In this document: piece by piece, positions 1 to 48,405 of the stretch
Numbering within the stretch: the first letter of the stretch is position 1
Layout: each line of letters starts with the position of its first letter
Assembly: GCA_903930565.1 (NCBI GenBank)
Contig: CAIYZC010000517.1
Location: 1 to 48,405, forward strand
Length of the DNA stretch: 48,405 nt
Origin: an uncultured Pedosphaera sp.
GTDB lineage: Bacteria > Verrucomicrobiota > Verrucomicrobiia > Limisphaerales > Pedosphaeraceae
Reading direction: 5' to 3'
The notes under the pieces: model-generated
The model's database searches: none
Told to the model about the DNA's origin: nothing
Seen by the model: only the letters and a program-made list of their open reading frames with translations
Position numbers and translations under genes: made by a program

Positions 1-1
1 C

Positions 2-439
2 GAAACCTTTTCCCCCTACCTCATTGTCCGCGGCGCCGTGGCGGCGCTGGACTTTTATCACCGGGCCTTCGGCGCCGAGGAGCTCTTCCGGATGCCCGGT
101 CCCGATGGACGCATCATGCACGCCACCTTGCGCTTCGGCACGGCCACCCTGATGCTCGCGGACGAATTCCCCGAAGGGAAAATCCTCAGCCCCGAAAGTC
201 TCGGTGGTTCCCCGGTCTGCCTGTGCCTCTATGTCCCCGACGCTGACGCCGCGTGCGCCAAGGCGGTCGCCGCCGGCGCCACTTTTCTCCGACCGGTGGC
301 CGACCAATTTTACGGCGAACGCTCCGGGTACCTGGTCGATCCCTTCGGCCACCGCTGGAACCTGGCGACCGTGATCCAACAACTTTCCGGTGAAGAAATG
401 CTTCGCCGGGCGGCGGAAGCACCACCCGCCGCCAAATAG
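2..439 (+). CDS. VOC family (glyoxalase/PhnB-like) protein, 5' end cut by window edge
   Basis: The reading frame is open from base 2 with no start in view, and the residues before the GTG at 38 (ETFSPYLIVRGA) match the usual N-terminal strand of PhnB-like vicinal-oxygen-chelate proteins, so the true start lies outside the window. The rest shows the family landmarks: AALDFYHRAFGAEE, an HATLRFG strand, a substrate-loop region, and the C-terminal GERSGYLVDPFGHRWNLAT followed by a basic helix. The VOC fold binds a metal or ligand between paired beta-alpha-beta-beta-beta units. PhnB-like members are mostly uncharacterised cytosolic proteins, so no substrate can be named. The visible part is about 145 residues, so only a few N-terminal residues are probably missing. 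Confidence 0.88.
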   Translation, partial: ETFSPYLIVRGAVAALDFYHRAFGAEELFRMPGPDGRIMHATLRFGTATLMLADEFPEGKILSPESLGGSPVCLCLYVPDADAACAKAVAAGATFLRPVADQFYGERSGYLVDPFGHRWNLATVIQQLSGEEMLRRAAEAPPAAK

Positions 440-567
440 GCGTGCATGAGAGCAGCCGTTCCTGGGACCGCCGGCAGTTTGCCAGCCTCCGCATCCGCAA
501 AGCGGCCGGCGGAATTTGGATGGTTTCCCCCGCCGCCTCCGGGGCGGTGCCGAAGTAAAAGGCCCGA

Positions 568-586
568 CCCGGCGTGGTACGCCGGG
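568..586. repeat. Perfect 7-bp inverted repeat (hairpin) in the 440-702 gap
   Basis: CCCGGCG, a 5-base loop TGGTA, then CGCCGGG. It lies about 130 bases after the VOC stop and about 115 bases before the next gene. No T-run follows on either strand, so it is not a convincing intrinsic terminator. The rest of this gap is GC-rich and holds no gene I would support. Confidence 0.5.
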
Positions 587-702
587 CTAATTTCCCACCA
601 CCCGCCGGGTTGCCCGGAGGGAAAGCGTAACGGCGATTGCCGTGCCACTCGTTCACCAGTGTTTCTTGGGCTTCAACCACCGACAATAGGATGCCGTCTC
701 CC

Positions 703-1482
703 ATGAAAGCCGCCCGTCTCCTTGCACTCTTGTTCATCACCGTCGCGTGGATGGCAGGCACGGGGTGCAGTTTGGTTTGGCCAAGCTACTCAAATTCACC
801 CTTGCCCAGCCAAAACCCTTCGCTCCAAGGGCACCGCGTTTCGTATGTTGCGGTGGCCAAGCGGGAAAACCGAGTGGTGGGGGTTTTGGAAGTGGACACC
901 AGCCAAGTTCACGATCTGGCCCCGTGGGGCCGACACGCCGCGGACTTATGTGCCGATTGGTATCCCCGGATCGCAACGCAACTGGGCGTGGCTGAAGTCT
1001 CCTCCAATCGCGTTATCACTTTGTATTTCCACCGGCGCGACGGCGTGGCCAACACGGATCCAAAAACCGGCTTGATCAGCTTCTCGCAAGCCTATGTGCA
1101 CGGCCACACGAACGATTGGGGTCTGGTCATCCACGAATTGGTCCACACCCTTCAATCTTATGGCACGAATGAAACCGGCTACCATGGCTGGCTCAGCGAA
1201 GGGATTGCCGATTACTTCCGTCTCGCTCTATTCGAGCCGGACGCTCCCCTGCCCCGCCTGAATCCCGACACCGCCAGCCACACCAATTCCTACCGCACCA
1301 CCGCCACCTTCCTCCGCTGGCTGGTCAAAACCCGCGATCCCGACCTCATCCGCAAGTTGAACCTCGCCATCCGCGACGGCCAATATTCACCGGCGACGAT
1401 TCAGACCATCACGGGCCGGACTTGGGATGAGCTCTGGGCCGAGTTTATGAGCGCGTGGCGGGCGAAGCAGGTGCGGTTTTAA
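703..1482 (+). CDS. Secreted basic secretory protein (BSP)-family putative metallopeptidase, lipoprotein
   Basis: The ATG at 703 gives a short basic n-region, a hydrophobic core and a lipobox-like VAWMAGTGC, so the mature protein is probably lipid-anchored. An AGG lies about 12 bases upstream. A second in-frame ATG at 691 has AGG directly against it and is less likely. The core carries VIHELVHTLQSYG (zinc-type HExxH) and, about 25 residues later, GWLSEGIADYFRL, the hallmark pair of the plant basic secretory protein family (PF04450). The end, TGRTWDELWAEFMSAW, also matches that family. These proteins are gluzincin-like putative metallopeptidases; in bacteria their substrates are unknown. The protein is about 259 residues and stands alone. 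An intrinsic-terminator-like hairpin follows at 1490-1514. Confidence 0.85.
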   Translation: MKAARLLALLFITVAWMAGTGCSLVWPSYSNSPLPSQNPSLQGHRVSYVAVAKRENRVVGVLEVDTSQVHDLAPWGRHAADLCADWYPRIATQLGVAEVSSNRVITLYFHRRDGVANTDPKTGLISFSQAYVHGHTNDWGLVIHELVHTLQSYGTNETGYHGWLSEGIADYFRLALFEPDAPLPRLNPDTASHTNSYRTTATFLRWLVKTRDPDLIRKLNLAIRDGQYSPATIQTITGRTWDELWAEFMSAWRAKQVRF

Positions 1483-1489
1483 ACCCGAC

Positions 1490-1514
1490 AAGGGGCAGGA
1501 AAAGGCCCTTTTTT
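1490..1514 (+). terminator. Probable intrinsic terminator after the BSP-family gene
   Basis: AAGGG at 1490-1494 can pair with CCCTT at 1506-1510 across an 11-base loop, and a run of six T (1509-1514) follows the stem. The stem is short with one internal mismatch, so efficiency is uncertain. It starts 8 bases after the stop codon. Confidence 0.5.
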
Positions 1515-1540
1515 AGACATGATTTCATGATTTACTTGAT

Positions 1541-1663
1541 TGGGGAGGGGATTTTAACCGCGAATGGACGCGAATGGGGAAGCGGAACATAACAGCCTTG
1601 CCCCATTCTTCTCCGCTATCTGCGCTCATCTGCGAAATCAGCGGTTAAAATTTCCCCTCCCCA
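1541..1663. repeat. Small inverted-repeat element (MITE/REP-like)
   Basis: A left arm at 1541-1561 (TGGGGAGGGGATTTTAACCGC) and a right arm at 1641-1663 are reverse complements except for two extra bases in the right arm. Just inside the left arm CGCGAATGG occurs twice (1559-1567 and 1569-1577). The inner right side reads CTGCGCTCATCTGCGAAATC. The whole is about 123 bp with no coding potential and fills the gap between two convergent genes. The CGAATGGACGCGAAT motif resembles a dispersed intergenic repeat that I recall from other environmental bacterial genomes, a recollection I could not check. It looks like a non-autonomous mobile or REP-type unit. Confidence 0.65.
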
Positions 1664-1681
1664 TTTCTTGGTTTCCGCCCA

Positions 1682-2728
1682 TCAGAAATCGAACTGGTCG
1701 ATGTTGTCCTTGTTGAAAACGAAAGGCTTACCGAGGACGATGTTATCGCCCTGCAATTCCATCTCGCCCAAGCGGCCGGCCTTGAAGGACTTCGCGCCGG
1801 CTTTTAATTCGCCTTTGGCCACCGCCGCGGTGGCCTGCATGGTGAGGTAACCGAGGTCCACCGTCTTCCACAGGATCACGCTTTGGGTGACGCCATCCTT
1901 GACGTAACGACGGTTTTCGTTGGGCAACCCCAGGCCGATGACCAAGACCTTGCCGGCTTTGCCCGCCTGTTTGACGGCCTCGGCGGAACCGGGCACCGCC
2001 GGGGAGCAGATCGCCATGATCAGCTTGAGATTGGGATACGCGCTGAGCAACGCGGTGGCTTCGCTCTGCGCCTTGTCTTTCAGATCGTCCGAGGGGCGGG
2101 TCGCGACCAACTGCATTTTCGGATACTTCGCCGCCAGGCGCGCTTCGATGTGCTTCCGCCATTCGTTCATGTTCGCGGCGGTGAGGGAGGCGGTGATGAT
2201 GGCAAATTCGCCCTGCTCGCCGGTCAACCGCGCGGCTTCATCCATCAACCCGAAGGCAATGCCTTCCGGTGTGGCTTGGTTCACAAAAAACTCCCGCGCG
2301 TCGGCCGTGGCGTCCGAGTCAAACGTGACCACCTTGACGCCCTTTTGCCGGGCTTTGCGCAAGGCGGTCGAAATGCCCTCCTTGTTTTCGCAGGCCACCG
2401 CAATGGCATCCACGCCCTGGGTGATCCAGTTCTCCACGATTTCGTTCTGCTTGGCGGGATCCGGGTCAGTGGGACCGTCAAAGAGGAGTTCCACACCCAG
2501 TTCCTTGGCGGCCTCATCGGCACCTTGTTTGCACGAGATGAAATACGCGTTCCCCTTGCTCTTGGGCATGAACCCAAGGGTGAGCTTCTTGCCCGCGGGC
2601 ATGGCGGGCGCCGCGCCGCCGCCGGGTTTGGGGACGGTGCCTCCCGTGGGGGCAGTATTGTCGGTTTTGGAGCAACCCGCGGCGAGAAGTAATCCCGCGC
2701 AGGCTAGGAGGGCGAAAAGTGGTTTCAT
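1682..2728 (-). CDS. Sugar ABC transporter substrate-binding lipoprotein (LsrB/RhaS-like, Peripla_BP_4)
   Basis: The 348-residue protein starts at the ATG at 2728. MKPLFALLACAGLLLAAGC is a lipoprotein signal with the lipobox Cys at about residue 19, followed by a low-complexity Pro/Gly/Ala linker. The mature part has the type I periplasmic binding fold: KKLTLGFMPKSKGNAYF opening strand, ACKEL-type helix, FDGPTDPDPAKQNEIVENW, DAIAVACEN, GVKVVTFDSDA, and the second-lobe signatures IITASLTAANMNEW and KVLVIGLGLPNENRRYVKDG. This layout matches the RhaS/AI-2 (LsrB) group, which binds sugars or sugar-like ligands outside the membrane. No ABC permease or ATPase gene lies beside it, so the ligand and transporter partner are unknown. 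It may instead act as a sensor-type binding protein. Confidence 0.85.
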   Translation of the reverse strand: MKPLFALLACAGLLLAAGCSKTDNTAPTGGTVPKPGGGAAPAMPAGKKLTLGFMPKSKGNAYFISCKQGADEAAKELGVELLFDGPTDPDPAKQNEIVENWITQGVDAIAVACENKEGISTALRKARQKGVKVVTFDSDATADAREFFVNQATPEGIAFGLMDEAARLTGEQGEFAIITASLTAANMNEWRKHIEARLAAKYPKMQLVATRPSDDLKDKAQSEATALLSAYPNLKLIMAICSPAVPGSAEAVKQAGKAGKVLVIGLGLPNENRRYVKDGVTQSVILWKTVDLGYLTMQATAAVAKGELKAGAKSFKAGRLGEMELQGDNIVLGKPFVFNKDNIDQFDF

Positions 2729-2808
2729 GCGTGTTTCAGTGCGGCAGAACTTAGCGAACCAAGCCCGTTTCGGCCAGTCTTTTTGCCGCGAGCCACACGC
2801 GCCACGGC

Positions 2809-4317
2809 TTAGGTTTGAATCTCCCGAATCACGCGTCCATGGACATCCGTGAGGCGGCGGTCGACGCCGTTGTTGCGGAAGGTCAACTTTTCGTGGTCGA
2901 TGCCCAGGAGGTCGAGGATGGTGGCGTGGACGTCGTAGCAATAGGTCGGATTCACCGCGGCCTTATAGGACCATTCGTCGCTCTCGCCGTAGGTGGTGCC
3001 GCCCTTGATGCCGCCGCCGGCGAGCCAGTTGGTGAAGGTGAAGGGATTGTGATCCCGCCCTTTGGAACCCTGGCTGCAGGGCATGCGCCCGAACTCCGTG
3101 GTCCAGAGGACGATGGTGTCGTCGAGGAGCCCGCGGGCACGCAGGTCCTTGATCAGCGCGGCGGCGGGCTGGTCCATGCTCGCGCCCATCGCGCCGTGGT
3201 CGCGCTCCAAATCCTCGTGGCTGTCCCAGTTGCGCCGGGGGAACCCGTTGTCCGCCCCGCTCCAGACCTGAACGAACCGCACGCCGGATTCCAACAACCG
3301 GCGGGCGATCAGGCAACTCCGGCCGAAATCGGCCGTCACTTTGTTGTCCAAGCCGTACAACGCCCGGGTGGCGGCCGACTCCCCGCGCACATCCACCACT
3401 TCGGGTGCGCTCAATTGGAGCTTGGCCGCCAGTTCATAGGAGGCGATGCGCGCGTCCAATCGCGAATCCCCCGGATGGGCGGCCGCATGTTCGCGGTTGA
3501 AGCGGTTCAACAAGGCCAGGCCGGCGGCCTCGGATTCCGCCGTGAGGTAGGAACGTTCCGGCGGGTGCAAGTCGGCCACGGGATTGCCGCCGCTGGGTTT
3601 GAGGAGGGTTCCTTGATGCGTGGCGGGCAGGAAGCCGGCGCTCCAGTTTTTCGGTCCGTTGGGCGCGAAGCCCCGGGAATCCGGGAGCACCACGAAGGTG
3701 GGTAGGTTCTGGTTCTCGCTCCCCAACCCGTAGCCAACCCACGCGCCCATGCTGGGGAAGCCGGGCAGCACAAAGCCGGTGCTCTGCATGAAGGTCGCCG
3801 GACCATGCACATTCGAGGTGGCCACCATGGCCGGGAGGAACGCCATTTCGTCCACACAGGAGGCCAGATGCGGCACCAAGCCGCTCACCCATCGGCCTGA
3901 TTCGCCGTGCTGTTTCCAGTCCCACGGCGAGGCCATGACGCTGCCCGGATCGCTTTGGAAGAGCTCCACCTTGCCGCCGGGATCGAACTTCCGCCCGCGC
4001 CGCCGGATCAATTCCGGTTTGTAATCAAACGTGTCCACTTGGCTGGCCGCGCCCGACATGAACAACTGCACCACGCGCCGCGCTTTGGCCGGGTGATGCA
4101 GCCCGCCGCGCAAGCCCGGCCCCGCGCCGCCGGGATTGTTTTCCCCGATGGCGGCCGCCAGCAAACCCTGCTCGCCCAACAGCGTCGCCAAGGCGATCCC
4201 GCCCAAGCCGCCGCCGAAGCGCCAGAGAAACTCGCGCCGGCTGGCCGCCCGCCACGACTCGGCGCCGGGCGCAAAGGGCCGCTGTTGGGACGGGCAAACG
4301 TGGGGGTGATGGTTCAT
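2809..4317 (-). CDS. DUF1501 domain protein with Tat signal
   Basis: The 502-residue protein starts at 4317. SRREFLWRFGGG near residues 30-40 is a twin-arginine export motif followed by a hydrophobic stretch. The body is the DUF1501 (sulfatase-like alkaline phosphatase fold) domain, with ARRVVQLFMSGAASQVDTFDYKP, a GPATFMQSTGFVLPGFPSMG region, DNGFPRRNWDSHEDLERDHG, and near the end TTEFGRMPCSQGSKGRDHNPF and YDVHATILDLLGIDHEKLTF. It lies 11 bases after the DUF1549/DUF1553 gene in the same direction. These two families are almost always paired in Planctomycetota and Verrucomicrobiota. Their biochemical role is unproven; an extracytoplasmic sulfatase or phosphatase-like role in polysaccharide use is often assumed. 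Nothing is truncated. Confidence 0.9.
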   Translation of the reverse strand: MNHHPHVCPSQQRPFAPGAESWRAASRREFLWRFGGGLGGIALATLLGEQGLLAAAIGENNPGGAGPGLRGGLHHPAKARRVVQLFMSGAASQVDTFDYKPELIRRRGRKFDPGGKVELFQSDPGSVMASPWDWKQHGESGRWVSGLVPHLASCVDEMAFLPAMVATSNVHGPATFMQSTGFVLPGFPSMGAWVGYGLGSENQNLPTFVVLPDSRGFAPNGPKNWSAGFLPATHQGTLLKPSGGNPVADLHPPERSYLTAESEAAGLALLNRFNREHAAAHPGDSRLDARIASYELAAKLQLSAPEVVDVRGESAATRALYGLDNKVTADFGRSCLIARRLLESGVRFVQVWSGADNGFPRRNWDSHEDLERDHGAMGASMDQPAAALIKDLRARGLLDDTIVLWTTEFGRMPCSQGSKGRDHNPFTFTNWLAGGGIKGGTTYGESDEWSYKAAVNPTYCYDVHATILDLLGIDHEKLTFRNNGVDRRLTDVHGRVIREIQT

Positions 4318-4328
4318 GGCGCGCGCGG

Positions 4329-7300
4329 TTAATCCACAAAATTGAACTCGTTGCTGTTCAGCAGCAGGCGGCAGGTGTTGGCCAACCCGAACCGCCGCGC
4401 ATGTTCGCCAAACTCCCTCGCTTCCGCCGCGGTCGGTTCGCGTCCGAACGCCAGCCGGAAAGCCCATTCGATTTGTTCGCCGGGGCGGCCCGCCAACAAT
4501 TCCAAGCGCGCGGCGAACTGCTCGGCCATGCGCACGGAGAACGGGTTGTTCATCAGCGTCAACGCCTGGAGCGCGGTCAGGGTGGTGTTGCGCACCGGGA
4601 CGCTTTGCGAAGGATCGGCGCAGTCCAAAGCCTCCTGCATCGGGTCGGGCACGCTCCGCACGATGGACCGGTAAACGCTGCGGCGCCATGTCTTGGCGTC
4701 TTCGGGATCGTATTTCTCGTATTCGTAATGGGGCGAGTAGTCGTCCTTGAAAGCGAACAGATCAAAACCGGGACCGCCCATTGTCAAATCCAGCCGCCCC
4801 GCCAGCCGGAGCAAACTGTCACGGAGCGCTTCGGCATCCAGGCGGTCGCGGTTCATCCGCCAAAGGTATTGGTTGCCCGAATCCAGCCGCGCGTAATCCT
4901 CCCGCGCCACGGAGGATTGTTGGTAGGCCGCGCTAAGGAGGATTTGGCGGTGCAGCCACTTGAGCGACTCCCCGTGGGCCAAAAATTCCGCCGCCAACCA
5001 GTCGAGCAGCTCGGGATGCGTCGGGGCCGAACCCATGTTCCCAAAATCATTCGGGGAATCCACGATGCCGCGGCCAAAGTGGTACGACCACACGCGGTTC
5101 ACGATGGAGCGCCAAGTGATGGCGTTGGCGGGGGCGCTGATCCAGCGCGCCAAGGCGGCGCGCCGCTCACCTTCCTGAGCGGCATCCTTGACCACGAACT
5201 CACCGGCCACATTGGTGATGCACGCGGGCGGCGCGGGTGGGACCAAGTCGCCGGGCCGCGTCACGTCGCCCCGTTCCAGCAGGTGGATGGGCCGCGGGTC
5301 GGCGGCCGGGGTGAAGGTGCCGCTCGCCGGGAAATCATTGGCCGCGGCGAAGACCGCTTGCTGCCGGGGCAACTCGCCCAGCCGCGCCTCCAGCTCCTCC
5401 GCGCGCCCGCCGACCCGCGCGTAGAGCCGATTGCTGTCATCATCCATCAAGGCCGTGATCTCGGTCTCCCGCCGGCGCCGCGCCGCCCGCCCCCGCTCCT
5501 CCCACTCCGCCTGGCGGTGGAGCGCCTCCATCACGTCCGCCGTATTGTCGCGCGGGCCATTCTGGTCCCGGCCATCGACCAAATACCGCACGCTCCAACC
5601 GGGCAACTCGACCGAATCCGAGGCCTGCACCGGCGCGCCGCGTGCGACGTTCCACCCCTCCGACACCACCTCCAGTTCCGCCAGGGCCAGGGCGAACTCC
5701 CCGTCCACCCCGTCCAAGCGCGTCGCCGTCAGTCGGACATAGCGGGCGGGGACTGCGTCCACCAAGAGGGCAAAGCCCGCCGCCGAGACCGCGCTGGTCA
5801 GGAAGTCACCGGGCGTTTCGAACAGGACCGCGGGATCGGTTTGAAACTCCGGATCGTTGGCAACTTCCAGGCGGAAACGCACCGGAAAACCAAACGCGTT
5901 CGTTTTCCCCGATGCGAAGGCGGGCGCGAGGCGGATGACATCCACCGGCATTTTGCGCCCCAGATCCACCTGCACCCACTTGGTGGTGTCGGCCTGCGCC
6001 GCGGTCGCGCTGCGGTAGCCGACGGTCACCTCGACCGGAACCTCCTCGGGCAACGCCGTGAGGCTACTGAAACCATCCACCAGGAATTGCGCGCCCCAGC
6101 GGGCCGACTCCACCGAATCCAACGCGCTCACTTTCGCTCCGCGCGCCACATTGAGCCGGTGGTCGTCCAGGACCTCCATTTCCGCCAAGGCCAGCACATG
6201 CCGGTCCTCCTTTTGCCGCCATAACTGCGTGGCGGTCAGGCGCACGTAGCGAGCCTGGACATTGGTCGCGGCGAAGGTTTGCGGCTCCAGTTCGGGCGGT
6301 TCGTAATCCGCCCCGGTGCGGTCCGCAATCAACACGGGATGCAGGAAAGTCGGCTCCACGGCGGCTTCCAGTCGGAAGTGCACGGGAAAACCGAACCCGG
6401 CGGTCTCCGGTGTTTCCCGCGACCGCGCGGGCACCAACCGCACCTGCTCCACGGGCCGCACCCGGCCCAAATCCACCTGCACCCACTTCACCGTGTCCGC
6501 CTTGGCAGCGGTGGCGGATTGGTAACCATCCGCCGGGCTGGGGTTGAACAGCACCCCCCAGCTGCTCCGGCCGTCCACCAAGTTGGTCTTCGCCCAAGTC
6601 GGCGCCGAGTCCACGGAATCCAAGCTGGTGACCACGCCCCCCAAGGCAACGTCGCGCCCATCGGACAGGGCGATCAATTCGCTCAGCGCAAAAATCCAGT
6701 CGTTCTTTTTCGCATCCCGCCGCGCCAGCTTGGTGGCGGTCACGCGCACGTAGCGCCCGCGGACGCCGGCTTTCCGCGCCAGATACGGCGCGTCACCGGG
6801 GTTGGGGTAATCCGCCTTGGTTTCATCGGCCACCAACGTGGGTTGCGTGAACTCGGCGTCCTCCGCCATCTCGATACGAAAGCGGCGGGGAAAACCAAAC
6901 CCCGGGCCGGGAAAATCCCCGAGCTTCAAGTGGACGGGGACCAGAGCGATCTCGTCCAAGGAATAGCTTTTGCCCAGATCGACCTGCACCCATTTCGCGT
7001 CCAACGGCGCAGGGGCCACGGCGGCGTGATAACCTTTGCCGTACCCGGGGACGGCGTTGGAGAGTTGCGCCGCCGCGACGATTTGTTCGCCGAGGGAACG
7101 GATCTCCGCATCCAACGCCCGAATCCGCGCGCTGGCCACCCGCGCCCGCTCGGTCGCCAAGACGGCCAGTTCCTGGCTGTTCGTGCGCTGTTCGCCCAAG
7201 AGCGTGAGGCGGCGGTTCAGGACCGCCGCGTCCGGGTCGTAATACCGCTCGGCACGATCCACCCCGGCGAACACCGACTGCAGCGCGTAGTAATCCTTCT

Positions 7301-8093
7301 GGGTGATCGGATCAAATTTGTGGTCATGACACCGCGCGCAATGCACCGTGAGGCTGCAAAACGTGGTCATGGTGTTGGCCACCATGTCGTCGCGGTCGAG
7401 GAGGCGCGTGATCTGCTTGTCCATCGTGCCTTCCTTGAGTTCAGTTTGGGCCACCCGATCCCAGGGTCCCGCCACGATGAAACCGGTGGCCACGATGCCG
7501 TCCGGGCTGGTGGGGTAGAGCACATCCCCCGCGAGTTGCTCGCGCACGAACCGGCCGTAGGGTTTGTCTTCGTTGAAGGCCCGGATCACGTAATCGCGGT
7601 ACGGCCAGGCGTTGAGCCGGCGCGTGTCCTTGTCGTAACCGTGGGTTTCGCCGTAATGGACCACGTCCAGCCAATGCCGGCCCCAACGCTCCCCATACCG
7701 CGGAGAAGCGAGCAATCGGTCCACCAGGTGTTCGTAAGCGGCCGGGGCGGGGTCCGCGGCGAAGTCCGCCACCGCTTCGGGCGTCGGCGGCAGCCCGTGG
7801 AGATCGTAATACAAGCGCCGGATCAAAGTGCGGCGATCCGCGGGCGGATTCGGCGTGAGGTGTTTCTCGTCCAGCTTGGCCTGGAGAAACGCGTCAATTG
7901 GCGAAACGTAATTCGTGCCCGCGACCCGCCGGGGTGGCGCCACGGCGGTCACCGGTCGCACCGCCCAGAGCGATCGGACCTGGGACCGCTTGGCGGGGGC
8001 GGCGTTGGTTGAGGAGTCAGGGGCCGCCAACGCCTCCGAACCCGCCGCCAGCCAGCCGGCCAAGCTGATGAAAATGGCGATGCAAAAACGCAT
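4329..8093 (-). CDS. DUF1549/DUF1553 PVC-type protein with three discoidin-like inserts
   Basis: The 1254-residue exported protein has a signal peptide (MRFCIAIFISLAGWLAAGSEALA). DUF1549 spans roughly residues 60-290 (FLQAKLDEKHLTPNPPADRR, SPRYGERWGRHWLDVVHYGE) and contains CARCHDHKFDP near residue 250, a CxxCH that could bind heme c. Three successive F5/8 type C (discoidin)-like modules lie at about 350-485, 490-650 and 660-820. Each carries a WVQVDLG strand, a GFGFP or AFGFPVRFR strand and an ARYVRLTAT-like strand. A coiled-coil linker (820-930) leads to DUF1553 (about 960-1254, SIVNRVWSYHFGRGIVDSPNDFG, HPELLDWLAAEF, NNPFSVRMAEQF). The usual N-terminal planctomycete cytochrome C domain is absent. 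The discoidin-like modules suggest carbohydrate binding at the cell surface. It is operonic with the DUF1501 gene. Confidence 0.9.
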   Translation of the reverse strand: MRFCIAIFISLAGWLAAGSEALAAPDSSTNAAPAKRSQVRSLWAVRPVTAVAPPRRVAGTNYVSPIDAFLQAKLDEKHLTPNPPADRRTLIRRLYYDLHGLPPTPEAVADFAADPAPAAYEHLVDRLLASPRYGERWGRHWLDVVHYGETHGYDKDTRRLNAWPYRDYVIRAFNEDKPYGRFVREQLAGDVLYPTSPDGIVATGFIVAGPWDRVAQTELKEGTMDKQITRLLDRDDMVANTMTTFCSLTVHCARCHDHKFDPITQKDYYALQSVFAGVDRAERYYDPDAAVLNRRLTLLGEQRTNSQELAVLATERARVASARIRALDAEIRSLGEQIVAAAQLSNAVPGYGKGYHAAVAPAPLDAKWVQVDLGKSYSLDEIALVPVHLKLGDFPGPGFGFPRRFRIEMAEDAEFTQPTLVADETKADYPNPGDAPYLARKAGVRGRYVRVTATKLARRDAKKNDWIFALSELIALSDGRDVALGGVVTSLDSVDSAPTWAKTNLVDGRSSWGVLFNPSPADGYQSATAAKADTVKWVQVDLGRVRPVEQVRLVPARSRETPETAGFGFPVHFRLEAAVEPTFLHPVLIADRTGADYEPPELEPQTFAATNVQARYVRLTATQLWRQKEDRHVLALAEMEVLDDHRLNVARGAKVSALDSVESARWGAQFLVDGFSSLTALPEEVPVEVTVGYRSATAAQADTTKWVQVDLGRKMPVDVIRLAPAFASGKTNAFGFPVRFRLEVANDPEFQTDPAVLFETPGDFLTSAVSAAGFALLVDAVPARYVRLTATRLDGVDGEFALALAELEVVSEGWNVARGAPVQASDSVELPGWSVRYLVDGRDQNGPRDNTADVMEALHRQAEWEERGRAARRRRETEITALMDDDSNRLYARVGGRAEELEARLGELPRQQAVFAAANDFPASGTFTPAADPRPIHLLERGDVTRPGDLVPPAPPACITNVAGEFVVKDAAQEGERRAALARWISAPANAITWRSIVNRVWSYHFGRGIVDSPNDFGNMGSAPTHPELLDWLAAEFLAHGESLKWLHRQILLSAAYQQSSVAREDYARLDSGNQYLWRMNRDRLDAEALRDSLLRLAGRLDLTMGGPGFDLFAFKDDYSPHYEYEKYDPEDAKTWRRSVYRSIVRSVPDPMQEALDCADPSQSVPVRNTTLTALQALTLMNNPFSVRMAEQFAARLELLAGRPGEQIEWAFRLAFGREPTAAEAREFGEHARRFGLANTCRLLLNSNEFNFVD

Positions 8094-8195
8094 GACAGGA
8101 CGGTTTCACCCGCTGACGCCCTCGGCGGAGGATGGCCGCCAACTGGCAGACGGGCTGATGGCTTGAATATGCCCGCCCGCCGCCAGTCGTCAAGC

Positions 8196-8292
8196 CCGGC
8201 GGCGGCGGGGCCGGCCGCCGGATGGACCAAGGAACGGCAGGAACAAAGAGAAGGGAAGGAGACGCAAATGGGAGCGCCGCCCGCAGGGCGGC
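8196..8292. repeat. Two GC-rich hairpins in the gap before the MBL gene's 3' end
   Basis: CCGGCGGC (8196-8203) pairs with GCCGCCGG (8214-8221). GCCGCCC (8276-8282) pairs perfectly with GGGCGGC (8286-8292) over a 3-base loop. The second lies about 35 bases beyond the stop of the minus-strand MBL gene and may slow transcription, but neither hairpin is followed by a T-run. No gene is supported in 8094-8326. Confidence 0.45.
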
Positions 8293-8326
8293 CGCCCCGC
8301 CCCGCTTACTTCATCCTTCCGCCCGC

Positions 8327-9703
8327 TCAGACTTCCACGGCCTTGCCGACTTCGGGCTGGATGACGCGGATCTTGGGATAGCGGGTGCGGATTTGGTCTT
8401 CGAACCACGCACGGGCGTCGTCGTCGCCGTGGCCGAGGAGGACGGTCTTGGGGGCCACTTGGCCGACGAAGCTCAACAGGTCGTCCCGGTTGGCGTGGGC
8501 GGTCAGGTCGAAATCCTCCATTTCGCAGCGACGGGTCAATTCGCCCGCACTGGGGCTGAACATGAACGTCTCGCCCATTTTGGCCTTTTTCAACCGGCCG
8601 CCGGGGGTGTCCTGGTCGGCGTAACCAACGAAGAAAATCGCCTGTTTCTCGTCGCCGATCATGCGTGTGGCCAGATCGTGCGCGGCGGTGTTCTCGCTCA
8701 TCATGCCCGCGGTGATCACAAAGATCCGGCCGCCCGTGAGCTTCATCTTCTCCGCCTGCCCCTTCTCCAGCACGATGAGGTTCAACGCCTCGCGCAATTG
8801 CAGGTTGCTGTGCTGACGATGGGTGCGGTGGGACTCCAGATCGTAAATTTCCGTAAACACCCGGCCCAGACCGCCGATGTAAATCGGTTGGTGTTTCAAG
8901 CGCCCCGAGCGGGTCAGCAAGGCCAACAGCGCCAGGATCTCCTGCGTCCGACCCAACGCAAACGTCGGGATCAGCACGCAGCCCTTGCGTTTGAGCACGC
9001 GTTCGATGGATTGCGTCAATCGTTCCAATTCATCGGCCCGGCTGAAACCCGGGGGCACCGCCCGGTTGCCCCGGGTGGTTTCCATGATCAACACGTCCGC
9101 CTTCACGTCCTCAAAGCGCGCCGCTTTCAGGATCGTCTGGTCCGTGAAACAAACGTCGCCGGTATAGAAAAGAGTCTGCTTCGAGCCGCGCACCATCATG
9201 CCCGCCGAACCGAGGGCGTGACCGGCGTCGAAGAACTCAATCGTCGGCGAGACAAAGCCGGCCCGGGTTTTGTGATACGCCGCCCATTCGATCTGGCGGT
9301 TGTATTTGAAGCCTTGGAAGCGCGGCGCGATTTCATCGACCTCGTCGTGGGTGTAAAGCGGGTATTCCTTGATGCCCACCTCATCCCGCTGCTTCGTCAT
9401 CACGTTCACCGAATTGTGGAGCACCCGTTCGATCAGGAAATAGCTCAACTCGGACATCATGACGTGCGCCTTGGGGAAGTGGCGCAAGGCCACCGGCAGG
9501 GAGCCCACATGGTCGTGATGGCAGTGCGACAGCGCCACGGCATCGACCTCTTCATGCTTGATCAGGTCAAACAACGGCATCGCGCTCTTGCCTTCGCGCT
9601 TCGGGTGGGTGCCGGCATCCATCAACAAACGGTGGCCTTCCAGGTCGACGAACCAGGCGCTCGCGCCAATGTCCGTTGCCGGGTTCAAATTTAAAATTTT
9701 CAT
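8327..9703 (-). CDS. Beta-CASP metallo-beta-lactamase-fold nuclease
   Basis: The 458-residue cytosolic protein starts at MKILNLNP (9703). The zinc signature SHCHHDH sits at about residues 58-64, with further metal ligands in EFFDAGHALGSAG and YTGDVCFTD. A beta-CASP domain follows (METTRGNR, VLIPTFALGRTQEIL, IFVITAGMMSENTAA), ending in the C-terminal metal-binding motifs DLTAHANRDDL and VLLGHGD of the RNA-specificity (RMMBL) region. This is the architecture of CPSF73/Ysh1-like RNA-processing exonucleases, so a role in RNA processing or decay is likely but unproven. GAGGG lies 12 bases before the ATG. A TATAAT hexamer directly touches the start codon, which may be part of a promoter or just AT-rich sequence. 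The gene ends 234 bases before the DUF1553 gene's start. Confidence 0.88.
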   Translation of the reverse strand: MKILNLNPATDIGASAWFVDLEGHRLLMDAGTHPKREGKSAMPLFDLIKHEEVDAVALSHCHHDHVGSLPVALRHFPKAHVMMSELSYFLIERVLHNSVNVMTKQRDEVGIKEYPLYTHDEVDEIAPRFQGFKYNRQIEWAAYHKTRAGFVSPTIEFFDAGHALGSAGMMVRGSKQTLFYTGDVCFTDQTILKAARFEDVKADVLIMETTRGNRAVPPGFSRADELERLTQSIERVLKRKGCVLIPTFALGRTQEILALLALLTRSGRLKHQPIYIGGLGRVFTEIYDLESHRTHRQHSNLQLREALNLIVLEKGQAEKMKLTGGRIFVITAGMMSENTAAHDLATRMIGDEKQAIFFVGYADQDTPGGRLKKAKMGETFMFSPSAGELTRRCEMEDFDLTAHANRDDLLSFVGQVAPKTVLLGHGDDDARAWFEDQIRTRYPKIRVIQPEVGKAVEV

Positions 9704-9838
9704 ATTATAAAAGATCCCTCGACCGGGCGCTTTGGCCCGGAGGGCTGACATTCCGCGTTTGGCCGGCCACCCGGGAATCGGGTGCCGGACCACTGCGCCG
9801 TAGCCCGCCGCGCTTCCAGGCGCCGCGGGCGGATCCGG

Positions 9839-10621
9839 TCACTTCTTCTCGGTTGCCTTCATCGTCAGCGCCCGCACCAAGCGGTCCGCGCCGTCGTACT
9901 TGGTCAGCCCGGCGGGGGCTTCGAACAAGCGGGCTTCGGCTTTCACCAATTTCACCTCTTTGAAAATCATCAGGACGCTGCTTTCGGGCGCCAAAATCTG
10001 GATTTGCAGGGGGAAATCCTTCAAATCCGTCGCATTCCATACCACGAACAATTGTTTGTCACCCTTTTCCCCGGTGAGCGTGACGTTGTTTTTCACACAC
10101 GGATGGCCGTTGATCTTTTCCGTGCCCATCTTGATGGCGGCCACCTGGTATTTCTTTTCCATGTCCGTGATCTCCTCGGGGGTCATCGGCACCTGGGCGT
10201 AGGCGCCGGCCTTGGGGTAGATCAGCACGTTCTCCTTCTTGTCCGGCCGCACGATCGCGATGAGATGGTCCATCTTGAGCTGTTTGGCGTAGGCCATCGC
10301 GGGGTCCGGCTGCTCCGTGCTCTTCATCTCGTTCATGTCCACTTCCATGCGGATTTTGCCCTCCAGCATGTTGAACACGATGGGCATGCTGGTGATTTCC
10401 TTCTGGGCTTTGTCGTACGCCTTGATGTCCACCTTGGAGGTGAAGGACGTGTTCTTGCCAAACAGCGTGATCACCGCGGCGTTGTTCAGCGCGCTGGAGG
10501 CGCCGCCGGCGGTCTGACCGCGCACGCTCAGGGCGCCGCCCAACGCGCCGAAAAGCAGCAACGCCGCCGTTGCCGCCGTCCAACCGGCCCGCCAACGCCC
10601 CAAAACAAAATTCATGCTCAT
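9839..10621 (-). CDS. Exported DUF4412 domain protein
   Basis: Starting at 10621 (MSMNFV; an ATG at 10615 is equally possible) gives about 260 residues. The N-terminal 40 residues are a signal peptide (AATAALLLFGALGGALSVRG). The mature part has the DUF4412 layout: FTSKVDIKAYDK, a MPIVFNMLEGKIRMEVDMNEM strand pair, DHLIAIVRPDKKENVLIYPKAGAYAQ, KINGHPCVKNNVTL, and WNATDLKDFPLQIQI. This fold is related to the LolA/LolB and outer-membrane lipoprotein-sorting families that bind lipids in a half-barrel, but DUF4412 itself has no assigned function. It sits upstream of the MBL gene on the same strand with 135 bases between them, so they may or may not share a transcript. Confidence 0.75.
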   Translation of the reverse strand: MSMNFVLGRWRAGWTAATAALLLFGALGGALSVRGQTAGGASSALNNAAVITLFGKNTSFTSKVDIKAYDKAQKEITSMPIVFNMLEGKIRMEVDMNEMKSTEQPDPAMAYAKQLKMDHLIAIVRPDKKENVLIYPKAGAYAQVPMTPEEITDMEKKYQVAAIKMGTEKINGHPCVKNNVTLTGEKGDKQLFVVWNATDLKDFPLQIQILAPESSVLMIFKEVKLVKAEARLFEAPAGLTKYDGADRLVRALTMKATEKK

Positions 10622-10692
10622 CGTCCGACCAGCATAATTCCCCCCCACAATTAGGCCAGCCTAAAGTTGCGACCGGGCCGGTGGGGTCGCCT

Positions 10693-10729
10693 CCCGGGGA
10701 CCCGCGGGAACGCAACCGCGGGTCCCGGG
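10693..10729. repeat. Strong GC hairpin in the divergent DUF4412/mnmA gap
   Basis: CCCGGGGACCCGCGG (10693-10707) pairs with CCGCGGGTCCCGGG (10716-10729) as 14 pairs with one bulged G around an 8-base loop. It sits between divergent genes and no T-run follows, so it is more like a REP unit or a regulatory hairpin than a terminator. Confidence 0.6.
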
Positions 10730-10849
10730 GCGGCACCTCGGCGCCGAACCGCATAGGCCCTGGTAGGGCGGTAAAAGGGCAGGACTGGACGGGAAGCCGG
10801 CGAGGAGGGGGGCTTTACACCGGCGCGCCCCGCCCTTAGGTTGGCGGGC

Positions 10850-11932
10850 GTGAGCGAACAGGCCAAAGTGCGGGTGGTGGTGGGCATGAGCGGGGGAGTC
10901 GATTCCTCCGCGGCCGCCGCTTTGTTGGTGGAGCAGGGCTACGACGTGGTGGGGATCACGCTCAAGCTCTGGCCGCAGGATTGCGTGAACCGGGCGGAAG
11001 ACAAATGCTGCGGCCCCCAGGCGGTCACGGATGCCCGCAGCGTTTCGCACAAGCTGAACATCCCCTACTACCTGGTGGATGAATCGGCGGATTTTCAGAA
11101 GCAGGTCATCCACTACTTCGCGGAGGAGTACAAGGCGGGGCGCACGCCCAATCCCTGCGTGATGTGCAACGAAAAGCTCAAGTTCGGCACGTTGATCAGC
11201 CGGGCGCGGCAGTTGGGGGCGGATTTCATTGCCACGGGCCACTTCGCCCGGGTGGAACGGACGCCGGCGGGGCGGATGCTGCTCAAACGGGGCCGGGATC
11301 CGCGCAAGGATCAAAGCTATTTCCTGTTCTCCCTGCGCCAGGAGCAACTGGCGCACACGCTGTTTCCGCTCGGGGAAATGACCAAGAGCGACACCCGCGA
11401 GGTGGCGCGGCAATGCGAGCTCAAGACGGCGGACAAGGAGGAGAGCATGGAGATTTGCTTCGTGCCGGACAAGGATTACGGCGGCTTCCTCCAGCAGGCG
11501 AACCTGGTCCGCAAACACCGCGGTGAGATCGTGAACACCCGGGGCCAGGTGCTGGGGCAACACGACGGGATCGAGTTTTACACCATCGGCCAACGCAAGG
11601 GGTTGGGGCTGTCCTCCCCCAAGCCGTTGTACGTCATCGCCTTGGACGCGGCGCGCAACCGAGTGGTGGTGGGGGACGATTCAGAACTCGACCGCGGCGA
11701 ATTCACGGTGCAACGGTGCAACTGGATCCCCTACGATCAACCGCCCGAGAGCATCGAGGTTTCGGTCAAAATCCGCTACAATCACCCCGGAACCCCGGCC
11801 ACGGTGATTCCGGGGGCCAACGGGGAAGCGCGGGTGGTGCTGCATACCCCGCAACGGGCGATCACGCCGGGACAGGCGTGCGTGTTTTACCAGGACGACT
11901 TGGTGGTGGGCGGCGGGTGGATTGCGGGGTGA
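10850..11932 (+). CDS. mnmA: tRNA-specific 2-thiouridylase MnmA
   Basis: The enzyme thiolates uridine-34 of Lys, Glu and Gln tRNAs in the cytosol, using ATP and a persulfide donor. The 360-residue protein starts at GTG 10850. An in-frame TTG nine bases earlier abuts the AGG that serves as ribosome-binding site, so the GTG is preferred. The PP-loop SGGVDSS is at residues 14-20. The catalytic NPCVMCN places the nucleophilic Cys at about 103, and SMEICFV gives the partner Cys at about 203, close to E. coli positions 102 and 199. GHFARV and the FYTIGQRKGLG central-domain motif are intact, and the C-terminal beta-barrel ends VFYQDDLVVGGGWI. It reads divergently from the DUF4412 gene and convergently with the antitoxin/toxin-remnant pair. 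Confidence 0.97.
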   Translation: MSEQAKVRVVVGMSGGVDSSAAAALLVEQGYDVVGITLKLWPQDCVNRAEDKCCGPQAVTDARSVSHKLNIPYYLVDESADFQKQVIHYFAEEYKAGRTPNPCVMCNEKLKFGTLISRARQLGADFIATGHFARVERTPAGRMLLKRGRDPRKDQSYFLFSLRQEQLAHTLFPLGEMTKSDTREVARQCELKTADKEESMEICFVPDKDYGGFLQQANLVRKHRGEIVNTRGQVLGQHDGIEFYTIGQRKGLGLSSPKPLYVIALDAARNRVVVGDDSELDRGEFTVQRCNWIPYDQPPESIEVSVKIRYNHPGTPATVIPGANGEARVVLHTPQRAITPGQACVFYQDDLVVGGGWIAG

Positions 11933-11947
11933 GCCAAGCCAGGCTGA

Positions 11948-12034
11948 TCAGTCCGGAGGATTGAGCACGTAAGCCTGACCGGGAAGTTCCCGAGCCAAGG
12001 CTTTGGGCAGGCATTCATCCAACAAAATTCGCAT
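11948..12034 (-). pseudogene. Truncated DUF5615-like PIN-type toxin remnant
   Basis: Directly after the DUF433 antitoxin stop (TGA immediately followed by ATG) a frame reads MRILLDECLPKALARELPGQ and then stops after only 28 codons. The opening is the typical start of DUF5615 (PIN-like) toxins, with the acidic residue pair at D6 and E7. Intact family members run to roughly 100-120 residues. What follows is 15 bases of spacer and then the mnmA stop, so the remaining catalytic domain has been deleted. The piece is too short to be an active nuclease. Confidence 0.7.
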
Positions 12035-12247
12035 TCAGGCCGTGGCCAGGAGACTTTCGCCGGCGGCTTCGAGAAAACCAATCGCTTGGGCGCGCGTTAC
12101 GGTAGGGTATTGCTCTAAAAATTCGTCCAGCGTGTCGCCGCCCTCGATATAGTCCAACAAGGCACGAACCGGAACGCGCGTGCCGGCGAAGAAGGGCTCA
12201 CCGCTCATGAGCTCCGGGTCAATGCGAATGAAGGAACTGGTCTTCAT
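12035..12247 (-). CDS. DUF433 family antitoxin
   Basis: The 70-residue protein starts at 12247. SFIRIDPELMSGEPFFAGTR followed by VPVRALLDYIEGGDTLDEF and YPTVTRAQAIGFLEAA is the complete DUF433 domain, a compact winged-helix/HTH fold. DUF433 proteins are the usual antitoxin partner of DUF5615 PIN-like toxins and probably bind both the toxin and their own promoter. Here the partner gene follows with no gap but is broken, so this antitoxin appears to be an orphan. No clear ribosome-binding site precedes the ATG, and a TTGTCA/TATTAA pair just upstream could give a near-leaderless transcript. Confidence 0.85.
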   Translation of the reverse strand: MKTSSFIRIDPELMSGEPFFAGTRVPVRALLDYIEGGDTLDEFLEQYPTVTRAQAIGFLEAAGESLLATA

Positions 12248-12371
12248 AACTTTAATAGGGCGCGGATTGGTCCGAATGACAATCCTTTGTGCGGCACTTT
12301 CACGGCGGCACAGCGATAAGCGGGCGGTTGTTCCCCGACACGCTGAAGCGGGCACGACCGACCTGGGAAGC

Positions 12372-13643
12372 TCAGAGCGCGGCGAGGTCGAGGGCGGCGA
12401 TTTCCTTGTTGCTGCGGTGGAGCAACACGCCGTTCCCGAAGGCGGGAAAACCCCAGGCGCGGCCGCCAATCACATGGGCGCGGGCCAATTCGTGATAGCC
12501 CTCCGCACTGGCTTGCACGATGGCTAGTTCTCCATGGGAACCTTGCACCACCAGTTTGCCATCCACCAAGATCAGCTCCCCCTCGCCAAACGGCGGTCCC
12601 GACCACATCCGTTTACCAGTGGCCAATTCCACGCATTCCAAAGGCGCGGTGTCGGTCATCATGGTGCCGTAGAGGCCGTACAAATACCCATCGTGGATGA
12701 CGGGGGTGGAAAAGTGGTTCATGTTGGCCCCCGGGGTCCGCCACAATTCGCGGGCGGTGAAGGCGCCGGCGGCATTCCGCTCGACCCGGCACACCGCGGC
12801 GCCCACGCCGTAGCCGGCGGAGCAATAGACGAGGTCGCCGCCGACCACGGGCGAGGCCGCCACGGGACGCCGGCTGGGAAAGGCAAAACGCCACAACACT
12901 TCCCCGTGGAGGGGTTCCAAGGACACCAAGCCGTTCTTCGTCAAAAAGATGATTTGCCGCACGCCGGCGATGGTGGCCGCCACCGGGGTGGCGTGCGTGA
13001 TTGGCTCCGTTTCGCGCTGCCAAACCGGTTTGCCGGTGAGTTTGTCAAAAGCCAAAAAGCATTTGCCGTCCCCGCCCCCCGGCACCAAAACCAGGCCGCC
13101 CTCCACCAAGGGGGAAGCGGCGTTGCCGTAGTTACTGATGCCCTGGGTGTTCAATTGTCCGGCGAAGTCCCGGGCCACGTCCTGTTGCCAAAGCTTGGAA
13201 CCATCGGCGGCCTTCAGGCAGGACAATTGCAAATAGGTGCCGTAGGTGTAAATCCGCTCACCGTCGGCCACGGGGGTCGAGCGCGGGCCCGTCCCGCCGC
13301 TGCTCTGGCCAATGGTGCGGCCCAATTCCGTCGCCCACAAGGGCTGCCCGGATTTCAAGCCGAGAGCGAAACAGGCTTCGGAATCGTTGGTGGTGGAAAG
13401 AAAGAAAGCACGGTCGCCCTGGATGGCGAAGGAACCGAACGCATCCTGCACGGAAGCGCGCCACCAAACCTTGGGGCCTTCAGCGGGCCAGTTGGTGCGG
13501 ATGGCCTCGTGGGAAATCCCATCCCCCAGCGGTCCGCGGTATTGGGGCCAGTCCGCAGCGAAGCCCGTGGCGGCCGCAAGCCAGCAACCGGGGACCAGTC
13601 CGAGCAGGGTGCGTTTCATAAGTTTGGCAAAGTCGATCCGCAT
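12372..13643 (-). CDS. Secreted PQQ-like beta-propeller repeat protein
   Basis: The 423-residue protein starts at 13643 (MRIDFAKLMKRTLLG), where GGGAGG stands about 8 bases upstream; the ATG at 13619 lacks such a site. A signal peptide ends near ATGFA, followed by DWPQYRGPLGDGIS, a common mature N-terminus of PVC-bacterial PQQ-domain proteins. Repeated blades carry W-rich strands and the repeat motifs of this family: SGQPLWATELG, DGSKLWQQDVA, LTGKPVWQRETE, LHGEVLWRF and ATGKRMWSGP. It has no dehydrogenase catalytic region, so it is probably a periplasmic scaffold or binding propeller of unknown ligand. It lies 72 bases downstream of pilC but is separated from it by a strong terminator, so it is transcribed on its own. 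Confidence 0.85.
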   Translation of the reverse strand: MRIDFAKLMKRTLLGLVPGCWLAAATGFAADWPQYRGPLGDGISHEAIRTNWPAEGPKVWWRASVQDAFGSFAIQGDRAFFLSTTNDSEACFALGLKSGQPLWATELGRTIGQSSGGTGPRSTPVADGERIYTYGTYLQLSCLKAADGSKLWQQDVARDFAGQLNTQGISNYGNAASPLVEGGLVLVPGGGDGKCFLAFDKLTGKPVWQRETEPITHATPVAATIAGVRQIIFLTKNGLVSLEPLHGEVLWRFAFPSRRPVAASPVVGGDLVYCSAGYGVGAAVCRVERNAAGAFTARELWRTPGANMNHFSTPVIHDGYLYGLYGTMMTDTAPLECVELATGKRMWSGPPFGEGELILVDGKLVVQGSHGELAIVQASAEGYHELARAHVIGGRAWGFPAFGNGVLLHRSNKEIAALDLAAL

Positions 13644-13660
13644 TCGCCCCCCTCCCAACC

Positions 13661-13704
13661 CAAAAGCAAAAGGCCGGCGGGGGGATTGCTCCCCGCCGCC
13701 GGCC
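13661..13704 (-). terminator. Intrinsic terminator of the pil operon
   Basis: Read on the minus strand, a long GC stem (13704 down to 13672, arms GGCCGGCGG and CCGCCGGCC with a GGGGA/TCCCC inner part) is followed by TTTTGCTTTTG (13671-13661). It starts 11 bases beyond the pilC stop. Confidence 0.85.
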
Positions 13705-13715
13705 GGCGAAACTGA

Positions 13716-15050
13716 TTAATCCTTCTTGTTCCCGTTGCCGGTGCTGTCGATGCCGTTCATCAGGGCGATGAGGGGCAGGAACATCGCGATGACGATGCTG
13801 CCGACGATCACGGCCAGAACCACGATCATGATCGGCTCCAGGAGGGAGGTCATGGCCGCGACGGCGTTGTCCACTTCTTCGTCGTAGTTGTCGGCGATTT
13901 TCAGCAACATTTCCGGCAGGGCGCCGGTTTGCTCACCGACGTCGACCATGCTGACGACCATGGGGGGGAACACTTTGCTGGCTTCCAAGGGGGCGGTGAT
14001 GGTTTCGCCTTCCTTGACGCTTTCATGAATCGAACTCACCGCGTTGGCCACCACCAAATTACCGGCGGTTTCCTTCACGATGTTGAGGGCTTGCAGAATG
14101 GGGACACCGCTGCTCACCAGGGTGCCCAAGGTCCGCGTGAAGCGCGCGATGGCCACCTTGCTGATCACGGGCCCGAGGACGGGCATGCGGAATTGGAATT
14201 TGTCCCACAAGAGGTTGCCCACCTTGGTTTTGATGAACAATTTGAAAGCAATACCGAGGACGATGAGGGTGCCGGCGACGACCAGGAAGTGGTCCTTGCA
14301 AGCATCGGAAATCGCCAGTACGAAGCGGGTGAAGGACGGCAACTGTTCGCCGTTCAACATGCCCTCGAACACAGTTTTGAACTGCGGAATGACCCAGATC
14401 ATGAGCACCGCCATGATGACCACGGCCACAACGAGCACCGCCACGGGGTAGAACATGGCCGCCACGACTTTGCCTTTGATCTTCTGCGCCTTTTCCATGA
14501 ACTCGGAAAGGCGGTTCAGCACGACTTCCAGCACACCACCCAGTTCGCCGGCCTTAACCATGTTAATGTAGAGGCGGTTGAAGACCTTGGGATGCTGGGC
14601 CAAGCCTTCGGAGAAGGTGCTGCCGCCCTCGATGGAAAGGGCTAGTTTGGCGATGATTTCCTTGAGCAGGACGTTGCGCTCCTGTTTTTCCAACACGCGC
14701 AGGCCGCGCAAGAGCGGCAAACCGGCGTCAACCAGGGTGGCCAACTGGCGGGTGAAGGTGGTGAGCACCTTGGCCTTCACCTTGCCCCCGAAGCCCGGGA
14801 TTTTGATCTGAATGTTGGCCCCCCCCTTTTTCCCCTTGGCCACGGCACCCTTGCCTGCGGCGCCCTTGACGGTGGCCTTGGGCTTTTCCTTCTTCTCACC
14901 GGGCTTTTCGGCGGCCACTTCGGTGATTTTGGTCGGGTAAAAGCCCATGTCCTTGACCCGGGCGATGGCTTCGTTTTGGTTGGCAACGTCCAAGGTGCCC
15001 TTGGTTTCCTTGCCCTTCGTGTCCATCGCCACGTAATTGAACTTTGGCAT
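13716..15050 (-). CDS. pilC: Type IV pilus/type II secretion inner-membrane platform protein PilC/GspF
   Basis: The 444-residue membrane protein has an N-terminal PilC start (MPKFNYVAMDTKGKETKGTL). Two repeated GspF domains follow (about 95-225 and 300-430), each with the family signature: FTRQLATLVDAGLPLLRGL and FTRTLGTLVSSGVPILQAL, MVKAGELGGVLEVVL and MVDVGEQTGALPEML. Three transmembrane segments are visible near 195-220, 245-270 and 410-435. It forms the platform on which the assembly ATPase acts. A Lys/Ala/Gly-rich linker of about 40 residues (50-90) is longer than usual. AAGGA lies about 10 bases before the ATG. It is the last gene of the pilB-pilT-pilB-pilC operon, 17 bases after its neighbour. 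Confidence 0.93.
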   Translation of the reverse strand: MPKFNYVAMDTKGKETKGTLDVANQNEAIARVKDMGFYPTKITEVAAEKPGEKKEKPKATVKGAAGKGAVAKGKKGGANIQIKIPGFGGKVKAKVLTTFTRQLATLVDAGLPLLRGLRVLEKQERNVLLKEIIAKLALSIEGGSTFSEGLAQHPKVFNRLYINMVKAGELGGVLEVVLNRLSEFMEKAQKIKGKVVAAMFYPVAVLVVAVVIMAVLMIWVIPQFKTVFEGMLNGEQLPSFTRFVLAISDACKDHFLVVAGTLIVLGIAFKLFIKTKVGNLLWDKFQFRMPVLGPVISKVAIARFTRTLGTLVSSGVPILQALNIVKETAGNLVVANAVSSIHESVKEGETITAPLEASKVFPPMVVSMVDVGEQTGALPEMLLKIADNYDEEVDNAVAAMTSLLEPIMIVVLAVIVGSIVIAMFLPLIALMNGIDSTGNGNKKD

Positions 15051-15067
15051 AACTGCTCGTCCTTTGG

Positions 15068-16771
15068 TTAGGTGTATTTCACCACTTCTTCAATCGTTGT
15101 TTCCCCTTCAAAGATGCCGCGCAAGCCGTCCTCGCGCAGCGTGACCATTCCCAATTCGATGGCCTTTTGCCGCACCACCACCGTGGGGGCGCGTTCATTA
15201 ATGAGATTGCGGATGGCATCGCCCACGACCAGGAGCTCGTAGATGCCTTTGCGGCCCTTGTAGCCGGTGTCATTGCAGACCGAGCAGCCCCGGCCGTAAT
15301 AGAAGGACTTGTCGCCGATATCGTGCGGCGAAAGGTTCAGCAGGGAGAGCTGGTTTTCGGTGGGTTCAAACGGCGTGCGGCACTTCTTGCAGCAGGTGCG
15401 GACCAGCCGTTGGGCGAGCACGCCCATCAAGGTGGACGAAATCAGGAACGGTTCCACGCCCATGTCCATCAAGCGGGTGACCGCGCCGGGGGCGTCATTG
15501 GTGTGCAACGTGCTCAGCACCAAATGCCCCGTCAGCGACGCTTGAATGGAGATTTGCGCGGTTTCAATATCGCGCATTTCGCCCACCATGATCACGTCGG
15601 GATCTTGACGCAGAAACGACCGCAGCGCCTTGCTGAAGGTCATCCCATTCGCCTCGTTGATCGCCACCTGCATGATGCCCTCGATGTCGAATTCGACGGG
15701 ATCCTCCGCCGTGAGCAATTTGCTGTCGATGGTGTTGACCTTGCGCAGGCAGGAATAGAGCGTCGTAGTTTTCCCGCAACCGGTGGGGCCGGTGACGACG
15801 AAGATGCCGTTCGGCCGCAGGATGACTTCCTGGACGTATTCGTAAACGTATTTCGGAAAGCCAAGGCTCTCCAAGCTGAGATTCACCGCTGAGCGATCCA
15901 ACACGCGCAACACCACGGATTCCCCGAATTGGGTCGGCAGGGTGGACACGCGCAAATCGATCAATTTGCCATCCAGATTGACCGAGATACGACCGTCCTG
16001 CGGCAGGCGGCGCTCGGAAATATTCAGGTTGGCCATGACCTTGATACGCGAGACGACCGGAATGGCCAAGTGCTTGGGCGGCGGGGCCATTTCATACAAG
16101 GCGCCGTCCACGCGGTAACGAATCTTGAATTCGTCCTCGAAGGGTTCGAAATGAATATCGCTCGCCCGGTCCTGCACGGCCTGGTAGAGGATCAAATTGA
16201 CGAACCGGATAATCGGCACCTCATTGGCCAAATCGGCCAAGATCGCCGAATCGCCACCCACGGCGGCATCGACTTCGGCGGCGATGTTTTTGTCCGACCC
16301 CAATTCCTTCAGGATATCGCCGACGTTTTCACTGGCGGCGGCGTAGCTGCGCTCCATGATCTTGAGGATCATGCCCGGATCCGCCACGACCAACTGAATG
16401 TCCTTGCGGAGCGCAAAGCCCAACTCGTCCACCTTGATCGGGTCCAGCGGGTCCACAAAGGCAACGCGGACGGTGTTGCCGAAGACCTCCAACGGGATGC
16501 ATTGGTACATCCGCGCGGTGCTGGGAGGGATGACGGCCAGCACCTCGGGTTGCAATTGCAGGTCCTTCAACGGCACGACCTCCGTCGCCAGATGGTCGGC
16601 CATGACCTGCAACTGGGTGTCCATGTCCATGACGCCGTAATCGGCGAGAACCTGGTACATCGGTTTGCCGCTGCGGGTGAATTCACCCGACACTTCCTCG
16701 AACTGCAAATCGTCGATGAGGCCGCGTTCCTTGATGAGCGCCAGCAGGGGGTTGGATACGGATTCGGACAT
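15068..16771 (-). CDS. PilB/GspE-type assembly ATPase (second copy)
   Basis: The 567-residue cytosolic hexameric ATPase powers pilin assembly or type II secretion. An N-terminal MshEN/GspE-N domain spans about 1-150. The ATPase domain shows Walker [11 protein letters not shown], the Asp box [10 protein letters not shown], Walker [10 protein letters not shown] and the His box [18 protein letters not shown] tetracysteine zinc site CCKKC...CSVC lies near the C-terminus, as in PilB and GspE. All catalytic motifs are intact. It lies 18 bases after pilT and 17 before pilC. It is clearly paralogous to the ATPase encoded at 18005-19720; which one serves pilus extension and which a T2SS-like machine cannot be told from sequence. 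Confidence 0.92.
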
Positions 16772-16789
16772 AGATCAAAGCGCTTAAAA

Positions 16790-17899
16790 TCAGCTCTTCT
16801 TGGGGGCTTCCTGGTTGAGCGAGGCGGCCAGTTCCAGTTCCTGCAACTTGGCCTGGATGGTGATGGGGTCCTGAGCCTTGGTGATGACTTCCTCGCGGGC
16901 GATCATGCCGGCCATGTATTTGTCCAGCAAGAAGCTGTCCAAGGTGACCATGCCGTACTTGGCGCCGGTCTGGATGTCGGAGTTCAAACGGAACGTTTTG
17001 TTGTCCCGGATGAGCGCGCCGATGGAGGGCGTGTTCACCATGATCTCGAAGATGGCCACCCGACCGGGCTTGTCGATGCGGGGAATGAGCAACTGGGAAA
17101 TGACCGCCTGCAGCACGGTCGAGAGCTGGATGCGGATCTGTTCCTGTTGGTTTGTCGGAAAGGCGTTCACGATACGATCAACGGTCTTGGCCGCGCCGGT
17201 GGTGTGCAGGGTGCCGAACACCAAATGCCCGGTTTCCGCCGCCGTGATGGCCGCGTCGATCGTTTCCAAATCGCGCATTTCGCCCACCAGAATCACGTCG
17301 GGATCCTGACGCAGCGCGCGGCGCAAAGCTTCGGCGAAGCTCGGCACGTCCACGTGAATTTCGCGCTGGGTGACGATCGCCTTCTTGTGCTTGTGGTAGA
17401 ATTCGATCGGGTCCTCGATCGTGATGATGTGCGCGTCGTCGCGCAACTCATTGATCACGTTGACCATGGAGGCGAGAGTCGTGCTCTTGCCGGAACCCGT
17501 GGGGCCGGTCACGAGGATGAGACCGCGCGGTTTGTAAAGCAATTCGCGCACCGAGGGCGGTAGACCGATCTTGTCCAACTCCAGCAGGCGGGTGGGAATT
17601 TGGCGCAACACCATGCCGAAGTTGCCTTTTTCCTTGAACACGCTCACGCGGAACCGAGCCAACTCGCCGAAGGCGAACCCGAAGTCCGCGCCACCACGCT
17701 CACGCACGTGCTGGATATGATCTTCGGAGGTGATGCTGCGCATCAGTTCCTCGGTATCTTCGGGCGACATGACGGGGCCGTCCACCCGGGCCAACACGCC
17801 GTGCACGCGGATCACGGGAGGAACCCCGACGCGGATATGCAAGTCGGAGGAGCCCTCGGACACCATCAACTGCAGGAGATCGGACATTTGATACGACAT
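16790..17899 (-). CDS. pilT: Twitching motility retraction ATPase PilT
   Basis: The 369-residue protein has the N-terminal PAS-like domain opening [21 protein letters not shown] and the usual lead-in [20 protein letters not shown] (Walker A). It also carries [33 protein letters not shown] (Walker B) and [20 protein letters not shown]. The C-terminal part holds the PilT-specific AIRE-like region, here [14 protein letters not shown]. PilT depolymerises the pilus and drives retraction. The start at 17899 is chosen; an internal ATG at 17887 is possible and neither has a clear ribosome-binding site. It lies between the two PilB-like genes in one transcription unit, 105 bases after the first. Confidence 0.93.
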
Positions 17900-18004
17900 A
17901 CGGAAAAGAGCTGAAAAACTGGGTTATTGGGTCCCGGCCCGCCTGCGGAAGCACGGCGCCGGAGTGGGAAAAGCAAATGAGTCGGGGATTGCGGCCATCT
18001 TGGG

Positions 18005-19720
18005 TTAATCGTCCGCCACCGTGGCGCGGAGCACTTCCTCGGCCGTGGTCATACCGGCCAGCACCTTCCGGACGCCATCCTCGCGCAGGGTGCGCATCCC
18101 CATTTCGCGAGCGCGGATGCGCAGCACGGAGGACGGCACGCGGTCGTAAATGAGCTTCCGGGCCTCGTCATCGATCACGAAGATTTCGAACACCCCGAAC
18201 CGGCCGCGGTAACCGGAACTGGAGCAATTGGCGCAGCCTTTGCCTTTCCGGAAATTCGGGTTGGTCAGCTTGGCGGGGTCAATGCCGATGCTGCGCATTT
18301 CAGCTTCCGTGGGCGTGTAGGGCTCGGTGCATTGCTTGCAGATTTTGCGCACCAAGCGTTGCGCCATGAGCGCCCGGCTGGAGGAGGCCACCAAGAAGGG
18401 CTTCACCCCGATGTCAATCAAACGGGCCACGGCGGCGGGCGCGTCGTTGGTGTGCAGCGTGGAGAACACGAGATGCCCGGTCAGGGAAGCATTGATCGCG
18501 ATGGTGGCGGTTTCCAAATCGCGAATTTCCCCCAGCATCACCACGTTCGGCGCCTGGCGGAGAATGGAGCGCAGGGCCTTGGCGAATGACAGCCCCACGA
18601 CTTCATTCACCTGCACCTGGTTGATACCCGCCAGCTGATATTCGACGGGGTCTTCCACCGTGATAATCTTGCGGTCCGGCCGGTTGATGAAATGCAGGCA
18701 GGAATACAAGGTGGTCGTCTTGCCCGAGCCGGTCGGACCGGTCACCAGCAGAATTCCGTCCGGCATGCCGATCAACCGCTCGAAGGTTTGCTGGTCATCG
18801 GTGAAAAAGCCGAGTTCCGGCAAGCCCAAGCGCAGACCTTCCTTGTCCAAAATACGCATGACGATGCTCTCGCCATGGTTCGTGGGGAGGCAGGACACGC
18901 GCAAATCGATCAATTTCGTGCCCACTTTCGATTGGATGCGCCCGTCCTGCGGGATGCGCTTTTCCGAAATGGACATGTTCGACTGAATCTTCAAGCGGCT
19001 GAGGATGGAAGCCTGCAGACGCTTGGGGGGGCCCTTCATCTCCACCAGCACGCCGTCGATGCGGTAGCGGACGCGGAAAGACTTGGCCAACGGTTCCAAG
19101 TGAATATCGGAAGCGCGGAGTTTGAAGGCATCGACGATGATCGAATTCACCAACTTGATCACCGGAGCGTCGGCGCTGACTTCGGCCACCCCGTCATCCA
19201 CCTTCGCGATCGCCACCTCCGATTCCGTCAACTCTTGGAGGGTCTGCTGCATCTTGGCGTTCTCTTGAATCACCTTTCCGCCCTGGGCTCCGCCGTAATA
19301 CTTGTTGAGGGCGTTCTCGATGTCCTCTTCGCTGGCGACCTTCAACTGAATTTCGGCGCGCAGAAGATGGTGCAGGGAGTCGATGGTGTCCAAGTCCGAC
19401 GGATCGCTGACCGCCACCGTGATGGTGCCATCGTCCTTGCTGATGGGAATGGCCCGGTATTTCTTGGCGATATCGCGGCGCACCAAGCCGATGATTTCGT
19501 CGGAAAGCTTGATATCGGCCAGATTGACCACTTCGGCGCCGAATTGGGCGGCTTTGGCCTGGGCCACATCCGCCGGGCGAAGAAATTTGTTGGCGACCGC
19601 CAAGTCCACGACGCCCACTCCGGCGGACGCCGCTTCATCGCGCAGCTTGGTGACTTGGTCCCCGTTGAGGAAGCCCAAATCGACCAGAATATCGACTAAA
19701 TAATCATCTTTCTCTGCCAC
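18005..19720 (-). CDS. pilB: PilB/GspE-type assembly ATPase (first copy, operon leader)
   Basis: The 571-residue protein starts at the GTG at 19720, which has AAGG five bases upstream. The alternative upstream frame has no family similarity. The N-terminal MshEN domain (DYLVDILVDLGFLNGDQV; VVNLADIKLSDEIIGLVRRDIAKKY) spans about 1-150. The ATPase core has Walker A GPTGSGKTTT, IITVEDPVEYQLAGINQVQV, Walker B VVMLGEIRDLET, His box [20 protein letters not shown], and a zinc tetracysteine (CKQC...CANC). It is full length with all motifs. It leads the pilB-pilT-pilB-pilC operon. The major pilin, PilM/N/O/Q and prepilin peptidase are not in the window. Confidence 0.92.
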   Translation of the reverse strand: MAEKDDYLVDILVDLGFLNGDQVTKLRDEAASAGVGVVDLAVANKFLRPADVAQAKAAQFGAEVVNLADIKLSDEIIGLVRRDIAKKYRAIPISKDDGTITVAVSDPSDLDTIDSLHHLLRAEIQLKVASEEDIENALNKYYGGAQGGKVIQENAKMQQTLQELTESEVAIAKVDDGVAEVSADAPVIKLVNSIIVDAFKLRASDIHLEPLAKSFRVRYRIDGVLVEMKGPPKRLQASILSRLKIQSNMSISEKRIPQDGRIQSKVGTKLIDLRVSCLPTNHGESIVMRILDKEGLRLGLPELGFFTDDQQTFERLIGMPDGILLVTGPTGSGKTTTLYSCLHFINRPDRKIITVEDPVEYQLAGINQVQVNEVVGLSFAKALRSILRQAPNVVMLGEIRDLETATIAINASLTGHLVFSTLHTNDAPAAVARLIDIGVKPFLVASSSRALMAQRLVRKICKQCTEPYTPTEAEMRSIGIDPAKLTNPNFRKGKGCANCSSSGYRGRFGVFEIFVIDDEARKLIYDRVPSSVLRIRAREMGMRTLREDGVRKVLAGMTTAEEVLRATVADD

Positions 19721-19747
19721 AAAAGCCTTTCCGCAAATGGACGCCCC

Positions 19748-19765
19748 GGGAGTGCCTGCACTCCC
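19748..19765. promoter_or_regulatory. Perfect 18-bp palindrome upstream of the pil operon
   Basis: GGGAGTGC-CT-GCACTCCC lies 28-45 bases upstream of the pilB GTG. It could be a protein-binding operator or an RNA hairpin in the leader that affects translation. The remaining part of the 416-base divergent gap (19721-20136) shows no gene; the rrf2-proximal end holds a separate set of direct repeats. Confidence 0.5.
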
Positions 19766-20091
19766 CCTGGCATCCCAAATTCCCAAAGCCCGCGGTGCCA
19801 AATCCCAATTTGCTCCGCGGGGCGGAACAATAAAACAGTTCCCGCCCGGCCCGGCAAGCCGGCAGTTGCGGTTTTCGCGTAGATTTCACGCTTTTTTCAC
19901 CGCTCACAAGCCGGTGCCACACGCTGCGGCGTCCAAGTCGGAGTCCAGAGCATCACGCCGGGTTGTCTATTGGAAAGCGCCGCGGCGATTTCGTTTCGAG
20001 CTATTTCGCTTTTTTGCAAATATCCAGTCCCGTCCAGTGCGGAGGGAGGGGCGTCGGCCGGGCAAGGCGGGTGATCCGTGGGCTTGCCGGC

Positions 20092-20130
20092 ACGGGAATC
20101 CCGAGTAAGCTGGACGGGAATTGCGGGATT
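20092..20130. promoter_or_regulatory. Direct repeats ACGGGAAT upstream of rrf2, candidate operator
   Basis: ACGGGAAT occurs at 20092-20099 and again at 20114-20121, exactly 22 bp (two helical turns) apart, and a related GCGGGATT follows at 20123-20130. The first copy is part of the palindrome CGGGA-A-TCCCG (20093-20103). The set ends 6 bases before the Rrf2 start codon, a good position for autoregulation. Confidence 0.45.
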
Positions 20131-20136
20131 TGCGAT

Positions 20137-20598
20137 ATGAAATTATCTTTGCGCGGGGAATACGCCCTGCGGGCTTTGGTGGTGCTGGGTTTGAACTATA
20201 GCGATGAGGTTTTGCGTATCAGCTTCATCAGCGAACAACAGAACATCCCCCAGCGCTATTTGGAACAGATTCTCAGCGAGCTGAAGACCGCCGGCATTGT
20301 GGAAAGCCGGCGTGGAGTCGCGGGCGGTTACCGCTTGAGCAAGGCCCCCGACCAAATCTCCCTCGCCCTCGTCATCCGCCATATTGAAGGCCCGCTGGCC
20401 CCGGTGCCGTGCGTCAGCGAGCTCAATTATGCCCGCTGCTCCTGCCCCAGCGAAGCCCTGTGCGGCGTCCGCAGTGTCATGAAGGACGTCCGCGAGGCCA
20501 TCGTTAAGATTCTGGAAGGCGTGACCGTGGCTGAACTCTGCTCCCGCGTGCGCCACCTCGAATCCGTCCAAACCAACCCGCTCGATTTCATCATCTGA
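20137..20598 (+). CDS. Rrf2 family transcriptional regulator
   Basis: The 153-residue protein starts at 20137. It has the Rrf2 winged-helix: MKLSLRGEYALRALVVLG, then an HTH with FISEQQNIPQRYLEQILSEL, then the wing RRGVAGGYRLSKAPDQISL. After the dimerisation helix comes a cysteine cluster C-x8-C-x-C-x5-C (CVSELNYARCSCPSEALC), in the place where IscR and NsrR bind an Fe-S cluster with three Cys, so cluster or thiol sensing is plausible. The DNA-binding half is complete. It heads rrf2-aroK-queG, with 15 bases to aroK, although a functional link to these genes is not obvious. Direct repeats just upstream may be its own operator. Confidence 0.9.
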   Translation: MKLSLRGEYALRALVVLGLNYSDEVLRISFISEQQNIPQRYLEQILSELKTAGIVESRRGVAGGYRLSKAPDQISLALVIRHIEGPLAPVPCVSELNYARCSCPSEALCGVRSVMKDVREAIVKILEGVTVAELCSRVRHLESVQTNPLDFII

Positions 20599-20613
20599 CC
20601 CCGCCCCCCTCCC

Positions 20614-21156
20614 ATGCCCCCGGAAGCACGCCACATTCAAAACCTTGCCCTGACCGGCTTCATGGGCACCGGCAAATCTTCCGTGGGCCGGCTGCTGGCC
20701 GACCAGCTACGGTTTGCCTTTCTGGACACGGATGAGGAAATCGAGCGTCGCACGGGCAAATCCATTCCCGCCATCTTCGCCCACGACGGCGAAGCTCATT
20801 TTCGGGATTTGGAGCGCGCGCTGGTGGCGGAACTGGCCACGCTCCGCCACACCGTGATCAGCACCGGCGGCGGCCTGGGCGCCAACGCGGAGAACATTGC
20901 GCGCCTGAAAGCCCACGCCCTGGTGGTCTGCCTGTGGGCCGCCCCCGACCGCATCTGGGAGCGCATCCGGCACCAGCACCACCGCCCCCTCCTGCAGGAC
21001 CCGGATCCACTGGGCAAAATTCGCCGGCTGCTCAAGGAGCGCGAACCGGTTTACCGCCAAGCGGATGTCCTCTTGAACACCGAACTGCGTTGCCAACGGG
21101 AAGTCGCGCAACAAATCCTACACCAGTTTCACGCGGCGCAACCGCGATCCCGGTGA
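20614..21156 (+). CDS. aroK: Shikimate kinase
   Basis: This cytosolic enzyme phosphorylates shikimate with ATP, step five of chorismate synthesis. The 180-residue protein has Walker A GFMGTGKSS at residues 15-23, the substrate-binding FLDTDEEIERRTGKSI with its Asp, the FRDLERALVAEL helix, and VISTGGGLGAN, whose GGG contacts shikimate. The lid and adenine-binding region are RPLLQDPDPLGKIRRLLKEREPVYRQAD. Length and motif spacing are normal for AroK/AroL. Its TGA overlaps the queG ATG by one base, so the two genes are translationally coupled. No clear ribosome-binding site precedes its own start, 15 bases after rrf2. Confidence 0.95.
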   Translation: MPPEARHIQNLALTGFMGTGKSSVGRLLADQLRFAFLDTDEEIERRTGKSIPAIFAHDGEAHFRDLERALVAELATLRHTVISTGGGLGANAENIARLKAHALVVCLWAAPDRIWERIRHQHHRPLLQDPDPLGKIRRLLKEREPVYRQADVLLNTELRCQREVAQQILHQFHAAQPRSR

Positions 21157-22199
21157 TGAAAGCGGCAATCGTGGCGCGCGCCCGGGAACTCGGCTTCGAC
21201 GATTGCCGCTGCACCACGGCCGCCCCCCCGGCTTCCGCCGCACACTTCCAAACCTGGCTGGATGCGGGCAAGGCCGGCGAAATGGTGTGGTTAGCCCGCA
21301 ACTCCGCCAAACGAAAAGCGCCGGAACTCGTCCTCCCCGGCGCCCAATCCATCATCACGTTGGCGGCAGCTTACGGTCCGGACGCCGGGGAAACCGCCAA
21401 GGCCACGCCGTCCGGAGCGGGCGTAGTAGCTCGCTATGCCCGCCACGAGGATTACCATGACGTGCTGGCCGAAAAGCTCCGGGTCCTAACGGCGTTCGTG
21501 AATGCGCTCGGCGGCCCGGAAACCCGGTCCCTCTGGTACGTGGACACCGGGCCCTTGCTGGAACGAGATTTGGCGCAGCGGGCCGGCCTGGGCTTTTTGG
21601 GGAAACACACCAATTTGATCAGCCGCCGTTTGGGAAATTGGATCTTCCTGGCGGAAATCCTGACCACCCTCGCCCTGCCTCCGGACGCCGCAGAGACCAA
21701 TCATTGCGGCCACTGCACCCGTTGCGTGAGCGCCTGCCCCACCCAAGCCATCACGGCCCCGTTCCAACTGGATGCGCGCCGGTGCATTTCGTACCTGACC
21801 ATCGAATTGAAAGGCGCCATCCCGGTGGAACTGCGGCCGGCCATCGGCAACCGCATCTATGGATGCGACGATTGTCTCGCAGCTTGTCCATGGAACCGGT
21901 TTGCCCGTGAAGGTTCATTGATGAAGTCGGTGGCGCGAGGGGATTTGAACACGCCGGATCTCTTGGGCTTGCTGGCGTTGGACGAGACCGGGTTCAAAGC
22001 CCGTTTCGCAGGCACCCCATTACTACGCACGAAACGCCGAGGGGTGTTGCGGAATGTTTGCGTCGCCTTGGGGAATACGGGAGGAAATGAGGCCCGCCCC
22101 GCACTGGAGCAAGCCGCCACCGATTCGGAACCACTGATCGCGGAGCACGCGAAATGGGCCTTGGGCGAGATCGAGCGCCGCTTTCGGAAACGGACTTAA
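21156..22199 (+). CDS. queG: Epoxyqueuosine reductase QueG
   Basis: This cobalamin-dependent enzyme makes the last step of queuosine synthesis in tRNA, reducing epoxyqueuosine. The 347-residue protein starts at the ATG overlapping the aroK stop (TGATG). The N-terminal domain holds WYVDTGPLLERDLAQRAGLG and GKHTNLISRRLGNWIFLAEI, the usual cobalamin-binding face. Two 4Fe-4S motifs follow: CGHCTRCVSACP (about 185-197) and CDDCLAACPWNRFA (about 238-250). The C-terminal part is HEAT-like (LRNVCVALGNTGG, LIAEHAKWALGEI). All key motifs are present. Together with mnmA at 10850 it gives the window two tRNA wobble-modification enzymes. The stop overlaps that of the convergent cytochrome gene. Confidence 0.95.
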   Translation: MKAAIVARARELGFDDCRCTTAAPPASAAHFQTWLDAGKAGEMVWLARNSAKRKAPELVLPGAQSIITLAAAYGPDAGETAKATPSGAGVVARYARHEDYHDVLAEKLRVLTAFVNALGGPETRSLWYVDTGPLLERDLAQRAGLGFLGKHTNLISRRLGNWIFLAEILTTLALPPDAAETNHCGHCTRCVSACPTQAITAPFQLDARRCISYLTIELKGAIPVELRPAIGNRIYGCDDCLAACPWNRFAREGSLMKSVARGDLNTPDLLGLLALDETGFKARFAGTPLLRTKRRGVLRNVCVALGNTGGNEARPALEQAATDSEPLIAEHAKWALGEIERRFRKRT

Positions 22200-22831
22200 T
22201 CCTTTTCCGGGAGCTTCAGCAACTCATCGGGTGTGAAATAACCCGATTTGTCTTTGATTTTCTCGCGAACGGCTTTGACCTGTTCAATGGTCACCGGAGC
22301 GGCGCCTTTGCCTTTGTTGCTCCAAGCGTTGCGAACGTAGGTCAAGACGTCGGAAATCTGCTGATCGGACAAGGCCGCGCCCACCGCGGTCATGGCCACG
22401 GCGCCGCCGCCGTATTTGCCGCCCTTGACTTCGATGGGACCGGCCAAACCGTTCTGCAAAATTCGAATAATCCGGTTGGGTCCCGCCGCCATGACCCATT
22501 CGGACCCATCGAGAGGCGGGCAACCCGTCGTGGCGCTGCCGGTGCCGGTATCACCGTGGCAGGTGCTGCAGAGCGTGCCGAAGGTGGCCTTGCCGCGCTT
22601 TAGTTCTTCGCCCGGACCGGGCGGGCGGGCCCATGCTTCCAGATGCTGGGAGTCCACAAAGGGCTCATAAACTTGCGCGTCGAACCAACCACTGTGGTTG
22701 CCCACATAAATCAGGCCCGAAAAACCGGAGAGGATGAAAATCGCAATCAGCCAGATCGGCATGTTGGCCCCGCCGGCGGAAAGGTCCGGAGCTGGAGGAA
22801 CCGAGGGAGAGGGTTTGGCTTCGACGCTCAT
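22196..22831 (-). CDS. Membrane-anchored monoheme cytochrome c (end of the Act operon)
   Basis: The 211-residue protein has a Pro-rich N-terminus, one transmembrane helix (about 25-45, MPIWLIAIFILSGFSGLIYVG), then a class I cytochrome c domain with CSTCH near residue 88 and later conserved segments (GSEWVM, LSDQQISDVLTYVRNAW). The axial Met candidate is VAMTAVG. Its position after the CcoO-like gene (ATGA overlap) resembles CcoP of cbb3 oxidases, but CcoP normally binds two hemes and this has one. It is probably an electron carrier of the same complex on the periplasmic side. The stop overlaps the queG stop, leaving no room for a separate terminator. Confidence 0.85.
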   Translation of the reverse strand: MSVEAKPSPSVPPAPDLSAGGANMPIWLIAIFILSGFSGLIYVGNHSGWFDAQVYEPFVDSQHLEAWARPPGPGEELKRGKATFGTLCSTCHGDTGTGSATTGCPPLDGSEWVMAAGPNRIIRILQNGLAGPIEVKGGKYGGGAVAMTAVGAALSDQQISDVLTYVRNAWSNKGKGAAPVTIEQVKAVREKIKDKSGYFTPDELLKLPEKD

Positions 22832-23526
22832 TTGGCGGGAGCCGGGGCCGGAGTGACCGGAACCGCGGCTTTTTTGTCGGCTTTCGCAACGGGTTTCACG
22901 TAGAAGGCAGGGGCTTCGTAGAGCACTCCGTCGGAATGCAATCCCGTGAGATAAGCCACCAAGGCCTTGGCATCATCCGAGGGCAAAACTTCAACACCCG
23001 GGGCTTTCGGATCTTCCGGCAAAGCGTCGGGGGACCGTTTCTGGCCCGGTTTCAGGGTGTGTTTGGTGAACAGGAAACGGTACGGGGGCATCGTCGATCC
23101 GGGAGCCAGGGAGGACGGATCATACAAATGCTGCAAATGCCAAACCAGATTGGTTTGCCGCAAACCGATGTTGGTCAAATCAGGGCCCACGCGCTGACTG
23201 CCCAACATGGTGGTTTCCGCAAACAAATAGTCACGGGAAACGCTCTGCACCGGGCCGGACCGAGCCCCCCAACCACGGGCAACATCGCCGCCCAAACCCT
23301 GCGGGCGAACCTGCATGGTGTGGCAATAAAAGCAGCCATTGGCGCGGTAAACGGCCTCGCCCTGATGGGCCAAACCGGCGGGCTTGACCGGAAACAACTG
23401 GCCGCTGTCCTCAATCAAAAATTGACTTTGATTGCCGATCTGTTGACTGGGTTCGAGCACAAAGGTGAACCAAGTCGCGGCCAAGGCAAAAAAAGTGCCG
23501 ACAAAAACCAAAGGTCCCTGGTTCAC
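22828..23526 (-). CDS. CcoO-like monoheme cytochrome subunit
   Basis: The 232-residue protein starts at a GTG that overlaps the stop of the preceding gene (GTGA). One N-terminal membrane helix (VFVGTFFALAATWFTFVL) is followed by a CcoO/FixO-type domain: GEAVYRANGCFYCHTMQVRP (heme c), an RVGPDLTNIG loop, and MPPYRFLF giving the axial Met. It closes with an Ala/Pro/Lys-rich tail. CcoO feeds electrons to the binuclear center of cbb3 oxidases. Here its partner subunit I lacks the metal-binding histidines, so this cytochrome may only relay electrons from the Act complex onward. It is operonic with actA-F. Confidence 0.88.
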   Translation of the reverse strand: MNQGPLVFVGTFFALAATWFTFVLEPSQQIGNQSQFLIEDSGQLFPVKPAGLAHQGEAVYRANGCFYCHTMQVRPQGLGGDVARGWGARSGPVQSVSRDYLFAETTMLGSQRVGPDLTNIGLRQTNLVWHLQHLYDPSSLAPGSTMPPYRFLFTKHTLKPGQKRSPDALPEDPKAPGVEVLPSDDAKALVAYLTGLHSDGVLYEAPAFYVKPVAKADKKAAVPVTPAPAPAK

Positions 23527-24977
23527 GCGCGCACCCCCGCTGGCTTGGCGTTCTCCGCCATAAAGGATTCCATGGAAACTTTGAGGAAACGAACCACCGC
23601 CAAAACGACATTGAGCAAGAACAGCAAATTACCCAGAATCATCAATAATTCCCCAAGCGAACTGAGGCGAATCCACATCAAGGTGCCTTTGACAACGTTA
23701 AGAAAAGGCACCGTGGAATCATTCATGACGCCGCCTTGAGCCACCCCGCCGCAGGCCAAGGCGAGGAAGAAAATCACCACACCGCCAGCGCAGCCAATAA
23801 AATGGAGGAAAGCAAACATCGGCTTCGGATCAGCCACCGGAGCCAAACGCGAAACCATGAAGTGGAGGGCCCCCATCAAAACAAGTCCGTAAAAGCCGTA
23901 AACGAGAAGTTGCTGCTGGGCGGGCAGAAACCAAGTGAAATTCAGCAAGCCACTCACACCAGCGGGTTGCGCCAACACACCCAACAGGGCGGCCACGGGG
24001 AAAACTTTGACCCCGAAAGGAATGAAGGTTTCGGACAAGGAACGCTGAGCGTGGCGGTCGGCCAGACAAAGGGTTTTCGACAAATTGAGCCAAGTGGCCA
24101 AAATCCCCGCAATGCTCAGGAAAGCACCCAAGGTGCTGACCGCGGGAATCCAGGCCGGCACCGGGGCTCCTGCCGGGATGCCCGCCCAGGAGCCGAACAG
24201 AATCACGCTCCAGAAGGAAAACAAACCCATGGGGCGGCTATGCAGGGGAGCCTTGGCAAATTTGGGGACAAAATAGAAAGCCGCGGCCAAGCCCACCAGA
24301 ACCATCCAGACATTGGCGAGGTTGTTCACATACCACCAAGTGATGACCGATTGCAGCACGCCGCGAACGGGCCAAATCAAAAGCAAAAGGTGGGAGGTGG
24401 AGTAAATCCAAGGAAACCAGAACAAGGCGGCAAGGATGAACCACTGGGAAAGTTCCAGCTTGCCTTCCTTGCGGGCGCGAAAGGTAAGCACTCCCGCCAA
24501 GGCAACGGCAACATAACCGATCAGGAGAAATCCGGAGGCGCTGCGGGAGAATTCGAGCCACTCGTGACCGGTGTTTTCACCCTGCAGAATACCGAGCACA
24601 CCGACGGTGACGCCAATGTTCCAAAGGAGCCAGCCCAGAACCACCAAGGGGGCGCCGATGAGTTTGGTGCGTCCGATCCGACCGGCCAGCCATAGCAAGA
24701 CCGCCAAACCGGCGGGCACCGCAAAACCATAAAGAAATGCGTTGTTGGCCGCGGGATGCGAACGACCAAAGCTCATGGCCGCGCAATCGGCGAACATTTT
24801 CGGCGCGTGGAACGTCAGCGACGAAATCAGCCCCAAGATAGAGCCGACCACCAACCACAGCGCCGCGCTCACCACCAGCAAGAGCAAGGGACGGGAGGAG
24901 GCGTCAATCTCGGCACAGGTGATCGGCGCGGAGGCGTCGGCGCACGACGCATCAAGTTGGCAGGAGGGCGAGCTCAT
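23523..24977 (-). CDS. CcoN-like heme-copper oxidase subunit I lacking heme and CuB ligands
   Basis: The 484-residue, roughly 12-helix membrane protein starts at 24977. It has clear cbb3 subunit I (CcoN) framework: FGRSHPAANNAF, SVITWWYVNNLANVW followed by FYFVPK, the GSWAG segment, and LPAQQQLLVYGFYGLVLMGALHF. Against the CcoN consensus, RPLHTNA has become HPAANNA (about residue 76), WWYGHNA has become WWYVNNL (about 216), WAGPHHLH has become WAGIPAGA (about 265), and GHVHAG has become AQQQLL (about 354). Thus the CuB histidines, the high-spin heme ligand and both low-spin heme ligands all appear to be gone. The alignment was made by eye. The fold is kept and the frame is intact, so it is a conserved membrane protein with a changed role and not decay. 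It lies between the Act genes and the CcoO-like gene. Confidence 0.8.
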   Translation of the reverse strand: MSSPSCQLDASCADASAPITCAEIDASSRPLLLLVVSAALWLVVGSILGLISSLTFHAPKMFADCAAMSFGRSHPAANNAFLYGFAVPAGLAVLLWLAGRIGRTKLIGAPLVVLGWLLWNIGVTVGVLGILQGENTGHEWLEFSRSASGFLLIGYVAVALAGVLTFRARKEGKLELSQWFILAALFWFPWIYSTSHLLLLIWPVRGVLQSVITWWYVNNLANVWMVLVGLAAAFYFVPKFAKAPLHSRPMGLFSFWSVILFGSWAGIPAGAPVPAWIPAVSTLGAFLSIAGILATWLNLSKTLCLADRHAQRSLSETFIPFGVKVFPVAALLGVLAQPAGVSGLLNFTWFLPAQQQLLVYGFYGLVLMGALHFMVSRLAPVADPKPMFAFLHFIGCAGGVVIFFLALACGGVAQGGVMNDSTVPFLNVVKGTLMWIRLSSLGELLMILGNLLFLLNVVLAVVRFLKVSMESFMAENAKPAGVRA

Positions 24978-24993
24978 CAAAGTACGAGCCGAA

Positions 24994-25353
24994 CTATTCA
25001 AACGAAACGGGCTTGTTGAATTTTTCCACGCGGCCGACCACTTCGGCGCGCAAGCCGCCAGGGGCTTTGGCCGCGGCCGCCAAGGCGACGGCTTTGGCCT
25101 GCTCAATGGGCAAGCGCACGATTTGTTTGCCTTCGTGTTGCCAAGAGTAAGAAGTCAACACCTGCGTGTTCTCGGCCTTCAGCACCCCGAGCAACTTGCG
25201 GCGTTCCGCAGCGCGATCAGCGCCCAAATCAGTGGAGTGGGAGTTGCTTCGCATCGCGTAAACCAGTCCTGCCACGATCACGAAACTGCCCAAAACGGCA
25301 AGGACGTAAGGTCCCATGGGACCACAGCACTTCGATTCGGATGTTGTGTTCAA
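24994..25353 (-). CDS. Small single-pass membrane protein of the Act operon, TTG start
   Basis: The 119-residue protein is unrecognised by name. The start is TTG at 25353, supported by GGAGG six bases upstream lying in the last codons of actF, whose stop overlaps it (TTGA). After a Cys-pair N-terminus (ESKCCGPMGP), one transmembrane helix (about 15-35, YVLAVLGSFVIVAGLVYAM) is followed by a soluble domain with a charged helix (ADRAAERRKLLGVLKAENTQ), a Y-S-W strand and VRLPIEQAKAVALAAAA. A similar helix plus VRIPI-type motif occurs, as I recall, in small proteins of other respiratory-chain clusters; this was not checked. Its place between actF and the CcoN-like gene suggests a role in assembly or docking. 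Confidence 0.65.
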   Translation of the reverse strand: MNTTSESKCCGPMGPYVLAVLGSFVIVAGLVYAMRSNSHSTDLGADRAAERRKLLGVLKAENTQVLTSYSWQHEGKQIVRLPIEQAKAVALAAAAKAPGGLRAEVVGRVEKFNKPVSFE

Positions 25354-26624
25354 TGTTTACCTCCGGTGGTTGCTTTAACGCCCCGGGCGGCGGCTTTCAA
25401 AACTTCGCCTTCGGGAACGTGAATGTCCATGGCTTCAGCAAACCGGGGATCCTTCTGGGGAAAGATCGGATGTGAATTCAAGGACTTCAAAAAGATGCGG
25501 GCCAACAACCCACCGATAAACGCCAAGCAAGCGAAATCCAACCAGTGGAAATGCGGGCCATCGGGAAACATAATGGGCATGATGTTGAAGGTCATGTCGA
25601 CGTAATGCATCAGCCAAACCCATGCCACCAAGGGTATCATGATGACGGGCATCAGTTTCACATCAATGCGCAGGAGGGTCAGGAACGGGCCAAAGAAGTG
25701 ACCAAAGATCACCACCATGCTGACCCAGAACCACACCCCGTGCTCCCGGGCCACGTAGAAGAAGGTCTCTTCCGGCATGTTGGCGTTCCAGATGATGAAG
25801 TACTGGAAGAAGGTCACATACGCGTAGAACACGGTGAAGGCGAACAAAAGGGAACCGAGAAAATAGAACGTCTTGTATTTGACCACTTCACGGAGCGGTC
25901 CTTGGCGCTGCAACAACCAAGTCAAAAAGTAAATCGTGGCAATCGTGGTCCAAGTGCTGCCGGCAAAGTAATAGACGCCATACATGGTGGAAAACCACTC
26001 ATGTTGGAGTGCCTTCATCCACATGATCGCCGCGGCCGTCGTGGTGATGGCGAACAGGAACACGCCGGCGGCCGAGTAACGGCGCATGGCGCGGGTGCAT
26101 TCGATGGAGCCGGTCTTGTCCTGCTCGAGCGAGTGCTTGCGCAATCCGCGGGCGAGGACGGTCCAAACCACGCCACAGAAAACCCAGGCGGCCAGAAAGC
26201 TGTTAACGGTGAAGAGCGGGTATTTGGCGGTCACCGCGTGATCCGGCTTGCCTTCTTTGATCAGCACCATCCAGTGGTAGATCAGGTTGTCGTTCCCGGC
26301 CGTCAGCACATTGATGATGATGGGCAGGAACAACAGGGCCAGCATGGGAAGCAGATTGGCCAGATGTTCATTAATGCGCCGCACGGGCACGGACCACGAA
26401 GCATCGAACAAATGATGCAGAATGGTGAGAATCAGCCCCCCCAAGCCGAAGCTCAGGAAGAACATGTAGGCGGTAAGATACGAGAAGGCGGCGTGCTTCA
26501 CGTCCAAGAAGGCGCCCAAGAGCGCGCCCGCGCCCCCGAGGACCATCAGCACGGTGGGCACGTTCCGCCACGCCGATAAATCAAAGGGCGCGGAGTGGGA
26601 AGATGAGTGAGTAGGCGAACTCAT
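25350..26624 (-). CDS. actF: Alternative complex III subunit ActF (membrane quinone-binding subunit)
   Basis: The 424-residue integral membrane protein has about ten helices and is the NrfD-like relative that pairs with ActC in alternative complex III. Recognisable segments include VLGGAGALLGAFLDVKHAAFSYL, an FLSFGLGGLILTILHHLFDASWSVPVRR block and WLDFACLAFIGGLLARIF near the end. ActF and ActC hold the quinol-oxidation site and proton path of the complex, which oxidises menaquinol and reduces a periplasmic cytochrome without being homologous to bc1. Its start is 3 bases after the actE stop, and its own end carries the ribosome-binding site for the next small gene. Confidence 0.9.
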   Translation of the reverse strand: MSSPTHSSSHSAPFDLSAWRNVPTVLMVLGGAGALLGAFLDVKHAAFSYLTAYMFFLSFGLGGLILTILHHLFDASWSVPVRRINEHLANLLPMLALLFLPIIINVLTAGNDNLIYHWMVLIKEGKPDHAVTAKYPLFTVNSFLAAWVFCGVVWTVLARGLRKHSLEQDKTGSIECTRAMRRYSAAGVFLFAITTTAAAIMWMKALQHEWFSTMYGVYYFAGSTWTTIATIYFLTWLLQRQGPLREVVKYKTFYFLGSLLFAFTVFYAYVTFFQYFIIWNANMPEETFFYVAREHGVWFWVSMVVIFGHFFGPFLTLLRIDVKLMPVIMIPLVAWVWLMHYVDMTFNIMPIMFPDGPHFHWLDFACLAFIGGLLARIFLKSLNSHPIFPQKDPRFAEAMDIHVPEGEVLKAAARGVKATTGGKH

Positions 26625-26627
26625 AAA

Positions 26628-27251
26628 TTACTTTTTCAACTGCGCGCGGAATGGGGCGGGCACATCGTCCAAAGTGCCCAAACGGCTGAGTTGGAGCGCC
26701 CGCAGGTAGGCCACGATCGCCCAGCGATCCTCGACCGGCACATTGGGACCATAGGCCCCCATCAAGCCCTTGCCATTGGTGATGATGCCAAAAAGTTCAC
26801 CATCGGTCATTTTCACAATGCGCGGGTCGTGCAGGTCGGCGACGACGCCCATCGCCCCGATGCGCTTGGTGATGCCGTTGCCATCGCCCTGGGCGCCGTG
26901 GCAGGGGGAGCAATTAATATTGAAGCGTTGCTGACCGCGGTTCATCAGCGCCTCGTCGACTTTGATTTCGGCGGGAATGCTTTCCACGACGTTGGTCACG
27001 CCTGGCATATGGCCGGTGTTGATGGGCAAGTCCTGATAATGATCGCCGCGGGCCACCGTGCCAGCGACTCCGAGTCGGGAACTGCGGCCGTCGCCAAAGA
27101 AATCATTCGGCGCCTGGGGCCGGAGCTTGGGCTGGCGGTCCATGTCGGCGAACAGTTCGATGGGCGGGCGGCGGGAAAGGTCCCCGCGGCGGCCGCCAAC
27201 GACCATGACCACGACAACCGCAAGGGCGAAAATGAGCAAAAGGTAGCGCAT
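26628..27251 (-). CDS. actE: Alternative complex III monoheme cytochrome c ActE
   Basis: The 207-residue protein has an N-terminal signal/anchor (LLLIFALAVVVVMVVGG). The ActE-type lead ELFADMDRQPKLRPQAPNDFF-DGRSSR precedes a cytochrome domain with the sequence GQQRFNINCSPCHGAQGDGNG (heme c). The axial Met is in the KMTDGELFGIITNG or GLMGAYG segment. ActE is the lipid- or membrane-anchored cytochrome that accepts electrons from the complex. It lies six bases after actD. Confidence 0.9.
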   Translation of the reverse strand: MRYLLLIFALAVVVVMVVGGRRGDLSRRPPIELFADMDRQPKLRPQAPNDFFGDGRSSRLGVAGTVARGDHYQDLPINTGHMPGVTNVVESIPAEIKVDEALMNRGQQRFNINCSPCHGAQGDGNGITKRIGAMGVVADLHDPRIVKMTDGELFGIITNGKGLMGAYGPNVPVEDRWAIVAYLRALQLSRLGTLDDVPAPFRAQLKK

Positions 27252-27257
27252 GACTCG

Positions 27258-27800
27258 TTATTCCTCCACCAGTTCGATGCGCTGGCTGCCCGCCGAGGTG
27301 AGCAACTTGCGGGTTTCGGTTTCGGAATACTTGGGATCGGCAGTTTCGATCACGACAAAAAAGCGGTCGTGGCTCGCCAAGGCGAACCGACGGTGTTTGA
27401 GCAAGGGATGGTGCAGGCGAGGGAGGCGGTTTAACGCCAACATGCCGAACAGCGAACCAAAGGCGCCCAAAAGAATGGTCAGTTCGTAGCACGGGGGAAA
27501 CGCGCCATAAGGGCTGAACATCGGTTTGCCGCCGATCATGATGGGATAATCAACCGCGTTCATCCACCAGATCATCAACATGCCGCTGAAATAGCCCGTC
27601 AAACCGCCCGCGAAGGCGATGTAGCCGACTTTGGAATTGTCCAAGCCCATGGCTTGGTCCATGCCGTGCACCGGGAACGGGGTGTAAACATCCCATTTGC
27701 GGAAGCCGGCGTCGCGAACCATTTCGGCGGCGTGAATCGCGTCGGCGGGGGTCAGGAATTCGGCAATAATGCCGTACGGTTTGGAAGCGGTCGCAGCCAT
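27258..27800 (-). CDS. actD: Alternative complex III subunit ActD (DUF3341)
   Basis: The 180-residue protein carries the DUF3341 domain: PYGIIAEFLTPADAIHAAE, KWDVYTPFPVHGMDQAMGL, and two membrane helices (YIAFAGGLTGYFSGMLMIWWM and CYELTILLGAFGSLFGMLAL). The C-terminal soluble part contains HDRFFVVIE. ActD is a structural subunit without cofactors. Its ATG overlaps the stop of actC by one base (TAATG). Confidence 0.92.
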   Translation of the reverse strand: MAATASKPYGIIAEFLTPADAIHAAEMVRDAGFRKWDVYTPFPVHGMDQAMGLDNSKVGYIAFAGGLTGYFSGMLMIWWMNAVDYPIMIGGKPMFSPYGAFPPCYELTILLGAFGSLFGMLALNRLPRLHHPLLKHRRFALASHDRFFVVIETADPKYSETETRKLLTSAGSQRIELVEE

Positions 27801-29221
27801 TAGTGGTGCCCTCCGGATTTGGCGCCGCCCAAGGGATGGTGGGGATCGGCCTGCGGCGTGACCCCTTTAACCTCGGTGATGGCGATGATCGGCATAAAGC
27901 GAATGAACAACAGGAACAGCGTGAAGAACAGGCCGAAGGTGCCCATGTAGGTCGTGATATCCACCCAAGTAGGTTTGAAATAACCCCAGTTGGAAGGCAT
28001 GAAGTCACGGTGCAGGGAGATGACCACGATGACAAACCGTTCAAACCACATCCCGATGTTCACGAAGATGGAAAGGATGAAAACTATGAGCATGTTGCTG
28101 CGGATGCGCTTGAACCAGAAGCATTGCGGCACGATGACATTGCAGCCGATCATGACCCAATAACCCCAGGCGTAAGGACCCATGGCGCGGTTGATAAAGG
28201 CGTAGCGCTCGTAGGGATTGCCACTATACCAAGCGATAAAAAACTCCATGGCGTAGGCGTAGCCGACGATCGAACCGGTCGCCAACACCACCTTGCACAT
28301 CAACTCAACGTGGCGCACGGTGATGATATCCTCCAGTTTGAGGATGGTGCGCAAGGGGATCAGCAGGGAGAGCACCATGCCGAAACCTGAGAACACGGCG
28401 CCCGCCACAAAGTAAGGCGGGAAGATCGTGGTATGCCAACCGGGCAATTGGGACACCGAGAAGTCCATGGACACGATCGAATGGACGGACAGCACCAGCG
28501 GGGTGGACAAACCGGCCAAGATCAAATAAGCCTTCTCATAATTGCGCCAGTGGCGGTTGGAACCCGTCCAGCCGAGCGAAAACAAGCCATAGGCGAACTT
28601 GCGCAGTTTGGTCTTGGAGCGGTCCCGCATGACGGCCAAGTCGGGAATCAGGCCCATGAACCAAAACAGGGCGGAAACCGTAAAGTAAGTGGACACCGCA
28701 AACACGTCCCACATCAACGGGGAGCGGAAGTTGGGCCAAATCGAGTTCTGATTGGGCAGCGGGAACAACCACCAACCGAACCACATGCGTCCCACGTGAA
28801 TCAACGGAAAGATACCGGCGCACATGACCGCGAAGATGGTCATCGCTTCGGCGGCGCGATTGATGGAAGTGCGCCACTTTTGGCGGAGCAGGAACAAAAT
28901 CGCGGAGATCAGAGTACCGGCGTGACCGATACCGATCCACCACACGAAGTTGATGATCGCCCAGCCCCACATGACCGGATGACCAGGACCCCAAATGCCC
29001 ACACCGGTGGACAGGAGGTAAATGATCATCGCGCCCATGACACTCATGGCGATGACACTGGGCACGAAGGCGATCCACCACCAGAGGGGTGTCTTGCCTT
29101 CGGCCACGCCCGCAATGGCGTCGGAAATCCAGCCCAGACCGCGCTGGTTCAAAACCAGCGGCTCGCGTTCGAGCCCGGCCGGCGGACCTTTGATTTCTAC
29201 GTTGGCAATCACGTCAGCCAT
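27800..29221 (-). CDS. actC: Alternative complex III subunit ActC (NrfD-like quinol-binding subunit)
   Basis: The 473-residue NrfD/PsrC-like membrane protein has about ten helices. The N-terminal soluble stretch [20 protein letters not shown] is followed by typical helices ([85 protein letters not shown]). The WIGIGHAGT and GLIPDLA motifs lie in the region that binds quinol in ActC. The start overlaps the actB stop (TAATG). Confidence 0.94.
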
Positions 29222-32200
29222 TACTCGGCTCCTTTCTTGCCTGCATGCTCGGCGTGCGCGTGGGCTTCATTTCCGCTTTCTTCTTCCAATTTTCCGTTCT
29301 TGGCCTCGTATTCCTCCGTGCTGAACGGGGCGTCGTATTTGTCCGGCATGGCCGGGTTCGGGTTCCGCAAACGGGCGAGGTAAGTCGTCCGGGGTTTCGT
29401 ATTGAGGAAATCCAAAACCGAATAGTTGCGCTGCTGCTTTTTCAGGATGCTGACGGCGCTCTTGGGATCGGCCACGTTGCCGAACACAATCGCTTCCGCG
29501 GGGCAGGCCTGTTGGCAGGCGGTCTTGATCGTGCCATCCGGCACCGTGACATCACCGGTGTCCCGCGCTTTGACTTTTTGGGCGATTTTGGCGCCCTCGA
29601 TGCGCTGGAGGCAGTAGGTGCATTTTTCCATCACGCCGCGCATGCGCACCGTGACTTCCGGGTTCTTGACCAGCTTGAGCAGTTCCCATTCGTCCGCGGG
29701 ACGGGTGCCCAAGTCCGGGTTGCGCCACCAGCGCATGACGTCCAACTCGCCGTCCGTCTTGTGCAGCAGCGGGGTGGTGTACACCGGTCCCTTGAGTTGT
29801 TCCAAGGTGCGGCGGTTGTAATCGAAATAGTTGAAGCGGCGGACCTTGTATGGGCAGTTGTTGCTGCAATAACGGGTGCCGACGCACCGGTTATAGGTCA
29901 TCACGTTCAGGCCTTCCTGATCGTGGGAGGTCGCATTGACCGGGCAGACATTTTCGCAGGGGGCCGCTTCGCAATGCTGGCAGAGCATCGGCTGGTTCAC
30001 CACCTGGGGATCCTCCACCTTGCCGGTGAAATAGCGGTCGATGCGAATCCAATGCATCTCGCGATTGTTCGCGACCTGGTATTTCCCGACGATGGGGATG
30101 TTGTTCTCGCTCTGGCAGGCCACCATGCAGGTGGAGCAACCCACGCAGGCGCTCAGATCAATCGACATGCCCCATTGATGGAGGGCCGTCTTTCTGACCT
30201 CGTCCAAGGGGTTGGGATAGAGCGACTTAAGGTTTTCCCCGTCCTCCATGCCCGGCGGCGTTTCCATGTCGAACGCCTTGGCAAACCGGGGGTGCTTTTG
30301 AAATTCGGCGTGGGTCCCCTCGCGGATGATGGGGCGGCCTTCCATGCTCCAATGGTCCTGCGTGGTGGCCAAGTGATGCTTTTCGCCGCTGTTTTTCAGC
30401 GTGGCGCCGGTGGTGAAATGCAACGCCTTGGTAGTGCGCACCGAGTAGGCGTTGTAACCGGAGTTCAGGCCCACGCGGCCGGTCTTGCGGCGGCCGTAAC
30501 CCAAAGCCAAACCGATCACGTTGTCGGCCTGACCGGGCTGGGTCCAGAGCGGCCCTTCCACTTCCATGCCGTTGACCGTGATCTTCACCCATGGAACCAT
30601 CAATTGATTATTCTCGCGATTGATGACCACCAAACCCAAATCAGTCGCCGTCTTCTGACTGATCAAAATCGTGTTCTCCCACGTCATCTTGGTGATGGGA
30701 TCGGGGAGTTCCTGCATCCAGCCGTTGTTGTTGAAACGGCCGTCGTCCGCCTTGTAATCGCGGTGGAAAACGACTTCCAACTTGTCCTTGGCCGGAACCG
30801 TCACGGCCGGAGCCGCCGCCAAGCCTGCCGCCACGGCGTCCGTGGCCAAGGCCACGCTGACCGGGGCCGCCGCACTGTCGGCCAGGAAGCCGTCATGGAG
30901 GAATTTCTTCCACTTCTCTTCGTCGGTGCCGAAGGTTTCCCGCACGATTTCGTACGCGGTGATCTTGTCCAACCCGCCGATGCGGGCCAGCACTTCCAAT
31001 TCGGTCAAACCACCGAACAACGGCTCGATCAACGGTTGAACGGCCACCAAAGTGCCGTCGCTCGTCCGCGCGTCACCCCAGGACTCCAAGAAGTGTGCCT
31101 GCGGCAATTGCCAGCCGTTGGCGGGGGTGGTTTCGTCCTCGTAGTAACCGAGGCGCACCACGGTCTTGGCTTTCGCCTGGGCGGCTTCCCACTTCAAATC
31201 CGCCGGGGCGTCGTAGGCGGGATTGCCACCCAAGACCACCAAAGTTTCAACTTGACCGCCCGTCAAGGCTTGGGCCAATTCAGCAATGCCGCCGGCGCTG
31301 GGCGCGGGAGCATCCAAGAAGATGACCGTCTTGCCCAAGTTGCCCAAGGCGGCATTGATGGCGTAAGCCGCCAAATGCACGGCGAGGGGTTGGCGTTGAC
31401 CGGCCAGCACAAGGCTTTCGCCCTTCGCCGCCAGCAAATCCTTAGCGCATTCCGTCGCCCATTTGTTGAGGAACTTGGCGTCACCGGCGCGCACTTGCTC
31501 GCTCAGCGCGGCCACCGCTTTGGCGTCCACCAAGGCTTTGACCGCCGCCACCAGCTTGGCGTCGCCGCCCGCCTGGGTCAGCACCGCTTCCGCGAGCAAA
31601 CCGGCCATGACCGAGACGCCGGTCGCAGGCATGCGCAAACGATGATCGGCGTTCGCCCCGGTGAGGGTCATCAACGGCTCGATGGCATACAGCCGGCTCA
31701 TGGCCTGCCCCGGCGCGGTCACCCGGCGGCCCTTGGCAAAGCGGCGGATGTTGATGTGGGCGTTTTCCTCGGCGCCGATGAAATCACAATCCAAGGCGAC
31801 GACCACTTTTTTGGCTTCGTCGATCTTGAAATAAGGCGTCACCGGTTTGCCGGTGGCGGCCGTGGCGGCTTGGCGGTGGATGTCGAAATCCACGGCTTCG
31901 TGCCGGTACCACTTGGCCTGGGGCAGCTTGGCGGCAATCGCCTTTTCAATGCGTTCCCGGGAAGGGGAGGCCGTCTGCTCGGACAAAATCGCCAAGCCCT
32001 TGCCGCCGGTGGCGGCGAGCGCTTTGGACAAATCCCGCAAGGCCACCAAGGCGTCTTCCGCGGTCTTCGTGGTGCCGTTTTGCAGGAAACGAGTCGCGCG
32101 GTCGGGATCGTAAAGATTGAGAATCGCGGCCTGGGCGTAACGGTCCGTGGCGCCGTTGCTGTCCGGATGCTTATCGTTGCCTTCCAGCTTCACCGGCCGG

Positions 32201-32550
32201 CCGTCATGCGACTTGGCCACCAAAGGAATGGCCGTGCCGCGGGTGGGCATCGCCGTGGCGAAAAACCGCGCCATGCCGTGGACATAGCCCTCCGGCATCT
32301 TTTGAAAGGGGTAAATGTTCTCCACCGGCCGGCGGCAACCGGTCAAACCGAAGCCCGCCAACAGGAACGAGGCGGACATCAACTTCACGAAATGCCGGCG
32401 GGTGCTGGGATCGGTCAACTCGCTGGCACCGGCGGGAAATTCGCGCTCCGCCCAAGAGCGGAACTCGGGGGTGTCGGCCAACTGATCCAAACTGCGCCAA
32501 TACTTGGGGCCGGTCTCCGGCTCGGGACAGACGGGGGGAATGGTTTTCAT
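29221..32550 (-). CDS. actB: Alternative complex III subunit ActB (molybdopterin-oxidoreductase-like plus ferredoxin domains)
   Basis: The 1109-residue exported protein starts at the ATG at 32550, fixed by a four-base overlap (ATGA) with the actA stop. [22 protein letters not shown] leads to a Tat motif [11 protein letters not shown] and a lipobox-like FGLTGC. The B1 half (about 70-720) has the molybdopterin-oxidoreductase fold, which in ActB carries no molybdenum. The B2 half (about 800-1080) holds four cysteine clusters: [37 protein letters not shown] and CTYC with CQQACP, for three 4Fe-4S and one 3Fe-4S cluster in known complexes. Electrons pass through these to ActA and ActE. A His/Ala/Lys-rich tail ends the protein. 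Confidence 0.94.
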
Positions 32551-33200
32551 CGATGGCAAGTGGAGCAGTTTTGCAGGGATTCAACCTTCCAGTCGTGCAT
32601 GAATTTGGCTCCGTCGGCCCGTTGGCTTTCCTCGCTCTTCGGCTGCCAATCCAAGTCGGTGATTTTATCCAAGGGACGCAAATGGGCGGCGGGGTCGCGA
32701 TGGCAATCCAAGCAGAAGGTCATGTTCAGCGACTTAGCCTGGTGAACTTCATCCATCTTGTTGACCTGGCCATGACATTCCACGCAGCTCAGCCCGCGGT
32801 TGACATGCACGGAATGGTTGAAAAAGACGTAATCAGGGACCTTGTGGATTTGCACCCAATGGATCGGCTCCCCGCTTTGCGCGGATTCGCGGACCAAGGC
32901 CAGCTTGGGATCATCCTTGAGCACTTGGTTGTGGCAGTTCATGCACAAGGTGCTGGTGGGGATGTTGGAGTACCAGGACTTCTCCACCGCGTTGTGGCAG
33001 TAGCGGCAGTCCATGCCGAGTTGGTCCGCGTGGATGGCGTGGGAGAACGCCACCGGCTGCACGGGCATGTAGCCGACGTTGGCGTACTTGTTGGTACAAT
33101 AGTACCATACGCCCGCCGTCACTCCGGTGCCGCCGAGCAGCGCGCCGGTGATCATCATCAACGGCAACCGGTTCGTCCACTTGGGGAAGATGTCCGACAT
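32547..33200 (-). CDS. actA: Alternative complex III pentaheme cytochrome c ActA
   Basis: The 217-residue protein has one N-terminal membrane helix (LPLMMITGALLGGTGVTAGVW) and five CxxCH motifs: CRYCH, CMNCH, CVECH, CLDCH and CSTCH, the normal heme count for ActA. FSHAIHADQLGMDCRYCHN and FNHSVHVNRGLSCVECHG supply the His axial ligands as in NrfH/tetraheme relatives. It is the first gene of the respiratory operon that runs without a gap over 33 bases to the monoheme cytochrome at 22196. No strong ribosome-binding site is visible before its ATG. Confidence 0.94.
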   Translation of the reverse strand: MSDIFPKWTNRLPLMMITGALLGGTGVTAGVWYYCTNKYANVGYMPVQPVAFSHAIHADQLGMDCRYCHNAVEKSWYSNIPTSTLCMNCHNQVLKDDPKLALVRESAQSGEPIHWVQIHKVPDYVFFNHSVHVNRGLSCVECHGQVNKMDEVHQAKSLNMTFCLDCHRDPAAHLRPLDKITDLDWQPKSEESQRADGAKFMHDWKVESLQNCSTCHR

Positions 33201-33264
33201 CTGAGCAAATTTTGTTAATCCAACCGCTATTCAGGTTCAGGCCCCATAAGGGCAGTCACCCACC

Positions 33265-33309
33265 ATGACCAACGGCTGGTGATTCTGGTCATCCACCAGC
33301 CGGCGTCAA
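33265..33309 (-). promoter_or_regulatory. Candidate sigma-70 promoter with two interleaved inverted repeats, upstream of actA
   Basis: On the minus strand TTGACG (33309-33304) and CAGAAT (33287-33282), 16 bases apart, form a plausible -35/-10 pair, giving a leader of about 75 bases. Overlapping it are two inverted repeats: ATGACCA (33265-33271) with TGGTCAT (33286-33292), and CGGCTGGTG (33273-33281) with CACCAGCCG (33294-33302). They interleave, so they could only form one at a time. The position on the promoter suggests an operator. The rest of the 328-base gap (33201-33528) shows only a short palindrome at 33419-33432 and AT-rich sequence beyond it. Confidence 0.5.
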
Positions 33310-33418
33310 TCGTTTTTCGCGATTATTAGCAACCATCGCGCGGTTGCGGCCGGAATGATTCCACCCCGGCCAACTCCCCGCATTAAAAGCCGCCCCACTT
33401 CGCGCATCAAGCAAGATT

Positions 33419-33432
33419 GTGAAAAATTTCAC
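33419..33432. promoter_or_regulatory. Short inverted repeat GTGAAA-aa-TTTCAC
   Basis: Six-base arms around two central A bases lie in AT-rich sequence about 97 bases beyond the glutamate dehydrogenase stop and 220 bases upstream of actA. It resembles a small dimeric-regulator site. No function is assigned. Confidence 0.3.
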
Positions 33433-33528
33433 GAATTCGATCCGGTTAATCAGTTCGATAAGTTTTATTAAACAATCAAGCTTGGAAACAGCGCGGATTA
33501 ATTTTTCTTTTGCTGCCCCCCGCCCCAG

Positions 33529-34785
33529 TCAGGGGAACAAGCCGCGCGCCCGTTTGGCGTCCAGGACCCGGCTGATGCCCAAACTCAACGCCGCCTGGCG
33601 CATCGACACCGCCCGCTTCCGGCTGAGGTTCAGGGTTTGCATGAACGCCCCCTCCAGAATGCGAAACAGCTTGTCCGAAATCTCGCTTTCCGTCCAAAAG
33701 AAGCTCTGGAGGTCCTGCACCCATTCGAAATACGACACCACCACGCCGCCCGCATTGCACAAAATGTCCGGAATCACGAAGATCTCCGGTCGTTCGCGCA
33801 GGATGGCATCCGCCTCCGGGGTGGTCGGGCCGTTCGCGCCTTCCGCCAGAATCCGGCAGTGAATGCGCCCCGCGTTTTCCGCGGTGATTTGCCGCTCCAT
33901 GGCCGCCGGCACCAGGATATCACACGGGGTTTCCAGCAATTGGGCATTGGTGACCGCCTCGGCTTCGGGAAAACCCGCCACGGTTTTGTGCTCCGCGGCG
34001 TACTTGTCCAGCCGCCATACATCCAGGCCGGCCGCGTTGTAAACGCCCCCGAAAGCGTCGCTGACCGCGATGATCCGCACCCCGTATTTCGCCAGGGAGA
34101 GGGCCGCCACCGAGCCCACGTTCCCGAAGCCTTGGACCACCGCGGTCGCCCGCGCGCAATCCAGCCCCACCGTGTCCGCCGCGCGGTTCACCAAGTAGGC
34201 CACCCCGCGCCCGGTCGCCTCCCGTCGGCCGAGCGAACCGCCCAGCAACACCGGCTTGCCGGTCACAATGCTCGGAACGCTGTGGCCCGTATGCACGGAG
34301 TAGGTGTCCATCATCCACGCCATGATCTGCTCGTTCGTGCCCAAATCGGGAGCCATGATATCCACTTGCGGCCCGATGAAAGGAATCATCTCCTGGGTGT
34401 ACCGCCGGGTGAGCCGCTCCAGTTCCCCGGTCGACAGATTTCGGGGATCGCAGGCAATCCCGCCTTTGGCCCCGCCGTAGGGCAACCCCGTCAAGGCACA
34501 CTTCCAGCTCATCCACATCGCCAGCGCGGCCACTTCGCCCAGTTCCACATCCGGATGGTAGCGCAGCCCCCCTTTGGTCGGCCCCAGCGTCAAGTGATGC
34601 TGCACCCGGTAGCCGGCGAACACTTCGGTGCGCCCGTCATCCCGACGAATGGGCAGCGCCACGGTCATCGAGCGCTTGGGAAACTTCAGGCGGTCCCGCT
34701 CCGCCGCGGGAATCTCCAACCAATCGGCCACCAGATCAAACTGCCGGCAGGCCATTCGAAACGTCGGATGATCGTAGATTTTCAT
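33529..34785 (-). CDS. Glu/Leu/Phe/Val dehydrogenase (glutamate dehydrogenase type)
   Basis: The 418-residue cytosolic enzyme deaminates an amino acid to its 2-oxo acid with NAD(P)+. The substrate domain contains GYRVQHHLTLGPTKGGLRYH and SWKCALTGLPYGGAKGGI, with the catalytic Lys of PYGGAKGG, and MAPDLGTNEQIMAWMMD. The Rossmann domain has the fingerprint AVVQGFGNVGS. C-terminal signatures are ILAEGANGPTTPEAD, PDILCNAGGVVVSYFEW and LDAKRARGLFP. Length and motifs fit glutamate dehydrogenase (GdhA/RocG/GudB type), which is favoured over leucine dehydrogenase, but substrate choice is not certain. It has no operon partner and reads divergently from the ankyrin gene. Confidence 0.92.
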   Translation of the reverse strand: MKIYDHPTFRMACRQFDLVADWLEIPAAERDRLKFPKRSMTVALPIRRDDGRTEVFAGYRVQHHLTLGPTKGGLRYHPDVELGEVAALAMWMSWKCALTGLPYGGAKGGIACDPRNLSTGELERLTRRYTQEMIPFIGPQVDIMAPDLGTNEQIMAWMMDTYSVHTGHSVPSIVTGKPVLLGGSLGRREATGRGVAYLVNRAADTVGLDCARATAVVQGFGNVGSVAALSLAKYGVRIIAVSDAFGGVYNAAGLDVWRLDKYAAEHKTVAGFPEAEAVTNAQLLETPCDILVPAAMERQITAENAGRIHCRILAEGANGPTTPEADAILRERPEIFVIPDILCNAGGVVVSYFEWVQDLQSFFWTESEISDKLFRILEGAFMQTLNLSRKRAVSMRQAALSLGISRVLDAKRARGLFP

Positions 34786-34900
34786 GGCGCCAATTTAGCC
34801 GGTGAACGCGGCGGTCGCAACCTTGCGGGAGCACGCCCGACCGCCCTCGGCCAGACCACCAGCCCTCCCCCACCCCGCGGTTAAGTCTTGGTCATCCCCG

Positions 34901-34920
34901 GGTTGGTGGTAGGTTGGTGG
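34901..34920 (+). promoter_or_regulatory. GGTTGGTGG direct repeat, possible two-tier G-quadruplex in ankyrin gene leader
   Basis: GGTTGGTGG-TA-GGTTGGTGG (period 11) ends 19 bases before the ATG at 34940. Six GG runs with short loops can form a two-quartet G-quadruplex in DNA or mRNA. The last GGTGG could also act as a distant ribosome-binding site. Confidence 0.4.
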
Positions 34921-34939
34921 CCGCCGGCAATCCCCATTT

Positions 34940-35629
34940 ATGAATGCCCTCCTTGAGGCGATCCTGGGCAACGACCTGACCAAGGTGCGCACCCTGCTGC
35001 GGGCCGATCCCGGCCTCGCCGGGCAACCGGTGGACCAAACCCATTGGTGCGCGCCCGCCATCCCGCATTACCTCTACGCCGGCGATCAACCGCTGCATTT
35101 GGCCGCCGCCGGTTTTCGCGCCGAAATGGTGACGGAACTCCTCGCCGCCGGCGTGGATCCCAACGCCGCCGCCAGCCGACGGAAAGCCACCCCCCTGCAT
35201 TACGCGGCCGACGGGGCGCCCACGGCTCCCGGCTGGGACGAAGCGCTTCAAGTGCTGACGATGAAACGATTGTTGGCCGCCGGCGCAAGGATCAACGCTC
35301 CCGATCACGGCGGCGCGACGGCTTTGCACCGCGCGGTGCGCTGCCGTTGCGCGACCGCCGTGAAGTTCCTCCTCGCGGAAGGGGCGGAGGCCACCGTTCA
35401 AAACCATTCCGGTTCCACCCCTTTCCATTTGGCCGTGCAAAACACCGGCAAGAGCGGCAGCGGGAGCGCCGAGGCCCACCAAGCCCAACGGGAAATCATC
35501 GCCGCCTTCCGGGCGGCCGGCCTCTCTCCGGAATTGCCCGATGGCCAAGGTCGCTCGGTTCTTGACTGGGCCAAAAGCCCCTTGGTGCGGCAGTGGATAC
35601 TGAATCCCGCCGACCCGCCCGCGGAGTAG
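34940..35629 (+). CDS. Ankyrin repeat protein
   Basis: The 229-residue protein without a signal peptide has about five ankyrin repeats: NALLEAILGNDLTKVRTLLR, DQPLHLAAAGFRAEMVTELL-AGVDPNA, TPLHYAADG-KRLLAAGARINA, TALHRAVRCRCATAVKFLL-EGAEATVQ and TPFHLAVQN. The TPLH and LLxxGA signatures are clear. Ankyrin repeats mediate protein contacts; no partner can be named. One repeat holds an insert (APTAPGWDEALQ). A C-terminal segment QGRSVLDWAKSPLVRQWI closes the solenoid. It reads divergently from the dehydrogenase gene and is followed by a 641-base gene-free stretch. Confidence 0.85.
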   Translation: MNALLEAILGNDLTKVRTLLRADPGLAGQPVDQTHWCAPAIPHYLYAGDQPLHLAAAGFRAEMVTELLAAGVDPNAAASRRKATPLHYAADGAPTAPGWDEALQVLTMKRLLAAGARINAPDHGGATALHRAVRCRCATAVKFLLAEGAEATVQNHSGSTPFHLAVQNTGKSGSGSAEAHQAQREIIAAFRAAGLSPELPDGQGRSVLDWAKSPLVRQWILNPADPPAE

Positions 35630-36270
35630 CCATCAAAATAGACGATTGCGTTCGGGAGTTTCCTCCCCCATCACACCCTTTAAGCGCAATATTTGTAGCC
35701 AGGAGGCAGGACCACAGCCATTGACATAAGCGTTCGGACACGCCGGGCGCGCGCGGGGAGCTTTAGGCGTAACCGCCTGCTACCACCCGACGGCGGCGAT
35801 GGGGATGAGCGTGCCGCCAACCGCCAGGTCTTGTAGTGTGATGAAAGCAACGCGCGGCACCGCTTTGGGGGGCGTGGATGGGCCATTGCCACGGAACTGT
35901 TGGGTGGCAGGCGGGTGGGCAAGGTTTGGATTTCGTGGCTCCAAGCGTCTGGTTTCGCCCAGCGGGTGGACCAGTTCGTGGAGTTTCGAGTGGCGGGACA
36001 AGTTCAAAAGCGGTGCCACGCTTCGCTACACCGCACTCCAAGACGCTGGCGCGCGGATGGCTCCCCCCTCGTGACGCCGAACCCGCGGAGGCTTCAACCA
36101 ACTCCCTCCCGGGTGCAACCTTGGCCCAGCTAAAATCTCCTAAATCAATGGCAGTGGGAGGCAGGGCTGGAATGGGTCGGAGAATCGTCACCCCCGCCTA
36201 CCTCAAAGCCCCCCTGACTACCTCAATATTCCCGTTGCCGCACGGCGCCCGGGTTGCCGATGCTGGCGGG
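35630..36270. other. 641-base stretch without a supported gene, repeat-like composition
   Basis: Frames here are open on several strands but none has a family-like protein, a ribosome-binding site or a signal peptide. The section around 35930-36070 (CAAAAGCGGTGCCACGCTTC and its neighbours) has the look of the dispersed intergenic repeats I associate with Verrucomicrobia genomes; this is recollection and was not checked. A promoter for the gene at 36271 may lie at the right end, but I cannot point to one. Confidence 0.45.
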
Positions 36271-37317
36271 ATGCGAATCACTTTATTTCGGGCCATGGCC
36301 GGCATCTGCCTGCTGGCGGTCGGCAACGTTCGCCCCTCGCACGCGGGGGAACCCACGACCACCCCCGGCGAATACGCGGTGCTGCGATCCTTTCCCCCCG
36401 GGCGCTTGGCGGAACTCAGCCGCTGGGACAAACCCAACGCCGACGGCCTCTCGGGCAACAACGCCATCAACGGGAAATGGCTTGAAGCGGGCGGCCAGCG
36501 CGGCAGTTGCCGGGGGGTGGCGGCCGCCATCATCGCCGACGACCTGGCGGCGGCGGATGACGCGTGGCGCGGTATCGACACCGCCTTCGCCCACCAACGG
36601 CCGGACGGCGGATTTCTGGCCGAAATCCGTCCCAACGGCGCGAGCGCGCGACCCTATGGTGCCGCGGTGGAGACCGCCTACTTCTTCCTGCAGGAAGTCG
36701 GCCGCACCATCCTCATCATCCGGGAATCGCCCCATGAAGCCCATTTCCACGCCCGCATCGCCGCCCTCGAACCCAAGATCCGCCAGGCCTGCGAGTTCAT
36801 CAGCGGAGGCTACGACACCATCATCACCCGCAGCACCCACGCGGTGAACCGGATCATCATTGCCGCCAAAGCCTTCGGGGACTGCGGCCGCGTGCTGCAC
36901 GACGAAAAGCTGGTGGCCACGTCCCGCAAACTCATCACCCACGCCCTCACCCGCCGCGATGCCGCCGGGGTGTTCATCGAAAACGATGGCCGGGACTCCA
37001 GCTACAATGTGGTGTCCATCCTCTACGGGCAGGAACTCGCCCTCCAAGTGCCCCTCCCCGAATTTGAAGCGGCCCTCCCCGCCGCCGTGGCGTGGGAGTT
37101 GACCCGCATCCGCCCCACGGGCGAGGTGGACGTCACCGGCAACACCCGCACCGGGGTGGGCCGCGAAAAATCCTACACCGGCCAGCCCAAGAACGTGAAT
37201 TACAACGAAGTCGTCCTCGCCCTCACCTATTACGGCACCGTCCATCACGACGCCGCCGCGCTGGCGGCCGCCGACCGCGTTTTTGCTTACACCCATCAGC
37301 CGCCGGCGGTCAAATAG
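36271..37317 (+). CDS. Secreted protein of unknown function, alpha/alpha-toroid-like
   Basis: The 348-residue protein starts at 36271, where GGCGGG precedes the ATG closely. A signal peptide (FRAMAGICLLAVGNVRPSHA) is followed by an all-helical sequence with the character of an (alpha/alpha) barrel: KWLEAGGQRGSCRGVAAAII, GIDTAFAHQRPDGGFLAEI, YGAAVETAYFFLQEVGRTIL, STHAVNRIIIAAKAFGD, DGRDSSYNVVSILYGQELAL and VNYNEVVLALTYYGTVH. The DGGF motif recalls terpene-cyclase, pectate-lyase or glycoside-hydrolase barrels, but I do not recognise the family. Acidic residues in ENDGRDSSYN are candidates for an active site. It has no operon partner. Confidence 0.7.
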   Translation: MRITLFRAMAGICLLAVGNVRPSHAGEPTTTPGEYAVLRSFPPGRLAELSRWDKPNADGLSGNNAINGKWLEAGGQRGSCRGVAAAIIADDLAAADDAWRGIDTAFAHQRPDGGFLAEIRPNGASARPYGAAVETAYFFLQEVGRTILIIRESPHEAHFHARIAALEPKIRQACEFISGGYDTIITRSTHAVNRIIIAAKAFGDCGRVLHDEKLVATSRKLITHALTRRDAAGVFIENDGRDSSYNVVSILYGQELALQVPLPEFEAALPAAVAWELTRIRPTGEVDVTGNTRTGVGREKSYTGQPKNVNYNEVVLALTYYGTVHHDAAALAAADRVFAYTHQPPAVK

Positions 37318-37344
37318 GCGCTTGGCCCGCCGTCGCCTTTTCGT

Positions 37345-37872
37345 TCAGCCTACCCGGCGGCCCAGAATGACCAAATCGTGCTCCCGGTCGCCGACCAGCG
37401 CGACGCGGGGCAGGTGGCCCCAGGTGGTGAAGCCGTGCCGCTCGAAGAGGCGAAGGCTGGGGCGGTTGGCGGCAAAGATGAGCGCCACAAGGCTGTGGCA
37501 CCGAAGGGACGGGGCGTGGGCGATGCAACGGCGCAACAACTCACTCCCCAAGCCGCAGCCGCGATCCGCGGGGCCGAGATAGATGCTCACTTCGCAAGTG
37601 CCATCATAGGCGGCGCGGCTATGGAAGGAGGAATAACTCAGCCAACCGGCGATCCGGCCCGCCGTTTCCGCAACCCAAATGGGCCGGCGGCCGGGGGAGT
37701 GCTGATCGAACCAAGGCCGGCGCTGGGCGACGGAAACGGGTTCAAGATCCGCCGTGACCACGCGGGAGGGAATGATGGAATTGTAGATTTCCACCATGGC
37801 GGGCAGGTCGTCCAAGGTGGCGTCGCGGAAGGTCCAAGGCAGCGGCTTCGATGGCGGCGGGGCGGAGTTCAT
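37345..37872 (-). CDS. GNAT family N-acetyltransferase (phosphinothricin acetyltransferase-like)
   Basis: The 175-residue protein has a GNAT fold: WTFRDATLDDLPAMVEIYNSII, IAGWLSYSSFHSRAAYDGTCEVSIYL, the acetyl-CoA-binding loop DRGCGLGSELLRRCI (R-G-x-G-x-G/A type) and FERHGFTTWGHLPRVALVGDREHDLVIL. The layout is that of the phosphinothricin/methionine sulfoximine acetyltransferase group, whose members acetylate small amines, but the substrate here is unknown. Its ATG overlaps the stop of the FtsK/EccC-like gene (TGATG), so the two are translationally coupled, which is unusual and suggests it may modify a component or substrate of that system. It converges with the secreted gene at 36271. Confidence 0.88.
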   Translation of the reverse strand: MNSAPPPSKPLPWTFRDATLDDLPAMVEIYNSIIPSRVVTADLEPVSVAQRRPWFDQHSPGRRPIWVAETAGRIAGWLSYSSFHSRAAYDGTCEVSIYLGPADRGCGLGSELLRRCIAHAPSLRCHSLVALIFAANRPSLRLFERHGFTTWGHLPRVALVGDREHDLVILGRRVG

Positions 37873-40800
37873 CAGCGGGCGGGGAAGGCGTGTTGGGCCA
37901 ACCAGTCGGCGGGGGGTACGGCGTAGGGGCGGAAGACTTCCAAATAGCCTTGTTGCTCGTTGTAGAACAAGGCGCGATGCAGTCCGAGGTCGTTGGCTTT
38001 GGGGCTGTCGATGAGGCTCGCGGAATCGTTTGCGCTCATCTGGAACACGACGCGCATCTCAAACTCGCTGAACGCCTTCTTGCTCAGGAAGCGATTGACG
38101 TTGTTGTAAGTGTCGAACGAAGCCACGACGTGACAGCCCTGCGTGGCGCCTTCGCAGATAATTTGGTTGAGCAGAGCGGCGGGGTTCGGCGGCGCGTCGG
38201 GATCGGGCGTGCCGAAGCCAAAGTCCTCCTCGTAACGCAGCTTGGGGTGCCGCGGGAGTCCGTGGAAGAACAGGAAGGTGGGCACGGGGGCGGACCCGCC
38301 CTCCTCAGCGGCCTGGCATTGCAAATCCGCCGCCAAGCGGGCCAGCACTTCGGGCAATTCGCCACCTTTGGCGACCGTGACCGGTTGGCCCAGACGCCGG
38401 AGAACGCCGTCCAAGTAATCGCGGGCGGGGGTGCCCGACGGCGTGCCGTGGCAGAACACCAAGCGCACGCCCCCCGGCGGATACTGCGCCGCCAACCCCA
38501 CGAGGGCGACGGTGAAAATGGCCAGGATCGCCTCGTCGCGTTGGCCCACGAGGAGCAAATGGTTGCCGGCCTGGCGGTGGAACAAGGCTTCGGTCGGTCC
38601 CTTGATGGAATTGGGCGCGCCGAGCCAAATCCGCGGCTCGAGCGGAGCGGTCGCCGGGGTTCGCGCCAAGGCCGCGGCCAGGAGCGGGTTTTCCGCGACA
38701 TCGGCCGGGGCGTCGCCCTCGAACACAATCGGCTTGGGGTAGGTCAACCCGGTGCGCTGCGCCTGGGTAATAACTTGGTCCAGATAGCGGTCGCGGATTT
38801 CGTCCGAGAGCCACACCGTTTGGAACGGGCTGTTGCCGGCGAGGGCGCCGGCGGCATCGTTGTAAATGCCCTCGCCCGGCCGCGACAGGAGCCGCGGAGC
38901 CGGGTTGCTGTCATCCATGATCAAATAGGCGTCGGCCTCGTTGCATTGGAGCGCGATGCGCACGACCATTTGGCCCATGGTGGCGCGGGCCACGGTGTAG
39001 GCGCCGCCGAGAGTCTGCGAGCCGAGCAACACGTGAATGCCGAAGGCGCGCCCCTGCCGGACAATGCGGTCCAGCAAAACGGAGGCGGACTGGCTGATTT
39101 TGTCATCCTCGACGAACAATTCCTGAAATTCGTCGATCATCAACAAGGTGCGCGGCATCGGTCCCTGGCCGCCGGCCCGGAAGAAGCCGGGGAGATCCTG
39201 CACGCCCAGTTCGCGGAACTTTTCCCCGCGCCGCTGAAGTTCCTCATCGACGCGCGCGAGCACGCTCAAACCGAACTCGCGGTCGCTCGCAATGGCGACC
39301 ACGCGGGCGTGGGGCAGCGCGCGGGCGCCGTAACACTTGAACTCCACGCCCTTTTTGAAGTCCACAAGGTAGAACTCCACCTGGGCCGGGCTGCACCACA
39401 GCGCGAGGTTGGTGATGATGACATGGAACAACGTGGACTTGCCGGAACCGGTTTTGCCCGCGATCAAGCCGTGCTGACGCGTGCCCTTGCCGAGCGCCAG
39501 GTATTGGAGCTTGGTCGCGCCGGTGCGGCCGATGGGCACGCGCAATTCCGCGCTCGTGTCCAGGCTCCAGATTTCCGCCGGGGTCGGCACCACCTGGGCG
39601 AAGGGCACTTCCACCCGGCCGGAATCCTTGCTGGCGCGGCCCACGCGGTGGACCAATTCCGCGGCCCACTCCGCGCCGGGCGGCGCGTCGGGCAGAAACG
39701 TGACCCCCGGCAGTGCGAGGGCGGTGAGCTGCGGTTCCGCGCCCTTCCAACCCACGACGGCTCCGGCGCGGCGCAGTTCCTCCGCGGGCGGTTCCGGCGC
39801 GGCGCCGGGCGCGACGGGCCGGCGGTCCCAATGGATCAGCGTGTAAACGCCGCAGCGCGCGCCGTTGGCGGCGATGCTCTCCAACCGGCGCAGGGCGGCC
39901 TCGCTGAAGTTGACCGGAAAATCCGCCACGACCAGGAAATGAAACTTCTCCGCGATTTCGCCCGCCTGTTCGTTGAACTCCGCGATGCTGGCGTAGTCAT
40001 TGCGCAGGTACATCTGGATGACCTTCTCCATGTGCGCGCTGAGTTCGGCGAGTTTCTCCTCGATCTGGGCGGGCTGGGTCCAGATGCGGTAATTGATCAG
40101 TTGCTCCTCGTGGTCGGCGAGGTGCATGACGCCCGCGAAATTCTGGCCGAGGCCGACGGGGTCCAGGATGGTGAATTGCACCCGGCCGGACGGGGTGACG
40201 GTGAGCAGGCGCAGGATCACGCTGTTCAACAGGTCCGCGGCGCGCTCGCGCTGCGCGGCGGGCGCCTCCACCAGCAACGAGCCGGCCTCGGGATACGTGA
40301 GCAGCAGCGGGATTTCCCACTTCGCCGGCCCGGGCAAGGCGAGGCGGGGATCGCGGGGCAAGACACCGGCCAGGCGCGCCACATCGATTTCCAAGCGACC
40401 GAAGGGCACCGCGGAAGCGAATTGCGCGGGCGGGCGCCAGGCGGACCATCCGGCCGCGCCCCATGGCGGGAACAGGGCGCGCGCACGCTCCCCGGCCGCC
40501 ACGCAAGCGGCGTGCAACGGGGTGATCGTCGCGCGCCATTCCGCCGCCAAACTCTCCCAGCGCACCGCCGCATCCGCGGCCCAGCGCGCCTCCAAGGCGG
40601 TCCCTTCGCTTTCGAGGGCCCGGCGCCGTTCGTCCGCCGCGCCGGTCAACCCGGCCAGCAGCCGTTCATGCGCGTCGTTCAACCGCGCCTGTGCCACCCG
40701 CTGCGCCGCCTCGCAATCCGCCGCTACGCGCATGGTCTTTTCGTCCGCCCGCATCCGGCAGGCCACGCGTTCCGTGGAGGCCTGGTCCAGCGCGGCCTTC

Positions 40801-41753
40801 AATTCCTCGTCGATCGCGCCGCTCAAGGCCGCGAAGCGTTCGCGGGCCCGCGCGTTCGCATCGCGGAAAGCGGTTTCATTGAGGTCGTGCGCGGCCGCGC
40901 ACAAGCCGCGGCACCGGGCCAGACCGTTGACGATTTGCCCCGCCAAGGCCGTGCCGCGCGCGCGCCCCAGCCACTGCAACAGCCCCATGAGCACGAACCC
41001 GCCCACCGCGACCCCACCCGCCGTCGGCCAGTCCAGCCGGCCCGTCCCGGCGTGCAGGGCGAGGCCGCCCAGAAGGACCCCCAACGGAGTGAGACTCAAC
41101 AACCCCCACAGCACCATCAAGCGAACCGCCACGGTGGTCAACCGGCCGCGAAACGCGTGCGTGTCCGCCAAAGTTTGGGCGGCTTGGGCCTGCGCGCGGG
41201 CGAGTTGCTCGTGGTGGTCGCCCGGCGCGGCGGGCGGGGCCGGAGTGACCGCGGGATCCAGCCGGCGCACGAACGCACCAAACGGTCGCAACGCGCGGAG
41301 CGCGGCGGCTTCCACCCCCGCCAGCACCGTTCGCTCCGCCTGCAAGCGGCCAACGAACTCCGCGTGCGCGGCGGCGGCTTCCGCCAGCGCCGCCTCCCGC
41401 TCGCGCTCGGCCTGCAACATGCGTTTTTGGAGCTGGAACTTCTTGGCGCCCAATTGCCGCTCGACGCGGGCGATGCCCTGCTCCTTGCTCGTGCCGCGGG
41501 CGCGCGCGATCCAAGCCTTGCGGCGCTGATACCTGGCGGCCAGGCCTTGGTCGGCCGCCTGCTTGGCGGCCAGGGCTTCGGCCATCAACCGTTCGCTCTC
41601 CGCGGTCCCCTCGGCCAGAGTTTGCTCCCGGCGGCGGCGTTCCTGCGCCAGGCGGGTCAAACCACCCGTCGCCAAGTCCTGCTCGCGCGCGGCAAAGGTT
41701 TCCACCGCCGCGCGCAACTCGCGGACCAACGTCACCGCCCCCGTCACGCCCAT
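37872..41753 (-). CDS. FtsK/SpoIIIE-EccC-like membrane ATPase with three ATPase modules
   Basis: The 1293-residue protein starts at 41753. Residues 1-205 are Ala/Glu/Arg-rich coiled coil; two membrane helices follow (about 211-232, LMVLWGLLSLTPLGVLLGGL, and 244-262, VAVGGFVLMGLLQWLG). A second coiled coil (265-440) leads to three FtsK-like modules. D1 (about 470-650) has lost Walker A (VEAPAAQRERAAD). D2 (about 740-1000) has an intact GLIAGKTGSGKSTLFHVII (about 765) and Walker B LLMIDEFQELF (about 868). D3 (about 1040-1270) has GNHLLLVGQRDEAI in place of Walker A. Two helices plus tandem ATPases with one or more degenerate is the architecture of EccC/EssC of type VII secretion. No FHA domain is present. 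It follows three small helical genes and ends overlapping the GNAT gene. Confidence 0.85.
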   Translation of the reverse strand: MGVTGAVTLVRELRAAVETFAAREQDLATGGLTRLAQERRRREQTLAEGTAESERLMAEALAAKQAADQGLAARYQRRKAWIARARGTSKEQGIARVERQLGAKKFQLQKRMLQAEREREAALAEAAAAHAEFVGRLQAERTVLAGVEAAALRALRPFGAFVRRLDPAVTPAPPAAPGDHHEQLARAQAQAAQTLADTHAFRGRLTTVAVRLMVLWGLLSLTPLGVLLGGLALHAGTGRLDWPTAGGVAVGGFVLMGLLQWLGRARGTALAGQIVNGLARCRGLCAAAHDLNETAFRDANARARERFAALSGAIDEELKAALDQASTERVACRMRADEKTMRVAADCEAAQRVAQARLNDAHERLLAGLTGAADERRRALESEGTALEARWAADAAVRWESLAAEWRATITPLHAACVAAGERARALFPPWGAAGWSAWRPPAQFASAVPFGRLEIDVARLAGVLPRDPRLALPGPAKWEIPLLLTYPEAGSLLVEAPAAQRERAADLLNSVILRLLTVTPSGRVQFTILDPVGLGQNFAGVMHLADHEEQLINYRIWTQPAQIEEKLAELSAHMEKVIQMYLRNDYASIAEFNEQAGEIAEKFHFLVVADFPVNFSEAALRRLESIAANGARCGVYTLIHWDRRPVAPGAAPEPPAEELRRAGAVVGWKGAEPQLTALALPGVTFLPDAPPGAEWAAELVHRVGRASKDSGRVEVPFAQVVPTPAEIWSLDTSAELRVPIGRTGATKLQYLALGKGTRQHGLIAGKTGSGKSTLFHVIITNLALWCSPAQVEFYLVDFKKGVEFKCYGARALPHARVVAIASDREFGLSVLARVDEELQRRGEKFRELGVQDLPGFFRAGGQGPMPRTLLMIDEFQELFVEDDKISQSASVLLDRIVRQGRAFGIHVLLGSQTLGGAYTVARATMGQMVVRIALQCNEADAYLIMDDSNPAPRLLSRPGEGIYNDAAGALAGNSPFQTVWLSDEIRDRYLDQVITQAQRTGLTYPKPIVFEGDAPADVAENPLLAAALARTPATAPLEPRIWLGAPNSIKGPTEALFHRQAGNHLLLVGQRDEAILAIFTVALVGLAAQYPPGGVRLVFCHGTPSGTPARDYLDGVLRRLGQPVTVAKGGELPEVLARLAADLQCQAAEEGGSAPVPTFLFFHGLPRHPKLRYEEDFGFGTPDPDAPPNPAALLNQIICEGATQGCHVVASFDTYNNVNRFLSKKAFSEFEMRVVFQMSANDSASLIDSPKANDLGLHRALFYNEQQGYLEVFRPYAVPPADWLAQHAFPAR

Positions 41754-41760
41754 GAAATGC

Positions 41761-41973
41761 TTATTCACAATCTTTTCGAACTTTGGCGAGCACCTTGTCC
41801 AGTTGCTCGATGACCGCCACCGCCTTGTCCACACTGCCGAACAATTCGGCCAGGTAATGGAGCTCAAACTCCGCCGCCTTGGCATCGCGCCACACCATCC
41901 GCGTTTGCCCCCAATCCGCCGCGAGTTCGCGGGTGATGGCCGTCAGCCGGCTGCCGTTGCCCGCCAAGCTCAT
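41761..41973 (-). CDS. 70-residue W-x-D helical protein (WXG100-like), ATPase-associated
   Basis: The protein is almost wholly helical on inspection, with two amphipathic halves around W28-R-D30 and F36 (MVWRDAKAAEFELHYLAELF). The spacing W-x-D-x5-F is identical to that in the protein encoded at 42556-42828, and the motif sits at the turn where WXG100 proteins have W-x-G. Its ATG overlaps the stop of the coiled-coil gene before it (ATGA), and the ATPase gene starts eight bases after it. No signal peptide and only one Cys (at the penultimate position). I infer an Esx-like hairpin; sequence is too short to prove it. Confidence 0.65.
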   Translation of the reverse strand: MSLAGNGSRLTAITRELAADWGQTRMVWRDAKAAEFELHYLAELFGSVDKAVAVIEQLDKVLAKVRKDCE

Positions 41974-42545
41974 GCGGCGCCCTCCCCCACCCCGGTGTCC
42001 GCGGGCGTGGGCACGACCGCCGGCGCCGCCGCGTCGGAGGCGGGAGGCGGGACCGTTCCCCCGGTGGCGGGGCGGACGGCTTCCGTGTAGGCGTCCAGCG
42101 TGGCCGCGGCCTGCGCGAGGTAGGCGATGCCCCGCGGCAGATCGCTCGCCAGCACGGTGTCGAGTTTTTCCAATTGCTTCACCAGCGGCAGCGTGCGGTG
42201 CTCGAAATCGCGGAGCCAGTGCTTGATCTGGCGCAGCTTGCCTTCCGCCTCCCCGAAGGCTTCGCGCGCCTTGCGCACGGCCATGAGTTCCGCGCTGGTT
42301 TCGTCCCGCAAATTGCCCAGGCGCGCGCCGAACAACGCCTGCTCGGCGTCCTCCAACCGGCGGCGGCGGCGCTTCAATTGGTCCTCCCAATGCCGCCGCT
42401 GATCGTGCTCCAACCACTGCTTCGTGCGCTGCACCGTCGCGGCCACCTCCGCCACCGTGGGCCGGGCTTTGTTGAGATAAACAATCAGCTTGGCGCGGAA
42501 ATCGGCGAGGGCTTCGACGGACGCGATATGAGCTTGCGGAGCCAT
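41970..42545 (-). CDS. 191-residue coiled-coil protein, ATPase-associated
   Basis: Residues 1-155 are helical and highly charged (RTKQWLEHDQRRHWEDQLKR, LEDAEQALFGARLGNLRDE), and the last 35 are a Pro/Ala/Val-rich flexible tail. It also carries a W-x-D (W53-E-D55), here without a Phe at the matching position. No membrane helix or signal peptide is present and I recognise no family. It sits between the two small W-x-D genes, ten bases after the first and overlapping the second by four. It could be a chaperone, a larger secreted helical substrate, or an adaptor of the ATPase. Confidence 0.65.
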   Translation of the reverse strand: MAPQAHIASVEALADFRAKLIVYLNKARPTVAEVAATVQRTKQWLEHDQRRHWEDQLKRRRRRLEDAEQALFGARLGNLRDETSAELMAVRKAREAFGEAEGKLRQIKHWLRDFEHRTLPLVKQLEKLDTVLASDLPRGIAYLAQAAATLDAYTEAVRPATGGTVPPPASDAAAPAVVPTPADTGVGEGAA

Positions 42546-42555
42546 GGCGGGGCGC

Positions 42556-42828
42556 TCAGTGCTGCTTGAGATATTCCTCGATGCGCTGCGCCTTGCGCAA
42601 CAGGTAGGGGGCGTGCTGCTGCGAAACCTCCACGAATTTGCGCAAGGTTTTGAAAGTTTGCTTGAACTCCTCGGCGAATTTCGCGTGCTCCTGGTCGTTC
42701 CAAGTGTCGCCCAAAGCGGAAAACCGCGCCTGCAGGGCGCTCAGCCGGTTTTGGAGGTCGGCGTTGAACCGCTTCAGTTCCTCGGCGAACCGCCGCACTT
42801 CCTCGGGATCCATCACTGCCTGGGGCAT
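42556..42828 (-). CDS. 90-residue WXG100-like protein (W-x-D variant)
   Basis: The ATG at 42828 is chosen over a TTG at 42882, which lacks support. The protein is two long helices: MDPEEVRRFAEELKRFNADL through ARFSALGDTW and AKFAEEFKQTFKTLRKFVEV to the end, with W43-N-D45 and F51 at the turn. This matches the size, helical-hairpin pattern and central Trp of WXG100 (Esx) proteins, with Asp in place of Gly. The family's C-terminal Y-x3-D/E secretion signal is not evident. It is first in an operon with the coiled-coil protein, the second W-x-D protein and the EccC-like ATPase, the usual partner of Esx proteins. Confidence 0.7.
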   Translation of the reverse strand: MPQAVMDPEEVRRFAEELKRFNADLQNRLSALQARFSALGDTWNDQEHAKFAEEFKQTFKTLRKFVEVSQQHAPYLLRKAQRIEEYLKQH

Positions 42829-42852
42829 AATCGTGCTGTTCGTGCTTAAAAG

Positions 42853-42882
42853 TTTAGACCGGCCGCGCGCGGATTTGCTCAA
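42853..42882 (-). promoter_or_regulatory. Weak candidate promoter of the WxD/EccC-like operon
   Basis: On the minus strand TTGAGC (42882-42877) and TCTAAA (42858-42853) are 18 bases apart and would start transcription about 20 bases upstream of the ATG at 42828. Both hexamers match consensus at four of six positions. Confidence 0.3.
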
Positions 42883-42966
42883 CCATCACGCGGGCGGCTA
42901 CGACTCAATCTGCCGCCATTGTCCCCCAGTGGCAACCGCATTCGCCGGGGGGGAAAGCCCCGCGGC

Positions 42967-45900
42967 CTAACGCGGCAGTGTGGATCGCCCTGCGGGCAGC
43001 AGACGCAGTTCGCGCAGATCCATCAAGGAGCCTTCAGCCCCGGCTGCCGGCCGCAGTTCCAGCGTTTGGCGGCCCGCCGCCAGATGCAGTTGGCCGAAGG
43101 CCCGGTGTTGGTAATCATCCCAGGACGCGGTGGCGGGAATGGCGGCGGTCAATTCCGCGGTGCCCGAGGTCAGCACCCAGCGGTTGGACGCGCCGCCGGG
43201 TTGGAGCGCCCAATCCAGCCAAACAGCATAGTCCCCGGCCTGCGGAACGTTCACGGTCCAAACCACCCGATCGTTCGGACTGTTCCAATAGCCGAGGTTT
43301 CCGTACTGCGCTTCAAACACCAAGGTGTCGCCCATGACACGGCCCTGGGCGGCCCGCAAGCGGAAGGCGCCATCCGCCGCCGGCGACACCAGCACGGGAT
43401 GGTTTCCCGGAAACACCTTGGCAGGAGTGGTGCCGCGCAGAAAAGCCACCAGATCGGCCAAAGCTTGGGGATCCAGGGCGGTCTCCAGCCCTTCGGGCAT
43501 CAGCGAACGATCCAGACTCGCCAAGTCCCGCAGGTCGGACCGCAGAAACACGACCTCCATGCCGCCCGCCTGCCGCAGGGTGACGCTGTTGGCGGATTCC
43601 GCGGCCAGGATGCCGATGGTTTCATTGCCGGAGCGATCCACGGCGCGGTAGGCGGTGTAGCGGGTCTCAAAGGTTTGATTGGGGTCCAGAATGGCGGTGA
43701 CCAAATAATCCACAGGTTTGAAGGCCACACTGCCGAGATCCGGCCCCACCGGCCGCCCTTCGTCATTCACTTGGTGGCAGGGAGTGCAGGCCTGGCGGAA
43801 ATAGACCACGCCCCGGGCGACATCGCCGGTGAGCTCCCCCACCCCGGCGTAGCGTTGCAACACCGCGCCGCGGTCGCGACCCACAGCCGCAAACAATTGC
43901 AGGGCGCGTTGGCGGAGCTTTGGCCGGGGATATTCCCGCAGCCGTTGCTGCGCCACGGGGCCGATGGCGCCGGGAGAAATCTTCCCCGCCTCCAAGGCGG
44001 CCAGGAGAACTTCGACACTCTCCATCCGCCCCAGCAAAGCGGCCAGAATGCCTTCGCGGAGCTCCGGACCACCGGTCGACCAAGCGGCGACCAACGCGTC
44101 GGCGGCGCGCGGTTCGGCCCGCCCCGCCAAAACACCCAGCGCCGCCGTGCGCAAGGCCGGGGGCGTCGCCGGAGTCAACAAACCCGCCAGCGTCGCCCAG
44201 TCCGGGGCTTCCCCGCCGAAGCCCAAGCCCAGCAATTGAATCGCGGGCAGGCGTTCCGCCTCGGTCGCCGTCGCATCCGCCGCCGTGATGCGGGCTTGGG
44301 TGAGCACGTCCCCGAAGCGGCGGGCGAGATTGCCGAGTTGGGGATGGTCGGCTTCAAATTGGGCCGGAGTCCGGCCCTGGCGGTGCAGGCCGTCCAGCCA
44401 CGCGGCCAACAGCGCGAATTGCCAGGGTTCATAGCGCCGGGCCTCGTCCTGCCGGGCCGCCGCGAGGCAGCGGACCAAGGCCGCGTCCTGCCCCAGCGCC
44501 AGGGCGAACCCGGCGAGCGGGGGCAGAATCGCCTGCCGGGCGGCCGCATCACCCTCCTGCAAGACGGTCAAGACCAGGCGATCCAAGTGCTTGGGCGCGG
44601 AGGCGTACACGGCGGTAAGCACGTCCGGCGCGCCGAGGTTTTGCAGGGCCAATTCCGCCAACACGCGCGAGGCTTCGCCGGGGGGGACTTCGCCCAAAGT
44701 GAACGCCAGTTGGCAGCGCACGCGCAGGGACGGGTCGTTGGTCAGGCGCACGGCGGCGGCGCGAAGGCCGGGCTCGGACTGGTCGGCCCACCGCGGGCCC
44801 GCCAGGCGCAAGGCGAGTTCGCGCACGGAGGGATGCGGATCGCGCAGGGCCGCCGTGAGCACGGGCGGGGTGGCGGCTTGCAAACCATCCAGCGTGGCGA
44901 GGGCCTGGAGCCGGGTCACGGCCCGGGGGCTCGTGCGAACCAGGGCGTTGAGCGGGGGGACGGACGACGCATCATTCGCCGCGACCAACAACCGTTGCGC
45001 GGTGTCGCGTTGCCAGCCATTGGCACTGTCCAACGCCGCCACCAGGCCGGCGGTGTCCAGGCGGTCCAGCCGCGGCATCGGGCGCAGCACCACGTTGGTG
45101 GGATAAATCCGGTAAATCCGCCCCTTGTCCGCCCCCGCCCGCACGTCCAGGCTGCGTTGCGAGTCCTCGGGAATCCACTCCGGATGCTCGATGACCAGGC
45201 GGTACATGTCCGCCACGTACAAGGCGCCGTCCGGCCCGGTTTTGGTCATGGTGGGACGGAACCAATTGTCGGTGGAGGCGAGGAATTCGTTGGTTTGCTC
45301 ATCGGGCGCGCGCCGACTGGTGAAGCTCACGCCGGCCGCGACCAAATCTTCCCGGTGGATCAGGTTGTGGACCGGCTCGCTCACGAAATAACTGTGCGCG
45401 AACCCGGGGCCAAACAACTCGTCGCGGTAGGGCGTCACGCTGTTGGCCGAAGTGAGGTGATTGGCCCCGCTGGCGGGATCGTTGAAGCGCTGGGCCAACC
45501 GGCTGGCGGGAAACACCCGGGTGGCGCTTTCGTAATCGGGCAGCAGATGTTTGCTCGTGCGCACGGCGAGCTGGGGGTTGCGCGCCAAATATTCCTCGGG
45601 CGGATAGTAGTGCCACGCGGGCGAGGCGTTCTCAATGCCGAACCAGTTCCCCCAATCGTCGCGGTGGGTGCCGTACTGGGTCTGGCCGGCCTGGGTTTCA
45701 AAGGCGCCGGTGGCGGGGCGGAAGCGGAAATCCCGGCCCCGGATGTCCACGGTCTGGCCGGTGAGCACGGAACGGATCACCCCCGCGCTGTTTCCATTCG
45801 CGCCGTGGAGCCAGTTGTCCAAACCGTAGTCAAAACCGTTCGCCCGGTGCTGCTGGTTGCCTTCGCCGAAGCCGGTGAACAACTTCACCCGTTTATCGGC

Positions 45901-48162
45901 CCGGCCGTCGCCATCCGTGTCCTCCACGTAAAAGATCTCCGGCGGATCGCAGACGATCACCCCCTTGCCCCAGGCGATGATGCCGGTGGGAAACGGCAGG
46001 CCGTCGAGGAAGACGGTGGACCGGTCGTAATGACCGTCGCCATGGGTGGATTCGAGGAAACGCACGACCCCGCCGGGCTTGCCTTTGCCATCGGTGCCCA
46101 AGGGATAATCCCCCATCTCGACCACCCACAACTTCCCATCGGCGCCCCAGTCGAAGGCGATGGGGCTTTTCGTCATCGGTTCGGCGGCCACCAATTCCAC
46201 TTGGAACCCCGGCCGGGGGCGCATCGCGGCGAGAGCCTCGGCGGGCGAAAGCGCGGGCGGCAAGCCACCGGCCATCAATTCCTTGAAGGAACGCCGCTCC
46301 ACCAGATCGGGCTTGGCCGCCGTGTCCTCGTTTTGCACCCACAAACTTTGCGCATGGAACCACGCGCCGTTGTCCGGGTGCGGCCCGGCGCGCACGACCA
46401 TGGGGATTTCGTCCGCCCGCTCCCCGCGCCGGCCGGACTGCACCGCGCGGCTCCAGCCGGGTGGGAAGCCGAGCATGGCGCGAGGCACGAACAGATGGAG
46501 CGAATACTCCCGCGCATTGGAAAACAACACGTCCGGGTGGCCGTCGCCGTTCACATCCACAAACCGCAATCCTTGGTCGCGTCCATCCGCATCCACCAAC
46601 CGCGCCGCGCCGGGCAGCGCGTAGGGCAACCGCCGCCAACTCCCCCGCTCCGCGGACCACGCAAACACCGCGTTTTGCGACTCATTGCCCACGATCAATT
46701 CCCCGATGCCGTCCCCGTCCACATCGCGCAGCCGGACGCCGCGATCCCGCCCCCCGCGGGTGGTCAGAATGGGTTCGCCGTCGAGTTCCAGTCCGCGCAG
46801 CAACTCCGGCTGTGCCACCCACTCGCGGCCGTCGAAGCGCCACGCCCCGGCGGTGGTTTCATTGCGCAACAACGCGATGGGCCGGCCATCGGGCGTCACC
46901 ACCCCGAACCGCACGCCCGCCTCGTGGCGTCGCCCCGCGGCGTCCGTGCGCACCAAGGGCGTGGAGAAACTCGTTTCCCGCCACCGGCCCGCGCCCGGCT
47001 CCCAAATCCGCGTCACCAACCCGCGCTCATTCCCGATCACCACATCCAAGAACCCGTCGCCATCCAGGTCCAGCAAGCGCACCCCGTTGTCCCCGCCATC
47101 GGCCGCGCGCAACGGGCGGCCGGCGAGCAAGGCGCGGTCGAGCCGCTCCTGGGCCTCGCGAAAATTGAGAAACTTGACGCGTTTGCCGTATTTGCGATCC
47201 GCATAGTCCACCAACCCCGCCAGTTCCCGGCTGTCCATCCAACCGTGGGGGTGAAAAATCATGGTGAACACGCCCTGCTTGCGCACGGTGGCATCCAAGT
47301 TCGACCGCCAATCCGCCACTGTCACGGCGTTCGAAGCGCCGTGCAGGTGGAAGGCCTCCCAATCGCTGGGCACCGCCGCCGGGAATTCCCACCCCAATCC
47401 GCCCGCGAGGACATAGGGGTAGGGATAATTCTCGATCGTCGTCTGAAACGCCGGGAAGGGCAAATACTTGCGGTATTTCTCCCGTCCGTCGGCATCCCGC
47501 ACCCACTCCCGGGGCAACGCTGGATCGGCGTCGGTGGGGATGTTCATGACCGACGAATCGATTGTCAAAAACTCCCCGTGCGGTCCGGGCATGTTGAACA
47601 ACTCCGCGAACAGCCGGGGGCTGGGACTGTTGATCGAGTCGCAGCACGGCGTCCGGAACGCCACCGCATGATTCCCCGGAATGGCGTTCAGGATGGAAAT
47701 CCCCCCGTAGAACGTATCGGCCGCGTTGGTAAAGGCGACTTTCCCCAGGATGGGGCACGGATGCGACAATGTGTGCACCTCCAGGGAAAGTCCCGCCTGG
47801 AGCCACGCTTGGAACTGCGGGTCCCCGGCCTCCAGGGCATTGCAGAAAATGCTCACCGGCCGGCGGCCGTCGATCTTGGCCAATCGATCGAGGATGGGTT
47901 CCAGGAAACTCACGTACTTGCCCGGCGTGCGCAAATCATCGATGGCCAGGATGACCACCGCCTCCACCCCGGGTTCACCAATCCATTGCGGGGTGGTCAA
48001 GCGCGGGAAATTCAATCCCGGATAAAACGGATCGGTTTCCGTCAGGTAGGCCAACCGATTACCGGCGGCTTCACCGGGGTCCGCCATGGCAGGCGCGGCG
48101 AGCCCGAGCAGACCGCCAATCCAGCACAAGAGTCCCAACCAGAGCGAAGGAATTGGTTTCAT
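42967..48162 (-). CDS. Giant secreted polysaccharide deacetylase/FG-GAP/PVC heme-binding dehydrogenase fusion
   Basis: The 1731-residue exported protein has a signal peptide (LLCWIGGLLGLAAPAMA). Residues 50-330 look like a NodB-type polysaccharide deacetylase: VVILAIDDLRTPG, LEVHTLSHPCPIL (metal His), FRTPCCDS and TMIFHPHGW. Three FG-GAP repeats follow at about 355, 475 and 525 (DLDGDGFLDVVIGN, DVDGDGIGELIVGN, DVNGDGHPDVLFSN). The PVC 'membrane-bound dehydrogenase' beta-propeller spans about 640-1030 (GFQVELVAAEPMTKSPIAFD, VEDTDGDGRADKRV). HEAT-like repeats run to about 1400. A heme-binding domain with CTPCHQ at about 1458 and DPNQTFETRYTAY follows, then a C-terminal beta-sandwich, probably carbohydrate-binding. 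Substrate is unknown. It is monocistronic, ending 138 bases before the W-x-D operon. Confidence 0.88.
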   Translation of the reverse strand: MKPIPSLWLGLLCWIGGLLGLAAPAMADPGEAAGNRLAYLTETDPFYPGLNFPRLTTPQWIGEPGVEAVVILAIDDLRTPGKYVSFLEPILDRLAKIDGRRPVSIFCNALEAGDPQFQAWLQAGLSLEVHTLSHPCPILGKVAFTNAADTFYGGISILNAIPGNHAVAFRTPCCDSINSPSPRLFAELFNMPGPHGEFLTIDSSVMNIPTDADPALPREWVRDADGREKYRKYLPFPAFQTTIENYPYPYVLAGGLGWEFPAAVPSDWEAFHLHGASNAVTVADWRSNLDATVRKQGVFTMIFHPHGWMDSRELAGLVDYADRKYGKRVKFLNFREAQERLDRALLAGRPLRAADGGDNGVRLLDLDGDGFLDVVIGNERGLVTRIWEPGAGRWRETSFSTPLVRTDAAGRRHEAGVRFGVVTPDGRPIALLRNETTAGAWRFDGREWVAQPELLRGLELDGEPILTTRGGRDRGVRLRDVDGDGIGELIVGNESQNAVFAWSAERGSWRRLPYALPGAARLVDADGRDQGLRFVDVNGDGHPDVLFSNAREYSLHLFVPRAMLGFPPGWSRAVQSGRRGERADEIPMVVRAGPHPDNGAWFHAQSLWVQNEDTAAKPDLVERRSFKELMAGGLPPALSPAEALAAMRPRPGFQVELVAAEPMTKSPIAFDWGADGKLWVVEMGDYPLGTDGKGKPGGVVRFLESTHGDGHYDRSTVFLDGLPFPTGIIAWGKGVIVCDPPEIFYVEDTDGDGRADKRVKLFTGFGEGNQQHRANGFDYGLDNWLHGANGNSAGVIRSVLTGQTVDIRGRDFRFRPATGAFETQAGQTQYGTHRDDWGNWFGIENASPAWHYYPPEEYLARNPQLAVRTSKHLLPDYESATRVFPASRLAQRFNDPASGANHLTSANSVTPYRDELFGPGFAHSYFVSEPVHNLIHREDLVAAGVSFTSRRAPDEQTNEFLASTDNWFRPTMTKTGPDGALYVADMYRLVIEHPEWIPEDSQRSLDVRAGADKGRIYRIYPTNVVLRPMPRLDRLDTAGLVAALDSANGWQRDTAQRLLVAANDASSVPPLNALVRTSPRAVTRLQALATLDGLQAATPPVLTAALRDPHPSVRELALRLAGPRWADQSEPGLRAAAVRLTNDPSLRVRCQLAFTLGEVPPGEASRVLAELALQNLGAPDVLTAVYASAPKHLDRLVLTVLQEGDAAARQAILPPLAGFALALGQDAALVRCLAAARQDEARRYEPWQFALLAAWLDGLHRQGRTPAQFEADHPQLGNLARRFGDVLTQARITAADATATEAERLPAIQLLGLGFGGEAPDWATLAGLLTPATPPALRTAALGVLAGRAEPRAADALVAAWSTGGPELREGILAALLGRMESVEVLLAALEAGKISPGAIGPVAQQRLREYPRPKLRQRALQLFAAVGRDRGAVLQRYAGVGELTGDVARGVVYFRQACTPCHQVNDEGRPVGPDLGSVAFKPVDYLVTAILDPNQTFETRYTAYRAVDRSGNETIGILAAESANSVTLRQAGGMEVVFLRSDLRDLASLDRSLMPEGLETALDPQALADLVAFLRGTTPAKVFPGNHPVLVSPAADGAFRLRAAQGRVMGDTLVFEAQYGNLGYWNSPNDRVVWTVNVPQAGDYAVWLDWALQPGGASNRWVLTSGTAELTAAIPATASWDDYQHRAFGQLHLAAGRQTLELRPAAGAEGSLMDLRELRLLPAGRSTLPR

Positions 48163-48405
48163 GGTCGTCGCTTAAGGGAACCACTGATTGCGCCCGGCTG
48201 CAACCAGTTTTTTGCCCGGGGCGACAGGGGGGGAAACAACGGCTTTATTACCCACAGAGGGAACCGCGGATTCGAGAGTGGACGGTCGTTTGAGGTCCCG
48301 CACCTTGGCTGGCGGCGCCGAGCTTGGTGAACCGTCCCATGGCCCATTTTCTGATACTTTTAGTCAGCCGCTGATGGTAACGCAAATCTGGTTGACGAGA
48401 CGGGC
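48163..48405. other. Noncoding edge region upstream of the giant gene
   Basis: No supported gene in these 243 bases. TTGCGT and TAAAAG, 17 bases apart on the minus strand near 48380, are a faint promoter-like pair that I would not defend. Confidence 0.3.

What the first reader, a model, noticed from the sequence alone, without database searches (positions are those of the whole stretch)
41761..42828. Two tiny proteins share W-x-D-x5-F where WXG100 proteins have W-x-G
W43-N-D45...F51 in the protein at 42556-42828 and W28-R-D30...F36 in the one at 41761-41973 have the same spacing. The protein between them also has W-E-D. Replacement of the turn Gly by Asp in more than one member points to a coherent subfamily that standard WXG100 models could miss, and to possible heterodimer formation as in EsxA/EsxB.
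Basis: seen in the sequence. Interest (0 to 1): 0.65.

Follow-up and report, generated by a model that had tools for sequence, protein, structure and literature searches.

The report
Paired W-x-D hairpins beside an FtsK motor
Two tiny helix-hairpin proteins that share an invariant Trp-x-Asp bend, a long coiled-coil protein and an FtsK/EccC-like motor form a four-gene, export-like module that recurs in about one in ten sampled planctomycetes and verrucomicrobia; it is a lineage variant of a stripped-down type VII-like system already noted in the literature, but its second hairpin protein is missed by standard family models.

Summary
W43-N-D45-x5-F51 (protein at 42556-42828) and W28-R-D30-x5-F36 (41761-41973) are present. 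W and D are invariant in 69/69 and 53/53 homologues; F in 69/69 and 52/53. The middle protein's W-E-D is chance (D in 1 of 30). The genes are part of a conserved minus-strand operon: P0001 (WXG100) – P0002 (long helical hairpin) – P0003 (short hairpin) – P0004 (FtsK/EccC-like ATPase). The pair is coherent and co-inherited, even where unlinked. But Pfam WXG100 finds P0001 above cut-off; only P0003 is missed by both Pfam and NCBIfam. The W-x-D bend was already described for H. pylori HP0062 ('WRD'), a homodimer. The kind of system (WXG100 plus three-domain FtsK-like ATPase with only the middle domain active) was reported in 2012 for planctomycetes and verrucomicrobia. New here: P0003 as a constant second W-x-D member, P0002 related to the N-terminal half of a two-part Rhodococcus protein but lacking the second part, and a transmembrane hairpin in the ATPase. 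Most likely a minimal T7SS-like export module. Export and a P0001:P0003 heterodimer are untested.

The parts
42556..42828 (-). P0001, 90-aa WXG100-family hairpin with W-N-D in place of W-x-G
   Evidence: PF06013 42.7 bits, cut-off 27.3; best PDB relative HP0062; W43/D45 invariant in 69 homologues
42676..42702 (-). W43-N-D45-x5-F51 motif of P0001
41970..42545 (-). P0002, 191-aa long helical hairpin (helices 3-77 and 84-157) with a disordered Pro/Ala-rich tail; no toxin domain
   Evidence: AlphaFold2 pLDDT 83; no Pfam/NCBIfam family; related to the N-terminal half of a 314-aa Rhodococcus plasmid protein, HHalign 90.4%, E 1.4e-6
41761..41973 (-). P0003, 70-aa short WXG100-like hairpin with W-R-D at the bend; overlaps the P0002 stop by 4 bases
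   Evidence: AlphaFold2 pLDDT 93, helices 3-27 and 31-69; Z 8.7 to HP0062 and 9.1 to EsxB; HHalign to P0001 family 94.9%
41866..41892 (-). W28-R-D30-x5-F36 motif of P0003
37872..41753 (-). P0004, about 1293-aa FtsK/SpoIIIE, EccC-like ATPase: N-terminal coiled coil, membrane segment(s), three ATPase-like domains with one Walker A
   Evidence: PF01580 115 bits, TIGR03924 EccCa 114 bits, below that model's cut-off; single P-loop
40956..41132 (-). Hydrophobic hairpin of P0004 (about residues 212-270 of P0004 as translated); one segment passes the hydropathy threshold in this protein, two in most relatives
39435..39458 (-). Walker A (GKTGSGKS) of the middle ATPase domain, the only one in P0004

Best explanation
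The locus is a minimal, T7SS-like export module in a Gram-negative (verrucomicrobial) envelope. P0004 is an EccC/EssC-like motor anchored in the inner membrane by a transmembrane hairpin, with ATP hydrolysis only in its middle domain. P0001 is a W-x-D WXG100 protein that folds like HP0062 and probably acts as a homodimer. P0002 is the long helical-hairpin carrier or substrate and P0003 a short W-x-D hairpin that binds it, as PE binds PPE or as Lap1/Lap2 bind LXG domains. The W-x-D bend is the conserved half of the signal that docks these hairpins on the motor, which then exports P0002 and/or P0001. Shown: the operon, its co-inheritance, the motif, P0003's WXG100-like predicted fold and relatedness, the single Walker A, and P0002's relation to the N-terminal half of a two-part protein in a plasmid copy. 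Inferred: membrane anchoring (hydropathy only), complex formation, docking by W-x-D, and export.
For: Four-gene order P0001-P0002-P0003-P0004 conserved in Limisphaerales, other Verrucomicrobiota and Planctomycetota; no other gene family recurs widely at these loci. Presence and absence of P0001 and P0003 match in 20 related genomes, 13 with both and 7 without; P0002 follows the same pattern in the 13 genomes searched. Where P0001 has left the operon or the operon looked incomplete, P0003 is still in the genome in 8 of 9 cases, always with W-x-D. P0003 fold and homology. Operon copies in other phyla put a larger protein with a C-terminal part in the P0002 position: a WHH/colicin-DNase-type nuclease next to an SMI1/KNR4-family protein in a Helicobacter plasmid and a 314-aa two-part protein in a Rhodococcus plasmid, to which P0002 aligns over 137 columns (reversed control 0.2%). 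The published D2-only EssC-like/WXG100 operons are predicted to secrete (PMC3482391; PMC11090510).
Against: No toxin domain in any P0002 homologue of the PVC loci, so no obvious effector. No T7SSb accessory EssB/YukC or YukD in 13 related genomes, with Bacillus subtilis positive. No outer-membrane partner recurs at the loci. The C-terminal YxxxD/E export motif is absent (0 of 69 P0001, 1 of 53 P0003). No secretion of HP0062 or relatives is reported in the passages read.
Confidence: 0.55

Rival explanations
1. Not a secretion system: a membrane-tethered ATPase complex for stress response or defence, in which the hairpins are intracellular adaptors that gather the motor, as proposed around TerY-P and CoCoNuT operons.
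For: Relatives of P0001 and P0004 lie beside VWA, PP2C, kinase, CARF and TerD genes; the CoCoNuT paper notes WXG100/EssC-like genes there and suggests a different mechanism because those ATPases lack transmembrane domains. No effector in the PVC module.
Against: The four-gene PVC loci carry no recurring VWA, kinase or nuclease neighbours, and their ATPases have a membrane hairpin that the TerY-P-associated type lacks.
Confidence: 0.27
2. One reading: P0001 and P0003 form an EsxA/EsxB-like heterodimer that is itself the exported product.
For: Both are WXG100-like with the same bend motif and are co-inherited, even when unlinked.
Against: HP0062, the closest solved relative, is a homodimer (PMC3397514). 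P0001 is far more conserved than P0003. P0003 sits with P0002 rather than P0001 when the operon splits. One genome, G367, has P0001 and a P0004-like ATPase but no P0003 found.
Confidence: 0.15
3. The shared W-x-D-x5-F is a coincidence in two unrelated coiled coils.
For: The motif is short; the W-E-D in P0002 shows that such coincidences occur.
Against: W and D invariant in both families, profile and fold similarity.
Confidence: 0.01

Closest known systems
Solo-WXG systems with a YueA-like ATPase of three HerA/FtsK domains, only the middle one active (Zhang et al. 2012, PMC3482391, Table 1 footnote 6)
   Same: WXG100 gene plus three-domain FtsK-like ATPase with a single Walker A in the middle; planctomycetes and verrucomicrobia are named there.
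   Different: Here the WXG protein is not solo: a second hairpin (P0003) and a long hairpin (P0002) are constant parts, and the ATPase has a transmembrane hairpin.
H. pylori HP0062/HP0066 (PDB 3fx7, 2gts)
   Same: Helix-hairpin-helix with W-R-D-x5-F at the bend; FtsK/SpoIIIE gene in the cluster.
   Different: HP0062 comes from a cluster reported to hold an HNH/ENDO VII nuclease; none is in the PVC module.
[quoted passage not shown] example Caballeronia plasmid pSBC2-5, L087)
   Same: EssC homologue with only D2 active and an N-terminal coiled coil; two WXG100-like proteins; a coiled-coil protein in the middle.
   Different: There the coiled coil is fused to a nuclease, one small hairpin lacks the motif, and no transmembrane domain is present; homology of P0003 to those small proteins is not supported.
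T7SSb LXG effector with Lap1 (DUF3130) and Lap2 (DUF3958) targeting factors
   Same: Two small WXG100-like hairpins with a long helical export domain, feeding an EssC-type ATPase.
   Different: No Pfam match to DUF3130, none to DUF3958 above cut-off, no toxin half, no EssB/YukD; an analogy of layout, not tested homology.

Membership tests
WXG100 superfamily (P0001) | Match to PF06013 above the curated cut-off | tested here: met
   42.7 bits against 27.3; not met for NCBIfam TIGR03930, 33.7 against 44.85
WXG100 superfamily (P0001) | W-x-G in the hairpin bend | tested here: not met
   W-x-D in 69 of 69 homologues; the same change in the accepted relative HP0062, so this marks the subgroup. P0001 is filed as a W-x-D subgroup of WXG100 on the Pfam match, not as a canonical W-x-G protein
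WXG100 superfamily (P0003) | Match to PF06013 above the curated cut-off | tested here: not met
   No hit; 7 of 42 family members hit, best E 7e-4. P0003 is therefore called WXG100-like and related, not filed in the Pfam family
WXG100 superfamily (P0003) | Two-helix hairpin with the Trp motif at the bend | tested here: met
   Helices 3-27 and 31-69, W28-R-D30 at the break, pLDDT 93; Z 9.1 EsxB, 8.7 HP0062 (a de novo bundle reaches 8.3, so fold alone is weak); profile relation E 4.8e-8
Minimal WXG + middle-active FtsK systems (PMC3482391) | Three FtsK-like domains, only the middle one with Walker A | tested here: met
   One GKTGSGKS, at residues 770-777, in P0004 and one P-loop in each homologue scanned; the outer domains judged by position and sequence reading only
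Minimal WXG + middle-active FtsK systems (PMC3482391) | WXG gene linked to the ATPase | tested here: met
   58 loci
T7SSa/T7SSb proper | Accessory membrane parts EssB/YukC and YukD (T7SSb) | tested here: not met
   None in 13 related genomes; Bacillus subtilis control positive
T7SSa/T7SSb proper | EccB (T7SSa) | tested here: inconclusive
   No hit, but no control genome rang either
T7SSa/T7SSb proper | C-terminal YxxxD/E export signal | tested here: not met
   0 of 69 and 1 of 53
T7SSa/T7SSb proper | ATPase-dependent secretion of WXG100 proteins | not testable with these tools
   needs cell fractionation
EsxA/EsxB-type heterodimer | 1:1 complex of the two hairpins | not testable with these tools
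   structure jobs fold single chains; both jobs used

The most novel reading that the evidence does not exclude
A PVC-superphylum-specific, membrane-anchored T7SS-like machine for a diderm envelope that exports a toxin-free structural carrier (P0002) with two W-x-D hairpins as dedicated targeting factors, used for envelope housekeeping rather than for toxin delivery.
Probability: 0.2. Interest if true: 0.75.

Novelty: new variant of a known kind. Interest (0 to 1): 0.42.

Why it matters
Type VII-like secretion is studied almost only in Gram-positive bacteria. A compact four-gene version, whose WXG100 protein is found in about 12% of sampled Planctomycetota and 6% of sampled Verrucomicrobiota genomes, with no toxin and a probably membrane-anchored motor, gives a small system in which to ask what an EccC-like motor does in a cell with an outer membrane and what the W-x-G/W-x-D bend is for. 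Annotation also gains: P0003 and P0002 match no named family at present, and the W-x-D pair is a practical marker.

Tried and rejected
P0002's W-E-D as a third member: rejected, Asp in 1 of 30. P0002 fold search: only generic coiled-coil hairpins (SMC arms, YscO and others), Z up to 11.6, inconclusive. P0003 Foldseek: best hits are Esx proteins but E about 2, not significant alone; VIA-align gives Esx chains among the best but a de novo bundle within 1 Z. First P0001-P0003 profile comparison with shallow alignments was inconclusive (44.8%); broader alignments gave 94.9%. P0003 as homologue of the small genes in the TerY-P/CoCoNuT-type operons: not supported against reversed controls. P0002 as homologue of the nuclease-fused coiled coils in those operons: weak only (23%, reversed 0.2%). 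Phage records: no P0001 relative. PADLOC: only generic ATPase hits to P0004.

Full report
Observation. The two small proteins are real open reading frames on the minus strand. P0001 (42556-42828) has W43-N-D45-x5-F51 and P0003 (41761-41973) has W28-R-D30-x5-F36. Shuffling each sequence gives the motif in about 0.3% of cases each. Across homologues W and D never vary: 69/69 in P0001 and 53/53 in P0003. The Phe is present in 69/69 and 52/53 (an overlapping set of 54 P0001 sequences has one Tyr). The residue between W and D is free: mostly Gln or Arg in P0001, and Arg, Lys, His or Asn in P0003. P0002's W-E-D is not conserved and drops out.

Anatomy. The genes run P0001, P0002, P0003, P0004 on the minus strand. 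The P0002 stop and P0003 start overlap by four bases, and the other gaps are 10 and 7 bases. P0004 (37872-41753) is an FtsK/SpoIIIE protein nearest to EccC/EssC but far under their equivalog cut-offs. It has one Walker A, in the middle domain. Its N-terminal part is a coiled coil followed by a hydrophobic hairpin; one segment passes the threshold here, two in most relatives. P0002 is modelled as two antiparallel helices of about 75 residues plus a disordered tail. P0003 is modelled at pLDDT 93 as helices 3-27 and 31-69 with W-R-D exactly at the break.

Are the two small proteins related? P0001 passes PF06013 and its best solved relative is HP0062, E 9e-18 with a profile. P0003 has no family hit by itself. 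Profile against profile, the two families align over 59 columns with W-x-D in register, probability 94.9 and E 4.8e-8. A P0003 profile finds a P0001 protein at E 1.4e-5, and P0001 profiles find several P0003 proteins weakly. Structural alignment puts P0003 closest to EsxB, EsxEF and HP0062 at 1.4-1.5 angstrom over 68-69 residues, although simple hairpins make that weak evidence alone. I conclude that P0003 is a short WXG100-like protein that Pfam and NCBIfam do not recognise.

Distribution and co-inheritance. An alignment of P0001 finds a match in 14 of 240 Verrucomicrobiota genomes and 30 of 246 Planctomycetota genomes. In 20 relatives of the window's genome, P0001 and P0003 are both present in the same 13 and both absent from the same 7, apart from one weak P0003 match inside a 698-residue frame. 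P0002 follows the same pattern in the 13 genomes searched. In nine Planctomycetota genomes chosen because the operon looked broken or incomplete near P0001, P0003 was still found in eight. In several of these it lay elsewhere in the genome, next to P0002 or P0004. Among 58 loci with P0001 and P0004 no further gene family is shared widely, so the module is self-contained.

Relatives outside the PVC group. Plasmid copies in Caballeronia, Helicobacter, Rhodococcus and Deinococcus carry W-Q-D, W-G-D, W-K-D and W-Q-D in their larger hairpin; the Rhodococcus and Deinococcus operons also have a second protein with W-R-D or W-N-D. The middle position holds a bigger protein there: a coiled coil with a WHH/colicin-DNase-type nuclease next to an SMI1/KNR4-family protein in Helicobacter, a 436-aa coiled-coil protein in Caballeronia, and a 314-aa two-part protein in Rhodococcus whose second part matches no Pfam family. 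P0002 aligns to the N-terminal half of the last one (90.4%, E 1.4e-6, 137 columns; reversed control 0.2%). In the PVC loci P0002 always ends soon after the helical hairpin. P0002 is therefore best read as the export-side half of a cargo protein, or a carrier, without a toxin.

Mechanism. By analogy to LXG effectors with Lap1/Lap2 (PMC9600955) and to PE-PPE pairs (described in the same paper), I propose that P0003 and perhaps P0001 bind P0002 and present it to P0004, with the W-x-D bend as the conserved docking feature. Complex formation, docking and export are inference. Against a standard T7SS stand the missing EssB/YukC and YukD, the missing YxxxD/E motif and the different active domain of the motor. 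The main rival is an intracellular adaptor role in stress response or defence, as suggested by TerY-P, CARF and TerD neighbours of relatives; no such neighbours recur in the four-gene PVC loci.

What was known. HP0062 was described as having WRD in place of WXG at the hairpin bend, with an FtsK/SpoIIIE gene in its cluster (PMC3397514). HP0062/HP0066 were called part of a WXG100 secretion system (PMC4978471). Zhang et al. 2012 listed solo WXG domains with a middle-active three-domain ATPase in planctomycetes, verrucomicrobia and others as mobile T7SS versions (PMC3482391). The CoCoNuT paper described two WXG100 proteins, one without the motif, with an EssC-like ATPase lacking transmembrane domains (PMC11090510). 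I found no paper on the four-gene PVC version in the open library searched, which is not proof that none exists.

Verdict. New variant of a known kind.

Noticed in passing
window 37345-37872 (-): A GNAT acetyltransferase starts on the last base of the P0004 stop codon, as if translationally coupled, but is not shared by the relatives' loci.
   Followed up: partly
window 37851-41813 (+): A 1320-aa open frame lies antisense to P0004; relatives show the same kind of mirror frame, so it is most likely a high-GC shadow ORF and not a gene.
   Followed up: partly
window 42967-48162 (-): 1731-aa DUF7133 protein with FG-GAP, HEAT and a CBM35-like end upstream of the operon; not conserved at relatives' loci.
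   Followed up: partly
L108, L109, L110, L112, L113: In some Planctomycetota P0001 stands alone while P0003 is elsewhere in the genome, with P0002 beside it in three of the five; the operon has split but its parts are kept.
   Followed up: partly
L088:9408-13810: Helicobacter plasmid operon: W-G-D WXG protein, WHH-type nuclease with coiled-coil N-terminus, SMI1/KNR4-family protein, small helical protein, FtsK; a likely toxin-immunity cargo in the P0002 position.
   Followed up: partly
P0003 C-terminus, window 41764-41769: An almost invariant Cys at the penultimate position of P0003 (50 of 51) has no explanation; it could make a disulfide or another covalent or metal link.
   Followed up: no
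window 27800-32559 (-): NrfD-type membrane protein and 4Fe-4S dicluster protein side by side, resembling an alternative complex III or polysulfide-reductase-type cluster.
   Followed up: no
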